A stretch of 64,000 nucleotides of DNA from Mucilaginibacter gotjawali (GTDB taxonomy: Bacteria; Bacteroidota; Bacteroidia; Sphingobacteriales; Sphingobacteriaceae). The position numbers were made by a program, and so were the translations under genes. The notes beneath the pieces are model-generated. The model saw only the letters and a list, made by a program, of their open reading frames with translations. It was not told where the DNA came from and made no database searches. Each line of letters begins with the position of its first letter. Positions within the stretch are counted from its first letter, which is position 1. The stretch lies in contig NZ_AP017313.1 of assembly GCF_002355435.1 (NCBI RefSeq), positions 1 to 64,000 on the forward strand. The letters are read 5' to 3'. Below are positions 1 through 64,000 of the stretch, one piece after another.

Positions 1-391
1 GGTCTTTTAACCATAGTTCTTTTACCTTAGGGTTATAGTTAAAATAAAGCTTATCGTTTACTACGGTCCAGGTCTCTGTTTGGGTTGGCGCTTTATGGCC
101 GGTGCCATCCGAAGCACCGTAAGCGCAAAAACCGCCATATTGGGGTGCATATTTTTCCGGCGTTGCTTTAAACGCATCCAGATCTTCCTGGCTGGCAAAA
201 AGCCAGTTGGCTCCCTTCCACTGGTAAGAAAGACTGTCGGTTCCTTTAACCGCTTTGGACTGTTTAAAGAAAGCTACGGCGTCATAACCTTTAATGGCTT
301 TGCCTCCCGGCGCGAAAATCTCTGATTTTTGGGCTTTGGCCTGGACGATGCTGAATAGGGCAACGAATGCAATGATAATGGTACGTTTCAT
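1..391 (-). CDS. Exported YHS-domain protein, C-terminus outside window
   Basis: The minus strand reads from an ATG at 391 to the window edge without a stop, giving 130 visible residues. Residues 1-20 form a signal peptide ending in KAQ. The body has the YHS-domain pattern GYDAVAFF (about 36-43), then KYAPQYGGFCAYG (about 80-92), with the single Cys of the family. YHS domains are small, probably metal-binding modules found in exported proteins; the function is not settled. It lies downstream of a second YHS gene on the same strand, so the two are probably co-transcribed and may be a tandem duplication. The 3' end is missing here. Confidence 0.8.
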   Translation of the reverse strand, partial: MKRTIIIAFVALFSIVQAKAQKSEIFAPGGKAIKGYDAVAFFKQSKAVKGTDSLSYQWKGANWLFASQEDLDAFKATPEKYAPQYGGFCAYGASDGTGHKAPTQTETWTVVNDKLYFNYNPKVKELWLKD

Positions 392-472
392 GTTGAATGA
401 AGTTTATTGATTTATAAATTTGAATTAGGAATTACTGGATAATTTTTGCCCAATTGGCGTCGGCTTTGGCTT

Positions 473-901
473 TTAAGTTGTTTTCGTCCTTATCCCAGCT
501 CTTTTTGGTGTTGTTAAAAATGCGTTATAGAACAGGTACAGTTTGCCGTCGATCAGTTTAAAGGTTCCCGGGTCGATGTCGACTTTTTCCCCGGTCGCGC
601 CCATCGCATAAGCACACCAGCCACCGAATTGGGGCTGATATTTTGCCGGGCTGCTTTTAAAAAGGTCACGGTCTTGAGTAGTCGCAAAACGGTAAGTAAT
701 TCCTTCAGTAGTCAGGGTGATATCTTTTTTACCCTCCTGGGCTTTCTTTCCGGTAAAATAGCTTACAGGATCATAGCCCTGGATTGCCAGGCCATTTTTA
801 TCGAGGTTGTAGTGCTTTTTGTGTAATTCAGTTGGATTTTGTGCTGATACGAAACCTGCAGTGAAGACGGATATCAAAATCAGCGTGAATGTTTTTTTCA
901 T
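473..901 (-). CDS. Exported YHS-domain protein with probable 3' frameshift
   Basis: A signal peptide (residues 1-20, ending VSAQ) precedes a YHS domain with GYDPVSYFTG and YQPQFGGWCAYAMG, paralogous to the neighbour at 1-391. The open frame ends at 473 with a non-family tail after YLFYNAF. In the next frame the minus strand continues as NNTKKSWDKDENN and on to a stop at 432-434, which is the expected YHS C-terminus. Adding one base to the five-A run at 516-520 (plus strand) joins the frames. I therefore think the true gene is 432-901 and that the break is a sequencing error or a recent mutation. An ECF-type promoter lies about 38 bp upstream. Confidence 0.8.
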   Translation of the reverse strand: MKKTFTLILISVFTAGFVSAQNPTELHKKHYNLDKNGLAIQGYDPVSYFTGKKAQEGKKDITLTTEGITYRFATTQDRDLFKSSPAKYQPQFGGWCAYAMGATGEKVDIDPGTFKLIDGKLYLFYNAFLTTPKRAGIRTKTT

Positions 902-938
902 GATTCTCTCGGTTAACTTTTATTACTTTTCCCTGTTT

Positions 939-964
939 GTCGCAGGCGTCAGGAAAGCCTTACA
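939..964 (-). promoter_or_regulatory. ECF-type promoter of the YHS gene
   Basis: On the minus strand TGTAAGG (958-964) is followed after exactly 15 nt by CGAC (939-942). The same two boxes at the same spacing occur before msrB, before the DUF1223 remnant and before the ECF sigma gene itself. The position, about 38 bp before the start codon, fits a promoter. That the local ECF factor reads it is an inference from the shared motif. Confidence 0.6.
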
Positions 965-1117
965 AACAATTTTTCTTTTTTATAAATCACTGCAGGATTT
1001 GAAGGAAAGACACTCAGATGAAAGTTGCAATCAGACTTCGCTGGAAACCTAAGCCGGGATGTTCAATGCCCTATACGGTCAGGGCTGACCGGGAAATTAA
1101 GTTTTCGGGGTGAATTT

Positions 1118-1966
1118 TTATTGTTTTGTGGTTAAAGTCAGGAGGTGCTTCTTAATAATATCGTAATGCTCCCAGGGAATGTGGTGGTTTGCGCCCGGAA
1201 TAAGAATCACTGTAACATGCTGATTAAAAGATAATTTCTGAGTGCCGTAAGCAACGTTTTTAACGGTTACCAGATTGTCCTGATCACCATGTATAAAGGT
1301 AACCGGCATAGTCATTTTGTAGTAGCAGGTGTCCATCTCAAAAAGGTCCTTCTTAAAATACCAGATCTCCGTATTACAAACCCTGAACGGCCCGGGCAGG
1401 AGGTATTGCAGCGGATTATGTACGAAAATAGCGCGCCATTTTTCCTTCGGCTCGTCATAGGGTGAGATCGACCCGGCTAACGACGTCACCGAAGCGTAGG
1501 CTTCCGGATGATCCTGAGCCAGCTTTACTACTATTGGTCCGCCAAGGCTATGGCCGATCAGATGCAATGGCTTGCCGTTGTATTCCTTTTGGACAATACC
1601 GTAAATTAACCTCGCCTGATCGGAAAGGTGATAGGCATGCCCGGCGTTGCTGTAACCAAAACCGGGTCGGTCAATGGCTATGATCCGGAAATGTTTCAGC
1701 AGATCGGTATCCATCAGGTATCTCCGGTAACCCTTCCAGCTGCCGGGTGATCCGTGAATAAAGAATAATGTGGGCAGGGTGTCGCTGCCCACCTTCACAT
1801 AATGTAGGTTGACATGGTCAACAGACATATACATAAAATGCGGAAAAAGATCCTGACGGGAAAATTCAGACCTGGCCTTTTTATCCGGTATTCGCAGGTA
1901 ACGGCAGGATGCGGAAACAACAAATATGACGCAGAGGAATAGGGATAAGTACCGTATTTTTATCAT
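1118..1966 (-). CDS. Alpha/beta-hydrolase lipoprotein
   Basis: The 282-aa product starts with a lipoprotein signal (lipobox SASC, Cys21), so it should be membrane-anchored. Alpha/beta-hydrolase hallmarks follow: oxyanion HGSPGS at 71-76, nucleophile elbow GHSLGG with Ser140, acid in GDQDN (Asp228 or Asp230) and His in GANHH (261/262). This is a complete catalytic triad. The substrate cannot be read from the sequence; the family covers esterases, epoxide hydrolases and lactonases. No TGTAAGG-CGAC promoter is present, so it is probably outside the ECF group around it. Confidence 0.8.
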   Translation of the reverse strand: MIKIRYLSLFLCVIFVVSASCRYLRIPDKKARSEFSRQDLFPHFMYMSVDHVNLHYVKVGSDTLPTLFFIHGSPGSWKGYRRYLMDTDLLKHFRIIAIDRPGFGYSNAGHAYHLSDQARLIYGIVQKEYNGKPLHLIGHSLGGPIVVKLAQDHPEAYASVTSLAGSISPYDEPKEKWRAIFVHNPLQYLLPGPFRVCNTEIWYFKKDLFEMDTCYYKMTMPVTFIHGDQDNLVTVKNVAYGTQKLSFNQHVTVILIPGANHHIPWEHYDIIKKHLLTLTTKQ

Positions 1967-2049
1967 CCGAAAAGCAATTATTTTTCCGCTTAATATCCAG
2001 CACAGGACTCCCGATATTCGGTAGCCCTGCGCTTGGATACGTTAATCAA

Positions 2050-2343
2050 TTATTTTACCGCCAGCAGGTCAACCTTTTCAATAATTGGCGGCAGGGCCAA
2101 TAATTCAGGAGCTTTGGCCATTAAAGCCCTGGCGATCTCACCGCCTAAATGTGCCTCGCGGCCTTCCTCGGTTTCAAAGGTGTCAAAGACCCCAAAGGTA
2201 GACGGACCTAACTGCAGGGCGTACCAGCCCACGGTCGCGGGCTCCTGTTCTGCAAGCGGCAGTGCGCTTTTAATAAAGTCTGCAACTTCCTGTTCTTTTC
2301 CTGGCTTGGCTTCCAGCCTGGCCAGTAATGCTAGTTTTACCAT
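2050..2343 (-). CDS. ABM-fold monooxygenase-like protein
   Basis: A 97-aa protein with the pattern of the antibiotic-biosynthesis-monooxygenase fold: LALLARLEAKPGKE at the start, then PLAEQEPATVGWYALQ and FDTFETEEGREAH, ending in a beta strand. Members are small dimeric ferredoxin-like proteins; some are quinol monooxygenases (YgiN type), many are uncharacterised. No signal peptide, so cytosolic. It stands alone between a hydrolase gene and a palindrome that closes msrA. Confidence 0.75.
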   Translation of the reverse strand: MVKLALLARLEAKPGKEQEVADFIKSALPLAEQEPATVGWYALQLGPSTFGVFDTFETEEGREAHLGGEIARALMAKAPELLALPPIIEKVDLLAVK

Positions 2344-2498
2344 AGTTGAATGTATATATTTATTTGAGTTAGAAATTCATATTCATGCGGCTATAATAGG
2401 CCGATGGTTACTCCGCCATTGACGGACAGAGGTTCTGCCGGGTAATGTAAGAGGCCGGATATTTGTAGTTATAGTCAGTCCTGTTTATAAAATATTTA

Positions 2499-2524
2499 TA
2501 GCCGGTTAATTAATTAACCGGCTA
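2499..2524. terminator. Perfect 26-bp palindrome, probable terminator after msrA
   Basis: TAGCCGGTTAATT is followed directly by its own reverse complement, giving a 13-bp stem without loop bases. It lies 15 bp after the msrA stop, in a gap where only the minus strand has an incoming transcript. TATTTTATT follows on the plus strand. It could act in both directions. Confidence 0.6.
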
Positions 2525-2538
2525 TTTTATTAGTTGTT

Positions 2539-3198
2539 TCAGCTATTCCTGAATTCGGGCTTTAGCTGGCTGCCCATGGCTTTACGTAGTTTCAAAACTT
2601 TAGGGAGGGATACCTGCTGGATATAAGGATTGTCGCCATGCAGCCGGAAATATCCCTGGTGATAATTCTCTGCCGGGTACAGTATTTTGAACGGCTGAAC
2701 TTTGGTTACAATCGGATTAGAATAATGATGCGCCTTGTTTATCCTGGCAATTACCTGCTCCAGCACCTGCTTTTCCTCCGGGTTACGATAAAATGCGACT
2801 GATCGATAGTCTGGTCCTTCATCAGGTCCCTGCCGGTCCGGGGTTGTCGGGTCATGGGCATAAAAGAAGGCTTCCGCTAAGGTTGCATAGCTAATTACTT
2901 CCGGGTTATAATACACTTGCACAGTTTCCGCATGGCCGGTCGTTTTGGTGCAAACCTGTTCGTAGGAAGGGTTTTTCACTGTACCGCCGGCATAGCCAGC
3001 AACCACTTTATTAACGCCGTTGAGTTCGGACAGGCCTTCGGATAAGCTCCAAAAACATCCCCCTGCAAACGTGGCTACTTTTTCACCCTTTTTTGGCTCG
3101 GGGAGACGTGCAAATCCCTGTTCATCATTGCTGGTTTGCGCGTTCACATAAGTGGTAACAAGCAACAATCCTGCTATTATTATTTTTAATGCTTTCAT
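2539..3198 (-). CDS. msrA: Peptide methionine-(S)-S-oxide reductase MsrA
   Basis: Reduces the S epimer of methionine sulfoxide in damaged proteins. The 219-aa form starting at the ATG at 3198 begins with a clean signal peptide (ends VNAQ); a longer in-frame extension has no signal and is rejected. The catalytic motif GGCFW lies at 46-50 with Cys48. YRSVAFYRN and AENYHQGYF are typical MsrA blocks. It lies 22 bp downstream of msrB on the same strand, so the two form an exported repair operon, covering both epimers, for oxidised envelope proteins. Its transcription likely starts at the msrB promoter. Confidence 0.93.
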   Translation of the reverse strand: MKALKIIIAGLLLVTTYVNAQTSNDEQGFARLPEPKKGEKVATFAGGCFWSLSEGLSELNGVNKVVAGYAGGTVKNPSYEQVCTKTTGHAETVQVYYNPEVISYATLAEAFFYAHDPTTPDRQGPDEGPDYRSVAFYRNPEEKQVLEQVIARINKAHHYSNPIVTKVQPFKILYPAENYHQGYFRLHGDNPYIQQVSLPKVLKLRKAMGSQLKPEFRNS

Positions 3199-3220
3199 CT
3201 TGTCTATGATATTTATTTGA

Positions 3221-3715
3221 TTATTTGGCGGGAATAAATTTAAAGGCATAAGAATCCATGCAATAACGTTTCCCGGTTGGAGCCGGCCCGTCATCAAAGA
3301 CATGACCCAAATGCAAACCGGTACTGGCTTCCACTACTTCCTCCCGGACTTCGCCATAGGAATAATCCTTTACAATTTTAATGGCCTTCGGGTCAAGCGG
3401 TTTAAAGAAACTCGGCCAACCTGTACCAGATTCAAATTTAGCATCAGAACTGAACAGCGGCTTGCCGGTTGCCGCGCTCACATATACGCCTTTCTGATGG
3501 TTGTTCCAATAGGGGTTTTTATATGGTGTTTCTGTACCCTTGTTAACCAGTATCTCATAGGCTTCAGGAGAAAGCACTTTCTTCCAGTAGCTGTTGGGCT
3601 TGGCAGCAGGGTATAATTTCGTATCTTCAGAACTGCCCGCTGAAGAGGGGCTTTGACTGCAGGCATTCAATGCCAGCAGCAAAAGAGGAATGATCATTAA
3701 ATTTAGTTTTTTCAT
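3221..3715 (-). CDS. msrB: Peptide methionine-(R)-S-oxide reductase MsrB, lipoprotein
   Basis: Reduces methionine-R-sulfoxide. Residues 1-19 are a lipoprotein signal (LNACS, Cys19), which places it in the periplasm, tethered to a membrane. Family blocks: SGTGWPSF (96-103), HLGHVFDDG (135-143) and RYCMDS with catalytic Cys152. The zinc-binding CxxC pairs of many MsrB proteins are missing: the position before PLF reads TGK rather than a Cys, so this is the zinc-free type. First gene of an msrB-msrA operon, preceded by the shared TGTAAGG-CGAC motif only 10 bp before the ATG, which implies a very short leader. Confidence 0.93.
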   Translation of the reverse strand: MKKLNLMIIPLLLLALNACSQSPSSAGSSEDTKLYPAAKPNSYWKKVLSPEAYEILVNKGTETPYKNPYWNNHQKGVYVSAATGKPLFSSDAKFESGTGWPSFFKPLDPKAIKIVKDYSYGEVREEVVEASTGLHLGHVFDDGPAPTGKRYCMDSYAFKFIPAK

Positions 3716-3724
3716 AACTTGTTA

Positions 3725-3750
3725 GTCGGTTAAAGCGTATCAGCCTTACA
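3725..3750 (-). promoter_or_regulatory. ECF-type promoter of msrB-msrA
   Basis: Minus strand TGTAAGG (3744-3750), 15 nt, then CGAC (3725-3728). Spacing is identical to the other three copies at 939-964, 4207-4232 and 4252-4277. The start codon at 3715 is so near that the message may be almost leaderless. Confidence 0.6.
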
Positions 3751-3816
3751 AAAGAATAAAGCTGTTAAGGTCAAAATCTTGTCATTAAATTTCTGATTAG
3801 CCAGAATGGAGGCTTG

Positions 3817-4176
3817 TTATTTACTTCCTGCCACAGCATTACCTCCTTCGGAGCCAAGAAACGCTACACTGCCGTTTACCGGTGGAGCATATAACAAGCC
3901 CGTATATTGATTCTGTCTTTGGATATAGGCTGCACGCCTGAACTGATAAACTGGCAGGTTTTTGGTTTTCTGGTGTACACGGGTAATTAGTTTATAAGCC
4001 GGTGGACAAGTTAAACAACCATCCGGTGTAAAAGATTTTATAACGACAAAACCTTTGGTGGCATTGGAAGGATGAATCCGGGCTGCGTCCTTTTTATTTT
4101 TTAAGACGAACGAAACCAAACCAAAGCCTATGATAGCCACCCAGGCTATCAGGGTAAATTTTACAGACGGTACCAT
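3817..4176 (-). pseudogene. DUF1223-like (thioredoxin-fold) remnant with internal deletion
   Basis: The 119-aa frame has one N-terminal membrane segment, then SFTPDGCLTCPPAYKLI, which matches the VVELFTSQGCSSCPPAD start of DUF1223 proteins. Later YIQRQNQY and LLYAPPVNGSVAFLGSEGG resemble the RQxxY...YTPQxVVNG...FVGSD stretch of the family. The conserved block between them, normally HVDYWDxxGWKDxF, is missing, and the protein stops soon after the VNG block although the family is about twice as long. I read it as an internally deleted, shortened gene. It still carries a copy of the local ECF promoter. A working small CxxC protein cannot be excluded. Confidence 0.55.
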
Positions 4177-4206
4177 TAATGTTTCGTTAGAGGTTTTTGG
4201 AGATTT

Positions 4207-4232
4207 GTCGCAGGCAGTATAAAATCCTTACA
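4207..4232 (-). promoter_or_regulatory. ECF-type promoter facing the DUF1223 remnant
   Basis: Minus strand TGTAAGG (4226-4232), 15 nt, CGAC (4207-4210). Bases around CGAC (CCTGCGACAAA) are the same as in the YHS promoter at 939-964, which makes chance unlikely. It is back-to-back with the promoter of the sigma gene. Confidence 0.6.
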
Positions 4233-4251
4233 AAAAAATAAAAAAAAGATG

Positions 4252-4277
4252 TGTAAGGATTCCGTGAGCTTTTCGAC
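4252..4277 (+). promoter_or_regulatory. ECF-type autoregulatory promoter of the sigma gene
   Basis: Plus strand TGTAAGG (4252-4258), 15 nt, CGAC (4274-4277), about 76 bp before the ATG at 4354. With the minus-strand copy at 4207-4232 it forms an inverted pair (AATCCTTACA at 4223-4232, TGTAAGGATT at 4252-4261). The sigma gene carrying its own regulon's motif suggests positive autoregulation. Confidence 0.6.
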
Positions 4278-4353
4278 CAACTACAAAAGCAAAATTACAC
4301 CAACAAGTGCATGGTGGAACAACGGTATTTTATGGGAAATTTTTAAGTCAAAG

Positions 4354-4953
4354 ATGCATATAGAAAAAGGCCAGATAACAGTTACCAGGGTACATACCTG
4401 CGACCCTGCACAATGGGTAAATAAATATGCCGACTATTTGTACGGCTACACACTATCCCGGATCAACGATGAGGAACTCGCCCGTGATCTGGTACAGGAA
4501 ACATTTTTAGCTGCGTTGGAGAGGGTAGAAAAATTTGAAGGCAGGAGCTCGGAAAGTACATGGCTAACCGCGATCTTAAAAAATAAGATCATAGATGTCT
4601 ACCGTAAAAAATCATCGGGACTCTTAAAAAGGCAGGAAGCCCGGACAGAAGCTCAGGATTTGGATGATTTTTTTGAAGCGGAAGATGGCCACTGGAAGGT
4701 ACAGCATCAGCCGCAGGCGTTTGGGTTGGAAGCCTGCAACCCCCTTTTGGGTAAGGAATTTAGTCATATCCTTAAGCAATGTATGCAAAAGTTGCCTTCA
4801 CTGTGGCTATCTGTTTTTACCATGAAGCATATGGATGAGGAGACGACAGAGACGATATGCTCAGAACTTAAAGTTACGTCTTCCAATTATTGGGTGATTA
4901 TTCACAGGGCTAAGGTAAGCTTAAGGGCCTGCCTGCAAAAAAATTGGATTTAA
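4354..4953 (+). CDS. ECF RNA polymerase sigma factor
   Basis: About 199 aa from the ATG at 4354; a longer frame from 4249 overlaps the promoter boxes and adds a non-family extension, so the shorter start is chosen. Region 2 is clear: WVNKYADYLYGYTLSRI, ARDLVQETFLAAL, then FEGRSSESTWLTAILKNKIIDVYRK. Region 4 is near the end (LPSLWLSVFTMKHMDEETTETICSELKV..., then a recognition helix SSNYWVIIHRAKVSLR). It is followed 11 bp later by a zinc-binding anti-sigma gene. Its probable targets include itself, the msr operon and a YHS gene, pointing to oxidative envelope stress. Confidence 0.88.
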   Translation: MHIEKGQITVTRVHTCDPAQWVNKYADYLYGYTLSRINDEELARDLVQETFLAALERVEKFEGRSSESTWLTAILKNKIIDVYRKKSSGLLKRQEARTEAQDLDDFFEAEDGHWKVQHQPQAFGLEACNPLLGKEFSHILKQCMQKLPSLWLSVFTMKHMDEETTETICSELKVTSSNYWVIIHRAKVSLRACLQKNWI

Positions 4954-4964
4954 ATTAAAAGAAG

Positions 4965-5249
4965 ATGGAAGAAAGTGAATGGAAAAAAATTGCCTACAAC
5001 TGTAAGAAAGCGACGTTTCTGATTGAGAAAAAGCAGATAGGCAGTATAAGTATGCGTGAGAAAATGGAGTTGAAGATACATCTGGCAGGTTGCTCCGTGT
5101 GCCGGATTTTTGAGCAACAGAGTATAATCATCAATAAATTGGTGCATGACCTGTTTCATGAGCCGAAACCGGATGAGCTGATCAGACTTGACGACAATTT
5201 TAAAAGGGAACTACAGCATCGTATTGAGGAAAAGCTCGATAAACATTAA
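4965..5249 (+). CDS. Zinc-binding (HC2-type) anti-sigma factor
   Basis: A 94-aa protein with Cys13 and the HxxxCxxC motif (His39, Cys43, Cys46) of the zinc anti-sigma family. There is no membrane segment, so this is a soluble sensor of the RsrA/ChrR type. The family binds the partner ECF factor and releases it when the zinc thiols are oxidised or exchanged. Gene order (11 bp after the sigma gene) and the msr genes in the presumed regulon both fit thiol-redox sensing; that signal is inferred. Confidence 0.75.
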   Translation: MEESEWKKIAYNCKKATFLIEKKQIGSISMREKMELKIHLAGCSVCRIFEQQSIIINKLVHDLFHEPKPDELIRLDDNFKRELQHRIEEKLDKH

Positions 5250-5332
5250 GACAGGTCCGCTATCTCACCGGGCGGCAAATAACGGATAACCGGATTGACG
5301 GACAGCACAGCCCGGAAATCAATTTTAAAACA

Positions 5333-5794
5333 ATGACGAAAGTACAAATTGAACTATGCATTCCTGATTATAAGATCAGGTTGCGCTATCTATTCATCCT
5401 CCTGTGGCTCCCGCTGATCAATATTCCGCTGGTGAGCAATGGACAGGACACGGGCAGGAAAAAGGCGGATATTCATTTTATCGAAAGCTCATTATCGGCT
5501 GCCGTGCAGCAGGCGAAGGCGCAAAAGAAGATCATCTTCGTGGATGCATTTACGGTTTGGTGCATTCCCTGCAAACAGTTACGAAAGACCACATTCAAAA
5601 ACCCGGAACTGGCGGCCTATTTTAATGATAATTTTATTAATGTCTCGCTTGACGCCGGGAAGGGTGAAGGAATTCCTTTCTCCACAAAATATAGCCTGGA
5701 GGAAATAAGCGAAAGCCTGGTAACGAGTATTCAGTCCGTGGTATACGTCAAAGCCGTTTCCGATAAAATAAAGTGTGCGCATGTTATATTTTAA
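5333..5794 (+). CDS. Exported thioredoxin-like protein, C-terminal half lost
   Basis: A hydrophobic export segment (about residues 18-37) is followed by a thioredoxin-like domain of the DUF255/Thioredoxin_7 kind: KKIIFVDAFTVWCIPCKQL with Cys77/Cys80, then FKNPELAAYFNDNFINVSLDAGKGEGI. Normally a second half follows with a cis-proline loop (YPTxxFxD). Here the sequence after FSTKYSLEE turns into unrelated residues and stops at 5794, 3 bp from the end of a convergent gene cluster. No other frame restores the family, so the gene was probably cut when the neighbouring cluster arrived. Confidence 0.6.
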   Translation: MTKVQIELCIPDYKIRLRYLFILLWLPLINIPLVSNGQDTGRKKADIHFIESSLSAAVQQAKAQKKIIFVDAFTVWCIPCKQLRKTTFKNPELAAYFNDNFINVSLDAGKGEGIPFSTKYSLEEISESLVTSIQSVVYVKAVSDKIKCAHVIF

Positions 5795-5797
5795 GTA

Positions 5798-6184
5798 TTA
5801 GTTTTTCGAAGATAGAGCTTTGTTGGGCAATAATGTCGCCGCGGAAAAAAGGTAACCGTCCACCGCCCGAGGAAGGTATCGCGCCATACTCAAATACAAG
5901 TCATTATTGTTTTGTCCGATGAGCGCTTCTTTGACGTGGAGCATATCCACTTTCTGAGTGTCGACCGCTAATAATACTTTGCCTTCCAGTCCAACCGTGG
6001 CCAGCAGGTTCAGAATATTGTAGGTCGGCTCGGCAAATAGCTCGGCCTCTAAATCCGTAGCCTCCTCCAGCTTCTTTTGCCTGCAGGCATAATCGGGGTT
6101 GCGGAGGAAAGCGTTAACATTAGGATATAGCGCAGCGGTTGCCTTGTTGGCAGCGATAACTTGTGGAACGTTGTTATAGATCAT
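5798..6184 (-). CDS. Unknown protein, last gene of the five-gene operon
   Basis: A 128-aa protein I do not recognise. It has no signal peptide or membrane segment and is rich in Ala, Leu and Asn, mostly helical in appearance (VIAANKATAALYPNVNAFL, KLEEATDLEAELF). It starts 3 bp after the metallo-beta-lactamase-fold gene, so it belongs to the same transcript. Its C-terminal part (NNNDLYLSMARYLPRAVDGYL) has no motif I know. It is the last gene of the cluster and abuts the truncated thioredoxin gene tail to tail. Confidence 0.6.
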   Translation of the reverse strand: MIYNNVPQVIAANKATAALYPNVNAFLRNPDYACRQKKLEEATDLEAELFAEPTYNILNLLATVGLEGKVLLAVDTQKVDMLHVKEALIGQNNNDLYLSMARYLPRAVDGYLFSAATLLPNKALSSKN

Positions 6185-6187
6185 TGT

Positions 6188-7213
6188 TTAATATGGAAAC
6201 TGGAGGTCGGCCTGGGCTTCGAGGGTAGAACGGACTTTGGTGCCTTTGGCTTTAAGGCAACCGGGGACTTCGGGTTTAAGATATTGCGTTCCGCCGGAGA
6301 TGTCTGCATAGGTAGGTTTCATGATATTGAACATATCAGGGCTGCTGTTGTTGGGGCTACCATGATGGGGAACTTTGAGCCAGTAAATATCAGCAAGCGC
6401 GGTTTCATAATCAGGTATAGCTCTGAAAGATTCCAAGCTGGCGTCTCCGGTAAAGATGTATTTTTTTCCTTCGACTAAGATCTGCAGTATAATGCTGATT
6501 TGGTTAATGTAGGTTACCGTTTTACCTGTATTGCCCAACATTTCGCAAGGGTCCTTATCCACTGGGTTTGTTTTCTCAAGAATAAGCATAGCGGCGGCTT
6601 CTTCTTTGATTAAATCTTTAGCGGAATGCTTGATCTTCGGAACGCATTTATCGTAAAATGGTATGGTAGGCCCGAGTACTTTGATCTCATCTTCCCAACT
6701 TTGAAGTGTGCTACCCGCAAAAGGTTGAAATTTATTGATATGATGGATTTTCAGGTAATCGACCAGTTTGACCATTTGCGGGTAGCTTTCCAGTACCAGG
6801 TCTTCTACATCTTTCATGTCGGTAACTGCTGCATGCTCTTCCGCATTGAGAATATGGGCGGGATTATCCTTCATTCTTTTCCGGAGCTGTAAGACTTGTT
6901 CGGCAAGTTCCGCGGCGGGTTTAATGAGTTCATGTTCGTGTATCCAGAATTCACCGATCAATGTTTGATATTTCTCGGCGATATATTGCAGACCGCCGAT
7001 ATGATCGGCGTCGTAATGAGTGCAAATGACCAAATCTGGACCCTTTTTGTCCGTTTTTTTTAAGAGTTCATCGAGCAACTCGCCGATACGTTCACCGTCA
7101 GTGGGATGACCGCCGTCAATTAAGATAACGAGTTGCTCTGTTTTACTTTTGACCAGGTGCACGATAATCGCATCGGCATCCCCGACATTCAGCATATTGA
7201 TTTGTATATCCAT
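6188..7213 (-). CDS. Metallo-beta-lactamase-fold hydrolase (ComEC/Rec2-like)
   Basis: A 341-aa cytosolic protein. It starts with the ComEC-type strand MLNVGDADAIIVHL and ILIDGGH, then the metal motif THYDADHIGGL (His66, Asp68, Asp70, His71). KYIFTGDASLESF and WLKVPHHGSPNNSS provide the later metal ligands. Stand-alone proteins of this kind act on nucleic acids or nucleotides in some systems; the substrate here is unknown. It lies 8 bp after a nucleoside-phosphorylase-like gene, so both may act on nucleotides as one system. That link is inference. Confidence 0.82.
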   Translation of the reverse strand: MDIQINMLNVGDADAIIVHLVKSKTEQLVILIDGGHPTDGERIGELLDELLKKTDKKGPDLVICTHYDADHIGGLQYIAEKYQTLIGEFWIHEHELIKPAAELAEQVLQLRKRMKDNPAHILNAEEHAAVTDMKDVEDLVLESYPQMVKLVDYLKIHHINKFQPFAGSTLQSWEDEIKVLGPTIPFYDKCVPKIKHSAKDLIKEEAAAMLILEKTNPVDKDPCEMLGNTGKTVTYINQISIILQILVEGKKYIFTGDASLESFRAIPDYETALADIYWLKVPHHGSPNNSSPDMFNIMKPTYADISGGTQYLKPEVPGCLKAKGTKVRSTLEAQADLQFPY

Positions 7214-7221
7214 GATTTAAA

Positions 7222-8304
7222 TTAAGAAGTAATAATTACTGCCCAAGTGGCAATGATACTTGCGGCTGTAGTGAGGCCGCCGTATTTTTTGTAGATATCG
7301 CCGGCCCGGTTTCCGGCTTCGCTGAGGTTGTTATCGGGATTGGGTATTTGCGGGTCGGATGCGTTGCGGATGGCATAGAACTTGACATCAGGGAAAGTTT
7401 CCAATGCCGCCGCAACCATGGCGTCGCCCATGTCGCAGGCACGGCCCAGACCTTGGAGGTGGTAGGCATCGGTACTGTCATCGAAAGCAAAAATATCCGT
7501 GGTGACGATCAGGGACCCATTGTCGGTCCACATTTTCGGCACCGCCCGGCCGCCGGTCACCCGGGTGGCATTGACCTGGGTGAGTGCGGGCGTGATTGCG
7601 GCCAAACAACCAAGCGGTAAGGCCGTTGTGGCATAGGCCTGGTCTTTGAAAGGCTCATGGGCATATTGTTTTGTACAATCGAAGCGGACCTTTGGCGCGA
7701 TCACGACATCGCCCAACAGCACATCCGCACCGATAGCGCCGCCGGTACCTGTCGTAATAAAAACTTTTGGTTTAACTATAGCGCACAATTCAGCCATTAA
7801 CTTTTTTACAGGGAAGGCCGGGCCATCATAGCAAAAATGCAAGCCAGACTTGAAAAGTAATACTTTTTTCGACCCGATCTTGCAGGGAAAATAAAGACCC
7901 ATGGAATGATAATACCGCGACATATTTGCGCTATTATCGTTAAACGGCGCTTTAGCACCAGTCACCAGGGGAATATAATCAGCGACGTTGTGCCGGTATT
8001 CATACCAGGAGGAAACCGGGTAGCCCGGCGTGAACATCGCCGCCAGCGCCGCGGCTTCCGCGCTTGTCCAGGTCACCACGACGGCATCATAGCCCTGAAA
8101 TTTTAACAGGTCATCGCTTTCGCCGGGAACCGGTATCAACGGCTCGGGCGTCGGTATCTTCCCCGCCGGCCAAGGGACATTACCCGGTAAAAGATTGGTG
8201 CTGGTTAAAGCAATATCGGTCAGCGCGAACGCTTCCAAATGCAAATGCGGCTGTTCGGGATCAAAGTCTATGATCGAGCGGCCAAGGTCTTTAGTCGAAG
8301 GCAT
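7222..8304 (-). CDS. Nucleoside-phosphorylase-like protein
   Basis: The 360-aa product has a nucleoside-phosphorylase/MTA-nucleosidase pattern: FQGYDAVVVTWTSAEAAAL, KVFITTGTGGAIGADVLLGDVVIA (the conserved GxxG...GDVVIA strand), then VTTDIFAFDD, CDMGDAMVAAALE and FYAIRNASD near the end, equivalent to the purine-site ExMEGAA and SD elements. It is longer than housekeeping enzymes (230-290 aa), with an extra N-terminal 60 residues. No signal peptide. Such domains also serve as effectors in bacterial conflict systems. Here it sits in an operon with an MBL-fold protein and a lipoprotein, which does not resemble a purine salvage operon. Confidence 0.75.
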   Translation of the reverse strand: MPSTKDLGRSIIDFDPEQPHLHLEAFALTDIALTSTNLLPGNVPWPAGKIPTPEPLIPVPGESDDLLKFQGYDAVVVTWTSAEAAALAAMFTPGYPVSSWYEYRHNVADYIPLVTGAKAPFNDNSANMSRYYHSMGLYFPCKIGSKKVLLFKSGLHFCYDGPAFPVKKLMAELCAIVKPKVFITTGTGGAIGADVLLGDVVIAPKVRFDCTKQYAHEPFKDQAYATTALPLGCLAAITPALTQVNATRVTGGRAVPKMWTDNGSLIVTTDIFAFDDSTDAYHLQGLGRACDMGDAMVAAALETFPDVKFYAIRNASDPQIPNPDNNLSEAGNRAGDIYKKYGGLTTAASIIATWAVIITS

Positions 8305-8315
8305 GTTAGTCCAAT

Positions 8316-9674
8316 TTAATTTTTCTCTATAGTCTGCTTACTGATCAGGTCGGTTAAAGTTCCAGTTGTCGGTACAAACTGGTAATCGCCGCTTAACAGT
8401 CCAACTTTCGGATCGAATTTGACTTTTTTGAGCCACCTGAAAAAAGCCAGGCAATTATCGTAAGACGTAAAATACATAATGCCGGAGTCGAGCGTCACCA
8501 GATCGGTCACCTTAAGCGCATTGGCACCATTGCCGATAAACCATTTTTTTACCGCCAGATCATCGCGGTTTTCCAGGGTCAGGTCAACAGCCGTGCTTTT
8601 TTGACTGATGGTATAATAGGCAATCTCATCATCACTTTCGGAGATCGTCTTCCTCCCGTCTTCGTTCATGACATGCCGGACGGTGATGTCATAATCGACG
8701 GTCATGGTCAGCGGGCCTTTTATCCCGGGTTCATAAACAGGGACTATTTTTACTTTGATTTTGTCCGGATCAGTGGGTTTGCCATCTGTCGTTAAGTTGG
8801 AAACGCTATAAGTGTAGGTATCAGATTTGTCGGTGATCTTGAATTTTATGTCCGACAAAATGTTGCCGGTGAGGTTGACGCCCGTGATGCTCTCTTCGTC
8901 GAAAGTAAGCACATCATCTTTGATATAGCCGGTCAGCGCAATATAACGGTTTTTCAAATTCACGGATTGGGTGGTGGAATTGCTGTAGGATGCACTCAGG
9001 CCTGCGCCGAAAGATGGGTCGAGCTCAGAACCTGTTGTTGTTGAGGGCAAACCGGTAACTACTGAGGAACCGTCCGGGCTCGTTACCGTAGTACTGGTGG
9101 TGCCGCCTGCAGTTCCTGTCGTGATTTTACCCGCTACGCCGTAATTAGCAGTTGCGCCCAAATTCAACGCTCCTGTTTGACTGATACTGCCTAAATCAAC
9201 GGTTTGGTATTCTGTGGTAATTTTATCAAAAGTCAGCACTTTAACGTTGGTTACTTTGGGGTCCAGATGAACTCTGATCGACAATTTGGTGATCCGGTCG
9301 GCTTCGTAAGGTGTGTGGCTCAATACCGTAAACAACAACCGTTTAGTGAACGTCGTGTTGTCTATACTGGAAGGCCCTTTGTCCAGGCCGCTGATATCAG
9401 GAAATAAATTTGCCTGCAGCGCATCTGCATCTTTCGGTTTCAGCGCGGACAAAGCATTGATATAAGCCGCCTGCCCATGATCGGTCAGGTTATATTGGTT
9501 GACCACCACCGCCCCGGGCACATCTCTCGCTGCGGCGTAAATTTCAATATCATTAGTGACATCTGAATTATCATTAGCAACCGGTGGTAACAATTTTTCA
9601 TACCGCTGCGTAAGTTTCGGGCTACAGCCGACTGTTACTAGCATTACAGCAAAGCAATATATTTTTCTTTTCAT
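8316..9674 (-). CDS. Unknown lipoprotein
   Basis: A 452-aa protein with a lipoprotein signal (VTVGC, Cys17). I do not recognise the rest. Residues about 165-235 are low-complexity, rich in Gly, Ser and Thr (TGTAGGTTSTTV, GLPSTTTGS), surrounded by predicted beta strands. One possibility is a surface lipoprotein built from beta-sandwich parts. It is the second gene of the operon, 3 bp after the 75-aa gene and 11 bp before the phosphorylase-like gene. An envelope lipoprotein joined to two cytosolic enzymes is an odd grouping. Confidence 0.7.
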   Translation of the reverse strand: MKRKIYCFAVMLVTVGCSPKLTQRYEKLLPPVANDNSDVTNDIEIYAAARDVPGAVVVNQYNLTDHGQAAYINALSALKPKDADALQANLFPDISGLDKGPSSIDNTTFTKRLLFTVLSHTPYEADRITKLSIRVHLDPKVTNVKVLTFDKITTEYQTVDLGSISQTGALNLGATANYGVAGKITTGTAGGTTSTTVTSPDGSSVVTGLPSTTTGSELDPSFGAGLSASYSNSTTQSVNLKNRYIALTGYIKDDVLTFDEESITGVNLTGNILSDIKFKITDKSDTYTYSVSNLTTDGKPTDPDKIKVKIVPVYEPGIKGPLTMTVDYDITVRHVMNEDGRKTISESDDEIAYYTISQKSTAVDLTLENRDDLAVKKWFIGNGANALKVTDLVTLDSGIMYFTSYDNCLAFFRWLKKVKFDPKVGLLSGDYQFVPTTGTLTDLISKQTIEKN

Positions 9675-9677
9675 GGC

Positions 9678-9905
9678 TCAGGCGAGTTTAACCATGATCA
9701 CCGCCGCCTGCCCGCCTAAAGGGTCAGTCAGTTTAGCGCATGGACATGCAACAATTTGGTCGTTCGGATTTTTATTGAAAAGCTGGCTGGTTCCCGGACT
9801 ATAAGTACAGGACGCGGTAAGTGCCGCAGGATCGGTTCCCCATTTTCTGGCCAACCATCTCGCATTGGCTTGGTCGTTTACTAAAACAAGTATATAAGTC
9901 GGCAT
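9678..9905 (-). CDS. Small unknown protein, first gene of the five-gene operon
   Basis: 75 aa, no signal peptide and no family that I recognise. It contains three cysteines, two of them as CPC (VACPCAKL), and a region rich in Asn, Pro and Gly. It starts the tight minus-strand operon (gaps of 3, 11, 8 and 3 bp). AT-rich sequence just upstream (minus strand TTGTTG, then TTATATTTATTT) resembles a Bacteroidota promoter but is not a strict match. Function unknown. Confidence 0.5.
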   Translation of the reverse strand: MPTYILVLVNDQANARWLARKWGTDPAALTASCTYSPGTSQLFNKNPNDQIVACPCAKLTDPLGGQAAVIMVKLA

Positions 9906-10007
9906 GAGATAAGGTATTTAAGTAAATAAATATAAAGATTTTAATTGGCAATCAACAAGTTGAAGCAAAATTGAAAAAAAATAAATAAGCAACCTACCGT
10001 ATAATTA

Positions 10008-10045
10008 CGGTATTTGAACAGGTGTTTCTCCGGTATTTGATCAGG
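10008..10045 (+). repeat. Two near-identical 15-bp direct repeats before the recombinase
   Basis: CGGTATTTGAACAGG (10008-10022) and CGGTATTTGATCAGG (10031-10045) differ at one base and start 23 bp apart, about two helical turns. A small dyad, ACCGTATAATTACGGT, touches the first copy. They could be binding sites for the recombinase or for a regulator of it. The rest of the 276-bp gap 9906-10181 shows nothing else I can name. Confidence 0.5.
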
Positions 10046-10181
10046 CTTATGTTAAATATTGTAAGAAATGGTTCTAAGTGAAAAATATAATCAAGCTAAC
10101 GTACCTACTGTAAATAAATGTTGCTGGTTGGCGGGGATTAAGGCATCTTTCACCTTTATTCACTTTACAGCGATACTAACT

Positions 10182-11125
10182 ATGCTTATTTTTAAAGAGG
10201 CGATGACGGAGTTTTTTAATCATTGCCGGTTCGAGAAGAACTTGTCGGCCAAGACACTAAAATTTTATACGATCGATCTGTTGCAGTTCAGCGCATTTTT
10301 GGAACGGCAGGGTTTTCCGTCGGTAGTGGCGGCGATCGATAAGACGCATTTGAAGGACTACCTGCGGGAGCTTTCGGGCTGGAAGCCGAAGACGATCAAG
10401 CGGAAGGTGGCCACTTTGAAGGCCCTGTTCAATTACCTGGAGTTTGAAGACCATATTGTGGCGAACCCGCTCCGGAAACTGCGGATCAAGATCAAGGAGC
10501 CGGCCTTATTGCCCAAAGCGCTGAATGCCGCCGAGTCGAATGACCTGCTGAAAAAGTCTATGCGGCTTTGTTGCCGGAGGACAAAAACAAGTACGGCTAT
10601 TTGGAAGCCTTGCGGAATATTGTGGTGATCGAGCTGCTGTTTTCGACCGGGGCGCGGGTATCCGAGATCGCCAACCTGCGGCGCAGCGCCCTTGACCTGC
10701 AGTCGGGCACGGTGACGATTCATGGCAAAGGCGGGAAACAACGCATGATCCAGCTTTGCAACCCGGACGCACTGTTTACCCTGGATACCTATTGTACGCT
10801 CTTCGCCGGCCGGATCGCCGCCAACGGCGGTTATCTCCTGGTCAACCGCCTGGGTAACAAGCTCTCCGACCAGTCGATCCGTATCCTCGTCGGCAATCTT
10901 GCGGAAATGGCCAAAATCGGCAAAAAAGTCACCCCGCATGTCCTCCGCCATACCTTTGCCACCCTTCTGCTGGAAAACGATGTCGACATTAAATACATCC
11001 AGTCCCTGCTCGGCCACAGCTCGATCATGACCACCCAGATATATACCCAGGTCAACCTCGAAAAACAAAAAAAGATCCTCGCCGAGAAACACCCTAGAAT
11101 GCGGTTCGCGATGGCCATGCAATGA
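10182..11125 (+). pseudogene. XerC/XerD-like tyrosine recombinase, one-base frameshift
   Basis: The first frame (ATG at 10182, or 10203) gives the SAM-like core-binding domain, for example FEKNLSAKTLKFYTIDLLQFSAFL. The catalytic domain is in the next frame: GARVSEIANLRR, GKGGKQR, HVLRHTFAT, LGHSS and IYTQV supply the Arg, Lys, His-x-x-Arg, His and Tyr of the family. The frames join seamlessly if the five-A run at 10551-10555 has one more A (DLLKKVYAALL). All catalytic residues are present, so the enzyme is probably active if the break is a sequence error; a -1 slip on AAAAAG is a weaker alternative. It sits next to four recombination-like sites. Base composition is GC-richer than its neighbours. 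Confidence 0.85.
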
Positions 11126-11129
11126 GCTG

Positions 11130-11156
11130 AATAAAGGATAACTGATTATTATGGAG
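11130..11156 (+). repeat. Left copy of 27-bp inverted repeat 1 (recombination-like site)
   Basis: The site reads AATAAAGGATAA, spacer CTGATTA, then TTATGGAG, and recurs perfectly inverted at 16130-16156. ATAA-7 nt-TTAT is a dif-like dyad as used by XerC/D recombinases. The copy starts 5 bp after the recombinase stop and ends inside the second codon of the glycosyltransferase gene, so an inversion would exchange whole genes behind a fixed upstream region. Confidence 0.8.
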
Positions 11157-12251
11157 TATTCAATAATCATACCGTACCATAGTAATGAGACTTACCTGCA
11201 GCTTTGTCTTAACACCCTTGTAAAAACCATCCCCGAGTCGGTGGAGATTATCGTTGTTGTCAATAATAACCAGGGCTCACCTCCAAGCTATCTGGAAGAT
11301 AAGCGGTTTAGGGCGTTGATATCGCCGCAAAGCCTTGGTTATTCAAAAGCAATCAACTTTGGGGCAGAGGCTGCCTTGGGAAAATACTTGATTTTTAGCG
11401 ATGCCGATACGGTGTATCTTGACGCAGACTGGTTTGATAACTTAACGGCTTTTTATCACTCGGACGACCAGATAGGCATTGCCAGCTCCAAGCTCATCGA
11501 CCCCGATTCGAACAGGATCATTGATTTTGGGATGGGCTTATCCCGATATAACAATATTCACCCTTTTAAAGATCGCCCAGTTGATTTTAAACCAGCGTTG
11601 AGTGCCCGGCAAGTGCAGATGGCCTGCTCTGCAAATCTTATTATTGAAAGGGAGTTGTTCTCTGATCTTGGCAAACTCGATACTGATCTGGTCAACTTTT
11701 ACCAGGATAATGATCTTTGTCTCAGGGTTAAGGAGATAGGCAAGGAGTGCTGGGTAGTCGCGAATTCCGTCGTTTATCATCGGGGGGGATCGGCCAGTAT
11801 CAATCGGTCGCCCTATCGTGCGGATATCAAAGGCTATTATGCCGCAAAAAACTTTCATCGCATGACGATTGATGGTGAGGTTTATTTTGACATCAATTTC
11901 CAGTCTCTGGAAGCTGCTCTGCGAAAAAAAGTCAGCTTAGGCAAATACTTGCTGATAGATCTCTCAACGGTAGCTGATGGTGATTGGTTCCAACAAGTCA
12001 TCAGCAAATATCTCGCAATATATTTGACCTACGAGTTCAAATATAGCGAAAGAGATGTACGCCACATCCCACTTCTTGATGTGCTTGGTATCAACATCAT
12101 CCAAACGACGGTACCAGTCATCTATTTCGTAGACCGTTACATTGCGCTAAAAGCAAATGCATTATGGATGCGGCTAAGGGACTGTGCTGCGGACCTGGTA
12201 ATCGACCGCAACATGAATATTGTGCCATTTTGTGAAATTGATCATGCTTAA
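11151..12251 (+). CDS. Family-2-type glycosyltransferase
   Basis: A 366-aa GT-A glycosyltransferase: N-terminal MEYSIIIPYHSNETYLQLCL, nucleotide-binding region EIIVVVNNN, and a DxD motif at 84-86 (FSDADTVYLD). Later NFYQDNDLCLRVKEIG and VYHRGGSA match the acceptor and product region of family 2. It transfers a sugar from an activated donor, usually to a surface polysaccharide or glycan; donor and acceptor are unknown. The ATG and the GAG codon belong to the left inverted repeat. It overlaps the next gene by 8 bp. After inversion it would lie behind the nuclease gene instead of the recombinase. Confidence 0.8.
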   Translation: MEYSIIIPYHSNETYLQLCLNTLVKTIPESVEIIVVVNNNQGSPPSYLEDKRFRALISPQSLGYSKAINFGAEAALGKYLIFSDADTVYLDADWFDNLTAFYHSDDQIGIASSKLIDPDSNRIIDFGMGLSRYNNIHPFKDRPVDFKPALSARQVQMACSANLIIERELFSDLGKLDTDLVNFYQDNDLCLRVKEIGKECWVVANSVVYHRGGSASINRSPYRADIKGYYAAKNFHRMTIDGEVYFDINFQSLEAALRKKVSLGKYLLIDLSTVADGDWFQQVISKYLAIYLTYEFKYSERDVRHIPLLDVLGINIIQTTVPVIYFVDRYIALKANALWMRLRDCAADLVIDRNMNIVPFCEIDHA

Positions 12252-12759
12252 TGCGGACATCTTTTTAGTGAGGGGTGCACCCGGAGTTGGGAAGTCTACA
12301 TTGACCGCAGGCCTAAAAAAACTGTTTCCACGGGGAGTGACCATTGAAGTTGGGCCATTTCTAAAGATGATCAATGCTTTTCAAGACGGGGATAAAAAAC
12401 AGTACAGTGATAGCCTTGAGCTCATCAGCGATCTTGCATTGAGATACCTCGAAAAAGATTACCGGCCGGTTTTTATTGTTGGCCCATTGAAGGCACTACG
12501 CGTTCAGCACCTCAGGGAAAGATTGCCAGCCGAAGTTAATTTTAAGCTTATTTCACTTTATGCCGGAAATGAAGATATTGATCGCAGAATTGATGGCAGA
12601 GTAATTGGGTTCAAAGATAAAAACGTCGCACATGTTGTTAACAGTGATATTATGGATAGGATACTGCCCGATGACATCCGTTTTGATACTACGAACAAAA
12701 ATGCCGATCAGGTGTTTCAGGAGATAAAGGAATACCTAACCGCAAAATTTAGCCGATAA
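12244..12759 (+). CDS. P-loop kinase-like protein
   Basis: A 171-aa protein from the ATG at 12244, with Walker A GAPGVGKST near residue 12 and a short nucleotide-kinase-like core (VGPFLKMINAF, FIVGPLKALRVQHL, GRVIGFKDKN). It overlaps the glycosyltransferase gene, so the two form one transcription unit, and its last 11 bp overlap the convergent STAND gene. It may phosphorylate a sugar or nucleotide used by the glycosyltransferase; that is a guess. An upstream TTG in frame at 12220 is rejected in favour of the ATG. Confidence 0.65.
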   Translation: MLNADIFLVRGAPGVGKSTLTAGLKKLFPRGVTIEVGPFLKMINAFQDGDKKQYSDSLELISDLALRYLEKDYRPVFIVGPLKALRVQHLRERLPAEVNFKLISLYAGNEDIDRRIDGRVIGFKDKNVAHVVNSDIMDRILPDDIRFDTTNKNADQVFQEIKEYLTAKFSR

Positions 12760-15700
12760 CCGGGAAGTCGTATTTGCCATCATTATACATCAGTCTTGGT
12801 TCAATGGCGCTAATGTATCTTAACAAGGCCGACGGTTGTAAATCATGAAACTCTTCCATCCGTAAGCGTATCTCCGGACTGATTAATTTCTTCGCATTTT
12901 GGAAAAAAGCATCACTCAAGGCCCCATGCGCTTCGCTGCGAAAAAATAAAGCCATAAATTCAAAAACCGCGGTGTTGTATAACTCTATTCCGGGTGATTT
13001 AATCACATTAATGAACTGATCTAAAGTCTGCAAAAAGCATTCGGCGGCATTTTCCACATAGAATTCATGCGTGTTTTGCAGCACATAAAGACGGCCTTCT
13101 ATAAATAAGGTCTTCCAATAACTCCGGTTGATGCGGTACCTGATCGCCAAATCTTTCGCTTGGTGAACCAAAGTGAACAAATGATTAATTTCTAATTCCT
13201 TTCGCTCTGTAAGGGTGATCGTCCCCACGATTTGGAGCAACAAATATTTTACTTCAAAAAACCTGGAAAAATGCGCCTCACAGTAATTAACCCCGTCTTT
13301 CAATTGAGATAAACCTTTCTGATAATTGCCCGCGAATAAATTAGCCTGCGCCTCATATAGCTGAACCATATCGCGCTGATGTTTAAGCTCTTCACAGTGA
13401 TCGTGGTACAATGCTGCCGCCTTTTCCCAGAGCTCAATGGTTTCCGGTTTCAACAACAATTTCCTGCCAAACACGTTGGCCAGATCGATGTAATTCCGGA
13501 CTTCCAGGTCCCTGTTCCCAATGGCTAAAGCAATGTTTAGAGAGGAATACCCATATTGCAACGATTCATTTTCTTGCCCCAAAGCCTTGTAGACGACACA
13601 AAGCCTATTTTGCATTTTTCCTAGCGCATATTTTTTGTCTTGTTCTTTGTTGAAAGCAATGTTTTCGTAAACACCAGCGATAAACCTTTCCAACAGAGTC
13701 ATCGCCTCTTGGTCTTTATGGACAGTAATGCAGGCATTTGCATAACCATGAAACAAATTACAATAGTCCATCCCGAAGTCGGAAAACCGTTCCGGGCGGA
13801 CCAAACATTCGTTTATCGCCTCTTTCAGCAGGAGCCGCCTTTGTTCCATACCCTCATATACCTGAACGATCTTAGCGAGCTTTAAAAACAAAGTGACCGC
13901 TTTTTTATCCACCTGTTCGGCGAAATCCCCCTGAACCAGTTTTTCAAATAACAAATAAACGAACTCGATCAGGTAGTCGCTGTATACATATTCACCTTGC
14001 ACTTTCAGCGTAGCTTCCAAGACCGTATCACCGGTTAACAGTTGAAGCTTTTCTGCCAGGATAAAATACTGGAAGAAATAATTTTTTGTAAGGTTATGGG
14101 AAATTAAGAAAGCATGATACTGGGTATAATCATCGAAAGTCGGGGCATTGATCTTTGATTTGAAGAATAAGAATAATTGATGGTGTTGAAACGAAAGCGC
14201 GCCTCTTTCGTCTACGGAAATAAAACCATGCGTTTCAAGCAACCGGATGCTTTCAGGGGTGATGCCATAACTTATCGCATGCGCAAATTTGATGATATTA
14301 AAATAGCAAAGAAACTTGATCGTTTGGTCCACCTGTTTAAAAAGTGAAACAGCATTTGATTGTAGCCTTGACACAAAAAACGTCCAGCGCCTGGACAATA
14401 AACCGAAAAGATCCTTGGGGAATTCATGGTTGAGTACATCATGAAACCGGTCGATCGATTTGACAAAGAACTTATCATATCGCCTTTCTATAGCTTCCTC
14501 CTGTTCGAGGTACCTGAGCGTTTGTTCAATAAAAAGCGGTCTGTTTAGTACCTTGCTTTTAAAAAAAGACGTGGTCTGCGGATATTTGACAGAAAATGGT
14601 GTGTCTAAAACATCCTCGGCCGGTTTGATGCTGTTGTCGATAAACAGGTCAAAATCCGCGTCGTTAAATCCTGTTATTTCATGGGTTCGGTACACTGACT
14701 GATCCGTTTGCCCTTTTATACTTAGTTTATCGAATAAGCGGAAGCTTTGGGTTTCACTATATAGAAAATTGGTATTGAAACAGCAAACGATCACCAGACG
14801 GAGCGCATTTCCCTCGCAACGTGCGATCAATCCATCCATAAAGTTGATCGTGGTGTCGTCAAAATTCTGAAGATTGTCAATCAGAATGGCAAACTTACGC
14901 CGGTTCAAACCCTCTAACAAAATATCAATGATTTTTTCGATATTGTCGTTGATGTCAAATTCACTGGCGTAAAGCAACTGATAGATCAGTTCGTTGGCGG
15001 TCGGTACAGCATCCTCGACCAGGACAATGGGGAGTTTATAAACCTTCGAAATAACACTTCTTATAAACTCCCGGAAGCGATAGGCATCAATGCCCTCACC
15101 ATTGAATTTGATAATACCGAATTCTTCTTCGAATAAGGCGTCGGTAAATTCTTTCAGCAGTCTTGATTTACCGATACCGCTTTCACCATGGATAGTGAAA
15201 AAAACCGGCTGGTGCCTCGCCTGGATAACCGTTTTAAACTCCAGCAACAATTCCAGGTACTGTTTGCCGATTAGATTCATTTTCATGACCGGGGACACAT
15301 CTACCCTTGGCGGGTTCAACTCAATCGGGCGGACCTGACCGTTCATCTCAAAATTAAACCGCGGTAAAACCTGAACGCCGCTTTTTAAAGTCTTAAAATA
15401 GTATCTGTAAAAAAACAGACTACCGAGTTCAAGTTGTACATCCAACCTGTTTTCATGATTCCGGATGCTTTTATTTAGCAGCAGAAATGCCAGATCATCC
15501 GCTGACCATTCCAGCTTAACCATCGCTTTAGTTGGCGCAGTAATGTTTAGATTTCTGATAAAAAGGTCGATCGCAAATGTTGAGTTTAGCGATAATTCCT
15601 TATGTTGCGGATCTTCCAATTCCTCGTGATAGTACTCGATATCGGGGTCTTTTGAAAAACCTGTGCGGATATCGATCATATCCCCCGCGTCCGCGTTTGA

Positions 15701-16135
15701 AACGAGGTATTCAGGAAAAAAGGTCTCGACCACCACGGCATTTCTCAATATCAAGGCTTCAAGCAAGAGATCATCGAAAACAAAAATTGGGATATTCGCA
15801 GCTTCCTGGAACTGGGAGAGGTGTCTTATGGCGTTATCATTTAACCTGGAATAAGAAAAGAAATATATTTTATTGGGTTTGTCTATGATGGCCATGACCA
15901 ATGTTGGCGAAATGATCCGTATAGATATATTATCCAGATAAATTTTGCATTCCGCCCATATTTTGTCACGCTTATCTTCAAAATCCCGGGCCCTATCCCA
16001 GCTCCGTTTCGTACCTGCTAAATTTAGCCCCAATACAGGTAATAACTCATTTATCAGGTTTTCAAAACTAACGCCATCAAATTTTCCATCGGTTTTGATA
16101 AATCTCCTCCAATATTCAATTGTCAGACGCTCCAT
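12749..16135 (-). CDS. Mrr-like nuclease / STAND NTPase / TPR protein (Avs-like)
   Basis: The 1128-aa protein has three parts. Residues 1-130 look like an Mrr/PD-(D/E)XK nuclease: FDGVSFENLINELL, acidic residues in RARDFED (47-54), then AECK with Glu62 and Lys64. Residues about 290-620 are an NTPase with Walker A GESGIGKS (317-324) and Walker B FAILIDNLQ (415-423). The remaining 500 residues are helical repeats (LRYLEQEEAIE..., DLANVFGR..., YEAQANLFAGNYQKG), TPR-like. Antiviral STAND proteins (Avs) have this order: effector, NTPase, sensor repeats, and cut DNA after sensing a phage protein. Its ATG lies in the right inverted repeat, and a nuclease-like gene lies 5 bp upstream. The phage protein it might sense is unknown. 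Confidence 0.75.
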   Translation of the reverse strand: MERLTIEYWRRFIKTDGKFDGVSFENLINELLPVLGLNLAGTKRSWDRARDFEDKRDKIWAECKIYLDNISIRIISPTLVMAIIDKPNKIYFFSYSRLNDNAIRHLSQFQEAANIPIFVFDDLLLEALILRNAVVVETFFPEYLVSNADAGDMIDIRTGFSKDPDIEYYHEELEDPQHKELSLNSTFAIDLFIRNLNITAPTKAMVKLEWSADDLAFLLLNKSIRNHENRLDVQLELGSLFFYRYYFKTLKSGVQVLPRFNFEMNGQVRPIELNPPRVDVSPVMKMNLIGKQYLELLLEFKTVIQARHQPVFFTIHGESGIGKSRLLKEFTDALFEEEFGIIKFNGEGIDAYRFREFIRSVISKVYKLPIVLVEDAVPTANELIYQLLYASEFDINDNIEKIIDILLEGLNRRKFAILIDNLQNFDDTTINFMDGLIARCEGNALRLVIVCCFNTNFLYSETQSFRLFDKLSIKGQTDQSVYRTHEITGFNDADFDLFIDNSIKPAEDVLDTPFSVKYPQTTSFFKSKVLNRPLFIEQTLRYLEQEEAIERRYDKFFVKSIDRFHDVLNHEFPKDLFGLLSRRWTFFVSRLQSNAVSLFKQVDQTIKFLCYFNIIKFAHAISYGITPESIRLLETHGFISVDERGALSFQHHQLFLFFKSKINAPTFDDYTQYHAFLISHNLTKNYFFQYFILAEKLQLLTGDTVLEATLKVQGEYVYSDYLIEFVYLLFEKLVQGDFAEQVDKKAVTLFLKLAKIVQVYEGMEQRRLLLKEAINECLVRPERFSDFGMDYCNLFHGYANACITVHKDQEAMTLLERFIAGVYENIAFNKEQDKKYALGKMQNRLCVVYKALGQENESLQYGYSSLNIALAIGNRDLEVRNYIDLANVFGRKLLLKPETIELWEKAAALYHDHCEELKHQRDMVQLYEAQANLFAGNYQKGLSQLKDGVNYCEAHFSRFFEVKYLLLQIVGTITLTERKELEINHLFTLVHQAKDLAIRYRINRSYWKTLFIEGRLYVLQNTHEFYVENAAECFLQTLDQFINVIKSPGIELYNTAVFEFMALFFRSEAHGALSDAFFQNAKKLISPEIRLRMEEFHDLQPSALLRYISAIEPRLMYNDGKYDFPVIG

Positions 16136-16156
16136 AATAATCAGTTATCCTTTATT
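16130..16156 (-). repeat. Right copy of 27-bp inverted repeat 1
   Basis: Perfect inverse of 11130-11156 (starts 5000 bp apart). On the minus strand it contains the last codons and TGA stop of the 217-aa nuclease-like gene and the ATG-GAG start of the STAND gene. Because the site carries both, inversion leaves the upstream protein unchanged and only swaps the gene that follows. Confidence 0.8.
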
Positions 16157-16794
16157 GAATTATCAAAATTAAACATTGACTGTGGAGATTCGATATCTAT
16201 AGTACGATTGTCGAACCGATTTAACAGGAGCCCGCATTGTTTCGTAAATATTCCAAAATCGATTTTATCAGGTATGCAAGTTAAGTCAGAATAGATAGGC
16301 CTGATGAAATAAAATACGCCTGGATTGTTTTGACAGTAGCGTTCCATCGAACGAAACAATTTGCCCTGGGCCGAAAGACCTCTATTGAGCTCTTTTAATT
16401 GGGGATAAATATTTTGATCTAACTGCCCATCGTTACAATGCGCGACGAAATGTCCCTTATCGTACCCCTCAAGCTGCGGTATTCCTTTAAAAGAACCAGC
16501 ATACTGGCTCAATCTATAAGCGTTTCTTTTTGAAGGATTCAACACGGCTTTAGCAAAAATAAAAACCACGCGAGCCGCTCTGCTATAAATGTCAGTGCTG
16601 TAATCGTCTGTACAGTCAAAGTAAAGCATGTAGTTTCGGTTAACATTATCATTAAAATGCCGCACATCGGCATTCTCGAACTGAGATTCGTAATGCTCAG
16701 TCAAGTAGACAGATAACTCTTTACGTAAGTACGCAACTACCTCATCATAGTTTGTGCTTGGTAGTTCGGATAGGATGCGGTAATAGTCATTCAC
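16141..16794 (-). CDS. DNA/RNA non-specific endonuclease-like protein
   Basis: A 217-aa protein without signal peptide. Residues 110-180 fit the toxin-type NUC nuclease pattern: GYDKGHFVAH (DKGH at 112-115, catalytic His), then NIYPQ, LNRG (136-139) and FRSMERYCQNNPGVFYFIRPIYSD. The N-terminal 100 residues are not recognised. It lies upstream of the STAND gene with 5 bp between them, so in this orientation they share a transcript. It could be a second effector or a toxin. No immunity gene is evident. Confidence 0.6.
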   Translation of the reverse strand: MNDYYRILSELPSTNYDEVVAYLRKELSVYLTEHYESQFENADVRHFNDNVNRNYMLYFDCTDDYSTDIYSRAARVVFIFAKAVLNPSKRNAYRLSQYAGSFKGIPQLEGYDKGHFVAHCNDGQLDQNIYPQLKELNRGLSAQGKLFRSMERYCQNNPGVFYFIRPIYSDLTCIPDKIDFGIFTKQCGLLLNRFDNRTIDIESPQSMFNFDNSIKDN

Positions 16795-16846
16795 GATTGG
16801 CTAGGTTTTTCTAATCGAATATACAATTTTTTTGCAACTCACATCG

Positions 16847-16872
16847 ATCAATACAGGATAACTACTAATTAT
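16847..16872 (+). repeat. Left copy of 26-bp inverted repeat 2
   Basis: ATCAATACAGGATAA, spacer CTACTAA, TTAT; the perfect inverse is at 18616-18641. The arms resemble those of repeat 1 (AATA-A/C-AGGATAA and TTAT), but the 7-bp spacer differs, so recombination should be confined to its own pair. The start codon of the UbiA-like gene follows 2 bp later. Confidence 0.8.
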
Positions 16873-16874
16873 CA

Positions 16875-17644
16875 ATGTTCTTCTCAATAATAAAACTGAT
16901 CCGTTTTGAGAAATCATTTTTGACTGCGTTTTCAATTTTCCTACCTGCATGGCAAAAGACAAAAGATATCAACCTGAGTTTAGCATACGCTATTCCAATT
17001 TTCACTATTGTTGCTTCAGGGTTTATCATCAATGACATTAATGACATTGAGCGGGACTTTGTAAATAACCCGAATAGAGTGCTGCCAAAAAAATTGATCA
17101 CAACAGAATTTGCAATAACTATCTATTATTTTTTACTGTTAACCACTTTGGTCATTATTAAATTTTTATACCGTTGGGCTACGTATTCGTATTCATGCTT
17201 TATCTGGTGTTAATTATCAATTATAACTACTTGGTCAATTCTTTTCCTTATTTAAAGATCTTTTATGTAGCAATTGTTACCATAGTGCATTTGTTCATTA
17301 TTTTTTTATTGGTTCCTATCAACCTATTTTTTTGCGGTTGTATAATTTCAAACATTCTGAGTCAAGAAATCCTCCTTGATCTAAGAGATTTAAAAGGAGA
17401 TGGAAATACTTTACCTAAAATCGTAGGAAAAAAAATAACTATAAGATTAGTCTCACTCTTACAACTTTTACAACTATTGTTGTTAATTGCCTACGGCAAA
17501 TTTAACATCATGCATTGTGGCCTGATTTTACTTACTGTTTTAACGCAAGTGTTACTTTATTTTTTTTGGAAACAAAAAAAGAATGAGCTCATCATCAGTA
17601 CCTTAAAAGTACAAACGATAATGATGTTTGCCCTGATTATTTGA
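16875..17644 (+). pseudogene. UbiA-family prenyltransferase, one-base frameshift
   Basis: Two frames form one membrane protein. The first has the Asp-rich motif GFIINDINDIERDFVNNPNR (about 49-68), the prenyl-diphosphate site of UbiA enzymes. The second holds further membrane helices and the second Asp motif LLDLRDLKGDGN. Adding a T to the five-T run at 17163-17167 joins them (IIKFFIPLGYVF). UbiA proteins attach prenyl chains to aromatic or sugar-phosphate acceptors in the membrane; the acceptor here is unknown. The end overlaps the convergent membrane-protein gene by 8 bp. It starts at the inner edge of inverted repeat 2. Confidence 0.75.
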
Positions 17645-18617
17645 TCTGGATAAACAAATTTATTAGCATTACGATAATTGTAATGACTAAAGGCAAATCG
17701 TTGAGAGCCAGGCGTAGTCTGTTTTTCAATTCCTCCTGTGAAATTTTATCCACTTCTGATAGATATTTGATCTTTTCAAACTCTGTTATTTTTTCCTTAC
17801 CTCTAAGCGTTTCCTCCAATAAGTTCAGTTTGTTATTGATTGATCTTGTATAGATTTTCCTAATGAATACTTTCGGATAATAGTTAAAGATGACCAATAC
17901 TGGTAAAGCAGTAATGGCTGGATAGAACATGAAAATTTTAATAGATCGCCCAAACATAGAATCGAAAACAAAGGGTCCACCATAATAACTCCTTATCAGA
18001 AGCCATGTGGTTATTACTGTAAATGTTGTAATAACGTTAACGTATACGGCAATACCTTCTAACTTATTATCGCTAAAGATATCATCATTAAATTCTATGT
18101 TCTCTATGGTCTGGAGAATTTGCGCGACGTAAAATATTTTCCTTCCTACATACACACCACACCCAAATAATGAGCACCCGAATATGACCATGAAAGTTTC
18201 CGGGATTTGATTAATAAAAGGAAATTTAGCGTAATAAAACAAGAGGAAAGAAATGACAATATGCAATGTTACTATGGTCATTGATCGTTGAACCGAGTGG
18301 AATCTTTTATTGTGTTCCTTATATTGAGGAATACTATCTAAATCATGCTTCTCAAAAACATTAGATATCATTTCCGGAATATAGTTTTGAGTTTTATAGA
18401 CTTGATAAGTTAATCCAAATGCCAGTCCCCCAGTTAAAAACGAATTAAAGGATATAAAGAAATGCTTTATATAACTACTAAATTCATTGTTAGCAAAAAA
18501 ATATACAATCAATGAGGATATTATACCGTAGCCCAAACTAATAAGAAAGCCATAGTAAACGGAATTCATCAAAAAAAAGATATACTTAGACCTTTTATCA
18601 AGTTTTCTTTGAAGCAT
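17637..18617 (-). CDS. Multi-pass membrane protein of unknown function
   Basis: 326 aa with about six to eight hydrophobic segments (for example 17-37, 118-136, 142-158, 195-210, 231-248 and the C-terminal 308-325). Charged soluble loops lie between (residues 79-108 and 262-303, the latter coiled-coil-like). I do not recognise a family. Its ATG is formed at the edge of the right copy of repeat 2, and it faces the UbiA-like gene, so these two are the alternative genes of the second invertible segment. Base composition is clearly AT-rich compared with the surrounding chromosome, suggesting transfer. Confidence 0.65.
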   Translation of the reverse strand: MLQRKLDKRSKYIFFLMNSVYYGFLISLGYGIISSLIVYFFANNEFSSYIKHFFISFNSFLTGGLAFGLTYQVYKTQNYIPEMISNVFEKHDLDSIPQYKEHNKRFHSVQRSMTIVTLHIVISFLLFYYAKFPFINQIPETFMVIFGCSLFGCGVYVGRKIFYVAQILQTIENIEFNDDIFSDNKLEGIAVYVNVITTFTVITTWLLIRSYYGGPFVFDSMFGRSIKIFMFYPAITALPVLVIFNYYPKVFIRKIYTRSINNKLNLLEETLRGKEKITEFEKIKYLSEVDKISQEELKNRLRLALNDLPLVITIIVMLINLFIQIK

Positions 18618-18641
18618 AATTAGTAGTTATCCTGTATTGAT
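18616..18641 (-). repeat. Right copy of 26-bp inverted repeat 2
   Basis: Exact reverse complement of 16847-16872. The last bases of the site (ATTAT on the minus strand) supply the AT of the following ATG. Together the two copies delimit a 1.8-kb segment with two convergent genes. Confidence 0.8.
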
Positions 18642-18670
18642 TAAAATTAAAGATATATGTTCAATGATTT

Positions 18671-18700
18671 GCAAACCAGTAATTTAAATTACTGATTTGC
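18671..18700. terminator. 30-bp near-perfect palindrome
   Basis: GCAAACCAGTAATTT is followed by AAATTACTGATTTGC, with one mismatch. It lies 8-37 bp after the stop of the secreted nuclease gene, and AGATTTTTTA follows on the plus strand. It may end transcription or insulate the invertible segment from the genes to its right. The minus strand lacks a T-run, so termination in the needed direction is uncertain. Confidence 0.4.
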
Positions 18701-18707
18701 AGATTTT

Positions 18708-19478
18708 TTATAACGAATGCAAAATTGACTTCGGGTTATACCCCAGCTTCGCCGCCAAGTCATTAAAGCTGATCGTTCTCGACGATAATAAATCATATTT
18801 TTCCGAAGGCTGATTCGGCATTAGCCAGCAATATGTCTGGCCGCCCGCTTCAATAAGTTTCCAATAATAAGCCGGCATCGTATCCGTCACCTTGTCCTTT
18901 TTATCCGCCCAGATATGCAGGTTCCCGAAAGTACCACACCATATGCTGACGCCGTCTGTCTTGTTTAGTAAATCCCGGCTGAAATCCTCGCTTGCTTCCT
19001 GCGTGCCCGTATTCTGGCCCCGGTACTCCATCCCCGCATTAAATGTATATGTATCTGAAAGCACACACGCCTCCAGGCACCAGGCCAACAGAATCCATGG
19101 CTGGCAATGCCCTTTTTGCAGTTCTTCCGGTTGTCGGGGCTTATTGATTTGCTTATTGGCATTCGCATAAACATCTGCCTCATCCGGCATACCCGTTACC
19201 ACATGCCATTCCGCTAAGAAATTCGTCCGTTTATACCCCAAAGCCTCCTGTGCCGCTTTTTTTGCACGGGTATAAATATAGAAAGTGATCACCGGTTGGT
19301 GCAGGCGGACATCGGCTATTGCACCGTAGTACCCGTTATGCCATTCGTAACAATCCGCACAAAACGCAGATTTGGTAATCGGGTGCCTCGCATACAGACT
19401 ATCTACGTCCGGCTTTTGCGCGCCCGCACTCAAAACAACTAAATGGGTAAGACAACACAGCAGTAAAACTCTTCTCAT
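18708..19478 (-). CDS. Secreted DNA/RNA non-specific endonuclease-like protein
   Basis: 256 aa from the ATG at 19478, giving a clear signal peptide (ends SAGAQ); a longer frame to 19529 is rejected. Residues 120-170 resemble the NUC fold: LQKGHCQPW (KGH at 122-124 in place of DRGH), then SDTYTFNAGMEYRGQNTG and ASEDFSRDL, matching the ExFxxSNxxPQxxxxN...WxxLE..R block. Several Cys suggest disulfides. It would act outside the cytosol on DNA or RNA, for nutrition or defence. The match is partial, so the substrate is uncertain. Confidence 0.55.
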   Translation of the reverse strand: MRRVLLLCCLTHLVVLSAGAQKPDVDSLYARHPITKSAFCADCYEWHNGYYGAIADVRLHQPVITFYIYTRAKKAAQEALGYKRTNFLAEWHVVTGMPDEADVYANANKQINKPRQPEELQKGHCQPWILLAWCLEACVLSDTYTFNAGMEYRGQNTGTQEASEDFSRDLLNKTDGVSIWCGTFGNLHIWADKKDKVTDTMPAYYWKLIEAGGQTYCWLMPNQPSEKYDLLSSRTISFNDLAAKLGYNPKSILHSL

Positions 19479-19538
19479 AAGGCCAGGTTTAACCAAGGGA
19501 AAATTACATAAAATATAAATAGCAAGCAATTCTGCACA

Positions 19539-19672
19539 TCAACAACAAAATATTTCAACCGTAATTGCTGCTCCTAAAACCACCGCTTCCCGTTCGATGT
19601 ATTTAACCAATATATTTTGCAAACTCCGGGCTGCTTCGTCAATCGCGTCTGCGGTGTTATCTCAACCTCCAT
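19539..19672 (-). pseudogene. Possible broken small gene downstream of fic
   Basis: A start codon at 19670-19672 lies 10 bp after the fic stop, but its own frame soon becomes unnatural. Another frame gives a helical 40-residue stretch (DNTADAIDEAARSLQ, then IEREAVVLGAAITVE) with a stop at 19539 but no start. A single missing base between 19661 and 19672 would join them. I do not recognise the product. It could equally be chance coding potential. Confidence 0.25.
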
Positions 19673-19682
19673 GGAAAAATGT

Positions 19683-21041
19683 CTACCATCCTGCTTTCCA
19701 GCGCTCAAACTCCTTGGGATTTACCCGATACCTGGCAAAGTTTCCTTCATGTAAGGAAAGTATCTCGGTTTCTATAGCCTCAATAAACTGTCCTTTGTCA
19801 GCTTCTGATAATTGTTCTGCCTTCTCCCTTATAAGTTTGCCGGCATCTTTGGAGTTTAGCGCATCGGTAATAATAGCGCTGATCAGGTCTCGTATTTGCG
19901 TGCGATATTTTAATTTGAAAGTATCAGGTTCGCCTAACGACTGCCGTATGACTGCATAACGGGATGCAGACCTTTCATAGGCCCATAAAAAGACATCTTT
20001 CAGCAGGCTAACGTCGTTCTGTTCATACACACCCAGCATCCCCTGGCTGTAAAGATCATCCGGGACATCAATGAAAGATAACGGAGAAAGATTTCGTTTT
20101 ACAAAAGGAATATTGGCCGAAATTCTTGAAACTCTTTTGTTGACATCATCAAATGGCTGGAGGTAGGGTAAATGCACCATGACAAAGAATGACTGTTCAA
20201 ACGGGTTTTCGATCTCAGTAACCTTTTGTAAAATATGATCAAATAATTCACCGATCAACTGGGGTATAGCCAGTGGCGTAAACGTTGAGCCGCTAATGCC
20301 TACCGCCATGGATCTGAGCCTTCCCGGCGCTTGGGGGTCGGCCAGCAAATTGTTCGCAAGCATGGCGTGAAGGTTTAATATGGTATAGCGATTGAAGCCT
20401 GTTTCTTCGGCCGCTTGTACTATAAACTCTATTGCATCCTTGTGATTGAGAATCATCTGCGCTTCCTTCGCGGACTTCGTATCATCCGCTTCGCCTTGTT
20501 CGATCAGGCGTTCTGTATCCAGCAAGCTATAAGTATTGCCTTCCAGCCTGCTGGAATTCCACGAAAGATCTATCAGCAGGCGATTAAGGATATGTTGTGC
20601 ATAAGTTCCTGCAGGTTGGTCCGTCTTCGTATCGCCGATAGCCCCCAGCTTCGCTTTTTCCTCGTCGGTAAGGTAGCTATCTATGTTGGGGCGGTAAGAT
20701 TCAAGGAATTCCCTTTGGTACCCAATAGGTTTACGCTGTTGTATTGGTGCCGTAACCAATGCGTGTATACGCTTGCCGGATTCGGAAAGCGGTATAAGGC
20801 TTTCATTCTCCGCCACAGCCGTCGCCGCTTCATTATGAACTACAAGTTTATAGATGGTCGCGCGAGCTTTTCCTGAAACAATAATTTTGCCCTGATCCGA
20901 TAATTTCGACAACCATCTTTGCAGTGTCCGCAATGGTATATCCAAATTGCTTAACCGGATATCGTCGATGTTCGCTCCGTCCGGGAACCTGGCTAAAATT
21001 CCTAATATTTCCTCTGCTGTAGGTTTAAAACGCTTTTCCAT
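19683..21041 (-). CDS. Fic-family protein with N-terminal winged-helix domain
   Basis: 452 aa from the ATG at 21041 (a TTG three codons earlier lies inside an operator). Residues 1-70 look like a winged-helix DNA-binding domain (AEEILGILARFPDGANIDDI, LRTLQRWLSKLSDQGKIIVSGKA). The self-inhibitory motif SxxxEGN is at 163-169. The Fic active site appears in the variant form HLPYLQPFDDVNKR, with His290. Fic enzymes transfer AMP or related groups to protein hydroxyls. Three tandem palindromes directly upstream, and a DNA-binding domain in the protein itself, suggest autoregulation. Fic proteins of this build are common in Bacteroidota. Confidence 0.85.
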   Translation of the reverse strand: MEKRFKPTAEEILGILARFPDGANIDDIRLSNLDIPLRTLQRWLSKLSDQGKIIVSGKARATIYKLVVHNEAATAVAENESLIPLSESGKRIHALVTAPIQQRKPIGYQREFLESYRPNIDSYLTDEEKAKLGAIGDTKTDQPAGTYAQHILNRLLIDLSWNSSRLEGNTYSLLDTERLIEQGEADDTKSAKEAQMILNHKDAIEFIVQAAEETGFNRYTILNLHAMLANNLLADPQAPGRLRSMAVGISGSTFTPLAIPQLIGELFDHILQKVTEIENPFEQSFFVMVHLPYLQPFDDVNKRVSRISANIPFVKRNLSPLSFIDVPDDLYSQGMLGVYEQNDVSLLKDVFLWAYERSASRYAVIRQSLGEPDTFKLKYRTQIRDLISAIITDALNSKDAGKLIREKAEQLSEADKGQFIEAIETEILSLHEGNFARYRVNPKEFERWKAGW

Positions 21042-21042
21042 T

Positions 21043-21148
21043 TGGCGCAATACTTAGTATTGTGACAAATATAATAAAAAAAGTGGCGCGATATATAGTA
21101 TCGCGCCATGTATATAATCAAAATGGCGCGATACATAGAATCGCGCCA
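21043..21148. promoter_or_regulatory. Three tandem 25-bp palindromic operators of fic
   Basis: Sites at 21084-21108 (TGGCGCGATA, 5 nt, TATCGCGCCA), 21124-21148 (TGGCGCGATA, 5 nt, AATCGCGCCA) and a weaker one at 21043-21067 (TGGCGCAATA, 5 nt, TATTGTGACA). Starts are 41 and 40 bp apart, about four helical turns, so all face the same side of the helix. The weak copy ends 2 bp before the fic ATG. This is what a cooperative repressor would bind; the winged-helix part of the Fic protein is the obvious candidate. Confidence 0.7.
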
Positions 21149-21230
21149 CAGAAAACACAGGTCTTTGACCATGTTCCTGGCAAAAACGGCACTTTCCGCA
21201 TTGCTTTTCATTACATCGTCATCACCTAAG

Positions 21231-21392
21231 TCAGTGTTCTCTCCGTAACGCTTTCTTTAACTCTTGTCTGTGATTTAATACATCCATTTTTCCCCGTAAT
21301 TTTTCAACCATGGAAAAGTCCGGCTCGCCATTTTCTAAAAGATCAGCAAAATCTTTATAGGGCGCAAGATTAACGTTGATTACTTTTTGCAT
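21231..21392 (-). CDS. Small unknown protein
   Basis: 53 aa from the ATG at 21392 (an upstream start adds 7 residues and is less likely). The sequence is charged and helical (FSMVEKLRGKMDVLNHRQELKKALRREH), without signal or membrane segment. It lies between the fic operators and another tiny open frame on the same strand. It may be an island-specific small regulator or simply chance. I do not recognise it. Confidence 0.4.
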   Translation of the reverse strand: MQKVINVNLAPYKDFADLLENGEPDFSMVEKLRGKMDVLNHRQELKKALRREH

Positions 21393-21416
21393 CACTTCTC
21401 CCCATTGCAACACCTC

Positions 21417-21542
21417 TCACACTGAAAATTCTTTATTGTTTCTCGACTGCATTTCCATCACCATTGCCAGGAATATTTCCGGCGTACCATTCCAGCCTGG
21501 TTTAAATTTAAAAAGCTTCAGAAAGAATGAAAGTAGTCCCAT
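21417..21542 (-). CDS. Very small unknown open frame
   Basis: 41 aa, starting MGLLSFFLKLFKFKPGW with an amphipathic N-terminal segment, followed by NGTPEIFLAMVMEMQSRN. It ends 25 bp before the start of the 53-aa frame, in the order expected for a two-gene unit. There is no homology that I can name. The support is only position and a sensible composition. Confidence 0.3.
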   Translation of the reverse strand: MGLLSFFLKLFKFKPGWNGTPEIFLAMVMEMQSRNNKEFSV

Positions 21543-22397
21543 GGCTTTCAATTAAAGATCAAATCTCTGCTAGTTTAAATTATGGGCTTGTTCCTGTTTT
21601 AAACCAAATTATCACCTGTTTCGGGACCGGTTTTGGCATCCCCGCCTACCGTCGGGCCGGGCTATTCGCTGTATCTGCTGCGCAGGATGCCGCTGCTATC
21701 CCGTGATGCAAAAAGGGCAAAGCACTTTTGCTGCGCGCAAGAGCTTTGCTTGCCGGAGGGATAAAAAACGGTTCCGGGACCGCACTTGCTGACCCGCTTC
21801 ATTTCATTCAGCCGGGTCAGTCTGCATTTGTCCCGTAACCGTATTTTATGGCATACAAGGGGGGGATGAAATGTTCATTGGGGGATAGGTAAGCCGGTCC
21901 CTGTAATTGCTGTCAATACGAAATGGTGCCGGAATCGCACACGGAATGAACCAGGGGTACGCTGTTACAATCGTTTATTCCTTTACATAGCAGCAGCGTA
22001 GGCAGGGTGTCCATGCCCATGGCTGACAGGTTGGTTTGGGCTATATGACGGAATGTTGGGGATAAACGATGAGAAAATGGCGGGTTGGGTATCCCATCGC
22101 CTGCGGCTCCAATGGCATTTTTATTTACTCCATTTTATTTTTAGGCGAAACGGGTAAAAAGCGCAGCTAAAATCAAGCCCGGAGCTGCCGTTGGGTTTGA
22201 AAAAAGACTTCGGCATAATGAAAAGCTCGTATCCTCACTTTTCACCCTGCGGGACTTATTCCGATTCCTTTTTTCTGACGGCCGGGCTTTAAGATTTGCT
22301 TTCTTTTTTCCCTTTTTCTTTTAAAAAGAATTCACCAGGACAGGGCGGCAAAAGGAAAGTAAATAATTAATCATTCATTTTTTAAATCATTAAAACT
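21543..22397. other. 855-bp gene-free, probably structured region before ssb
   Basis: No convincing reading frame in either direction. It has short inverted repeats, for example AGCTAAAATCAAGCCCGG (22165-22182) against GCCGGGCTTTAAGATTTGCT (22281-22300), and a G-rich stretch around 21858-21886. Such long non-coding segments often precede replication and transfer genes of mobile elements, where they hold an origin of transfer or a regulatory RNA. I cannot show either here. Codon-like patterns are absent, and no tRNA is seen. Confidence 0.45.
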
Positions 22398-22790
22398 ATG
22401 CTATTCACAGGAAGATTAACCGCAAACGCAGAAGTTAAAGCGGTCAAAGGGGACAAACAGGTCATCAATTTTACCGTGGCCATTAACCAGAAATGGAAAA
22501 ACAAAGCAGGCGAAAAAAAGGAAAAAACCGCGTTCATTGACTGCGCCTACTGGCGTAATTCCGGTATTGCAGAATACCTCACCAAAGGGGCCGTAGTGGA
22601 AATTTCAGGATGGATGGAAGCGCAGGGCTACCAAAGCAAAAGCGATGGCATTAAGGCACGGCTGGCCTGCACCTGCGATACCATCAAACTGTTTTCGCTG
22701 ACGGCCAAAAGCGAACCTTCACCGGTGCGCAAGGGAAAGAAAGCCGCAACAGCAGGCGCAGGGCCTGATGAAGATGATATGCCCTTCTGA
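22398..22790 (+). CDS. ssb: Single-stranded DNA-binding protein
   Basis: 130 aa with the SSB OB-fold pattern: FTGRLTANAEVKAVKGDKQVINFTVAIN, then KEKTAFIDCAYWRNSGIAEYLTKGAVVEISGWME. The end is PDEDDMPF, the acidic tip that binds SSB partners. It coats single-stranded DNA. Standing apart from chromosomal replication genes and next to DUF932, it is the accessory SSB carried by mobile elements of Bacteroidota. Confidence 0.93.
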   Translation: MLFTGRLTANAEVKAVKGDKQVINFTVAINQKWKNKAGEKKEKTAFIDCAYWRNSGIAEYLTKGAVVEISGWMEAQGYQSKSDGIKARLACTCDTIKLFSLTAKSEPSPVRKGKKAATAGAGPDEDDMPF

Positions 22791-22845
22791 ATCCAATCAT
22801 TCATTCAATTAACATTTTTTGCAGAACCTTTTAAAAATTAATACC

Positions 22846-23913
22846 ATGGCACACAACTTAAATTTCAACTCCGCCAGTCAGGAATACAGCTTTTTCAGCG
22901 TAAAGGAAAGGGCATGGCACGGCCTGGGTAAAATAGTAGAGCAGTACCCCACCAGCGCAGAGGCGATCAGATTCGCAGGGCTGGACTACTTCGTCGAAAA
23001 ACGCCCATTATTTACCTATGATACCGGAAACCATACAGGCGACCCAGATACTGAACTGCTTATCCCGGAAATAGAAGTCCCCAATTACTTTGCCACCATC
23101 CGCACCGATACCGAACAGGTTTTGGGCGTAGTGGGCAAAGATTACGAAGTGGTGCAGAATGTAAACGCCTTCGAATTTTTTGACGCGATTGTAGGTGGCG
23201 GGGATGGTATCCTGTACGAAACTGCCGGGGCTTTGGGGAAAGGTGAGCGCATATTTATTACCGCCAAACTGCCCGGTTATATCCGTGTCGGCAAGGATGA
23301 TTTTATTGAAAAATACCTTTTCCTGACCACTTCCCACGATGGTTTCGGCAGCATCACCGCGGCGTTTACACCTATCAGGATTGTATGTAACAACACCCTT
23401 AATGCCGCTATGGCTAACCATTCGGGTGCCATCAAAATACGGCATACCGCATCGGCAAACGACCGCCTCAAACAGGCGCATACGCTTATGGGGATCAGTT
23501 CCAGTCTGGGTTCGGAATTAGAGGGCTTATTTAACCATTGGTCACAAATCCGGATCACAGACAGGGAAGTGAAAAAACTCATACAGGTGGCTATGGCGCC
23601 GAATAAGGAGGTGCTTAAAAACCTGCAGGCCGGCAAGGACGATGAACTGTCAGCCATCTATACCAATATGGTGGACAAGGTGTACGAATATGTTTTTACC
23701 AGCCCTTCACAGCAGATGGCAACCACCGCAGGGACGGTGTTTGGCGCATACAACGCCGTGACAGGCTACTTCCAGAACGTCCGCAACTATAAAGACGGGG
23801 AAGCCAAATTCAAATCCATTATCGAGGGAACAGCAAAACTAAGGGCGCAGGCTGCCTTTAACCTCTGCCGTGACTTTTCTAATAATGGCGCAAGTGCCTT
23901 AATCCTGAATTAA
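22846..23913 (+). CDS. DUF932 phage/plasmid-related protein
   Basis: 355 aa from the ATG at 22846; an upstream TTG frame is ignored. The start AHNLNFNSASQEYSFFSVKERAWHGLGKIV and VVGKDYEVVQNVNAFEFFDAI are typical of DUF932, a family (often called phage/plasmid-like) found on plasmids, prophages and conjugative elements. ITAAFTPIRIVCNNTLNAAM is another family block. The biochemical role is unknown. It follows ssb at 55 bp, supporting a mobile-element origin of this island. Confidence 0.85.
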   Translation: MAHNLNFNSASQEYSFFSVKERAWHGLGKIVEQYPTSAEAIRFAGLDYFVEKRPLFTYDTGNHTGDPDTELLIPEIEVPNYFATIRTDTEQVLGVVGKDYEVVQNVNAFEFFDAIVGGGDGILYETAGALGKGERIFITAKLPGYIRVGKDDFIEKYLFLTTSHDGFGSITAAFTPIRIVCNNTLNAAMANHSGAIKIRHTASANDRLKQAHTLMGISSSLGSELEGLFNHWSQIRITDREVKKLIQVAMAPNKEVLKNLQAGKDDELSAIYTNMVDKVYEYVFTSPSQQMATTAGTVFGAYNAVTGYFQNVRNYKDGEAKFKSIIEGTAKLRAQAAFNLCRDFSNNGASALILN

Positions 23914-23948
23914 TCATCCGGGGGAGCAATCCCCCCTTAAAACTTAAA

Positions 23949-24335
23949 ATGAAAATCATGAAGATATTAAAATCTTTAAACAACATACAAAAGGCAAAAT
24001 TACTGCACGACCTATTTTCCGATGAAATACCTGATTTTCTGAAATTCCTGAAGGGTGAATGCGAAAACATAAAAAGCAACGCCATGCAGATAAAAGCAGA
24101 CTGGAAATCAAATCTGTTTACCGCAGAACGCTGGATCAACCTTCCAGCACAAACTTTTCAAACGATAGAAAAGCACCAAAATGATTTACAGAACAGCGGC
24201 TATTTATTCAGCGAACAGCTTTTTTCAGGGTTCGGGGCAGCCTTCCTTTCTCATCATCTCTGGCAGTACACAGAAACGAAGGAATACACCGTCCCTAAAT
24301 TTAAAATAGCAGTAGACCTTTTTATTAATCCTTAA
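23949..24335 (+). CDS. Unknown island protein
   Basis: 128 aa; the start MKIMKILKSL has a second ATG three codons in, and either may be used. It is helical, with an acidic first half (KAKLLHDLFSDEIPDFLKFLKGECENI) and a C-terminal part with aromatic residues (FLSHHLWQYTETKEY). No signal or membrane segment. Genes of this kind follow DUF932 in mobile elements, but I do not know a function. Confidence 0.55.
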   Translation: MKIMKILKSLNNIQKAKLLHDLFSDEIPDFLKFLKGECENIKSNAMQIKADWKSNLFTAERWINLPAQTFQTIEKHQNDLQNSGYLFSEQLFSGFGAAFLSHHLWQYTETKEYTVPKFKIAVDLFINP

Positions 24336-24344
24336 TTATCTGGA

Positions 24345-24680
24345 ATGACACGGGCAAACATACATATCACATTAAGTGACGGCACGAAAATAAAGTGTGT
24401 TGCGGACAGCAGCAGCGCACCTGAACAGGGATATATTGTGGAAGAATTAATCCTTCCGCTTTTATCCCTTAATAACGGCGATGAGGAATTAAAAATGCTA
24501 AAGGAACACTGTACCATGGGTGAACAGCGGATTAATGCGGATTACCGCTATCTGATCGACCTGAAGGCGAAACTGGTTTCTTTGTTTGAGGAGCATTACT
24601 TCTACAAAACCGGAAAGTTTATAAAGGGGCCTGATATTACTGACAGATATGATAAATATCTCATCATGCTGAAATCCTGA
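24345..24680 (+). CDS. Unknown island protein
   Basis: 111 aa, starting with a beta-strand-rich part (ANIHITLSDGTKIKCVAD) and continuing in a charged helical region. The N-terminus resembles small domains in mobile elements but fits no family I can name. It lies 9 bp after the preceding gene, so it is likely co-transcribed. Confidence 0.55.
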   Translation: MTRANIHITLSDGTKIKCVADSSSAPEQGYIVEELILPLLSLNNGDEELKMLKEHCTMGEQRINADYRYLIDLKAKLVSLFEEHYFYKTGKFIKGPDITDRYDKYLIMLKS

Positions 24681-24761
24681 CTACACGCAAAGTAATTGAC
24701 ACCGGGGGAAATATACCCGGTTTTTTAAAACATTAACACGCTAATTTTAATAAATTTGTAT

Positions 24762-25031
24762 ATGAACACACTTATGCCAACCCAGCCGGGCCAGATATGT
24801 AAAATAGTTTCAGCAATCCCTGACCTGGAAGCCGAAGAAGTATTTATCGTAACAGAAAACCCGGCGGATTTTGAAGATGAGGATGAAATCAGGGTGGTAA
24901 GTCTGACCCAACTGCAACGGAATATTGGAAACCCGGATAATGCAGAACGCATATCTGTTGCAAAAAACGAACTCGTAGTTGTAGCGGAAAATCTGGAGGC
25001 CTACGTTAAGTCATGGAACGTAAAAGAATAA
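24762..25031 (+). CDS. Unknown acidic island protein
   Basis: 90 aa from the ATG at 24762; a TTG two codons earlier is ignored. The composition is acidic and beta-rich: GQICKIVSAIPDLEAEEVFIVTE, FEDEDEIRVVSLTQLQRN. It might be a small nucleic-acid mimic or adaptor, but nothing proves this. TTTG near 24755 could belong to a promoter. The next gene starts 3 bp after its stop. Confidence 0.5.
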   Translation: MNTLMPTQPGQICKIVSAIPDLEAEEVFIVTENPADFEDEDEIRVVSLTQLQRNIGNPDNAERISVAKNELVVVAENLEAYVKSWNVKE

Positions 25032-25034
25032 GTT

Positions 25035-25313
25035 ATGGAAATTATACATGCCCATAAGAGTTATTGGAAGGAATATGATGTTCTCTATATGACAGCAGTG
25101 GAAATTGAAGCAGTGGAACTTTTATTGCTTATCAGCCGGCTTGAAAGATGGGACATTATTGAATGGCTGATGTGGAATGATCCTAACGGAATATACAGCG
25201 ATGAAAGTTCGCTGAGGGAGTTCGGGGCAGTAATGACTAAGGAAGACGGAACTGAAATAATGCTGCGGCAGGCAGAAGAAAACAGGGTTGTTAAAAATTT
25301 GAAATTACTATGA
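25035..25313 (+). CDS. Unknown island protein
   Basis: 92 aa, probably helical, with tryptophans in RWDIIEWLMWNDPNG. No recognised family. It is 3 bp after the preceding gene and overlaps the next by 4 bp (ATGA), so three small genes form one operon here. Confidence 0.5.
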   Translation: MEIIHAHKSYWKEYDVLYMTAVEIEAVELLLLISRLERWDIIEWLMWNDPNGIYSDESSLREFGAVMTKEDGTEIMLRQAEENRVVKNLKLL

Positions 25314-25594
25314 TACAGGAAATAAATAATCTTAATGATGTTGCAGGATTTATGCACAACCTCGTGGAGGAAGGTGTAAATGCACATCCTGATGAGCTGT
25401 TTGAAAACTATGTAAAAATAGAAACAGGTGAGCCATCTTTTTCAGCCGGAGAGGCCGCTTTCAGAAACCAGCTTATGGAAAAAAGCTTTGAGATTTGCGA
25501 GCAGCAGGGAATCGATATCTACAGTTTTATGCAGGAGATATTTTTGATTGATACCGGCCTGGATAAATATATCCCGCTACCGTCACAAAGCTGA
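25310..25594 (+). CDS. Unknown island protein
   Basis: 94 aa, acidic and helical (LNDVAGFMHNLVEEGVNAHPDELFENYVKI), with no recognised family. It overlaps the previous gene by 4 bp and ends 34 bp before the vsr start, so the methylation genes may be read from the same transcript. Confidence 0.5.
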   Translation: MIQEINNLNDVAGFMHNLVEEGVNAHPDELFENYVKIETGEPSFSAGEAAFRNQLMEKSFEICEQQGIDIYSFMQEIFLIDTGLDKYIPLPSQS

Positions 25595-25628
25595 TCTGTT
25601 ACCGGCATCCAATTTGCATCAATACTGC

Positions 25629-26057
25629 ATGACTGACGTTCATACAAAAGAAACAAGAAGTTTCAATATGTCCCGTATCCGCAGCAAGGATACAAAGCCG
25701 GAACTGGTGGTAAGAAAATTCCTCTTTTCAGAGGGATTTCGTTATCGTCTGCATGATAAAAAGTTGCCAGGGAAACCGGATATAGTTCTTCCTAAATATA
25801 AGACCGTCATATTTGTTCACGGATGTTTTTGGCATGGTCACGATGGATGCAGGTATTATGTAGTGCCCAAAACACGTACCGACTGGTGGCTCAATAAAAT
25901 AAATACCAATAAACTGAAAGACACACAGGCAGAAAAAAAGTTGCTGGAGTCGGGCTGGCATGTGCTAAATGTCTGGGAATGTGGACTTAAAAGCCAGGTA
26001 ACAGATCGCACGCTTTCCAGTCTGATGGCCGCAATCATCTCCGAAAAAAACGAATAA
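25629..26057 (+). CDS. vsr: Very-short-patch-repair-type endonuclease Vsr
   Basis: 142 aa from the ATG at 25629. The Vsr pattern is complete: SRIRSKDTKPELVVRKFLF, FRYRLHDKKLPGKPDIVLP with the catalytic Asp, VIFVHGCFWHGHDGC (zinc and catalytic ligands) and a final GWHVLNVWECGL. Vsr cuts T:G mismatches that arise when 5-methylcytosine deaminates; in some clusters Vsr-like proteins act as the restriction part. It directly precedes the cytosine methyltransferase, the standard pairing. Confidence 0.92.
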   Translation: MTDVHTKETRSFNMSRIRSKDTKPELVVRKFLFSEGFRYRLHDKKLPGKPDIVLPKYKTVIFVHGCFWHGHDGCRYYVVPKTRTDWWLNKINTNKLKDTQAEKKLLESGWHVLNVWECGLKSQVTDRTLSSLMAAIISEKNE

Positions 26058-26125
26058 TCCCTGCCGATTACCGTTGACTAAAGAATTAAAACTTCCTATC
26101 TTAGACCTTTTACTTATTTTAGCCA

Positions 26126-27715
26126 ATGCCTTTTCCAATCATTGATTTATTTGCGGGGCCGGGTGGATTAGCGGAAGGGTTTAGTTCACTGACTGACGGT
26201 GCAGGAGAACGTGTCTTTAAGATTAAATTGTCCATTGAAAAAGATACCGATGCGCACCAGACGCTTACCCTGCGTTCGTTTGTCAGACAGTTTCCTGTCG
26301 GCCAGCTGCCGGCCGAATACTACCGGTTTCTTGAAAATGAGCTGACACTTTCGGACCTCTACAGAAGATATCCCGTTCAATACCGGGAAGCGGCCGCTGA
26401 AGCATGGCAGGCCACCCTGGGTCTTACCCCGGAACCTGAAATTGACGAACGCATCTCCACGGCACTGGACGGTGAAGAACCGCACTGGGTGCTGATCGGG
26501 GGACCTCCCTGTCAGGCTTACTCCAACGTAGGGCGCTCCCGCGTAGGGGGTATTCATGAGGACGATCACCGCGTATATTTATATAAGGAATATCTCCGAA
26601 TCATCGCCCGGCATCATCCTTCCGTATTTGTGATGGAAAATGTGGAGGGTCTGCTTTCGGCTACAATTAACGGCGAAAGGGTGTTTGGATGGATGTTAAG
26701 GGATCTGCGTGCCCCGGCAACGGTTTTCGGCGATCTTAATGCACCAGGTTACCATATCTATTCTCTCGTAACAGAAAATGTGCGCAAAGATTCTGATTAC
26801 CTGATTAAAGCGGAAGATTACGGAATCCCGCAGAAAAGACACCGGGTAATCCTGATCGGCGTGAGAAATGATATCGCAGACCGTCCCGCCACATTGCATA
26901 ATGCTGCCGAAGTGACTCTTCAGTCCGTTATCGGCATGTTTCCAAAAATCAGAAGCGGCATGAGCAGAACTTTTATCCGCAGTGAAAACATCATAAAAGA
27001 AGACGGCACTATCAAAAAGAAAAGATTTTATACCAAAGCAGCGGATTCACCGGAAAACTGGGCTGAAATAACCGGAAACTTCAGAAATGATATTGTGGAA
27101 CGTCTTGCTGTTGAATTGCCCGATGCTCCGGACAATGTTCCGGAAAATACTGGCAGGCAATATATGCCATACCGGCTGCCCCTGATCGCGGCGGGCCACC
27201 CGCTGGCTGGCTGGTATAATGATGAACGGTTGACTGGAATCACCCATCACGAGTCAAGGAGTCACCTTACGCAGGATCTCAAAAGATATCTCTTTGCGGC
27301 TTTATATACCCGGAAAAACAAAAAGTTTCCGAAACTCAATGATTACAAATTATTTGATGAGGATCTGCTGCCGGACCATGATAACGTTTCATCAGGAAAA
27401 TTCACGGACAGGTTTCGTGTACAGTTACCGGACAGACCGGCGACAACGGTAACAAGCCACATCAGCAAGGATGGTCATTATTTTATTCATTATGACCATG
27501 TGCAGTGCCGGAGCCTCACCGTCAGGGAAGCCGCAAGAATCCAGACTTTTCCGGACAATTATTACTTCTGCGGCAGCCGGACCGAGCAATTTCACCAGGT
27601 TGGGAATGCGGTGCCACCTTATCTTGCCTTTCAGATCGCGGAAATTGTAAACGATATGTTGATGCGAAATATAGCACCAGACATACAGGAAGCAATACTG
27701 GCTGATCTGAGATAA
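26126..27715 (+). CDS. DNA (cytosine-5)-methyltransferase
   Basis: 529 aa with all main motifs: I, DLFAGPGGLAEGF (7-19); IV, GGPPCQAYSNVGRSR with catalytic Cys129; VI, VFVMENVEGLL; VIII, IPQKRHRVILIG; X, QVGNAVPPYLAFQIAE. It transfers a methyl group from S-adenosylmethionine to C5 of cytosine. The spacing between motifs I and IV is larger than in HhaI-like enzymes, with an insert of about 70 residues. It provides the self-marking for a Vsr- and MORC-containing cluster. The target sequence cannot be read. Confidence 0.93.
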   Translation: MPFPIIDLFAGPGGLAEGFSSLTDGAGERVFKIKLSIEKDTDAHQTLTLRSFVRQFPVGQLPAEYYRFLENELTLSDLYRRYPVQYREAAAEAWQATLGLTPEPEIDERISTALDGEEPHWVLIGGPPCQAYSNVGRSRVGGIHEDDHRVYLYKEYLRIIARHHPSVFVMENVEGLLSATINGERVFGWMLRDLRAPATVFGDLNAPGYHIYSLVTENVRKDSDYLIKAEDYGIPQKRHRVILIGVRNDIADRPATLHNAAEVTLQSVIGMFPKIRSGMSRTFIRSENIIKEDGTIKKKRFYTKAADSPENWAEITGNFRNDIVERLAVELPDAPDNVPENTGRQYMPYRLPLIAAGHPLAGWYNDERLTGITHHESRSHLTQDLKRYLFAALYTRKNKKFPKLNDYKLFDEDLLPDHDNVSSGKFTDRFRVQLPDRPATTVTSHISKDGHYFIHYDHVQCRSLTVREAARIQTFPDNYYFCGSRTEQFHQVGNAVPPYLAFQIAEIVNDMLMRNIAPDIQEAILADLR

Positions 27716-27736
27716 TAATATTTATTAAATATTATT
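27714..27736. terminator. AT-only palindrome after the methyltransferase
   Basis: AATAATATTTA runs into TTAAATATTATT right at the methyltransferase stop, a weak all-AT hairpin. It could lower read-through into the following operon; the gap 27737-27815 contains TATATTTAG as a possible -7 promoter box for that operon. Confidence 0.35.
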
Positions 27737-27815
27737 CTTTGCTTTATAAACAAGGTGAAAAGCCTGTATATTTAGTTGCTCTTTCAGCCCTTGACCTTTT
27801 CTAATTTAATAACCA

Positions 27816-29024
27816 ATGATAAATAATGCTTCAAGCGTTACTTCTGAACAGCTGATTAATACCTTCCTGGCAGAAAAATCTTCAGCAAGCATGCTTAATC
27901 TGACAGCGCATGCCAAAATAAACGATCTTGAAGACGAGGCTATTGTCAAACTTGCCCGTGGCCTGGCGGAATCCGGCACGATAATCAGCGATATAGCAAT
28001 ACCGTTATGCGATATTCCATCAACAGGAGGCCCCGGATCGCTTTCAACTTTACTGTGTCCTGTTATTTTAAAATTACTGGGTAATCATATACTTAAATTA
28101 GGTGTACCGGGTCGGCCAGCCGGAGGAATTGATGTGCTTGGCCAGATCAGCGGCTACGAAACAAACCCTGACCCCGGACAGCTGAGGTCCTGGCTGAGTG
28201 AAAATAAATATGTCCACTTTTTGGCTGATCAGCGTTTTGCGCCGCTTGATGCACAGCTATTCAGCTTCAGAAAAGCAAATAACAGCCTGCATATTCCGGC
28301 ACTCGTGATTGCCTCGCTATTGTCAAAAAAAGTTGCCATGAATCTAAAATATATCGGACTGGATGTACGTGTTTCCCCTTTCGGAAACTTTGGTGCAGAC
28401 AATGTCGCGGCGAAAGAAAATGCAGCACGGTTTAACAGAATTGCCGGGCGGCTGGGTATAAAATCAGTATGTTTCCTGACCAATGGCGGCATACCTCAGC
28501 AGCCATATATCGGCAGAGGCGAATCTATACTTGCTTTAAAGCATGTGTTTGGCGGGGAAAATGCACATCTGAACCGTCATTTTGGGTTGCTGCTTCAAAT
28601 GGCTGTCACCGTGAGTGCAAACAAAAACATTACCTTCACGATGAAAGACGCCGAAAGGGCTTTTTTTGAAAATGTAATTACCCAAGGCGGTGACCGCGCA
28701 TCTTTTTATGAGATTGCAGTGCGCACGGAGAAAACACATATCTATCAGATTAAAGCGCCCCAAAGCGGTTTTCCCGAAGTCAACCTTCGCCTGCTGCGGG
28801 ATGCTATAGTAACAATCCAGCATCAAATTTCCGGTGAACGGTTTTCTGATCCCTGCGGAGTCATCCTTGCAAAGATGCCGTACGAGTTTATCAGCGCAGG
28901 CGAAGTACTGTGTACCTACCGCTGCGAAGCCCCGTATCTGGAAGAATTTGCTGGAAAACTTGAAGCTTGTTTTAATATCACTGGCAGTTCTTCTGCTGTA
29001 ACCGATTTAGAAGTAATTAATTAA
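27816..29024 (+). CDS. Thymidine-phosphorylase-like protein in the defence cluster
   Basis: 402 aa. The fold resembles pyrimidine-nucleoside phosphorylases: helical N-terminal (DEAIVKLARGLAESG), the phosphate loop DIPSTGGPGSLSTLL (67-80, compare TSTGGVGDK), GVPGRPAGGIDVLGQI (compare GRGLGHTGGTLDKL), and KKVAMNLKYIGLDVRVSPFGNFG at the later active-site strand. The Lys that normally follows in the STGGVGDK loop is a Ser here, so activity is open. The stop overlaps the next start by one base (TAATG). A nucleoside-metabolising enzyme inside a restriction-like operon could act on phage nucleosides or as an NTPase-triggered effector. Confidence 0.75.
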   Translation: MINNASSVTSEQLINTFLAEKSSASMLNLTAHAKINDLEDEAIVKLARGLAESGTIISDIAIPLCDIPSTGGPGSLSTLLCPVILKLLGNHILKLGVPGRPAGGIDVLGQISGYETNPDPGQLRSWLSENKYVHFLADQRFAPLDAQLFSFRKANNSLHIPALVIASLLSKKVAMNLKYIGLDVRVSPFGNFGADNVAAKENAARFNRIAGRLGIKSVCFLTNGGIPQQPYIGRGESILALKHVFGGENAHLNRHFGLLLQMAVTVSANKNITFTMKDAERAFFENVITQGGDRASFYEIAVRTEKTHIYQIKAPQSGFPEVNLRLLRDAIVTIQHQISGERFSDPCGVILAKMPYEFISAGEVLCTYRCEAPYLEEFAGKLEACFNITGSSSAVTDLEVIN

Positions 29025-32000
29025 TGGAAAAATACAGCTGTTTTAACTGCCCCGGTAAAGACTATTCTTTAAAAAATCTTACTGATCTCTGTCCGACCTG
29101 CGAAAATCAGTATGGCTTTCCTCTGGATTATTTTCCTGATACCATCGCTGGAATGAAAATAATCAAATCTCTGGCCAGAGGGTTTTATGGCGCAACTTAT
29201 GTGGGCGAGTTTTCTCCGTTTGGAAAGCTGAAGGTTAAAAAAGTTATCAAAATAATCCCCGTTGCTTTATACAAACTACTCAATAAAGATTTTAAACTGG
29301 AATGCGAAAATCATCTGGAATTAGCGCAAAACTCCAATCACGTAGTAAATATTGACCCCAATATTTATCATGACGACATCGAGGTAACATTTACCAACGG
29401 AATCACCATCCACTGCCATGTCATCGGACTTGAATATCTGGATGGTATCACGCTTAAAGACTTTTTGCTGCAGGATGAGATTCCTGCAAGAACAATCGCT
29501 CAGATTTCAATAGACCTGATTACCCTGCTTCAGGAACTTCGCAACAACGAGAAATATCATAATGATCTGCATCCGGGCAACGTGATGATTGAAAAACTGC
29601 CCTCATCCAGAACACGCCTTGGTGAGATCGATGAAAATGTCAGGGTAGTGGCGATTGATCTTGGTTCTGTCGACCAGAAAACGAAAAGTCACGATGATTC
29701 TGATCGTGTGGGCGATTTGCACTGGATTGCACAATGCCTTAACATGCTGAGCCGGAGAATAACGGATAATCCTGATAAGTATGATGAAAAGGACTGGCGG
29801 CTAGCCTTTTTGCTGGAAGAAAAAGCAGATTTTTTAAAGCCGGAGATTATTCATCAGAAACAGATTACCTATAAAGACCTGATTAACCAGATCAAGGACA
29901 CCTTTTACCAGCATACAAACCCGTGGCAGGCAGAACTTAAATTAAAAAGCTTTGACGACGCGGTCAATGCACAGTCACTGAGCCCCTGGTTCATTTCATC
30001 CCTGTTTGTTGATAAAGACGATACCTGGACAAGCAGCATCAGCATTAAAGGCCCGCAGGTCATCGCGGGTATGCGGGGCTGCGGAAAAACCATGTTGTTA
30101 CGCGCACTGGAATTTCACGCCCGGTTAATGCCGCAAAATACAGAAGAAACAAACGATAGTACCAAGGTCATTAACCGGTTAAAATCAGAAGGCTATATCG
30201 GACTATATGTTTCCTGCGTAAAATTGCTTGACTTTAACGCACTCGACGGCAATGAGTATAAGGAAATATTTGAACCCTATTCTAAGCTTTTAATAGGTTA
30301 TGCCATTCAGTCCGTTCATGTCATCAGACATTTAAGGGATTTAAAAGGCGATACTGTCCGGAAAGATTATTTTGTACATATAGCTTCTGTACTCTCCCAT
30401 TTAATCAGCAACTCCGCTGAACTAAATGATGTTACCAGTGATTACGACCTCGAAACCAAACTTAAAAAATACCTGAATTCATTGAATGATGGGCAAACCG
30501 AATACAAGGTTACCATACATCCTAAAATTGCATTTCCGCAGCTGGCAGAAGCCATCAGGAAAGCATCTGAGATTTTTGCCAACTCTAATATATTTTTCCT
30601 GCTGGATGATGTCTCCACACGATATCTAAATGATGGGAACATTATCAAACTGGTTTCAGAGCTGTTGTTTCAGGATGAGACCTGCGCCTTTAAATTCACT
30701 ACAGAAGCGCAAACCCTGGAAATGGTAATTATGGCGCCGGGAAGTCAATCTCAGGCAAAAATAGGCAGAGACTATTCAATTTTTGATCTTGGTGCGGAAG
30801 TAAATAAGATAATTCACGAAGATCATCATGAGGGACAGGCCTTCATAGAAAACATCTTGTTAAAAAGAGCTCGGTACTTTCCACTGCATCCCAAAAACCT
30901 GACACCTTCTGAGATTCTGGGAGATGCCTCGCTGATATCAGTAGCCGAAGATATTGTCAGAGAAGCGAAAGCTTCAGAAAAAAAAGGTATTTATCATGGT
31001 ATATCAGCACTCACCGCGGTCTGTGTTGGTGATCTCGGAGATGTTATAGCCTTATACGAACTGATACTCCGCAAGGGCATTGAAGCAAAGAAGTTTCCCA
31101 TCGATGCAAAAACACAGAATGCATGTTATCTGGAATTATGTAATTCCAGATTATATGATCTGAACAGAAGAGACACCCGATACCTCGATTTTGTAGAAGG
31201 ATTTGCCAATGCCTCACATCACTTACTGGTACAGTCCGCTATCAGGAAAGCAAAAGGCGAAGTAGAACGGTTCAGGCAGTACACCTCAATATTTATTAAT
31301 ATCACTCACGGAGACACCGAAAATCAGTACCGCCAGGTAAGACAGCTGATCGATGCCGGAATTTTCAACCTCCAGGGAGGTCCGGAAGCTTCCCGCACCA
31401 ACCGCCAGGGACTGAAACCACAGCAACAGTTTAAACTCATTTTCCGGAAACTGTACGGCGTAAGTAAGCATATGGGCTTATCCAGCGCTGACCGGTTCGA
31501 GATCTCCGGACCGGCACTGGAAGAATGGTTGAACAATCCCAAAAAAGGCAAAGAAATTCTGATTAAAAACCTTAACCCCATTGCTGATGATCAGATGGAT
31601 GAGCTGATCAGGGAAACCGCGCTTCCCGAAGAGCCGGGAAAAACAGATGGTTCCGATAATCAGCAGCTTTTCCTTTTTGGCAGCGACCTGCAGGAAGAAC
31701 CTGTAAACAAAGTGCTGCCTGATTATGAGTTTACTTTCAGCAAGCTGCCAGCTATCGCAGAAGTTGACAATTCTGCATATTTTGAATTAAAAATCGATGT
31801 CGCTATCATCGGTCTGGGATTTGAGGAGGCAACTTTACAGGCAGCGAAGAAAGTTAAATTACTCCAACCTGAAAAAGTAATTTTCATAAAATTCTCAGAA
31901 GAAGGGTACTCCGGTGAAATTATGGAAGAGTTTTCTTATCTCTGTGATGATCAGAAGGTGATTACCGAAAGCAATACCTTTAAAGATCATCTTGCCCTGC

Positions 32001-32740
32001 TGGAAGGCAAAATGGTATTAATCGATATTACCGGTCTTCCCAAAGCAGTCATATTTGATGCTATAAAAAATTCATACCTTAAGAATGGCCGGTTCTGTTT
32101 TTCCTTGATGAATCCGGCGCAGGAGTATCCACTGGATGAAGAGGTACAACCAATCCTAGACGTGAACAACATGAATGATTCTTCCATTCTTTTAAATGAC
32201 ATGTCGGGTATCGTAAAGGGGGAAACAGGGCCCTACGCGCTGATCAACCTGCTACCCCATTATACCAACATATCCGATCCCAGAGTTTTGTTTTCCTTTG
32301 CTTCAGCCAAGCATGAGCGCTTGTATACGTTGATTGCCGAACGGGACTACGAAAAGATTAATGTGGTTGTTTCCAATGGCGATACTGCAAGAGAAAAACT
32401 TTCCAGAATATCCGCTGAATTTTCCCTCAGACAGTTTAATTCTGCCGTGATCCACTATACCAATCAGAATAATCTGGATGAAACACTAACACAGCTGGCT
32501 AAAGACTATTATGCGTATTTCATACTTAATAATTTACATTTTGAAATCGCTTTGACAGGAAGTAAAATCCAGTCAGCTGCTGTAGCTATTTTCTCTTCTG
32601 TATTTAAAATATCACAGTGCTGGTACGTAAGACCGGCCAGCTGGGATACAAAGAGATTTTCGATAGGTTATTCCGATTTTAAAATATTTGCTGTCACTCA
32701 AAAGAACGGGACCAGTAAACCAAACCCTTTAAATAATTAA
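29024..32740 (+). CDS. Zinc-ribbon / protein-kinase / P-loop ATPase giant protein
   Basis: 1238 aa. Residues 1-30 hold two CxxC pairs (6, 9, 23, 26). Residues 40-225 are a Ser/Thr-type kinase: catalytic loop HNDLHPGN (179-186, Asp181) and IDLGS (211-215) in place of DFG. Residues 300-900 contain an ATPase, Walker A GMRGCGKT (349-356) and Walker B FFLLDDVS (about 525). Residues 920-1238 form a Rossmann-like end domain (VAIIGLGFEEATLQAA, MVLIDITGLPKAVIF) recalling ligand-sensing domains. It looks like a sensor or switch, with phosphorylation and ATPase control in one chain. It is co-translated with the phosphorylase-like gene. Confidence 0.7.
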   Translation: MEKYSCFNCPGKDYSLKNLTDLCPTCENQYGFPLDYFPDTIAGMKIIKSLARGFYGATYVGEFSPFGKLKVKKVIKIIPVALYKLLNKDFKLECENHLELAQNSNHVVNIDPNIYHDDIEVTFTNGITIHCHVIGLEYLDGITLKDFLLQDEIPARTIAQISIDLITLLQELRNNEKYHNDLHPGNVMIEKLPSSRTRLGEIDENVRVVAIDLGSVDQKTKSHDDSDRVGDLHWIAQCLNMLSRRITDNPDKYDEKDWRLAFLLEEKADFLKPEIIHQKQITYKDLINQIKDTFYQHTNPWQAELKLKSFDDAVNAQSLSPWFISSLFVDKDDTWTSSISIKGPQVIAGMRGCGKTMLLRALEFHARLMPQNTEETNDSTKVINRLKSEGYIGLYVSCVKLLDFNALDGNEYKEIFEPYSKLLIGYAIQSVHVIRHLRDLKGDTVRKDYFVHIASVLSHLISNSAELNDVTSDYDLETKLKKYLNSLNDGQTEYKVTIHPKIAFPQLAEAIRKASEIFANSNIFFLLDDVSTRYLNDGNIIKLVSELLFQDETCAFKFTTEAQTLEMVIMAPGSQSQAKIGRDYSIFDLGAEVNKIIHEDHHEGQAFIENILLKRARYFPLHPKNLTPSEILGDASLISVAEDIVREAKASEKKGIYHGISALTAVCVGDLGDVIALYELILRKGIEAKKFPIDAKTQNACYLELCNSRLYDLNRRDTRYLDFVEGFANASHHLLVQSAIRKAKGEVERFRQYTSIFINITHGDTENQYRQVRQLIDAGIFNLQGGPEASRTNRQGLKPQQQFKLIFRKLYGVSKHMGLSSADRFEISGPALEEWLNNPKKGKEILIKNLNPIADDQMDELIRETALPEEPGKTDGSDNQQLFLFGSDLQEEPVNKVLPDYEFTFSKLPAIAEVDNSAYFELKIDVAIIGLGFEEATLQAAKKVKLLQPEKVIFIKFSEEGYSGEIMEEFSYLCDDQKVITESNTFKDHLALLEGKMVLIDITGLPKAVIFDAIKNSYLKNGRFCFSLMNPAQEYPLDEEVQPILDVNNMNDSSILLNDMSGIVKGETGPYALINLLPHYTNISDPRVLFSFASAKHERLYTLIAERDYEKINVVVSNGDTAREKLSRISAEFSLRQFNSAVIHYTNQNNLDETLTQLAKDYYAYFILNNLHFEIALTGSKIQSAAVAIFSSVFKISQCWYVRPASWDTKRFSIGYSDFKIFAVTQKNGTSKPNPLNN

Positions 32741-32741
32741 A

Positions 32742-34229
32742 ATGGATCTCGAAAGTCTGAACGCTTACGCCTCTGAAGAAGCCCGGCCAAAGCCAAAAGC
32801 TACCATTAATTCCTACCGGTCGTTTGGTTATACGCTGCAAACGGCAGTGGCAGACATTGTTGATAATAGTATTTCAGCAGGTGCTGTCAATATCTGGATA
32901 GATTATTTCTGGGCGGGCCGAGATTCGGGGTTGGTCATTACTGACGATGGTACCGGGATGGATTTAATGGAACTTGTGGATGCGCTGACGCCGGGTAGCA
33001 AGGACCCTGAAAGTGAACGTGGAGAAAATGACCTCGGAAGGTTTGGCATGGGCCTGAAAACCGCGTCATTTTCACAATGTAAACGGCTAACGGTAGCGAC
33101 CAAAAAAGCACAGCAGCAAATCGTTTACAGATGCTGGGATCTTGACTATGTCAATAAAGTTCAGAACTGGATTCTCCTGAATTACCTGTCACAGGAAAGC
33201 ATGACCGACCGGCTGAATAAATCCGCTCAGGGTACCGTAGTCATCTGGGAAAAGCTGGATAAACTTGTTGGAAACGCAAGCAGTGAAAATGATGCTGTAC
33301 GCAGGATTTTTCAAAAAGAAATGGAGTATCTCGAAGTACATCTCGGGATGATATTTCACCGTTTTCTGGAAAACAAAAAAATTAAACTATGGCTGAATAG
33401 CGTGCGCGTCGAACCCTGGAATCCTTTTATGCTTAAAGCTGGCTCGGTCATGCTTGGACCGGAATATCTGGGTAAGGGTAATACGGAAGTGCGGGCGTTC
33501 ATTCTGCCGCACATGTCCCGCCTGGATGAACAGCAGCGTAAGACCGGACAAGGACCCAAAGGTTGGTACGAGCAGCAGGGTTTTTATATTTACCGTAATC
33601 AGCGGATGCTGGTAGCTGGCGACTGGCTGGGCATGTTTACCAGAAACGAACATTCGAAACTGGCTCGTCTGAGCATTGACTTTACCAATGATCAGGACCA
33701 TGAGTGGGTACTGGATATTAAAAAATCCACGGCCAAACCACCCGTAGAGCTTAGAAAAGATCTGGCCAGGCTGGGAAGCCTAGCTGTAAAGGAATCAGCT
33801 AAGGTTTATAATTTCCGGGGTACAGTTTTGAAAAGAAATCCCGAACTGCCGGAATTCGAATTTCAACCGGTGTGGAAAGCGGAAAAAACACGGGAAGATG
33901 GTATAAGTTATACGATCAACCGCGCTCACCCGGTTATCAAACAACTGACAGGCGATGATTCGGAAGAAAAAAGCAACATCAGTCAGTTGTTAAAGCTGAT
34001 TGAAAAGAACATTCCGATTGAAACTATTATTTACTACCAGAGTGAAGATCCTGGCATACATGAATTAAGAACTTCCGGCACCGCCCCCGATGACGCAGTG
34101 ATCGCGCTCGCCGTGAAACTTTTTGACGCGCTCATAAAACAGGGGGTTGGAAATGAAATCGCTGTAAAGCAAATTCTTAATATAGAACCGTTTAATCAGT
34201 ACCCACAACTTATCGAATATCTAAAATGA
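32742..34229 (+). CDS. MORC/MutL-like GHKL ATPase
   Basis: 495 aa. The GHKL motifs are clear: N-box AVADIVDNSISAGA (36-48, with Asp replacing the usual Glu at 38), G1 DDGTGMD (68-74) and G2 GRFGMGLKTASFS (99-111). DHEWVLDIKKSTAKPP supplies the Lys-containing S5 region, as in MORC and MutL proteins. The first 25 residues and the C-terminal 130 are unique. Such ATPases clamp on DNA and are thought to control DNA access in restriction systems. It is 1 bp from the previous gene and overlaps the Z1 gene by 4 bp. Confidence 0.85.
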   Translation: MDLESLNAYASEEARPKPKATINSYRSFGYTLQTAVADIVDNSISAGAVNIWIDYFWAGRDSGLVITDDGTGMDLMELVDALTPGSKDPESERGENDLGRFGMGLKTASFSQCKRLTVATKKAQQQIVYRCWDLDYVNKVQNWILLNYLSQESMTDRLNKSAQGTVVIWEKLDKLVGNASSENDAVRRIFQKEMEYLEVHLGMIFHRFLENKKIKLWLNSVRVEPWNPFMLKAGSVMLGPEYLGKGNTEVRAFILPHMSRLDEQQRKTGQGPKGWYEQQGFYIYRNQRMLVAGDWLGMFTRNEHSKLARLSIDFTNDQDHEWVLDIKKSTAKPPVELRKDLARLGSLAVKESAKVYNFRGTVLKRNPELPEFEFQPVWKAEKTREDGISYTINRAHPVIKQLTGDDSEEKSNISQLLKLIEKNIPIETIIYYQSEDPGIHELRTSGTAPDDAVIALAVKLFDALIKQGVGNEIAVKQILNIEPFNQYPQLIEYLK

Positions 34230-36970
34230 GTGATTTATTTGAAGCCGCAAGGAATGTAACCCATATATTTCTGGCATCCTATGACAAGATTACCAAGGCT
34301 GTTATAGAAGCAGAAGTAGAAAACGCCTTAGCGATTCCAAATTACAGCAACATTGATAAATCGAGACTGATTGATCAGCTGGTAGCTGATTACGAGGTTT
34401 ACACCGGTGATGCAACCTTTCTGGTTAATGACGATATCAGACCCTGGCTCGCGGACAAAAAGGGCATTATTAAAGACTGGCCTTTGTGGGATCGTTACGC
34501 GGCACACATGAAGTCGAATGATCCTGGTTTTCCCGTTCGCAGCCTTGATGATTTATCTGATAAGATCTTGGACAAATGTGTTGATCCGTCGGTACCGGGG
34601 AGCTGGGACAGGAGAGGGATGGTAGTTGGTCACGTTCAGTCCGGCAAAACCTCCAACTTTATCGGTCTGATTAATAAAAGCGTGGACGCCGGTTACAAAC
34701 TGATCATCGTGATCGCAGGTATCCACAACAGTCTGAGGAGGCAAACCCAGCTCAGGGTGGACGAAGGTTTTATTGGCAGGAAGAGTGCGGATTTTATTGA
34801 ACAGCATAAAAAAGTAAAGACAGGCGTGGGCTTATTCAGCGTCAATACGGAAATATACAGTTATACTTCATCGGCAGAGGACGGGGATTTCAAAAAAGCC
34901 ATTGCAGAGCGCCTAAATGTACCGGTCGGCGGCAAGAATCCCACCGTACTAGTGATTAAAAAGAACAAAAGCATCTTAGAGAATCTGATTGAATGGTTGT
35001 CCAGATTTGCAATCGAAACAGACGAGGGAACCCTTAAAGTTATCAATATACCTTTAATGGTTATTGACGATGAAGCCGATAACGCTTCAGTCAATTCCGG
35101 TAAGGACATCAATGATATCCGCACCATTAACCGACTGATCCGTACCCTGCTAAACTTATTTCAGAAAAAATCATTCATTGGCTACACAGCCACACCGTAC
35201 GCCAATATCTTTATTCCCGAAGCCTGGAACAGCGATCTGGAAACTACAATCAGCGGAAAGCAGTTCCTGGTCGGGGAAGATCTGTTCCCGAGGGATTTTA
35301 TCGTTAATATTCCGGCACCCTCCAACTACATCGGAGCAGAAAGGATTTTTGGTTACGAGAACCCGGAAACAGGAGAGGGCTGTGAAGGACTGGATATTGT
35401 CCGACTGGCAGAAGATCAGGAGCCATATTTTCCGGTAAGTATCAATAAAAAGAACAAGGATAATCTTCCCGACGATGTACCCGCATCGCTTTATGAGGCC
35501 GTGCAATGCTTCATTCTGACGTGCGCGATCAGAAAACTTAGAGGACATGAAACCAAACACAATTCCATGCTGGTTCATGTAGCGCTGTATGTAAAATGGA
35601 TAGACAGAATAGCCAAACTTGTCGATGATATCATGGATGATTACCGTGGTCAGATTAAATCCGGAAAAGGAAAAATATTTACGCAGCTGGAAACATTATA
35701 CAAAAGAGACTTTATACCGACCACCATAAAAACTTTAGCAAACCTGCCTGGCTATTCAGACCCGGCTATTGTTATTCATGACTGGACAGACGTTAAGGCG
35801 CAGCTAAGAAAGGCTGTACTTAAAATAGAAGTGCGCGCTGTTCATGGCACTAAAAATACCAGCCAGCTTGATTATCATAATGTGGCTGAAATCAATTATG
35901 ACTTAAATAAAAAAACGGGGTTGTCTGTAATTGCGATTGGTGGTAACCGTCTTGCCAGGGGAATAACACTCGAAGGACTTTCTGTCAGTTACTATCTCCG
36001 GACATCGCGCATGTATGATTCCCTTATGCAAATGGGCCGCTGGTTCGGCTACAGGCCCGGATATGTTGATTTGTGCCGGCTTTATACTACAGACCTGCTG
36101 ATCAGGTGGTACCGGCATATCACGGTGGCCACGCAGGAAATGCGTGCGGACTTTGATGAAATGGCTGCCCGTAATAGGAGGCCAAAGGATTACAGGCTGA
36201 AAGTCCGGACGCATTCCGGTTTGCTGAGCATAACTTCAGCTTCCAAAATGCGGCTTCATGAAAAAATCCAGGTCGGATTTTCAGGAGCGGTTAAACAGAC
36301 CTACGAGTTTCCAAGAGATCCTGTGGTCATAAAGAAAAACTGGGACACAGTAAAGGCACTGATTGCCTCTTTGTCGGCGCCGAATACCAGTCAGCCTAAC
36401 AAACTATTCTGGACCGGAGATATAGCAGAAACGGTCATTGGCTTTTTAGAAAGCTATCAGACGGAACAACCAAATATCCGGCAGGATATTCTGGGCGGTT
36501 ATATCCGTAAACAACTTAAAAAAGGAAATCTGATGAACTGGGCGATAGCTATCCGGTCTAACACTCAGCCGGAAAATTCCTTTGATGTGGAATTTAAAGG
36601 TCTCGGTGTTACGAAGATAGGATTAACAGAACGCGGGGACGTAGGCAAAGGAAAATTCTATGAACTGTCCAAGCAGAATATTCAGGATCCGCCTGACACT
36701 TATTTTGATCTGAATCTGAAACCAGAAAAAGGAAAATCCAGTGTTTCAAAAAAGCTTGTTCACCAAGCACGTGCGGAAAGCGGGCGTGCCCTTCTGGTGA
36801 TCTATCCGCTTGATCCGGCTAAAATAGATGGCGTTGGCAGGCTTCCGGTAACCGGGTTTTACCTGGCCTTCCCAAAAATAGCCAATGAAGAACTGGTTGA
36901 ATTTGCGGCTCAGGTTAAACCCGGCTTTGAAGATACGCAGGAAGATGACGATAATGACGAAGAAGTATGA
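34226..36970 (+). CDS. Z1-domain helicase-like protein
   Basis: 914 aa with superfamily-II-like motifs of the Z1 family (Pfam PF10593): VGHVQSGKTSN (134-144, P-loop), LMVIDDEADNASVN (DExD box), GYTATPYANIF (motif III), and VIAIGGNRLARGITLEGL followed by MYDSLMQMGRWFGYRPGY (motifs V/VI). Z1 proteins occur next to MORC-like ATPases, methylases and PD-(D/E)XK nucleases. They probably translocate on DNA. The C-terminus is acidic (QEDDDNDEE). It is flanked by 4-bp overlaps on both sides, implying tight co-expression. Confidence 0.9.
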   Translation: MSDLFEAARNVTHIFLASYDKITKAVIEAEVENALAIPNYSNIDKSRLIDQLVADYEVYTGDATFLVNDDIRPWLADKKGIIKDWPLWDRYAAHMKSNDPGFPVRSLDDLSDKILDKCVDPSVPGSWDRRGMVVGHVQSGKTSNFIGLINKSVDAGYKLIIVIAGIHNSLRRQTQLRVDEGFIGRKSADFIEQHKKVKTGVGLFSVNTEIYSYTSSAEDGDFKKAIAERLNVPVGGKNPTVLVIKKNKSILENLIEWLSRFAIETDEGTLKVINIPLMVIDDEADNASVNSGKDINDIRTINRLIRTLLNLFQKKSFIGYTATPYANIFIPEAWNSDLETTISGKQFLVGEDLFPRDFIVNIPAPSNYIGAERIFGYENPETGEGCEGLDIVRLAEDQEPYFPVSINKKNKDNLPDDVPASLYEAVQCFILTCAIRKLRGHETKHNSMLVHVALYVKWIDRIAKLVDDIMDDYRGQIKSGKGKIFTQLETLYKRDFIPTTIKTLANLPGYSDPAIVIHDWTDVKAQLRKAVLKIEVRAVHGTKNTSQLDYHNVAEINYDLNKKTGLSVIAIGGNRLARGITLEGLSVSYYLRTSRMYDSLMQMGRWFGYRPGYVDLCRLYTTDLLIRWYRHITVATQEMRADFDEMAARNRRPKDYRLKVRTHSGLLSITSASKMRLHEKIQVGFSGAVKQTYEFPRDPVVIKKNWDTVKALIASLSAPNTSQPNKLFWTGDIAETVIGFLESYQTEQPNIRQDILGGYIRKQLKKGNLMNWAIAIRSNTQPENSFDVEFKGLGVTKIGLTERGDVGKGKFYELSKQNIQDPPDTYFDLNLKPEKGKSSVSKKLVHQARAESGRALLVIYPLDPAKIDGVGRLPVTGFYLAFPKIANEELVEFAAQVKPGFEDTQEDDDNDEEV

Positions 36971-37946
36971 GTTATGGCGTTGATCTTATATGGGACAGTC
37001 AGGCCGGCGACAAGCAACGGTTTGTTAAAGTCAGAATCGATGAGATTCCGGCTATTCAATGCTTCGTTGCGACAAACGGGATTACCCGAAACCGCTCTTT
37101 CCTGATTGACTTTTCAGCCGAAACTGTCCTTCCTGAATTCAGGATTCAGCGTTTCAGGGGAGTAGAAATTCAAATCCTTCCTTTGGCGGATCTGCGGGAA
37201 CTGGCTATTATTCTTATGGAAGACAGCCTTTCGGGCGTTTTTTGCCTGCTGACCGAGGATATATTAAAAGAAATTGCTGAGTGCGCTACAGTCACGGAAG
37301 CGATAGCGGCAACATTCAGAGTGATCAGTTCATGGAAAAGAATGTTTGAGAATCTTAACCTGAAAGGTTTAAGTGCTGAACAGCAAAAGGGACTATTCGG
37401 GGAACTGTATTTTTGAAGCAACTAACACAACAGGGTGTTGATTATCAGGTTGCGCTTGATTCCTGGAACGGTCCGGATGCTTTAAATCAGGATTATATCA
37501 TCAATGGCACCGGCGTGGAGGTAAAAACAACAGCAGCAAACCATCCGTTTGTTCAGGTATCAAACGAACTGCAGTTATCTGCGCAGAATCTGTCGAAGCT
37601 TTTTATTTACCTTGTTGTTATTGACGAAAGGAAGGGGCACTTGCTTACATTGAATAGCCTTGTTTGTGAATTGCGCCGGGTTTTTGAATCATCAGATGAA
37701 TTAGCCGATATGTATAATGACAAATTGCTAAAGGCGGGCTATGAAGATGAACATTACCGGCAATATGAAAATAGGGAATACCATATAAGGGATATCAAAA
37801 TATACAGCGTCATAGAGGGCTTCCCATGCATCACTCCCCGGATTATCCCAGAAGGCGTTCATCACGTTACCTATCAGATCGATACTTCCGCATGCGCTGA
37901 TTTCAAAGTTTCCCCGGAAGAACTATTTGCAGAAATTTCTTATTAA
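36967..37946 (+). pseudogene. PD-(D/E)XK nuclease-like protein (DUF4420), one-base frameshift
   Basis: The first frame ends ...KGLFGELYF at 37416; the next frame, starting at 37413, continues LKQLTQQGVDYQVALDSWNG and reaches the nuclease core INGTGVEVKTTAANHP (the ExK). An extra T in the five-T run at 37410-37414 joins the two as one protein of about 325 aa. DUF4420 proteins follow Z1 proteins in restriction-like operons and are the likely DNA-cutting part. Here the cutter would be inactive if the frameshift is real, which would leave the cluster without this nuclease. Confidence 0.8.
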
Positions 37947-37951
37947 GCACT

Positions 37952-40327
37952 ATGGAAGAAAATTTAACCGTTGTCAAAAATGTAAACTTTGAACTTGATC
38001 AGTATCTGCATAACCTGTTCCATGAGATACAGTCACTGGTCTACGCTGACGGACAGGGCGTTTTAAAGGAGGACAAGTTTACCGAATACATGCTGGACCA
38101 GCTCTCGGAAGCCGGCGAAACAGAGGGCATGGTGATCTGTAATTACGCCAAACCAAATGACAGGGGCAACATAGAATTTAAAATCAACGGCTATGCAATA
38201 CGGGATGGGTTTGAAACACTGGACCTTTTTATCACCCATTACCGGGACACCAATGATTTATATAATGTGAAAAAAGCTGAATTTGAAGACCTGATCAAAT
38301 ACAGTACAAAATTTGCAAATGCCTCTATTAAGGGTTATCTGGACGAAATCGATCCTTCGCATACTGCTTGGTCGCTGGCGAAGTTGATCCACGATCACTA
38401 TAAAACGTTTGACAGAATAAATATTTTTCTGCTATCCAATGGAAATATTGCCCATGATCCGCCGTCAAATTTCCGGCTCAAAAGTTTCGAAGACCTTAAA
38501 ATCATATTTCACGTATGGGATATCGAGCGGTTTCACCGCCTTTCCCAGTCAAAAGATAACCGGGAACCAATAGAAATTAAGTTTTCGGAAATATATCCGG
38601 AGTCGGTACCCTGCCTGAAAATGCCGGTTGACAATGAAGTTTATGAATGCTACCTGGCTATACTACCCGGGAAAATACTATCAATTCTGTATGATAATTA
38701 TTCAACAAGACTACTGGAAAGCAATGTCCGGGCCTTCCTGCAACAAACTGGCAGTATCAATAAGGGAATAAGAGATACGATCAGGGGTGATAAGCCTTAT
38801 ATGTTTCTGCCTTATAATAATGGGCTGGCCGTAACGGCATCCGAGGTGGAAACTGAACTCCAAGAGGGTCAGCTGACGCTGAAATCAATTAAGGATTTCC
38901 AGATTGTAAACGGAGGTCAGACGACCGCTTCGCTGTTTCACACGGAAAAAAAGTATAAGTTAAGCCTATCCCAGATTTATGTTCAGATGAAACTTACTGT
39001 GATCAAAGATCATGATCTCAAAAACCGGGAAGTGCCGAATATTTCGAAGTTTGCTAACAGCCAGAATAAAGTTTCGGATCTGGATCTTTCATCCAACCAT
39101 CCTTACTTACAGCGCATCGAACAGTTATCGCGAACGACTTATGCCATAGATCCCGATGACCATAACAAACAGACCATCTGGTTTTTCGAACGGGTGAAAG
39201 GGCAGTATAAAGAGCTTTACAACAAAGAGCCGAATAAAAACAAGCAGGAAGCCTTTAAGATCCGTTACCCTACCGATCAGAAATTTGTAAAATCCGAAAT
39301 TGGGAAACTAATGAATACATGGAACCGCCTGCCCTATCTGGTGTCGTTGGGAGCGGAAAAAAATTATCCTAAATTTATGGAAATGGTGGAAAGGGATTTT
39401 GCAAAAAAAATGCCAGGAAGGGTATATTATCAGGACCTCATCGCCAATGCCATTCTGTTTAAAAAAACGGAGGAGCTTTTCGGGCGGAAAGGTAAAGATC
39501 CGGTTGGAGATACTAATATCCGTTCATTTGCGGTGACATACGCTCTGGCCTTGCTTTATCATCTCACGGACAACCTCATCGATCTGGGTAAGATATGGAA
39601 TAAGCAGAGCGTCGATGAAAATCTACAAACAGAAATCACAAGACTTCTCCGGCATGCTTACGTTTATCTGATCAGTTCGGAAGATACATTGGTAAGTGAA
39701 TTCGCCAGAAAAAAATATTGCTGGGAAGATCTGGTCAAACTTAAATTTGACCTAAACCGGGACAACCTCAAAGGATATCTGTTAACCCCTTCGGAGTTTG
39801 CAGCGAGATATTCGGAAGAAACGGATAAAGTTAAAGAAGCAGAGCATTACCAGCAGACAGAAAAAATCACACAGTTGGGTCTTGCTTTCTGGGACGGCTT
39901 ATCAAAGTGGTTGCTAACAAGAAATGATTTTACCACTATTCAGAAAAATTTCGCGGCCAATATTAAAAGCAAGATTTTTAAAATGGGCGCATTAAGTGAA
40001 ACCGAAATCAGACAGGGCTTATCGATTCTGGACCAGTTTGACACCTTGCGTGTCACTTCAGAATATATTGTGTCTTTATCTGGATATCAGGATATTAAAT
40101 CCGTAAACACATCCGAAATCTATAACCGGTTGAATTTATTAAATGAAAATGATTGGAGCAAAGTGATCGACGTAGGGGGGCAGACAAATGTTTTGAATTT
40201 CAATGAGATAAGTGTAGTTAAAACCGTGATAAAAAAATTAAAACAGGGAGAGCAGATTGATATTAAAAGATTGTCTGTTATCAATCAGTGCCTGGATAAA
40301 ATGAAAAAGTTTGGAATGAAGTTTTAA
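37952..40327 (+). CDS. AIPR-family abortive-infection-like protein
   Basis: 791 aa with the AIPR (Pfam PF10592) core at about 280-400: FLPYNNGLAVTASEVETE, then IKDFQIVNGGQTTASLFH, VQMKLTVIKD and ISKFANSQNKVSDLDLSSNHPYLQRIE. AIPR proteins are linked to phage abortive infection and to restriction-like operons; the activity is not established. It starts 5 bp after the nuclease gene. The C-terminal 350 residues are helical and unrecognised. After it comes a 222-bp gap with no gene. Confidence 0.87.
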   Translation: MEENLTVVKNVNFELDQYLHNLFHEIQSLVYADGQGVLKEDKFTEYMLDQLSEAGETEGMVICNYAKPNDRGNIEFKINGYAIRDGFETLDLFITHYRDTNDLYNVKKAEFEDLIKYSTKFANASIKGYLDEIDPSHTAWSLAKLIHDHYKTFDRINIFLLSNGNIAHDPPSNFRLKSFEDLKIIFHVWDIERFHRLSQSKDNREPIEIKFSEIYPESVPCLKMPVDNEVYECYLAILPGKILSILYDNYSTRLLESNVRAFLQQTGSINKGIRDTIRGDKPYMFLPYNNGLAVTASEVETELQEGQLTLKSIKDFQIVNGGQTTASLFHTEKKYKLSLSQIYVQMKLTVIKDHDLKNREVPNISKFANSQNKVSDLDLSSNHPYLQRIEQLSRTTYAIDPDDHNKQTIWFFERVKGQYKELYNKEPNKNKQEAFKIRYPTDQKFVKSEIGKLMNTWNRLPYLVSLGAEKNYPKFMEMVERDFAKKMPGRVYYQDLIANAILFKKTEELFGRKGKDPVGDTNIRSFAVTYALALLYHLTDNLIDLGKIWNKQSVDENLQTEITRLLRHAYVYLISSEDTLVSEFARKKYCWEDLVKLKFDLNRDNLKGYLLTPSEFAARYSEETDKVKEAEHYQQTEKITQLGLAFWDGLSKWLLTRNDFTTIQKNFAANIKSKIFKMGALSETEIRQGLSILDQFDTLRVTSEYIVSLSGYQDIKSVNTSEIYNRLNLLNENDWSKVIDVGGQTNVLNFNEISVVKTVIKKLKQGEQIDIKRLSVINQCLDKMKKFGMKF

Positions 40328-40549
40328 TTATCCTAACTACTGGCGTCGAATCGAGAATGTTCCAAAGTTGTAAATACGGAAACAGACCATATCATGCGCT
40401 GTTCCAATTGCCGGGTATACATGCGTAGAATAAAATACGAGATAAATTGACATTAATTATTAAAATGTCTCCGAAAAAAAATAAACTAAAGAAAAGGATG
40501 TAATTTAGTTTAATCATATGTTTACAGATCTAAATCAGCAGGACAATTC

Positions 40550-42736
40550 ATGAAGGCGTCTTCAAACAAAAACTTTTTTCAGCCAAGAGCCAGGTTACTG
40601 CTGCAGCTGGGCGATAAGCTCATCAAAAATGAGAATGTCGCTTTGCTTGAGCTGATCAAAAACTCCTACGACGCGGATGCAAAAAAGGTAACTGTAAAAC
40701 TCGAAAGGATTACTGACAAGAAAGGAGGGCGGATCGATATTACTGACGACGGCGAAGGCATGAACATTGACATTATCGAGAATGTCTGGCTTGAACCCGG
40801 AAGTGATTATAAGGCCCAGCTTCTTGCGAAAAATCAACGTTCAAAAAAATTTAATAGACTTCCTATCGGTGAAAAAGGCATCGGCCGGTTCGGCGTTCAC
40901 AAGCTGGGCAATAAAATAGAGCTGATCAGCAGAAAGGAAGGAGAAGACGAGGTTGTGGTACGTATTGACTGGAATAAGTTCAGCGAAGAGAAATACCTCA
41001 AGGATGCCCGGTTTGAAGTCTTTATCAGGACCCCGGAATATTTTCTGCGGAACCGTAAAGGAACAAGGATTATTATATCTGATCTGCGGACGGACTGGGA
41101 TAAACGAATGGTCCGGGATCTCTACAGGGCTGTCTTTACTTTAAATTCTCCCTTTAAAAAGTCCGGTGATTTTACAGTAGATATCAACATTGATGATAAA
41201 TCACTCGTGGAAGGATTACCTACTTGGGATGACATCAAAAAATTTGCCCTCTGGCATTTTAAATGTAAACTTTCCGGAACAACTATCCGCGAATTTAACT
41301 ATGAATTTTCGCCATGGGAGTCTTTACCCGAACTCGAAAAACGCCAGGTAACGCAGGAAGAGGATTATATTCAGGATAATGAAACTTTTGTAAAAAGAGA
41401 TCCCGACAATCCTAAAAAGGAAGTCATTATAAATCTGGCGAAAAACTATGGTTCAGAAAAAGAGCCGAAAACTATCGGAGAGATCACTTTTGAAGGATAT
41501 ATCTTCGACCGGGATAAACAAACACTGGAACTGGGTAACCAGGCCGGAATAACGCTGCTGAAACAATATCTCGATGAACAGGGCGGAATCAGGGTGTACC
41601 GCGATAATATCCGTATCAACGAATACGGCGAGAAAGGGAACGACTGGCTGAATCTGGATATGAGAAGGGTAAATGTTCCGGCAAAACGGATAAGCAATAA
41701 CCTTATTCTGGCCGTAATTGATTTGAAAATTGCGGAAAGTACCGCCTTAATTGAAAAGACCAACCGGGAAGGATTTATTGAAAATGAGGCCTTTTATGAT
41801 TTCTGCGGAGCGATCCTGCATACGATAAATCTTGTCGAAACGCTCAGGAAGATAGATAAAGATCAGATCAGGAATAAGTACAATCCGACCGAACAGGAGG
41901 AACCGGTATTACATCATTTAAATGAGCTTCACCTGCTTATCGAAAAAAGAATAGAGGACGAGCCCCTCAAAGAAGAAATAAACAAGCATCTGCAGAAAAT
42001 TGAGGATGACTATAATTTTATCAATGAAACGCTGCTGACCAGTGCCGGAGCCGGCCTGACACTTGCGGTCGGGATTCACGAAGTTCAGAAGGTCATCGCT
42101 GAGTTAACCCTGGCTGTTCAAAGAGAGCAGGTGCCGGACAAAATCCTCGGTCTGGTAAACCATCTTGACCAGTTGATTGAAAGCTACAGTGATCTTCTGA
42201 AACAGGCCGACACTAAGGAAGAAGATGTTGTCAAATTCCTTAACGGAGCTACTTTTAACGTAGGGTACCGGATGGAAGCACACCATATCGAACTGATAAA
42301 AGCCTATAGAAATTATAAAGGCAGTCACATGATCTCTTGCAGCCGGCGCCTGCTTATGGGAGCAGTGATGAATGTAATTGACAATTCCATACACTGGCTG
42401 GAGATCAAACGTCAGCGGCTCTCGAAAACCAGTGAAACGTTTGATAAGAAGATATATATTGATGTTCTTCATAATGAGCCTGGTTATCTGGAAATTGTAA
42501 TAGCCGATAACGGGTCGGGATTTACCATCCCGAAATACCAGCTGACCAAACCTTTTATATCGGCTAAAAATAATGGCATCGGACTCGGGCTCCACATCGT
42601 TTCCGAGGTGATGAAGGTTCAGGAAGGGTCCGTCAGATTTCCGGAAGCCAATGAATATGATTTGCCGGCAGAATTTCAACGGGGCGCAATTACGGTACTG
42701 AAAATTAAACTCTTATCACATGATACTTCCGAATAA
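40550..42736 (+). CDS. Dual-GHKL protein: MORC-like ATPase fused to histidine-kinase-like domain
   Basis: 728 aa. The first GHKL domain has N-box LLELIKNSYDADA (32-44, Glu34), G1 DDGEGM (66-71) and G2 GEKGIGRFGVHKLG. After a coiled-coil-like linker, GIHEVQKVIAEL (His510) resembles a histidine-kinase phospho-acceptor helix. A second HATPase domain follows: N-box NVIDNS (608-613), G1 DNGSGF (654-659) and G2 NNGIGLGLHIV (675-685). Two such ATPases in one chain are unusual. It overlaps the receiver-like gene by 17 bp, so a phosphorelay inside the defence cluster is possible. There is no membrane segment; the signal would be cytosolic. Confidence 0.8.
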   Translation: MKASSNKNFFQPRARLLLQLGDKLIKNENVALLELIKNSYDADAKKVTVKLERITDKKGGRIDITDDGEGMNIDIIENVWLEPGSDYKAQLLAKNQRSKKFNRLPIGEKGIGRFGVHKLGNKIELISRKEGEDEVVVRIDWNKFSEEKYLKDARFEVFIRTPEYFLRNRKGTRIIISDLRTDWDKRMVRDLYRAVFTLNSPFKKSGDFTVDINIDDKSLVEGLPTWDDIKKFALWHFKCKLSGTTIREFNYEFSPWESLPELEKRQVTQEEDYIQDNETFVKRDPDNPKKEVIINLAKNYGSEKEPKTIGEITFEGYIFDRDKQTLELGNQAGITLLKQYLDEQGGIRVYRDNIRINEYGEKGNDWLNLDMRRVNVPAKRISNNLILAVIDLKIAESTALIEKTNREGFIENEAFYDFCGAILHTINLVETLRKIDKDQIRNKYNPTEQEEPVLHHLNELHLLIEKRIEDEPLKEEINKHLQKIEDDYNFINETLLTSAGAGLTLAVGIHEVQKVIAELTLAVQREQVPDKILGLVNHLDQLIESYSDLLKQADTKEEDVVKFLNGATFNVGYRMEAHHIELIKAYRNYKGSHMISCSRRLLMGAVMNVIDNSIHWLEIKRQRLSKTSETFDKKIYIDVLHNEPGYLEIVIADNGSGFTIPKYQLTKPFISAKNNGIGLGLHIVSEVMKVQEGSVRFPEANEYDLPAEFQRGAITVLKIKLLSHDTSE

Positions 42737-43976
42737 CGGGAAAGTAATTGTTTTTGATGACAAGGTTGAAGATGTCAGTGGCCTGTTATCTATACTTTCC
42801 AAAGAAAGAATACCATACCTCTATTACCACGATGAGTATGGTGACGACCTGCCGGAAAAGCCGGTTGAAAACGTCAGACTGGTATTTCTGGACCTGGAGC
42901 TGGTCACCAATAATCCTAATCCCAGAAATATAATCGGGCCCATTGCCCAGCGCCTCAAACAAACGCTTATGCCCCATAGTCTTTATATTTTAATCTACTG
43001 GAGCACAAAGGAGGACAAATACCGGGCTGAACTCGAAAAAGAATTTGAAAATGGGCTGAGCGATTTTAAACCGCTTAAAATACTCAGCCTTAACAAAGCC
43101 AAAGCGAAAGAAGACGGGCTGGAATATATACGTACCGAACTGACGAAGGAAATAAAGCAATTCAGCGCTTTAAACGCATTTATGCTATGGGAGTCTTCCG
43201 TTAACAATGCGGCTGGCTCAATAACCAATCAGATATGCTCCATCTTTTCAAAGGACGGGAAATGGGATACCAATATGTCCGGAATGCTGCATCAGCTGGC
43301 TAAAGGACAGGCCGGACATGACGCTATAAAAGGGCTGGATAGATTTCAGCTTCTGGAACTTGCTGTTGATGTGATTAATACCAATCTGATTGAGTCCGTC
43401 GAAAAAAATTTTCAGGCAGTAAGCCGGACGATCCATCTTGAAGAAATAAGGCAGGCCGGAAGCGGATTGTCGGATGAAGAGCGGATGAAACTTCATACCA
43501 AAATCCATCTGCTTTCTTCCGACGCCGGGTTTAAGCATTTTTATCCAGGCAACCTTTACATTATGGAGCTTAACGGATTAGGCAGGGAAATAATCCAGCG
43601 TAATATAAAAGAAGAACCTGCGAAAACTTTAAAAAAGGAAACGACCAGGCTGATTTGTGTAGATCTTACTCCCGCCTGTGATTACGCTCAGGAGAAAAAC
43701 TATTCACGTATGGCTTACGGGATACTTACCCCAAAAGAGATTTTGAGAAAACATCTTCGTGACGGCGATTACCGGTATGATGGATGTCCCGTCATGAAAT
43801 TTGATGACTATTCTTTTATATTGATTGATTTTCGCTGTGTCAGGTCTTTTACGAACGAGGAGTTTTTATTTAAATTTCCCGACGCTCCCAAGTATCGCTT
43901 AAGAAATAATCTTCTTCTGGATATTACGGCCCAATTGGCTAATCATGTAAACCGTCCGGGTATAATTACGATTTGA
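42720..43976 (+). CDS. Receiver-like protein, partner of the dual-GHKL protein
   Basis: 418 aa. The N-terminal 120 residues look like a response-regulator receiver: VIVFDDKVEDVSGLLSIL with an acidic pair (Asp13/14), RLVFLDLEL with Asp58 as phospho-site, and ILIYWSTKEDKY in the place of the Thr strand. The remaining 300 residues are not recognised and contain helical and mixed blocks (SSVNNAAGSITNQICSIF, RLICVDLTPACDYAQEKNYSR). No DNA-binding domain is apparent, so the output is likely a protein or enzymatic one. It is co-translated with the previous gene. About 90 bp later the minus-strand regulators begin. Confidence 0.6.
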   Translation: MILPNNGKVIVFDDKVEDVSGLLSILSKERIPYLYYHDEYGDDLPEKPVENVRLVFLDLELVTNNPNPRNIIGPIAQRLKQTLMPHSLYILIYWSTKEDKYRAELEKEFENGLSDFKPLKILSLNKAKAKEDGLEYIRTELTKEIKQFSALNAFMLWESSVNNAAGSITNQICSIFSKDGKWDTNMSGMLHQLAKGQAGHDAIKGLDRFQLLELAVDVINTNLIESVEKNFQAVSRTIHLEEIRQAGSGLSDEERMKLHTKIHLLSSDAGFKHFYPGNLYIMELNGLGREIIQRNIKEEPAKTLKKETTRLICVDLTPACDYAQEKNYSRMAYGILTPKEILRKHLRDGDYRYDGCPVMKFDDYSFILIDFRCVRSFTNEEFLFKFPDAPKYRLRNNLLLDITAQLANHVNRPGIITI

Positions 43977-44067
43977 TTCAACAGCTCAATGAATAAATCC
44001 CTTTTTTAAGTCAAAAAAAACAGTTAAACCAAGAAAAATAAAATAGCACCTGAAAAACTATTTTTTA

Positions 44068-44292
44068 TTAAAAATCTATCAGTTCCTTCAAAGGAATATT
44101 TAAACCCTTCGCAAATTCAATCATAGTCAAAAAGGTCATATTTAACTCCCCTTTTTCATATTTCTTAACATCAGCATAATCAATATCGCAATACTGCGCA
44201 AATTTCCTGTACGAGAGGTTTTGTTTTTTACGGAGCGCGAGCAGGTGTTTCCCAAATTGAATTAAATGCTCTTTTTGTTTTTCGCTTGCCAT
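44068..44292 (-). CDS. XRE-family HTH regulator
   Basis: 74 aa from the ATG at 44292 (6 extra residues are possible upstream). It is a single helix-turn-helix: FGKHLLALRKKQNLSYRKFAQYCDIDYADVKKYEKGELN. About 45 bp upstream lies a perfect 24-bp palindrome between this gene and a divergent tiny gene; it is the best operator candidate. It has the same build as the XRE protein at 44539-44760 (ending FAKGLNIPLKELIDF against LAKGLGIEAKELLDF), so the two are paralogues. Confidence 0.85.
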   Translation of the reverse strand: MASEKQKEHLIQFGKHLLALRKKQNLSYRKFAQYCDIDYADVKKYEKGELNMTFLTMIEFAKGLNIPLKELIDF

Positions 44293-44336
44293 CCGCAAAG
44301 ATTTCTGCAACGAAAATTGTCTTTTTGAGAGTCAAA

Positions 44337-44360
44337 AGTGTGGGTATATATACCCACACT
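44337..44360. promoter_or_regulatory. Perfect 24-bp palindromic operator
   Basis: AGTGTGGGTATA is followed directly by TATACCCACACT. It lies between the start of the XRE gene at 44292 and a divergent start at 44399. A -7-type box TATATTTG begins 4 bp after it on the plus strand, so a bound repressor would block that promoter. Confidence 0.7.
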
Positions 44361-44398
44361 ATGCTATATTTGTTAATCTATTCTTGGAGAACTTAACT

Positions 44399-44542
44399 AT
44401 GAAGATTAAACCGGATGATAGTGCAAAAAGTACTGATAAAAGAAATGCCAGAAGACGAAAGGTAATATATTATACGATAGCTTTAATCGTTCTTTGGGGA
44501 TTTGTATACTTCGCGGCGCATTTTAAAATTATTAAATTTTAA
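44399..44542 (+). CDS. 47-residue single-pass membrane protein
   Basis: MKIKPDDSAKSTDKRNARRR is a charged N-terminus, followed by one hydrophobic segment (VIYYTIALIVLWGFVYFAA) and a short basic tail. It is positioned between two XRE regulators, with an operator and promoter in front and its last 4 bp overlapping the convergent XRE gene. Small membrane proteins controlled by an XRE repressor are frequently toxins or phage-sensing parts; that is only an analogy. Confidence 0.5.
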   Translation: MKIKPDDSAKSTDKRNARRRKVIYYTIALIVLWGFVYFAAHFKIIKF

Positions 44543-44760
44543 AAATCCAACAACTCCTTCGCCTCAATTCCCAGCCCTTTTGCCAATTCAAAGATTGTAG
44601 ATAGTTGAATATTTGTTTTTCCATTTTCAATCTTCGAAATCTGGCTGTCATCCAGATCGCAATTAGCTGCTAACGCTCTTAAAGAAAGACCCTTCGCGTC
44701 TCTTATCTTCTTTAGATTGTCTCCAAAGCGTTCTTGTAAGTCTTTAAAGTTATTTTTCAA
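44539..44760 (-). CDS. XRE-family HTH regulator
   Basis: 73 aa, single HTH: FGDNLKKIRDAKGLSLRALAANCDLDDSQISKIENGKTN. The protein is a paralogue of the regulator at 44068-44292. It likely recognises TGCGG-10 nt-CCGCA at 44810-44829, upstream of its own start, and so may also control the RNA that begins about 44858. That makes the two XRE genes and the RNA a compact control unit at the end of the defence cluster. Confidence 0.85.
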   Translation of the reverse strand: MKNNFKDLQERFGDNLKKIRDAKGLSLRALAANCDLDDSQISKIENGKTNIQLSTIFELAKGLGIEAKELLDF

Positions 44761-44809
44761 TTAATTTTAAAATAATCTCGTTGAAGTTCTTTTAATATAT
44801 TTAAATTTT

Positions 44810-44829
44810 TGCGGATTTATCATACCGCA
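44810..44829. promoter_or_regulatory. Small dyad, candidate XRE operator
   Basis: TGCGG and CCGCA with 10 bp between them (ATTTATCATA), located 50 bp upstream of the XRE start and 15 bp before the -7 box TATATTTG (44845-44852) of the folded RNA. The dyad is short, so this is a weak call. Confidence 0.35.
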
Positions 44830-44857
44830 TTTGTGAAAAAAGATTATATTTGTTTTG

Positions 44858-45035
44858 CGATACTTCAATCAATAAGAAGCATTCGCTTTTATCTCGACTT
44901 AGAAACCTGAGAAATTTCAATCCCGCGAGATGATAAGTGATATGCCCACGCCATAGGTGTGGGCTCGCTTATCGTGGGTGGGCCTCTCAGGTGCCCTAAG
45001 TCGGTAAGTTGAGTCCACGCCTATGGCGTTTTTGC
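44858..45035 (+). ncRNA. Strongly folded RNA or attenuator with mutually exclusive hairpins
   Basis: From a -7 box at 44845-44852, a long rod can form: CGACTTAG (44895-44902) with CTAAGTCG (44996-45003); CCTGAGA (44906-44912) with TCTCAGG (44985-44991); GATAAGTG (44932-44939) with CGCTTATC (44966-44973); GCCCAC (44944-44949) with GTGGGC (44959-44964). A terminator hairpin follows: ACGCC-TAT-GGCGT at 45017-45029 with a T-run to 45033. Bases 44949-44964 are complementary over 16 positions (two G-U) to 45013-45028, so rod tip and terminator cannot both form with that pairing. This is attenuator or riboswitch logic before the gene at 45064, or a stand-alone RNA. I could not identify a known RNA family. 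Confidence 0.55.
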
Positions 45036-45063
45036 GCTGGCCGGCTTACCAATTAGCAATAGT

Positions 45064-45345
45064 ATGGAAGCGGCAATTATAAAACACAATTTCACGTCTG
45101 AATTATCTTTAAAAAAGATGATGGATGCCTTTTTTCAGGCAAATACACCGGATTCTGCCCGCGAATTTTTTTGGAAGGTATTTCAGTGCTGGGTAACACG
45201 CGACTGCAATATTAAAGCAGATCTGTCCGATGAAGAAGTAGCCCTGTTCTTCGATCAGTTAATCGACCTCGTGGCCGCGGCTTATATAGTACACGAGGCG
45301 AACAGGGTTTCACAAACCAGGCAGGAAGGAATGGAACATGAGTAA
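45064..45345 (+). CDS. Unknown small protein behind the folded leader
   Basis: 93 aa, helical and acidic (FTSELSLKKMMDAFF, LSDEEVALFFDQLIDLVAAAYIVHEAN), no signal. It begins 30 bp after the terminator-like hairpin, so expression likely depends on read-through or on the alternative fold. I do not recognise a family. It ends the accessory island; the next gene belongs to a common TlpA-SusCD unit. Confidence 0.5.
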   Translation: MEAAIIKHNFTSELSLKKMMDAFFQANTPDSAREFFWKVFQCWVTRDCNIKADLSDEEVALFFDQLIDLVAAAYIVHEANRVSQTRQEGMEHE

Positions 45346-45459
45346 TTACCCTGTCCAATCCTGGCTGCTACTGATCTCACCTCCTGAGTGATTTTATCCT
45401 TCGGCTGAGCGAATTCCCGCCCGGCCGCTAAATCAATTTATTAATTAAAACAAACTAAA

Positions 45460-46761
45460 ATGAAGCTAAAAATATGCTTAATGGCACTGCTATGCCTTTT
45501 TTTCCGGGCAAGCGGCCATAATATAAATAACAATCACTTCCTTAAAATAGGCGATCATGTGCCTGATATAACCATTCAGAATATGCTCTTTAATAGCTCC
45601 CGCAGTGTAAAAATATCGGACTATAAGGGAAAAATCCTGGTGCTCGATTTTTGGGCTACGTGGTGCAGCTCATGTATCTCTCATTTCCCTGAAATGTATG
45701 CCCTGCAGAAAAAAATACCAGATCAGTTACAAATACTACTGGTGAATTGCAAATCTACCAGGGACAGCGAAACAAACATTAAGGCGTTTTTTGAAAAGCG
45801 AAAAGCCTACTATCATTTTCCGACGGTGGTTATGGATACCGCCCTGGAAGCGATGTTTCCGCATCATTCAATTCCGCACTATGTGTGGATTAAAGACAAT
45901 GTTTTGATTGCGGTTACCTATGCAGATGAACTGAATGAGGCCAACGTAATAAAGGCGCTGAGCGAACCGAAAGTTCATTTACCTGAAAAGACCTTCATAC
46001 CTTATGATCTGTCGAGGCCCTACTTTAACAGCAGTGACAGTTCGGGTTCCGCTGACTATTTGTATAGGTCTTATTTGGGAATATACAAGGACGGCCTTCA
46101 TGCCATCTCTGGCTTTTCTTTCGTGAATGACACCTTAATAAACCGGATCGATGTCATGAATGCCTCCCGGATCCAGCTGATCAAATTTGCGTTTCCCGCA
46201 TTCGCTGAATTTAAGTCAGACCGGATCATTCTCAATGTTGCCCGCAAAACAGATTTTTCTGCCGACAGTTCATCAACAGCTTGGCGTTCCAGGAATTGTT
46301 TTTGCTATGAATCATCATTTCCGCCATGTGAAAGAAGCCTTGCACTTTCCATAATGCAGGGCGATATCCGGAAATATTTGCGGGTAAAAATTGACACGGT
46401 GGAGGCGGAGCAGGGCTGTCATATTTTAAGCGTGGCAGATCGAAACAGGCTAGTCCATATTCCTCCCAATACCCATCCCGAAACCAATATCAACGAACAC
46501 ACCGGCGCAGCTGTTTATTTTATTAATAGCAGCCTGCATGCTTTCATGCTCAAAATGGAAGATATCTACCGCGTGCTGTTCATCGATGAAACTGCCGGTA
46601 TCGAACGGGTTAGCCTGAATTTGCCTCCGGATCTTTTGGATGAAAAATCATTGTCGGAAAGCCTTTACAAACAAGGTTTCAAATTAACAAAGGGAAAAAG
46701 AAAAATCAAATTACTGGTAATCTCTGATGATATATCCAAAGCAGGTTGCCTGAATCAGTAA
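45460..46761 (+). CDS. Exported TlpA/ResA-like thioredoxin-domain protein
   Basis: 433 aa with a signal peptide (residues 1-19). The thioredoxin domain follows: GDHVPDITIQN, GKILVLDFWATWCSSCISHFPEM with the redox pair in WCSSC, and HSIPHYVWI with the cis-proline loop. The C-terminal 250 residues are an unrecognised extension. TlpA-like proteins reduce disulfides in the periplasm. In Bacteroidota they are often encoded before SusC/SusD pairs, as here (19 bp before susC). Confidence 0.82.
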   Translation: MKLKICLMALLCLFFRASGHNINNNHFLKIGDHVPDITIQNMLFNSSRSVKISDYKGKILVLDFWATWCSSCISHFPEMYALQKKIPDQLQILLVNCKSTRDSETNIKAFFEKRKAYYHFPTVVMDTALEAMFPHHSIPHYVWIKDNVLIAVTYADELNEANVIKALSEPKVHLPEKTFIPYDLSRPYFNSSDSSGSADYLYRSYLGIYKDGLHAISGFSFVNDTLINRIDVMNASRIQLIKFAFPAFAEFKSDRIILNVARKTDFSADSSSTAWRSRNCFCYESSFPPCERSLALSIMQGDIRKYLRVKIDTVEAEQGCHILSVADRNRLVHIPPNTHPETNINEHTGAAVYFINSSLHAFMLKMEDIYRVLFIDETAGIERVSLNLPPDLLDEKSLSESLYKQGFKLTKGKRKIKLLVISDDISKAGCLNQ

Positions 46762-46780
46762 ACCATTTAAAATCAATTTT

Positions 46781-49700
46781 ATGAAAATCCTGTACATCAT
46801 ACTTTTTATCATAAGTCCCCTAACGGCGTTTTGTCAAACCGTGACAGGCAACGTTCAGGACCAGGAGGGGAAACCCCTTGCTGGTATCACGGTATCCGTG
46901 AAAGACACGAAAATTGCGACTGCCACAAATGAAAAAGGGCAGTTCAGGCTGGTTGTGGAAGATCCTGCCGCTGTCATTCGTTTTACTTCAGAAAATATGG
47001 AAACGCATGAGATCAGACTTGCCGGTCAGAAAGCACTCACAGTAGTGCTGAAGCAAAAAACAAACAGTCTTGATGAGGTTCATATCATTGCTTACGGAAC
47101 AAGTACGCAAAGAAATACTGTTGGCTCAATCACCAAAGTTTCAGGGGCGGATATCAGTGCACAACCCGTTACCAATCCGCTGGCCGGGCTGGAAGGCAGA
47201 GTACCCGGCATGGTGGTTTCGTCCACAAGCGGGATTCCGGGGGCGTCGTTCACCTTGCAGATCAGGGGACAGAATGCTGTAAATCCAAGTCTTTCCGGAA
47301 ATATCGTCGCACCGCTTAGTCAGCCGCTATTTATAATCGACGGCGTTCCCTATGCTCCGCAAAACGGAAATATCAATCAATTTCCGTCGCTGGCCTCGCC
47401 GGGGTCAAATAATGTCTATAATAACAAGTACGGGGGAATAAGTCCTTTTGACGGCATAAATCCTTCGGACATCGAAAGCGTAGAGGTTTTGCGGGATGCC
47501 GATGCTACGGCGATCTACGGGTCAAGGGGCGGAAACGGGGTGATCATCATCACGACCAAAAAAGGACAGGCAGGTAAAACGCAGTTCAACCTTAACATCG
47601 TTGATGGAGAAAGCGTTGTCGGGCATACCATGCCTATGATGAATACCTCACAATATCTCGCCATGCGAAAACAGGCTTTTGCGAATGATGGGCTTACGCC
47701 CAATAACATTCAGTATGACCAGGCCTATGCACCGGACCTAACCCTATTTGATACCACCCGCAATACAGACTGGAAAAAGTACTTCTTTGGCAATACGGCG
47801 CATAACCTGAATGTGAATTCATCCCTTTCGGGAGGTACGGCAAACACCCAGTTTCGGTTAGGGGCCGGTTTTAACCGTGATACCTATATTTTTCCTGGAG
47901 ACTACGCGGACAGCAGGGCAAGTTTTTCAGCCAATGTGCACCATATTTCCGACAACAAAAGACTAACGGTCGATTTTACCGCCACTTATTCATACGAGAA
48001 AAACAACTCATCAGGAAACCCCAACCTTTTGCTCGCCTATACCCTGGAACCAGATTACCCGTCCCTGCTGGACAGCAAGGGCAACCTGGTTTGGAATTAT
48101 AATGGTGTCCCGCTTGACGGCGCACCGGGCGGATGGAACGCACTTTCCTACCTGAAGGAACTGTACACTATTCAAAATACATCCCTGAACAGTAATTTAC
48201 TGATCGGATATAAGATCATAGATGGACTTACTTTCAGAACAAGCCTCGGCTACAGCACCTATAACAGTCAGGAATATTACGGAGATCCCGTTGCTGCTCA
48301 AAACCCGGAGTACAGTCCGGTCGCCAGTACACGCTTCGGTAACAATAACTTTATGACATGGATCCTGGAGCCGCAGTTAGAATACAAACGCACCTTTAAA
48401 AAGGCTTCTTTTAACCTCCTTATTGGCGGAACAATTCAAAAGAATACCAATTATCAGACCGAAACAGATGGAAGCGGTTATGTAAACGATGTGCTGATAC
48501 AATCAATATCCGGTTCACCTGTGCAGTACGCGACGGATTCCTATTCCGAATATAAGTATATCGCTGCCTTCGGAAGATTTAACTTCAAATGGGATGGTAA
48601 ATACATAGTCGACATCACAGGAAACCGGGACGGTTCCAGCCGTTTTGGCCCGAACAAACAGTTTGGCAACTTCGGTTCTGTCGGTGGTGCCTGGCTTTTT
48701 AACGAAGAGAACTTTTTTAAAAACAAGTTCAGTTTTATTACCTATGGCAAGCTAAGGGTAAGCTACGGTATTACCGGGAGTGACCAGATCGCCAACTACC
48801 AGTTTCTGTCACGATGGAATCCCACCACCTACAACTATGGCGGCAATATCGGTTATACACCCCAAAATCTCTACAACCCGGATTTTAGCTGGGCAACCAC
48901 CCGGAAACTGGAATTTGGTCTGGAACTTGGCTTCGTACAGGACAGGATATTATTGAATTCTACGTGGTATCGGAATCGTTCCGGGAACCAGCTCGTGACC
49001 TATAATCTTCCGGCGCAGACGGGCTTCAGCAGCGTCCTGGAAAATGAAAACGCCGTAGTTCAGAATACAGGTTTTGAATTTACATTACAGTCCACGATTT
49101 TAAAGACCAAAGCCCTAACATGGACGAGCGCTTTCAATATTACGTTTCCGAAAAATAAGCTTTTATCATTTCCGGGGCTGGCAGAGTCGAGCTATTCCAC
49201 AACCTACAGGATAGGCCAGCCCATCTCAATTGTGAATGTTTACCGTTATGCAGGCGTAAATCCGGGTACGGGTTATTTTCAGTTTTACAACGCATCCGGC
49301 CAGATTACTGAAGATCCTGTTCAACGCGGAGGCGGTAGCCTAAACGATCAGAACTACGCCGTAAACCTTGACCCGAAGTTTTATGGCGGATGGCAAAACA
49401 GTTTCAGCTACAAGCAATTTCAGCTGAACATCTTTCTGGAATACAGGAAACAAACAGGCGTAAATTATCTGCAGTCGGTTTACAGCTATCTGCCGGGTAA
49501 TGAATTCAACCAGCCGGTTGCCTTACTGAATGCATGGAGCAAACCGGGCCAGGTTACAAATTTTGAAATGCTATCCTCCCAGTATTCACAGGCAGCAAAT
49601 GAAGCTAATTATTTCCTGCAGTCCAGCGGCATCTATAGTGATGCATCGTACCTGCGGTTAAAAACACTTTCATTCTCTTATTCACTGCCGCAACCGGTCG

Positions 49701-49855
49701 TGAAGAAGTTAAATCTCCAGAATATTCGTTTCTACGTTTCCGCACAAAACCTGTTTACTATAACAAATTATAAAGGCAACGACCCTGAAACACAAAATTT
49801 CTATGGTGTCCCGCCTTTAAAGACAATTGTCTGTGGTCTTCAACTTACCTTTTAA
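46781..49855 (+). CDS. SusC/RagA-type TonB-linked outer-membrane protein
   Basis: 1024 aa: signal peptide, CarboxypepD-reg-like domain (VTGNVQDQEGKPLAGITVSVKD), plug domain (LAGLEGRVPGMVV, then VEVLRDADATAIYGSRGGNGVIIITTKKG) and a beta-barrel ending YGVPPLKTIVCGLQLTF. It imports a ligand through the outer membrane with TonB energy, together with the SusD-like lipoprotein encoded next. No glycoside hydrolase gene is nearby, so the ligand may be a peptide or other compound rather than a glycan. Confidence 0.95.
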   Translation: MKILYIILFIISPLTAFCQTVTGNVQDQEGKPLAGITVSVKDTKIATATNEKGQFRLVVEDPAAVIRFTSENMETHEIRLAGQKALTVVLKQKTNSLDEVHIIAYGTSTQRNTVGSITKVSGADISAQPVTNPLAGLEGRVPGMVVSSTSGIPGASFTLQIRGQNAVNPSLSGNIVAPLSQPLFIIDGVPYAPQNGNINQFPSLASPGSNNVYNNKYGGISPFDGINPSDIESVEVLRDADATAIYGSRGGNGVIIITTKKGQAGKTQFNLNIVDGESVVGHTMPMMNTSQYLAMRKQAFANDGLTPNNIQYDQAYAPDLTLFDTTRNTDWKKYFFGNTAHNLNVNSSLSGGTANTQFRLGAGFNRDTYIFPGDYADSRASFSANVHHISDNKRLTVDFTATYSYEKNNSSGNPNLLLAYTLEPDYPSLLDSKGNLVWNYNGVPLDGAPGGWNALSYLKELYTIQNTSLNSNLLIGYKIIDGLTFRTSLGYSTYNSQEYYGDPVAAQNPEYSPVASTRFGNNNFMTWILEPQLEYKRTFKKASFNLLIGGTIQKNTNYQTETDGSGYVNDVLIQSISGSPVQYATDSYSEYKYIAAFGRFNFKWDGKYIVDITGNRDGSSRFGPNKQFGNFGSVGGAWLFNEENFFKNKFSFITYGKLRVSYGITGSDQIANYQFLSRWNPTTYNYGGNIGYTPQNLYNPDFSWATTRKLEFGLELGFVQDRILLNSTWYRNRSGNQLVTYNLPAQTGFSSVLENENAVVQNTGFEFTLQSTILKTKALTWTSAFNITFPKNKLLSFPGLAESSYSTTYRIGQPISIVNVYRYAGVNPGTGYFQFYNASGQITEDPVQRGGGSLNDQNYAVNLDPKFYGGWQNSFSYKQFQLNIFLEYRKQTGVNYLQSVYSYLPGNEFNQPVALLNAWSKPGQVTNFEMLSSQYSQAANEANYFLQSSGIYSDASYLRLKTLSFSYSLPQPVVKKLNLQNIRFYVSAQNLFTITNYKGNDPETQNFYGVPPLKTIVCGLQLTF

Positions 49856-49865
49856 ATCATTGATC

Positions 49866-51227
49866 ATGAAAACAATAAAAAATAACCTCTTTTTAATTTT
49901 CTTTACGTTCATGGCGCTCTCTTCCTGCAAGAAATTTGTTGAAGTAAGCCAGCCAAAAAACCAAATCACTACATCACAGGTATTTGCCGATAGCACTGAT
50001 GCTAATGCCGCAATCATTGACGTTTACATCAATATGATGACTAGTGCCATGGGCTATGATTCGGGTGGCCTGACCGTATTTACCGGTTTGTCAGTTGATG
50101 AACTCTACCAGACTTCAAACAATGCAGTATATAATCAATTTTACGTCAACAACATTAGTTCAACCAATTCAACCAATAACGGCTTATGGATTAGTGCTTA
50201 TGGTTATATCTACACACTGAATGCCTGTATAGAAGGCATTACGGCGAGCAAAGGAATACAGCCTTCTGCGAAAGCGCAGCTAATTGCTGAGGCAAGATTT
50301 GTACGGGCCTTTCAATATTTTTACTTGGTTAATTTATATGGAGGGGTGCCTGTCGTGACAAGTACCGACTATAATGTCACCCGTTTAACCGGCAGGTCAT
50401 CCACAGACCTGGTTTATAACCAGATCATTGCGGACCTGCAATATGCGGAATCCAACCTGAATAATTCTGCAGCGTTTGAGCGCCCGACTCCCTACGCAGC
50501 GAGTGCACTTTTAGCCAAAGTTTATTTATATACAGGTAAAAGCGGTTTGGCAGAGACGGAGGCTTCAAAAGTGATCAACTCAGGCATCTTCAATCTTGAA
50601 CCGGATTTAAATAGTGTTTTTTTGGGGTCCAGCGCTGAAACGATCTGGAAACTGCTGCCGGTTGCACCCAATACGGCTACTTTTGAAGGGCTGTTTTTTG
50701 TACCTTCTTCACGCAGCGCAACACCAAGGTATGTGCTAGCCCCGTCACTTTTTAGTTCCTTTGAAACGGGGGATCAACGCATGATCAACTGGGTCCAGGT
50801 GAATACAATAGCAGGAAAAGCTTATCCATATCCGTATAAATACAAACAGGGAACCACATCATCCCCAAATGAAGATTATGTGATACTCCGTTTAGCAGAT
50901 CAATATCTGATCAGGGCCGAAGCAGAAGTTACTCAGGATAAGCTAACCGCTGCGGTTGCTGACCTCAATGTGATCCGGAACAGAGCCGGACTGCCAAATG
51001 CTACAGCCTCAGATCATGCTTCCATAGTAGCGGCAATTCAGCGGGAACGACGGTCAGAGTTTTTTTGTGAATGGGGGAACCGCTGGTTTGATTTAAAAAG
51101 ATGGAATCTTTCGGGTTCGGCTTTAAGCGCCGTGAAAAGTAGTTTGACAGCTAATGCTTTAGTATATCCTGTTCCCATCCAGCAAATTACAGCTAATCCG
51201 GACTTGAGGCAAAATCCGGGGTATTGA
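49866..51227 (+). CDS. SusD/RagB-type outer-membrane lipoprotein
   Basis: 453 aa from the ATG at 49866, which directly gives a lipoprotein signal (ALSSC, Cys21). The SusD blocks are clear: ARFVRAFQYFYLVNLYGGVPVV, AALLAKVYLYTG near the middle, and YLIRAEAEVTQ, LNVIRNRAGLP and RRSEFFCEWGNRWFDLKRW near the end. It lies 10 bp after susC and forms the lid of the transporter. Confidence 0.95.
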   Translation: MKTIKNNLFLIFFTFMALSSCKKFVEVSQPKNQITTSQVFADSTDANAAIIDVYINMMTSAMGYDSGGLTVFTGLSVDELYQTSNNAVYNQFYVNNISSTNSTNNGLWISAYGYIYTLNACIEGITASKGIQPSAKAQLIAEARFVRAFQYFYLVNLYGGVPVVTSTDYNVTRLTGRSSTDLVYNQIIADLQYAESNLNNSAAFERPTPYAASALLAKVYLYTGKSGLAETEASKVINSGIFNLEPDLNSVFLGSSAETIWKLLPVAPNTATFEGLFFVPSSRSATPRYVLAPSLFSSFETGDQRMINWVQVNTIAGKAYPYPYKYKQGTTSSPNEDYVILRLADQYLIRAEAEVTQDKLTAAVADLNVIRNRAGLPNATASDHASIVAAIQRERRSEFFCEWGNRWFDLKRWNLSGSALSAVKSSLTANALVYPVPIQQITANPDLRQNPGY

Positions 51228-51235
51228 GCAAAAAA

Positions 51236-51270
51236 ACAAGAGGAAGCTTTTACTTAAGCCTCCTCTTGTT
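51236..51270 (+). terminator. Terminator after susD
   Basis: ACAAGAGGAAGCTT and AAGCCTCCTCTTGT form a 14-bp stem, apart from one bulge, with a short loop (TTACTT) about 10 bp after the susD stop. TTATCATTT follows. Confidence 0.6.
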
Positions 51271-51573
51271 ATCATTTATAAGGACTGTACAATTCCTAAG
51301 AGTTAAATACAAGCTAATTAAAGCAGCGGCAATTTTACAAAAGAAGTGCGCAAGCAATGCATTTGCAGGAGCCTGATCTTGTCGGCACATTGGAAAGTAT
51401 TTAAGACTTATACAAAGCTTTCCAAAATGTGAGGAGCGTTCCAGTAAAGTTAGAGCCTCTTTTGCTTCCTCAAAGACGTATGTTTTTCCTATTATCGGAT
51501 GAATACTATTTATTTCAAAGGCATTATTCATCCTATGAAACATTTCCTTTGACCCTACATTGACGCCTTTCAG
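51250..51573 (-). pseudogene. C-terminal remnant of a zinc-type alcohol dehydrogenase/quinone reductase
   Basis: About 57 residues on the minus strand (51403-51573), GVNVGSKEMFHRMNNAFE, then HPIIGKTYVFEEAKEAL and SSHFGKLCISL, match the last part of medium-chain dehydrogenases (SRxMFxxMxxAxxxxxxxPVIDxxFxFxEAxEAxxxLxxGxHFGKxVI). A stop lies upstream, and the frame runs past the usual end into unrelated residues. Nothing of the catalytic or cofactor domain remains. The further 200 bp up to 51770 contain another decayed-looking stretch I cannot name. Confidence 0.65.
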
Positions 51574-51768
51574 CTAAAAATAGTTGTGCACCATTAACTT
51601 GCACCATCCGTAGAGCCGGTACCCGTACTGAACTCTCTAAACGCTGATTCAGCTTGCATCACCTCAGTTCCTAATATTTTCTTATAAAATTGCTCACAGA
51701 TGTTCTTGTCGTTTTAATCTTTTTCAATACCGTTTTCCTCCACGGAAAAATTCTCCATTTGTTTACCC

Positions 51769-51826
51769 CGTTTATCCATTTTTTCGGATTTTTTGATGCT
51801 ACACCTTTGTATTGTCAATAAGGACA
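51769..51826 (+). promoter_or_regulatory. Copy 1 of shared 58-bp promoter/operator module
   Basis: CGTTTATCCATTTTT (51769-51783), then a -7-type box CACCTTTG (51802-51809) and, 3 bp later, TGTC-6 nt-GACA (51813-51826). The same elements at the same distances occur at 55969-56026 and 59040-59097. The ATG at 51842 follows 15 bp later. A common regulator is inferred. Confidence 0.6.
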
Positions 51827-51841
51827 TAAAAAAATATAAAT

Positions 51842-52372
51842 ATGAAAGATTTCAAAGTTCCAACCAGAGAAGAAGTAACGCCGGAAAACCAGGCTATTTT
51901 TGATACGCTTCAAAAAGCATTGGGTTTCGTGCCAAATTTATATGCTACCATTGCATACTCAGCCAACGGGTTAGGTAAATACCTTGCATACCAGGGCGCA
52001 AAAACAAGCTTAAGCAACAAAGAAAAAGAAGCGGTTAACCTGATCGTAAGCCAAGTGAATGGCTGTGTCTATTGCCAGAGCGCACATACACTTATCGGTA
52101 AAATGAACGGTTTCACCGAAGACGAACTTCTTGATATTCGCAGGGGCAAAGCGGCAAACCCACGTTTAAACGCGCTGGTAAAATTAGCAGAGAGCATTAC
52201 AGCAAGCCGCGGAAACGCAAAACCAAGCGCAGTAGAAGAATTTTTCGCGCAAGGCTTCACCAATGAGAACCTGGTCGACCTGATCCTGCAGATCAGTGAT
52301 AAAGTTGCGATGAATTATCTTCATAATTTAACGCAAATACCGGTTGATTTTCCTTTAGCTCCCGCAATTTAA
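51842..52372 (+). CDS. Carboxymuconolactone-decarboxylase/AhpD-like protein
   Basis: 176 aa with the AhpD core motif VNGCVYCQSAH (Cys75, Cys78, His82), the redox-active CxxC...H of the family. AhpD-like proteins reduce peroxiredoxins or alkyl hydroperoxides; the helical frame (KEKEAVNLIVSQ) fits. It is not exported. It is preceded by promoter module 1, shared with a hydrolase and a peroxiredoxin-like gene, suggesting a peroxide or electrophile response. Confidence 0.85.
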   Translation: MKDFKVPTREEVTPENQAIFDTLQKALGFVPNLYATIAYSANGLGKYLAYQGAKTSLSNKEKEAVNLIVSQVNGCVYCQSAHTLIGKMNGFTEDELLDIRRGKAANPRLNALVKLAESITASRGNAKPSAVEEFFAQGFTNENLVDLILQISDKVAMNYLHNLTQIPVDFPLAPAI

Positions 52373-52546
52373 AAACGTTGTCCGGTCGGATACTCATTGG
52401 CGGCGCCTTTCACCTGTTTACAAAATCAGCAGGTGGGGCAGCCGCTGATTAGTTTGCAATATTCCTGAAATATTTTGGCAGTAAGCGGCTGGGATCGAAT
52501 ACATCTAATAATGTTAAGCAAAAAGCATCAACCCAATATCAAAATT

Positions 52547-53299
52547 ATGAAAACATTCAGAACACCCGTCCTATGTGCATTATTATTGGTTTTAACCTAT
52601 CAAACCAGGGCACAGGCCAACCGCGATAATGTGCCTGTAAATTACCTTAAAATAAGCATAAAGCAGTTGCTGTCAAAGCAAAAGCATAGCGGTAAAGACA
52701 GCATCACCTTTTTATCCGAGGCCACGATGACCGGAAAACTGATCCGCATCAATAAAAATAAAGAATTTGCCGATGTATCCATGTTTAACCTGATATATTA
52801 CGTTATCGAGGGAAAAGGTAAACTTAAAACAGGGAACAATGAATGCGATCTGGATAAAGGTTCGGTCGTGTTTGTTCCGCGTAATATCAAGAGTTCATTT
52901 GAGGATGTAACAGTTCCCCTCAATATAATTGAACTTATTTCATTGGAAGATAAAAGCAAGGGGGACTCTGCCAGCACCAGTTTCTCTTTGGATCATCTCA
53001 GCGCCGCAAAACTGCCCGGAAAAAATGTATTCAAGGTATTTATAAATAACCAATCTATGCTATCGGGCTTGTATTTGCTGCCTGAACAGCTTAAAGGCGA
53101 TAGTACGATCTATACCCACCGATTCGACGAAATCAATCTGATCACCAGTGGTTCAGGCAAATTCCAGGCAGGTAACAAAAACCTGAAAATCAAACCCGGC
53201 GATATCGTATATGTAAGAAGAGGTGCCGGACACAAATTTAACTCCCTGAAACAAGACATGGAGATCCTCATATTTTTCGAAAAAAGATCGGTACAGTGA
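52547..53299 (+). CDS. Exported double-cupin protein
   Basis: 250 aa from the ATG at 52547, giving a signal peptide (ends TRAQ). Two cupin repeats follow: FNLIYYVIEGKGKLKTGNNECDLDKGSVVFVPRN (near 90-125) and HRFDEINLITSGSGKFQAGNKNLKIKPGDIVYVRRG (near 190-230). A longer frame from 52475 lacks the signal and is rejected. The cupin fold may bind a metal or small ligand. The product is probably periplasmic; the role is unknown. Confidence 0.75.
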   Translation: MKTFRTPVLCALLLVLTYQTRAQANRDNVPVNYLKISIKQLLSKQKHSGKDSITFLSEATMTGKLIRINKNKEFADVSMFNLIYYVIEGKGKLKTGNNECDLDKGSVVFVPRNIKSSFEDVTVPLNIIELISLEDKSKGDSASTSFSLDHLSAAKLPGKNVFKVFINNQSMLSGLYLLPEQLKGDSTIYTHRFDEINLITSGSGKFQAGNKNLKIKPGDIVYVRRGAGHKFNSLKQDMEILIFFEKRSVQ

Positions 53300-53351
53300 C
53301 CGCGTCTCCTCTAAAATATCTTCGCTGAAATAACATCAAAGTTTTTAACAT

Positions 53352-53376
53352 GCCCAAATACAAAGGGGGCTTTTTT
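53352..53376 (+). terminator. Probable terminator after the cupin gene
   Basis: GCCC (53352-53355) and GGGC (53367-53370) pair around an 11-nt loop, followed by TTTTTT. It lies about 50 bp after the cupin stop and 20 bp before the next ATG. The stem is short. Confidence 0.45.
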
Positions 53377-53396
53377 ACATCGATACATACAATAAA

Positions 53397-54386
53397 ATGA
53401 AAAGAATAGCAATTAACGGATTTGGCCGGATCGGCCGGGCCGCATTAAAAATAATTATGAACACACCGGGATTGAAACTGGTAGCTGTTAACGATTTGAT
53501 GACATTAGAGAATGCCGCGTATTTATTGAAATATGACAGTATATATGGAAAGTATGAAACCGATGTAACCGTAAATTCGGAACATCTGCAGGTCGGGGAA
53601 CAAAAGATAGTCTTTTTTTCCGAAAAAGACCCCGCTCAATTGGCCTGGGGAAAATTAAACATTGACGTGGTTATTGAAAGTACAGGATTGTTCACAAACA
53701 GAGAAGATGCAGAAAAACACATTTATGCAGGGGCTAAAACGGTGGTCATAACAGGGCCGACAAAAAGTAAAGACACTCCAACTGTTGTTTATGGTGTAAA
53801 TTCGGAAGACGGACACACCAGCATATTCAGTTGCGGCAGCTGCACTACCAATAACATTGGACCGGTTGTGGAGATCCTGGAGAGAAGATTGGGTATAAAT
53901 AAAGCCATATTAAACACCACCCATGCCTATACAGCCTCACAAATGTTGGTTGATTCTCCTTCAAAAAAGGAGCCGAGAATGGGTCGCGCGGCTGGCGTAA
54001 ACCTTGCACCTGCCGCCACCGGTGCTGCAGTAGCGGTAACCAAAGTACTCCCCAAATTTGAGGGAAAGTTCGACGGGATAGCTGTTCGCACACCAGTGCC
54101 GGTTGGATCCATATCAGATATTACTTTTATTGCATCAAGAAATACCACTGCCGAAGAAATCAATGCCATTTTAATAGAAGAAGCCAAAACGGAAAGGTAC
54201 AAGCTGGTACTTAGTGTAACAGATGAACCCTTGGTTTCTTCAGATATTATAAAGAGCCCTTTTGCGTCTATCGTCGATCTTGAGATGACACGGGTAGTTG
54301 ACGGAGACCTGGTAAAAGTCATGGCCTGGTATGATAATGAATGGGGATTCACGAATCAAATGATCCGCCAGATTAATGAATTATAA
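53397..54386 (+). CDS. gap: Type I glyceraldehyde-3-phosphate dehydrogenase
   Basis: 329 aa with the NAD-binding start RIAINGFGRIGRAALK. The active site is SCGSCTTNN with Cys149, and His176 lies in HAYTASQ, the canonical numbering of GAPDH. The usual SNASCTTNC is altered (Asn to Cys and Cys to Asn), as in some secondary GAPDH forms. TGAAVAVTKVLPKFEGKFDGIAVRTPVPVGSISDIT covers the phosphate-binding region. It oxidises glyceraldehyde-3-phosphate with NAD or NADP. The redox neighbourhood suggests an accessory stress isoform rather than the only glycolytic copy. Confidence 0.88.
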   Translation: MKRIAINGFGRIGRAALKIIMNTPGLKLVAVNDLMTLENAAYLLKYDSIYGKYETDVTVNSEHLQVGEQKIVFFSEKDPAQLAWGKLNIDVVIESTGLFTNREDAEKHIYAGAKTVVITGPTKSKDTPTVVYGVNSEDGHTSIFSCGSCTTNNIGPVVEILERRLGINKAILNTTHAYTASQMLVDSPSKKEPRMGRAAGVNLAPAATGAAVAVTKVLPKFEGKFDGIAVRTPVPVGSISDITFIASRNTTAEEINAILIEEAKTERYKLVLSVTDEPLVSSDIIKSPFASIVDLEMTRVVDGDLVKVMAWYDNEWGFTNQMIRQINEL

Positions 54387-54431
54387 ACTGGGGCCTCAAT
54401 AACATTAAGGACAATCATTAAAATTAAAAGG

Positions 54432-54905
54432 ATGAATCAACTAATTTTTAGAAACAATAATGATTGGACGGGTGTGATCACCCGTCTGACTTTGGGATTA
54501 ATTTTATTTCCACATGGCGCCCAGAAGGCACTTGGTTTGTTCGGTGGCTATGGCTTTAACGGGACAATGGGATTTTTCACAGGAACCTTGCACCTTCCAT
54601 GGCTAATTGGTTTCCTGGTAATTGTTATTGAATTCGTTGGATCAATTGCAATTGTTGCAGGTGCCGGTAGCAGGATTTGGTCAGCACTAACGATCATTTT
54701 AATGATCGGTATCATTTTTACATCCCATATTCAAAACGGTTTTTTCATGAACTGGCTGGGTAACCAAAAAGGCGAAGGGTTTGAATATCATCTATTGGTG
54801 ATCGGGCTTGCCCTTGCAATATTCGTAAATGGTAGCGGCAAATATTGCATGGACCAACTCTTTTTAAAAGGAACGCATAAGCTAACCGGCGTTTCCCGCA
54901 AATAA
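54432..54905 (+). CDS. DoxX-family membrane protein
   Basis: 157 aa with four hydrophobic segments and the DoxX start GVITRLTLGLILFPHGAQKALGLFGGYG. The later block IVIEFVGSIAIVAGAGSRIWSALTIILMIG is typical. Family members are inner-membrane proteins with poorly known roles in redox or sulfur metabolism. It follows GAPDH at 45 bp and may be co-transcribed. Confidence 0.85.
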   Translation: MNQLIFRNNNDWTGVITRLTLGLILFPHGAQKALGLFGGYGFNGTMGFFTGTLHLPWLIGFLVIVIEFVGSIAIVAGAGSRIWSALTIILMIGIIFTSHIQNGFFMNWLGNQKGEGFEYHLLVIGLALAIFVNGSGKYCMDQLFLKGTHKLTGVSRK

Positions 54906-55009
54906 TTTCAGGGCTGGATCGGGCATAAGAACAAGTGTATAAATTGCCAGAAAATCAGTACATTACACGACCGTAATTATACTTTCAACCCATTAACCTC
55001 CAATTAAAG

Positions 55010-55855
55010 ATGGCAACGCAATTTGAATTAATCCGTCAGCAGCAGAAAGACTCCTGGAATAAGATATCATCCGGCTGGAAAAAATGGGACGGGATGACGA
55101 TGGATTTCTTAAAACCTATGGGCGACGAGATCATCCGGGTCCTGCAACCATCCGGTGGAGACATCGTGCTTGATATCGCTGCGGGAACCGGGGAACCGGG
55201 TTTGACCATCGCGCAGATGCTTAACGGGGGCAAAGTTTATATTACCGACATCGCCGAGAAAATGGTAGAGATCTCCCGTGAAAATGCGCTACGCAGAGGA
55301 ATTGATAACGTGGAAGCCCTCACCTGCGATGTCAGTGAACTCCCTTTTCCGGACAATACCTTTGATGCGATCAGTTGCCGTTTTGGGTTCATGTTTTTCC
55401 CTGACATGGAATTAGCGGCCAGGGAGATGAACCGCGTTTTAAAACCCGGCGGAAGAATGGCTACTTCCGTATGGAATGTGTCGGAAAAGAATTTTTGGGT
55501 TACAGCAATAATGGGTAGCATTAATAAAAACATTCAAATGCCATCACCTGTTCCGGGTGCTCCAGGTATGTTCCGATGTGCGGCAGATGGTTTCATGACA
55601 GACTTGCTCCTAAAGACGGGTTTTAAGAATATCTCAGAAACTGAAATATACGGTAAATTGGATTGTGGGAATGCGGAAGGGTACTGGAATTTCATGAACG
55701 AAGTTGCTGGCCCGGTTGCCGCTGCCTTAAGCAATGTCGATAACGATATTAAAGTAAAAATAAAAGCTGAGGTCATTCACTCGATCGATCAAAAATACCC
55801 TGAGGGCAGCACGATGGTTGATTCAAATGCCTTTATTATTTATGCTGAAAAATAG
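55010..55855 (+). CDS. SAM-dependent class I methyltransferase
   Basis: 281 aa with motif I DIVLDIAAGTGEPGLTIA, then VYITDIAEKMVEIS, DVSELPFPDNTFDAISCRFGFMFFPD and EMNRVLKPGGRMATSVW, the UbiE/Methyltransf_11 pattern. It transfers a methyl group from S-adenosylmethionine to a small molecule that cannot be named. It is cytosolic and is not preceded by the 58-bp promoter module of the neighbours. Confidence 0.87.
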   Translation: MATQFELIRQQQKDSWNKISSGWKKWDGMTMDFLKPMGDEIIRVLQPSGGDIVLDIAAGTGEPGLTIAQMLNGGKVYITDIAEKMVEISRENALRRGIDNVEALTCDVSELPFPDNTFDAISCRFGFMFFPDMELAAREMNRVLKPGGRMATSVWNVSEKNFWVTAIMGSINKNIQMPSPVPGAPGMFRCAADGFMTDLLLKTGFKNISETEIYGKLDCGNAEGYWNFMNEVAGPVAAALSNVDNDIKVKIKAEVIHSIDQKYPEGSTMVDSNAFIIYAEK

Positions 55856-55968
55856 TTACAGTACCCGCCCGGGGATATGTTGGATTTGCAAATATTTTTT
55901 CGGTGATTTATCCATGCAAATAGCTATTAAACAATATTTTATAAAAAAAATCATCCATCTCTTTGCGT

Positions 55969-56026
55969 CGTTTATCCATTTTTAAGGATAGTAAACTACC
56001 GCATCTTTGACTTGTCAATAAAGACA
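55969..56026 (+). promoter_or_regulatory. Copy 2 of shared 58-bp promoter/operator module
   Basis: CGTTTATCCATTTTT (55969-55983), -7-type CATCTTTG (56002-56009), TGTC-6 nt-GACA (56013-56026). The start at 56045 follows 18 bp later. Distances equal those of copies 1 and 3. Confidence 0.6.
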
Positions 56027-56044
56027 TAATTTAAAAAAACAAAG

Positions 56045-56980
56045 ATGAAAAAGCTTACTAAATTATTTGCAATAACAGCATTGTTATTTGCGTCTGTCGC
56101 ATCCTTCGCACAGGTATCCTACAAGAGCATTAAAGTAGACGGATTGAACATCGCCTACCGCGAAGCCGGCGACCCGGCAAGTCCCAAATTGGTTTTGTTA
56201 CACGGCTTTCCTGCCGGCTCACATCAATACCGCGATCTGATCATATCGCTTTCTGATAAATTCCACGTAATATCACCGGACTACCCCGGATTTGGTTTGA
56301 GCGACATCCCTGACCCGGCCACTTATAATTATACTTTTGAAGGCATTTCTCAAATTGTTGAACATTTCCTGAAACTAAAAGGATTCGACCATTACGGCTT
56401 ATTTGCCCAGGATTATGGCGGCCCGGTTGGTTTTAGAATTGTTGGACGTAACCCAAAAGCGCTTGATTGGCTGATCATTCAAAATACCAACGCATACGAA
56501 GTTGGCTTTACCGCAGCCTGGGATGGTTTCCGTGGAGCATTATGGAAAAACAGATCGGCAGAAACAGAAAAACCATTGGCCGCATTTTTAACTCACGACG
56601 CAATTAAAAGCATTTATTTATTCGGCGCGAAAAATCCGGAGCTAATCAGCCCCGATAACTGGGAATCCGATTATGCTTTTATGCAAAGACCAAATGCCGT
56701 TCGTGTTAATTTAAATTTGTTTTACGATTATCGTACTAACGTAGAATTGTATCCGGTATGGCAAGAATTCCTGCGCAAAAACCAACCAAAAACGATCATC
56801 TTCTGGGGGCAGAAAGATATTTTCTTTACGCCAGCCGGTGGAGAAGCGTTTTTAAAGGATCTCCCTAAAGCGGAAATGCACCGCCTTGATGCCGGCCATT
56901 TCGCAGTTGAAGATAACCTCGACTATATTTCTAAAGAAATTCACCGGTTTTACACCGAAAAGGTTGCTGAAAAAATGTAA
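56045..56980 (+). CDS. Exported alpha/beta hydrolase (haloalkane dehalogenase/epoxide hydrolase type)
   Basis: 311 aa with a signal peptide ending ASFAQ. HGFPAGSHQYRDL provides the oxyanion region; the nucleophile elbow is FAQDYGGP with Asp123 rather than Ser, the hallmark of epoxide hydrolases and haloalkane dehalogenases. WGQKDIFF and LDAGHFAVEDN give the acid and His. It would detoxify an epoxide or halogenated compound in the periplasm. It is controlled by promoter module 2, so co-regulated with the AhpD-like and peroxiredoxin-like genes. Confidence 0.85.
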   Translation: MKKLTKLFAITALLFASVASFAQVSYKSIKVDGLNIAYREAGDPASPKLVLLHGFPAGSHQYRDLIISLSDKFHVISPDYPGFGLSDIPDPATYNYTFEGISQIVEHFLKLKGFDHYGLFAQDYGGPVGFRIVGRNPKALDWLIIQNTNAYEVGFTAAWDGFRGALWKNRSAETEKPLAAFLTHDAIKSIYLFGAKNPELISPDNWESDYAFMQRPNAVRVNLNLFYDYRTNVELYPVWQEFLRKNQPKTIIFWGQKDIFFTPAGGEAFLKDLPKAEMHRLDAGHFAVEDNLDYISKEIHRFYTEKVAEKM

Positions 56981-56998
56981 TATTCAATGATTCAGAAC

Positions 56999-57038
56999 GA
57001 AAGATAAGGCCGGAAGATACCCCCCGGTTTTATCTTTC
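56999..57038 (+). terminator. Hairpin after the hydrolase gene
   Basis: GAAAGATAAGGCCGG and CCGGTTTTATCTTTC pair around a short loop, 18 bp after the hydrolase stop. Only a few T residues follow, so strength is uncertain. Confidence 0.5.
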
Positions 57039-57146
57039 TGAGTTCACAGCAGGAATGATTGATTTCTATCCGGCAAAAAAGCCATAAGATAGCGAATCAG
57101 CATTTTAAGTAACACGGCCCTAAAAGGATTAAATAAAAATTAAGAA

Positions 57147-57755
57147 ATGACAGTATCGGTTCTAATGTTCGATAACTTCGAAACACTTGACGTGTTCGGC
57201 CCTGTAGAAATATTCGCAAGGCACAAAGAACACTATCAGGTTTTGTTCTGTTCCCTTTCAGGTGGCCTGATCACCAACGATCATGGGGTTTCCATCATGA
57301 CAGAATGTTTGTCTGCCATAAAAGAAGAAATTGATATTTTCCTGATTCCCGGCGGTTATGGAACGAGGGTAGAAGTTGATAACCTATTACTGATCAATGA
57401 AGTCCGCCGAATATCAAAATTGAGCACCTATGTTCTGACCGTATGTACCGGAACCTCATTACTTGCTAAAACAGGCCTACTGGATGCTAAATATGCTACA
57501 ACCAATAAAAGAGCTTATGATTGGGTATTAACGCAGGGCCCAAATGTAAAATGGATAAAAAAGGCCCGCTGGGTAGTCGATGATAAATACTTTACATCGT
57601 CCGGCGTAAGTGCCGGCATGGACATGACACTGGGCTTTATCAGCGAACGACAAGGTGTCGAATTCGCGAGAAAACTGGCTTATACCATCGAATACAATTG
57701 GGTGGAAGATAAGGACGAAGATCGGTTTTTTGAAGAATATAAGATCAGCTCCTAA
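57147..57755 (+). CDS. DJ-1/PfpI-family protein
   Basis: 202 aa: VLMFDNFETLDVFGPVEIFA (Glu in VEIFA), IFLIPGGYGTRVE and TVCTGTSLLAKTGLLDAK with Cys100 at the nucleophile elbow. The match is to the GATase domain of GlxA-like regulators, without the HTH part. Relatives include isonitrile hydratase. The reaction is unknown. Located in a detoxification neighbourhood. Confidence 0.85.
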   Translation: MTVSVLMFDNFETLDVFGPVEIFARHKEHYQVLFCSLSGGLITNDHGVSIMTECLSAIKEEIDIFLIPGGYGTRVEVDNLLLINEVRRISKLSTYVLTVCTGTSLLAKTGLLDAKYATTNKRAYDWVLTQGPNVKWIKKARWVVDDKYFTSSGVSAGMDMTLGFISERQGVEFARKLAYTIEYNWVEDKDEDRFFEEYKISS

Positions 57756-57843
57756 ATTTTGAACCTCCTGTTTTTTAATGCAATAAATTAAGAAACGTTT
57801 ATTCGGCCACCCAAAAAGCTTATGTGGCCAGTAACAAATCATT

Positions 57844-58404
57844 ATGGAAAACAACAAACCGATAAACATTTTAGCAATAGCCGGAAGTTTAACTTCGACA
57901 TCGTCCAATCTGAATATTTTGAAAGCAATTGCCAAAATAGCCCCACCAAATGTTGTGATCGTTATCTTTCAGGGGCTTGACAAATTACCGCATTTCAACC
58001 CTGAAATAAAAGATCCGATACCAACGGTCACTCGCTTTAAACAAATGGTAAAAGACGCCGATGGCGTGATCTTTTCTACCCCGGAATATGCTTTCGGCGT
58101 ACCCGGCGTTTTAAAAAATGCGTTAGACTGGCTGGTCTTTACCGGGGAGTTAAACGAAAAGCCGGTAGCCGCAATCAGTGCATCTCCGCTTTATTCTGGG
58201 GGAGATAAGGCATTAGCCTCGCTATTGCTCACCCTATCCGCTCTGGGAACCAATATGGGTGCAAATTCCTCCTTAAGCATCGCTGATATTAAAAACAAAA
58301 TGAGTGGTTCGGGAGAGATCACAGATAATGAAACAACACCGGCATTACGGGCCGTATTAACCGACCTAATAACGCGGATCGTGCTGGGTTCTCCCTTGAT
58401 CTGA
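57844..58404 (+). CDS. NADPH-dependent FMN reductase-like protein
   Basis: 186 aa with the flavodoxin-like start INILAIAGSLTSTSSNLNIL (phosphate loop GSL-S-S-N) and DGVIFSTPEYAFGVPGVLKNALDWL, the FMN-binding block of the family (chromate/quinone/azo reductase relatives). Probably a cytosolic quinone or FMN reductase protecting against redox cycling. It is followed 28 bp later by a Crp/Fnr regulator gene. Confidence 0.88.
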   Translation: MENNKPINILAIAGSLTSTSSNLNILKAIAKIAPPNVVIVIFQGLDKLPHFNPEIKDPIPTVTRFKQMVKDADGVIFSTPEYAFGVPGVLKNALDWLVFTGELNEKPVAAISASPLYSGGDKALASLLLTLSALGTNMGANSSLSIADIKNKMSGSGEITDNETTPALRAVLTDLITRIVLGSPLI

Positions 58405-58432
58405 ATAGCTATAAAAAATATACTTTTATGCC

Positions 58433-59011
58433 ATGGATGATTTTGAGCTGATTAAAAAGCATTTTGCAAAATATATTGAACTAACCAGTGACGAAGAAGC
58501 CCGGTTGATCTCCTTTTTTAAAGTGAAAAATATCAGGAAAAAGCAAATGATCGTTCAACCTGATTTTACCTGTAAGTACAGGACCTATATCGTTAAAGGT
58601 GCGATGAGGGCGTACCTGGCCGATGACAAGGGGCAAACGCATACGATCGCTTTTGCCATCGAAGATTGGTGGATCAGTGACTTTAACAGCTACATTAATC
58701 AAGTCCCCGCAACATTGTTTGTTGAAGCATTGGAAGACACCAGGGTCATCCAGATCGATTACCATTCCGAACAGCTTTTAATGGACACGATCCCCAAATT
58801 TGAACGTTTTTTTAGAATTGCCGCCCAACAGTCGTTTGCCTTTCTTCAAAAAAGAATGTTATCTAATTTAAGTAAGACTGCTGAGGAAAGATATGATGAA
58901 TTTTTTCAAAAATACCCTGCCATTGTAAACCGTGTACCGCAATACACGCTGGCTTCATACCTCGGCTTTACGACGGAATTCCTCAGTAAAATAAGAAGCA
59001 GGAAGAAATAA
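58433..59011 (+). CDS. Crp/Fnr-family transcription regulator
   Basis: 192 aa: a cyclic-nucleotide-binding-like domain (KKQMIVQPDFTCKYRTYIVKGAMRAYL..., ISDFNSYINQVPATLFVEALEDTRVIQI) and a C-terminal helix-turn-helix (VPQYTLASYLGFTTEFLSKIRSRKK). The ligand pocket has no obvious cAMP signature, common for Bacteroidota homologues. Its recognition helix could bind the TGTC-6 nt-GACA operators located at three promoters of this region, a spacing typical of the family; this is a proposal. Confidence 0.85.
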   Translation: MDDFELIKKHFAKYIELTSDEEARLISFFKVKNIRKKQMIVQPDFTCKYRTYIVKGAMRAYLADDKGQTHTIAFAIEDWWISDFNSYINQVPATLFVEALEDTRVIQIDYHSEQLLMDTIPKFERFFRIAAQQSFAFLQKRMLSNLSKTAEERYDEFFQKYPAIVNRVPQYTLASYLGFTTEFLSKIRSRKK

Positions 59012-59035
59012 AGTTGAACCAGTTCAACTTTATTT
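59006..59035. terminator. Strong terminator hairpin overlapping the crp-like stop codon
   Basis: AAATAAAGTTGAAC (59006-59019) pairs perfectly with GTTCAACTTTATTT (59022-59035), a 14-bp stem and 2-nt gap. The T-rich 3' arm acts as the T-run. The stop codon is inside the stem. Confidence 0.75.
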
Positions 59036-59039
59036 CCTA

Positions 59040-59097
59040 ATCCAATTCATTTTTTCCCTTTCATGATCATCGCATTTTTGTGTTGTCAATATCGACG
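59040..59097 (+). promoter_or_regulatory. Copy 3 of shared 58-bp promoter/operator module
   Basis: The upstream block is weaker (TTCATTTTTT at 59046-59055). The -7-type box CATTTTTG (59073-59080) and TGTC-6 nt-GACG (59084-59097) keep the spacing of copies 1 and 2. The ATG is at 59115. Confidence 0.5.
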
Positions 59098-59114
59098 CAT
59101 TAAAATAATAAACG

Positions 59115-59792
59115 ATGTCAAAATCACATGAAGTGCCTGTTTACGAACAGGAAAAAATTCAATTGCAGGCAGATCTCGCCGCAATGATCCCTAAAGAATC
59201 CTTAGCCGTATTTAATGACGATGCCGACCAATTAGGTTTGGATTACGTGTCTGCGCTGAAATTATCAGTTGGCGACCAAGCTCCGTTATTTCAACTTCCA
59301 AACGCGGTAAATAAAATAGTTGCGTTGCAGGATCTGCTCAATGAAGGTCCGGTAGTAATTACTTTTTACAGGGGTAACTGGTGTCCTTATTGTAATCTGG
59401 TCTTAAATGCTTACCAAAGAATCCTGCCCGAAATAAAAGCATTAGGAGCTAATTTTATGGCCATTTCATCGCAGAACCCTGATAGCTCTTTAGATATGCA
59501 GACCAAACATTCGCTGGAATTTGAAGTACTGAGCGACAGCGGAAATCAAGTGGCGAAGCAATTTACGACGATCATTCAAAACGCTGTTGAAGCTGTGGAT
59601 GAAGCACAAAAACTGGGCGTGGATTTTTACAGTTTTTATGATGACCAGTCAAGGGAGGTGCCCGTGCCCGCTGTTTTTATACTTGATAAAAATGGAAAGG
59701 TTCTTTTCGCTAAATCGGAGGGCGGTGATTACCGGCTCAGAGTGGAACCGTCTGAAATTTTGAACGCCCTAAAAGTAACCCTTAACAAATAA
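59115..59792 (+). CDS. Peroxiredoxin-like (AhpC/TSA) protein
   Basis: 225 aa. VGDQAPLFQLPNAVNKIVALQDLL and FYRGNWCPYCNLVLNAY (Cys90, Cys93) show a thioredoxin-fold peroxidase with a CxxC at the active site. AISSQNPDSSLDMQ and VPVPAVFILDKNGKVLF (cis-Pro) follow. An N-terminal helix of about 50 residues precedes the fold. It probably reduces organic peroxides, with the AhpD-like protein at 51842 as a possible partner because they share promoter modules. Confidence 0.85.
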   Translation: MSKSHEVPVYEQEKIQLQADLAAMIPKESLAVFNDDADQLGLDYVSALKLSVGDQAPLFQLPNAVNKIVALQDLLNEGPVVITFYRGNWCPYCNLVLNAYQRILPEIKALGANFMAISSQNPDSSLDMQTKHSLEFEVLSDSGNQVAKQFTTIIQNAVEAVDEAQKLGVDFYSFYDDQSREVPVPAVFILDKNGKVLFAKSEGGDYRLRVEPSEILNALKVTLNK

Positions 59793-59799
59793 ACTAAAG

Positions 59800-60192
59800 A
59801 TGAAACTTAAAAAGATCACAACAAGCATCCTCGTATGGCTACCTGCATTACTATTGGTGTTCAGTGCTATTGCAAAATTTGCCGGGGCTGCCGTCATTGT
59901 TAATAACCTCACAAAAGCTGGAATCATCCCTTATTTCCCATTACCATTATTGGGCGTACTTGAACTCACCTGTGTAGTTTTATATTTAATTCCGGCAACC
60001 TGGAGAATTGGTTTTTTCTTATTATGCGGATACCTTGGTGGTGCGGGCGCAATAGAGATTTCGCAACACCTGATGCCAACGGCATTTATTTTGCTGACTT
60101 TAGTTTGGCTCGGTACTTTTCTTAAAGACAGCTCAATTTTTAAAAGAAGGGCATTAATTTCGTCAATTGGCGTAAATAATGGAAACAGTTAA
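59800..60192 (+). CDS. DoxX-like membrane protein
   Basis: 130 aa with four membrane segments (WLPALLLVFSAIAKFAG, then LLGVLELTCVVLYLIPATW, FFLLCGYLGGAGAIE, FILLTLVWLGTFL), the DoxX_2/DoxX-like pattern. It is 7 bp after the peroxiredoxin gene, hence co-transcribed. It may carry electrons or quinones for peroxide reduction; the role is not known. Confidence 0.75.
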   Translation: MKLKKITTSILVWLPALLLVFSAIAKFAGAAVIVNNLTKAGIIPYFPLPLLGVLELTCVVLYLIPATWRIGFFLLCGYLGGAGAIEISQHLMPTAFILLTLVWLGTFLKDSSIFKRRALISSIGVNNGNS

Positions 60193-60410
60193 AATATCCT
60201 TTCACAGCCTGAACTCCCCCGGCAAATGCCTTATGAATTATTTCAGGTTCAAATCAGCCTGGCGATGATCCAATAATTCGTAATTTGGAAGCTATATGCA
60301 ATTATTACGGCAGTGCCGGCTTTAAAATTTAATAGCTGGTTTTGTTAGTGATATTTGCATACCGCTATAACTCCGCGAATCGTTAGCCTTTACACCATGA
60401 GGATAAAACT

Positions 60411-60436
60411 GATCCCGGCCAGAATAGGTTGGGATC
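60411..60436 (-). terminator. Weak hairpin after the sigma54-regulator gene
   Basis: GATCCC (60411-60416) and GGGATC (60431-60436) pair with a 14-nt loop directly after the stop at 60437 on the minus strand, followed by AGTTTTAT. The rest of 60193-60410 shows no gene or clear signal. Confidence 0.35.
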
Positions 60437-62242
60437 TCAGTTCTCCCGCTTAATCTCAAGCTTTTTCATCCTCGATTCAAGGGTATTGGGGTTTAAACCC
60501 AATATCTTAGCTGCACCTTTTTCTCCGCTTACTTTCCAGTTCGTTTTGTTCAGTATATTGATGATATGCTCTTTTTCTACCTCATCCATCTTAAGCAGGG
60601 CCGTTCTTTTGTTTTCATCGCCGGCAGCTGTTTTTACAACAGGCACCCAGCTGCCATATTCAAGGGTGTCGCCGCTTGAAAGGATCAATGCTCTTTCAAT
60701 GATGTTTTCCAATTCCCTGATATTGCCAGGCCAGTTATACTCCATCAGTGCGTCTATGACTTTGTCCGGGATGTTTTTGATCTCACGGCCCATTTTACTT
60801 TCGTATTTCCTCACGAAGTGTTTGACAAGTAAAGGGATATCTTCTTTACGGCTACGTAAAGGCGGAGAAAAAACGGGGAAAACGTTGAGGCGATAAAACA
60901 GGTCTTCCCTGAACTCTTTTTTCTCTATTGCTTCTTCCAGGTTACGGTTGGTCGCTGCGATCACCCGCACGTCTACTTTAATAGTTTTAGGGCTACCAAG
61001 CCTTTCAAACTCACCCTCCTGTAAAACCCTTAACAATTTCGCCTGCAATCCCATGGGCAGTTCACCTACTTCATCCAAAAAAATAGTGCCGCCGTCCGCA
61101 AGTTCAAAGCGGCCGATCTTTCTTTCCATAGCACCCGTAAAAGCCCCCCTCTCATGCCCAAAAAGCTCGCTTTCAATTAATTCAGCATGTAAATTGGCGC
61201 AATTGATTTTTATCAGGGGTCGTTTGCTCCTTTTGCTGATATTGTGGACCGCCCTTGCCAGCAACTCTTTGCCTGTACCACTTTCTCCTAAAATAAGAAC
61301 AGCTGCATCTGTAGATGCCACCCGTTCAATTTGCTGTAATATTTTATGGAATTTTTTGTTAATACTTACAATTTCTTCAAAATTGTGGTTCAACTTTATT
61401 TCTTCCTGGAGATATTGATTTTGCGCCCGAAGCTTAGCCTGTTCCTGCTCGATGAGAAAACGATCTGTTATATCTAAGAACATCGTCCGGGTAAACTGCC
61501 CGGACTTATCCGGATTAGACCACCATTGTATCCATATCGGAGCACCGTTATCCTGCCGGCGCAGTTCCAAAACGACACCACTGGTATCAGTGCCTCGTCC
61601 TATCGATTCAAAAGCTTCTTTCATGCGTTTTTGCGCATCAGGAGTGTCTGGTGCCATTTTTTGGCCGTACATATAAGGGACCTGATCGGGGCGCACACCC
61701 AGTATCCTTAATGCTGCGCGGTTGGCCTTAATAAAACGGGAATCGAGGCCTTCATGTACGTATGCAATCGGGGCTTCTTCAAAAAGATCACGGAACCGCT
61801 CTTCACTCTCTTTTAATAAAACCTGCAATTGCGTATTTCCAAGTTTTAATTGATTCTCCGCAAGTTTACGTTCACTTATATCCCTAACAAACATGCAGAT
61901 AATTTCGCGGTCTTTATAAAACAAATAATGGCACGAAACCTCAACTTCATAGAGATTGCATTTCTTATGTTTATGCTTTGACTCGAAATTCAGTACCTTT
62001 TGCGATTTTAATTTTTCCCTAAAAAAAGCAAAGTTTCCGAAAACGTCAGAAGTATCAATATCTGTCACGTTCATTGCCAGGAATTCTTCTTTTGAATAAC
62101 CTAACATTTGGGACGCGGTGTCGTTTACATTTAGAATATTCCCGTTAATATCTGCCCAGAAAACCGCCTCATACAAATTATGAAACGTATAATGACACAG
62201 TCCGGGGTCTTTGTCCAAGTCCAAATCGCTTTCATTTACCAT
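60437..62242 (-). CDS. PAS-PAS-AAA+-Fis sigma54-type transcription activator
   Basis: 601 aa. Two PAS domains (about 18-125 and 150-262) sense an unknown signal. The AAA+ domain follows: Walker A GESGTGKE (319-326), the sigma54-contact loop GAFTGA (366-371) and Walker [14 protein letters not shown]. The C-terminus is a Fis-type HTH ([23 protein letters not shown]). It activates sigma54-dependent promoters with ATP. It has no membrane segment, so PAS sensing is cytosolic, for example redox or a small ligand. Divergent to the thioredoxin-like gene at 62562, a possible target, although I see no clean -24/-12 element there. Confidence 0.92.
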
Positions 62243-62561
62243 CAGGAGTTATTAATTAGGAAAAATCTTTATTTATAAAGCTAAGTAAAAAACGGATATC
62301 ATCGCCACACCAAATAACTTTTGATAAACCGGGTTTTATGGATGATTTTCCCGAACAAAATTACTCTTATCCTTTTGGATATTTCCCGAAATAAAGTGAA
62401 TCTTACTAAATATCAACAACTGCTCTCCTGGCGGATATCTCTACGATTAGCTCAAAGTACTATAAATTACCTTCTCAGATAATGCAAAGCAGGTTAATTT
62501 CTGCAAACAGATTACGGCAGTGTTTTTGGCTATAAGAATTGTGCCAAACAGATGAACAATA
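62243..62561. other. 319-bp intergenic region between divergent genes
   Basis: Contains both promoters of the sigma54-type regulator and the thioredoxin-like gene. A GGCA...TTGGC pattern near 62516-62530 resembles a sigma54 promoter, but the spacing is off by one base. No reading frame or RNA is apparent. Confidence 0.4.
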
Positions 62562-62885
62562 ATGATAAAAATAATAGACAAGACGAATTTCAGGAAAAAG
62601 GTATTAAACGGTTCCGGTTTGCAAATTGCAAGATTTTGCGCAGAATGGAGTGGCCCATGTCAGATGATGGGCCCCATTTATCAGGAGATGTTCGACCATT
62701 ACAGCAGCAGGGCTTCATTTTACAAAATTGATGTGGACGAAGCGCCTTTTTTGAAAAATCAATTGGGTGTAATCGAACTGCCAACCCTGTTTTTTTACAA
62801 AAACGGAAAGGTGATCGAAATCGTAACTGGAATGACCACACGGGAATTTCTGATTGAAAAAATTGAAAAGGCATTAAATCATTAA
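62562..62885 (+). CDS. Thioredoxin-like protein with one active-site Cys
   Basis: 107 aa with a full thioredoxin fold: FCAEWSGPCQMMGPIY (residues 25-40), FYKIDVDEAPFLKNQLGV and IELPTLFFYKNGK with the cis-Pro loop. The usual WCGPC is WSGPC (Ser30, Cys33), so the attacking Cys is absent; Cys26 lies nearby and could substitute. It may bind mixed disulfides or act as a chaperone rather than a reductase. The same substitution occurs in other Bacteroidota thioredoxins, as far as I recall. Confidence 0.82.
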   Translation: MIKIIDKTNFRKKVLNGSGLQIARFCAEWSGPCQMMGPIYQEMFDHYSSRASFYKIDVDEAPFLKNQLGVIELPTLFFYKNGKVIEIVTGMTTREFLIEKIEKALNH

Positions 62886-63001
62886 AATTATTGACGTGAA
62901 ATTCGGTTACCTGGGCTTAACATCCAATTCCATTAAAAATGGATTGACATAGAGATATCAGGTAATAAACTAAAATGAGATTATAATTAATAAGAATCAT
63001 C

Positions 63002-63879
63002 ATGATTAATCAGTCAGACTTAACATTAATTAACCATCAAACCGGCGAGTTTGCATTGAAACTAACATCATTTGAAGACAATAATCCCTTTAAAGATATT
63101 CAATGCCAAGACTGCTTCACATTTATTTGGATCAAGGATGGTTTGGGAAAAGTTAATGCTGATTTTAATGAATATGATTTTGAAGCAGGCAGCCTATTCA
63201 ATTTCTCACGTAACCAACCTTATAAATTAACAGCTGAAGTTCCTGTTAAGGGCATAGCTATTTATTTCCACTTTGATTTTTTTACATATATAGGCATCAG
63301 CGGGAGCTGCAGTTCAACGAGGTGCTTGATAACCATCTATACCCCTCTCCATTTACCAGGGTTGATAATAAAGAATCCGGCGTTTTAAAAATATTGTTTA
63401 AACAAATTGAAGCTGAGATGCAAAACAGCGAACTGGCGCAACATGAATTACTGGTTTCTTATTTGAAAATATTTTTAATAGCTGTATCCAGATTAAAACA
63501 GGAACAGCAATCAAAAAATACCCGGTTGACAAAATCAGCAAAAGAGCCGTTTATTCTCCAAAAACTAAAAACAGCTATTGAAGAAAATTTCAGAACCAAA
63601 CACTCTTCAGGTGACTATGCCGAATTACTGCATACGTCCCCTAAAGTTTTGGCAAAAATCACCAAAACGCATTTTAATAAAACTCCTTCCTGTTTGATCA
63701 ATGAGAGGATAATTACCGAGGCTAAGAGAAAATTACATACACAATGTAAAAAGGTAAAAGAAATAGCCTATGAGCTTGGTTTTGAAGATGAATATTATTT
63801 CAGCCGTTTCTTTAAATTAAATACAGGAGTTACGCCGCAAATATTCAGGGAGCAGGTAGGATACCGGCGAGCAGGATAG
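63002..63879 (+). pseudogene. AraC-family transcription regulator, one-base frameshift
   Basis: The first frame gives the sensor part (FTFIWIKDGLGKVNADFNEYDFEAGSLFNFSRNQPY, then YFHFDFF). The second gives YIYRHQRELQFNEVLDNHLY and the AraC DNA-binding domain (LHTSPKVLAKITKTHFNKTP, VKEIAYELGFEDEYYFSRFFKLNTGVTPQIFR). Adding one T to the seven-T run at 63277-63293 (the T7 at 63287-63293) joins the frames. It is a cupin-AraC regulator of the Bacteroidota type. The signal is unknown; it could control the nearby redox genes. The final 120 bp of the window hold no further gene. Confidence 0.8.
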
Positions 63880-64000
63880 ACTGGATTGAGGAAAAATTGT
63901 CCATCGGTTTGCGCCTTTCCTCCATTTTTCGAGGGCTTTTTTTGCACCACCTTTATATTATTAAAAGAATATAGCATTAAACACATCAGATATGATAATG

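Follow-up and report, generated by a model that had tools for sequence, protein, structure and literature searches.

Locus and features

The DNA analysed here (the window, 64,000 nucleotides) comprises positions 1-64,000 of the forward strand of contig NZ_AP017313.1 of Mucilaginibacter gotjawali (NCBI RefSeq GCF_002355435.1). The features around the RNA candidate are as follows.

44068..44310 (-), second XRE gene (HTH_3, E 2.4e-7)
44337-44360, perfect 24-bp palindrome AGTGTGGGTATA/TATACCCACACT preceding the second XRE gene
44539..44760 (-), gene of a divergent XRE regulator (HTH_3, E 6.9e-15)
44810..44829 (no strand), inverted repeat TGCGG-N10-CCGCA, possible operator, seen by inspection only
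44845..44852 (+), TATATTTG, presumably a Bacteroidota-type -7 element, judged by its motif
about 44858-45033 (+), window RNA, member of a covariance-model family and without an Rfam match
44857..44866 (+), strand Y (GCGA and CUUC), for which covariation in other copies indicates Z as partner
44876..44896 (+), strand Z, whose partner is Y in state I and A in state II
44896..45002 (+), rod core, with H1 at 44896-44902/44996-45002 and H2 at 44905-44912/44985-44992
44902-44918 and 44980-44996 (+), possible short hairpins P5 and P3, with the H2 strands in their loops
44926..44952 (+), strand A, paired with B in the rod of state I and with Z in state II
44932-44952/44956-44973 (+), H4 plus tip in the computed fold; H3 lies between H2 and H4
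44949..44973 (+), strand B, largely the 3' side of H4 and tip; its partner is A in state I and C in state II
45003..45028 (+), strand C, similar to strand A, forms the terminator-like helix with B
45029..45033 (+), U-run directly 3' of the B:C helix
45045..45050 (+), strand D, computed to pair in the window with the start of C; support in other copies is weak
45064..45345 (+), ORF of a 93-aa protein
45460..46761 (+), TlpA/AhpC-TSA-like thioredoxin-fold protein (profile scan)
46781..49855 (+), putative SusC-type TonB-dependent receptor, named from its own sequence
49866..51227 (+), putative SusD-type protein, named from its own sequence

Transcription of the RNA would start near 44858. A preliminary description of this DNA, made from the sequence alone, had placed the RNA beside paired XRE regulators, and both genes were found there. 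It had called the 93-aa gene an orphan; the gene instead heads a same-strand run of TlpA-like, SusC-type, and SusD-type genes. Upstream, at 37952-43976, lie three genes that are probably defence genes: one with an AIPR domain (best PADLOC match MzaE, E 1.5e-87), one with HATPase domains, and one of 418 aa for which no match was found. No reverse transcriptase was found among the eight scanned neighbours of the window copy, which were searched as a retron ncRNA test.

Fold of the window RNA

The stretch 44858-45063 (+) folds at -83.1 kcal/mol (z -6.1), and none of 200 shuffled sequences folded as low. Its opposite strand also folds well (z -4.67). The four consecutive helices described earlier between 44895 and 45003 are present in the computed fold where they had been placed, as H1, H2, H3, and H4 plus tip. 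The 16-position complementarity between the tip (44949-44964) and 45013-45028 is also real and belongs to a helix of about 25 nt (44949-44973/45003-45028); a repeat search returned the inverted repeat 44948-44966/45011-45029 (19 nt, 89%). A terminator had been proposed at 45017-45033. The local hairpin exists there in the window, but inspection of the copies indicated that it is not general, and the conserved terminator-like helix is B:C, which abuts the U-run.

Helices A:B and B:C share strand B, and Z:A and A:B share strand A; hence, these helices are mutually exclusive. The Z:A segments of the window are GCAU/AUGC, CGCUU/AAGUG, and UCUCG/CGAGA (state II). The internal switch is accordingly larger than first noted, with Z pairing with A as well as B with C. 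For the window stretch ending in the U-run, state II was computed at -77.0 kcal/mol and state I at -72.3 kcal/mol. Equilibrium folding of the growing window transcript gave the rod as far as 45024, then B:C together with Z:A between 45029 and approximately 45045, mainly the rod again at 45049-45057 with D pairing with C, and a mixture at 45063 (rod about 0.69, B:C 0.31); all these equilibrium folds are nested, and a possible coexistence of H1/H2 with B:C, which crosses them, is ignored. Y:Z had a probability of 0.02-0.10 in the window at most transcript lengths. Where the start adjoins the rod closely, part of Y may be promoter DNA.

Distribution and sampling of the RNA family

A blastn search of 100 genomes found matches in 17, the window's own among them, all of one genus. 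In one of these (G038), the match was only 25 nt long and lay inside a gene; the first alignment was made from the 20 copies in the other 16. L018 (the 25-nt match in a gene), L001 (a duplicate of the window), and L022 (a second match at one locus) were left out before this alignment. In plasmid and phage collections, distant blastn gave no match to the window copy.

Of the 301 genomes of the same family, 180 were matched at E 0.01 by the covariance model built from the 20 copies; the matches cover 17 of 25 genera, and a single genome has up to 7 of them. In the phylum, this model matched 49 of 395 genomes. With the model built from 68 copies, 56 of the 395 phylum genomes were matched at E 0.001, in 26 of 170 genera; the most distant of these matches are weak (E about 1e-4 to 1e-8). 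An exact-pattern scan of named genomes returned 13 records, namely nine from Mucilaginibacter, two from Daejeonella, one from Flavobacterium, and one Bacteroidetes assembly. For the 68-row alignment, 70 stretches were prepared, and L085 and L086 were omitted as likely duplicates. L061, L071, L074, L126-L132, and L133b, which are deviant, distant or near copies, are not in this alignment. Gene contexts were studied in 82 copies, hand-picked from the covariance-model and pattern-scan matches and mostly strong ones; the window, the 19 other genus copies, and L074 are not among them. ORFs in these contexts were delimited mechanically and are not gene calls.

Covariation in two mutually exclusive folds

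Compensatory changes in the 68 copies support two mutually exclusive folds, with the limits given below. In the 20-copy alignment, RNAalifold gave 39 rod pairs, 20 of which carry compensated double changes, and the pairing between tip and downstream strand was kept in 83.5% of cells, compared with 32-52% when one strand was slid. The check for compensatory changes in homologues suggested in the preliminary description was thus passed at both alignment sizes.

In the 68 copies, state I (5' hairpin plus rod, 45 pairs) was paired in 89.4% of cells, compared with 36-44% when slid and 76.4% when shuffled. It contained 404 double-change cells, compared with 141 in shuffled alignments, and 0 of 500 shuffles reached either measure. 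Z:A (14 pairs) was paired in 86.1% of cells (30-55% slid; shuffled mean 81.1%) and had 52 double-change cells, compared with 19 in shuffles (0/500); its middle pairs in only 65% of cells. B:C (25 pairs) was paired in 81.4% of cells (30-53% slid; shuffled mean 79.6%), with 54 double-change cells against 28 (0/500). Within B:C, an 18-pair part was paired in 91.4% of cells and the tip-loop extension in only 55.3%. Low variation in their columns explains the high shuffled means of B:C and Z:A.

The number of pairs with double changes exceeded that of the shuffles only in state I (10 of 500 reached it) and lay within the shuffled range for Z:A (45/500) and B:C (99/500). The support for state II therefore comes from the double-change cells, the covariation score, and the slid control. 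The shuffle tests are inflated by the relatedness of the copies, which the slid control keeps, and the structure was drawn on one aligned sequence. Columns 71-74/109-112 and 54-56/126-128 are unpaired in state I. Since the Z:A columns 73-74/110-109 and 55/128 are thus unpaired in that state, their double changes argue for state II alone. Y:Z was kept in 88-89% of alignment cells in the 68 copies. C:D was slightly better than shuffled overall (-11.6 vs -9.5, 82 copies). Support for the outermost strands, Y and D, is weak.

The conserved repeats might instead act in DNA, as protein-bound inverted repeats or recombination sites, RNA folding being incidental. Copies do occur in conjugative elements and in varied positions, and the good fold of the opposite strand would fit; however, many of the changes pass through G-U pairs (column pairs 131-154, 166-209, and 167-208) and the pattern is that of a rod behind a promoter, which makes such a role extremely improbable.

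The U-run and a proposed attenuation mechanism

At least six U in an 8-nt window starting at most 8 nt from the B:C core were found in 48 of 68 copies, compared with 4 and 6 of 68 in controls. At least five U in 8 nt were found in 64 of 68 copies, compared with 14 and 10 in control windows. B:C ends at this U-run, in the manner of an intrinsic terminator. Duplex energies computed in 42 copies were of the same order for the two competing helices, from -23.1 to -53.5 kcal/mol for B:C and from -19.1 to -49.3 kcal/mol for A:B. B:C was better than all 50 shuffles of C in 38 of the 42 copies, the exceptions being L061, L063, L065, and L066. Forcing B:C cost 7.7 kcal/mol on average (0 to 22; 43 copies). 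In nested equilibrium folding, only 15 of 82 copies preferred B:C when the transcript reached the U-run, and most copies favoured the rod; by the criterion used, 18 of the 82 switched there, of which 14 return. The switching order computed for the window thus does not appear to be general across copies.

We consider the RNA to be, probably, a cis-acting transcription attenuator with the alternating strands Z-A-B-C, forming the leader of the 93-aa, TlpA, SusC, and SusD genes. This reading draws on conservation, on both folds as traced by covariation, on the U-run, on the promoter motif, and on gene orientation, all of them properties of the sequences. Y and D would lengthen the chain Z-A-B-C at its two ends. 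With the rod A:B and H1-H3 formed (state I), there would be no terminator, and the polymerase, if it transcribes the leader as we infer, would continue into the operon. With Z:A and B:C formed instead (state II), B:C would act as an intrinsic terminator immediately before the U-run. A ligand, protein or RNA would shift the balance at the H1/H2 core, where H2 is a possible loop-loop contact between P5 and P3. As the window favours termination at the U-run and most copies favour the rod, a factor would have to disrupt the rod in most copies or stabilise it in some; the direction of the switch given here is the probable one. The preliminary description had offered an attenuator of the 93-aa gene and an RNA with an internal switch as two possibilities. 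Because alternative helices, one of which abuts a U-run, lie ahead of a co-directional gene, both seem to apply as one and the same thing.

Promoter, divergent regulators, and opposite strand

The promoter motif TAnnTTTG was present within 22-75 nt upstream of the rod (ends 33-58 nt upstream) in 54 of 82 copies, with 1.5 expected. A TTG-type -33 box fits 21 of the 54 copies with the promoter element (10.4 expected). In 33 of the 82 copies other than the window, a divergent gene with an XRE profile lies within 260 nt; some short divergent gene is present in 49 of the 82. The adjacent XRE protein would probably control initiation at the TAnnTTTG promoter and thereby form a second layer of control. 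Among the 51 copies that have a short divergent gene, 14 contain a palindrome matched by at most 2 of 40 shuffles, compared with 4 of the 31 others; as evidence for XRE operators, the palindromes are suggestive only. In L056, L117, L120, and L136, palindromes of 26 to 42 bp lie between the divergent gene and the RNA and differ by copy.

A leader peptide ORF across the first strands would be expected of a trp-type attenuator. An ATG ORF of 5-60 codons starting before the rod was found in 4 of 82 copies, with 28.1 expected at random places. With GTG/TTG starts, for which no control was run, an ORF before the rod was present in 56 of 82 copies, and one starting in strand A in 34 of 82.

Attenuators of plasmids pT181 and pIP501 are controlled by an antisense RNA; their terminator helix forms late and competes with an upstream helix. 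The window family has the same late helix and competitor, and its two mutually exclusive folds, short-loop hairpins, and late terminator-like helix would all suit a counter-transcript that decides the fold. The antisense promoter is, however, not enriched: for TAnnTTTG, the one promoter type examined, the opposite strand over the leader has the motif in 9 of 82 copies, and random places would give 9.0. We regard antisense control as very improbable and retain the attenuator with alternating strands.

Downstream genes

The first downstream ORF of at least 85 aa was co-directional with the RNA in 77 of 82 copies and on the opposite strand in 5. It lay within 130 nt in 51 of the 82 and beyond 130 nt in 26 of the 77 co-directional copies. 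SusC or TlpA genes were recognised in 37 of 82 copies and ECF sigma in 5; 16 carried a conjugative-element label, and 24 were without any recognised operon type. Among the 20 genus copies, the window included, an ORF of 85-94 aa follows the RNA directly in 15. The one conjugative-element protein that was tested is a response-regulator receiver (Pfam, E 1.9e-10). Four copies (L151, L160, L147, and L159) precede a protein of 275-303 aa, L147 and L159 being placed by gene size; both proteins tested, those of L151 and L160, contain a HEPN domain (E 1.5e-9 and 6.3e-11). The order in L151 and L160 is a short divergent gene, the RNA, and then the HEPN-domain protein gene.

These contexts bear on two other readings. 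A stand-alone sRNA with its 3' end at the U-run, acting in trans or via a bound protein, with downstream genes separately promoted or carried along, would agree with a promoter motif of its own, with the terminal U-run, with the rod being favoured at equilibrium in most copies, with the presence of several copies per genome, and with the five copies in which the next ORF is on the other strand. An sRNA would, however, need neither a third strand C kept complementary to B nor a Z kept complementary to A, and the 77 of 82 copies with a same-strand ORF, 51 of them with it less than 130 nt away, speak against it; we consider it unlikely. The leader might alternatively control translation or mRNA stability, C and D lying before the start codon and the folds exposing or hiding the initiation region or a nuclease site. 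An ORF start within 130 nt in 51 of the 77 co-directional copies and the computed formation of C:D just before the start codon in the window are in line with this, but the U-run at the end of B:C, the general weakness of C:D, and an ORF more than 130 nt away in 26 of 77 make it quite unlikely.

The first secreted gene after the RNA often shares the nucleotide motif ATGAAG..AAAAT..GCTT...GG....CTATGCCTTTTTTT and a signal peptide with 'LLCLFF'. The motif is present in the window at 45460-45500 and in L003, L010, L016, L021, and others, and it is partly kept where the encoded residues differ. A pairing of CTATGCCTTTTTTT, at the start of the TlpA/SusC coding sequence, with the rod tip was considered and dropped, as inspection showed that the changes do not follow each other.

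The conserved H1/H2 core

Short inverted repeats flank the H2 strands, with stems of 4 bp or longer in 65 of 68 copies on the 5' side and 55 of 68 on the 3' side. These stems exceeded all 1000 reshuffles of the flanks. The 5'-side stem is mostly fixed sequence (4.88 vs 4.69), and the 3' side is stronger (4.10 vs 3.61). In a sliding control, starts 60, 82, 188, and 190 were also above their 200 shuffles, with shorter stems. H2 may be a contact between two hairpin loops, P5 and P3.

A wider proposal is that the RNAs form a hitherto unrecognised, phylum-wide sensor class in which a core of P5 and P3, with their complementary loops, detects one common signal and flips the alternating strands between read-through and termination. 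The same module would then be reused before nutrient receptors, ECF sigma, HEPN-domain, and conjugative-element genes. We put this forward tentatively and think it somewhat doubtful.

Comparison with known systems

In trp-type transcription attenuators, pairings 1:2 and 3:4 form against 2:3, which is the same logic as Z:A plus the B:C terminator against A:B. The window family differs from them in that it has no leader peptide, in that A:B stands on the conserved H1/H2 core, and in that its downstream genes are varied. Terminator riboswitches likewise consist of a structured conserved core followed by an alternative helix with a U-run. In the window family, in contrast, there is no Rfam riboswitch match, and the downstream genes point to no single metabolite.

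Although attenuators are a known kind, the RNA family and its strand chain appear to be absent from Rfam 15 and from the available text of the literature searched. The window RNA had no Rfam 15 match at gathering score, also not to riboswitch, T-box or 6S family models, and at E up to 10 the best match was 0.14, far below its gathering score. The preliminary description had likewise been unable to place it in a known RNA family. The RNA itself was also without an Rfam match in the twelve further loci with copies that were scanned; elsewhere in these loci, one rteR match and two tRNA matches were found. In their available parts, PMC9723704, PMC7366714, PMC8040213, and PMC2864571 do not describe the family. 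It may overlap with unnamed candidate RNAs of PMC8040213, for example HMP2_1032 (106 bp, near TonB).

RteR and DonS-type RNAs of Bacteroides, as far as the available text goes, are RNAs of conjugative elements and susC loci (PMC7366714). The DonS-type RNAs of that text are cis-antisense, whereas the window-family RNA is in sense. RteR (Rfam RF04181) belongs to the same phylum and is a separate family; in L127 (2767-3572), a conjugative-element copy of the RNA lies about 580 nt from an Rfam rteR RNA, which is located beyond it on the other strand. The structured RNAs 6S-flavo, Flavo-1, Pedo-repair, and Bacteroid-trp of Bacteroidetes are named in the available text of PMC2864571, and 6S-flavo has an Rfam accession; none of the four was matched at gathering score by the window or the twelve further loci.

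Leaders of SusC/SusD operons that act at transcription elongation would add a layer of control to the feeding systems of Bacteroidota. A widespread family without an Rfam entry, in which both folds are legible by covariation, would offer mutants and homologues for finding the signal. The presence of the same module in conjugative elements would link control of uptake and of transfer.

Two outlying copies

L128 has a retron-type reverse transcriptase (Pfam RVT_1, E 6.1e-21) downstream of a weak match to the RNA (50.9 bits), about 450 nt from the end of that match. The genome of the window itself contains a diverged second copy, L074, at C1:4194161-4194352 (-), which scored 27.1 bits with R1 and 38.1 bits with R2. 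By eye, the genes that follow this copy look like a lanthipeptide cluster.
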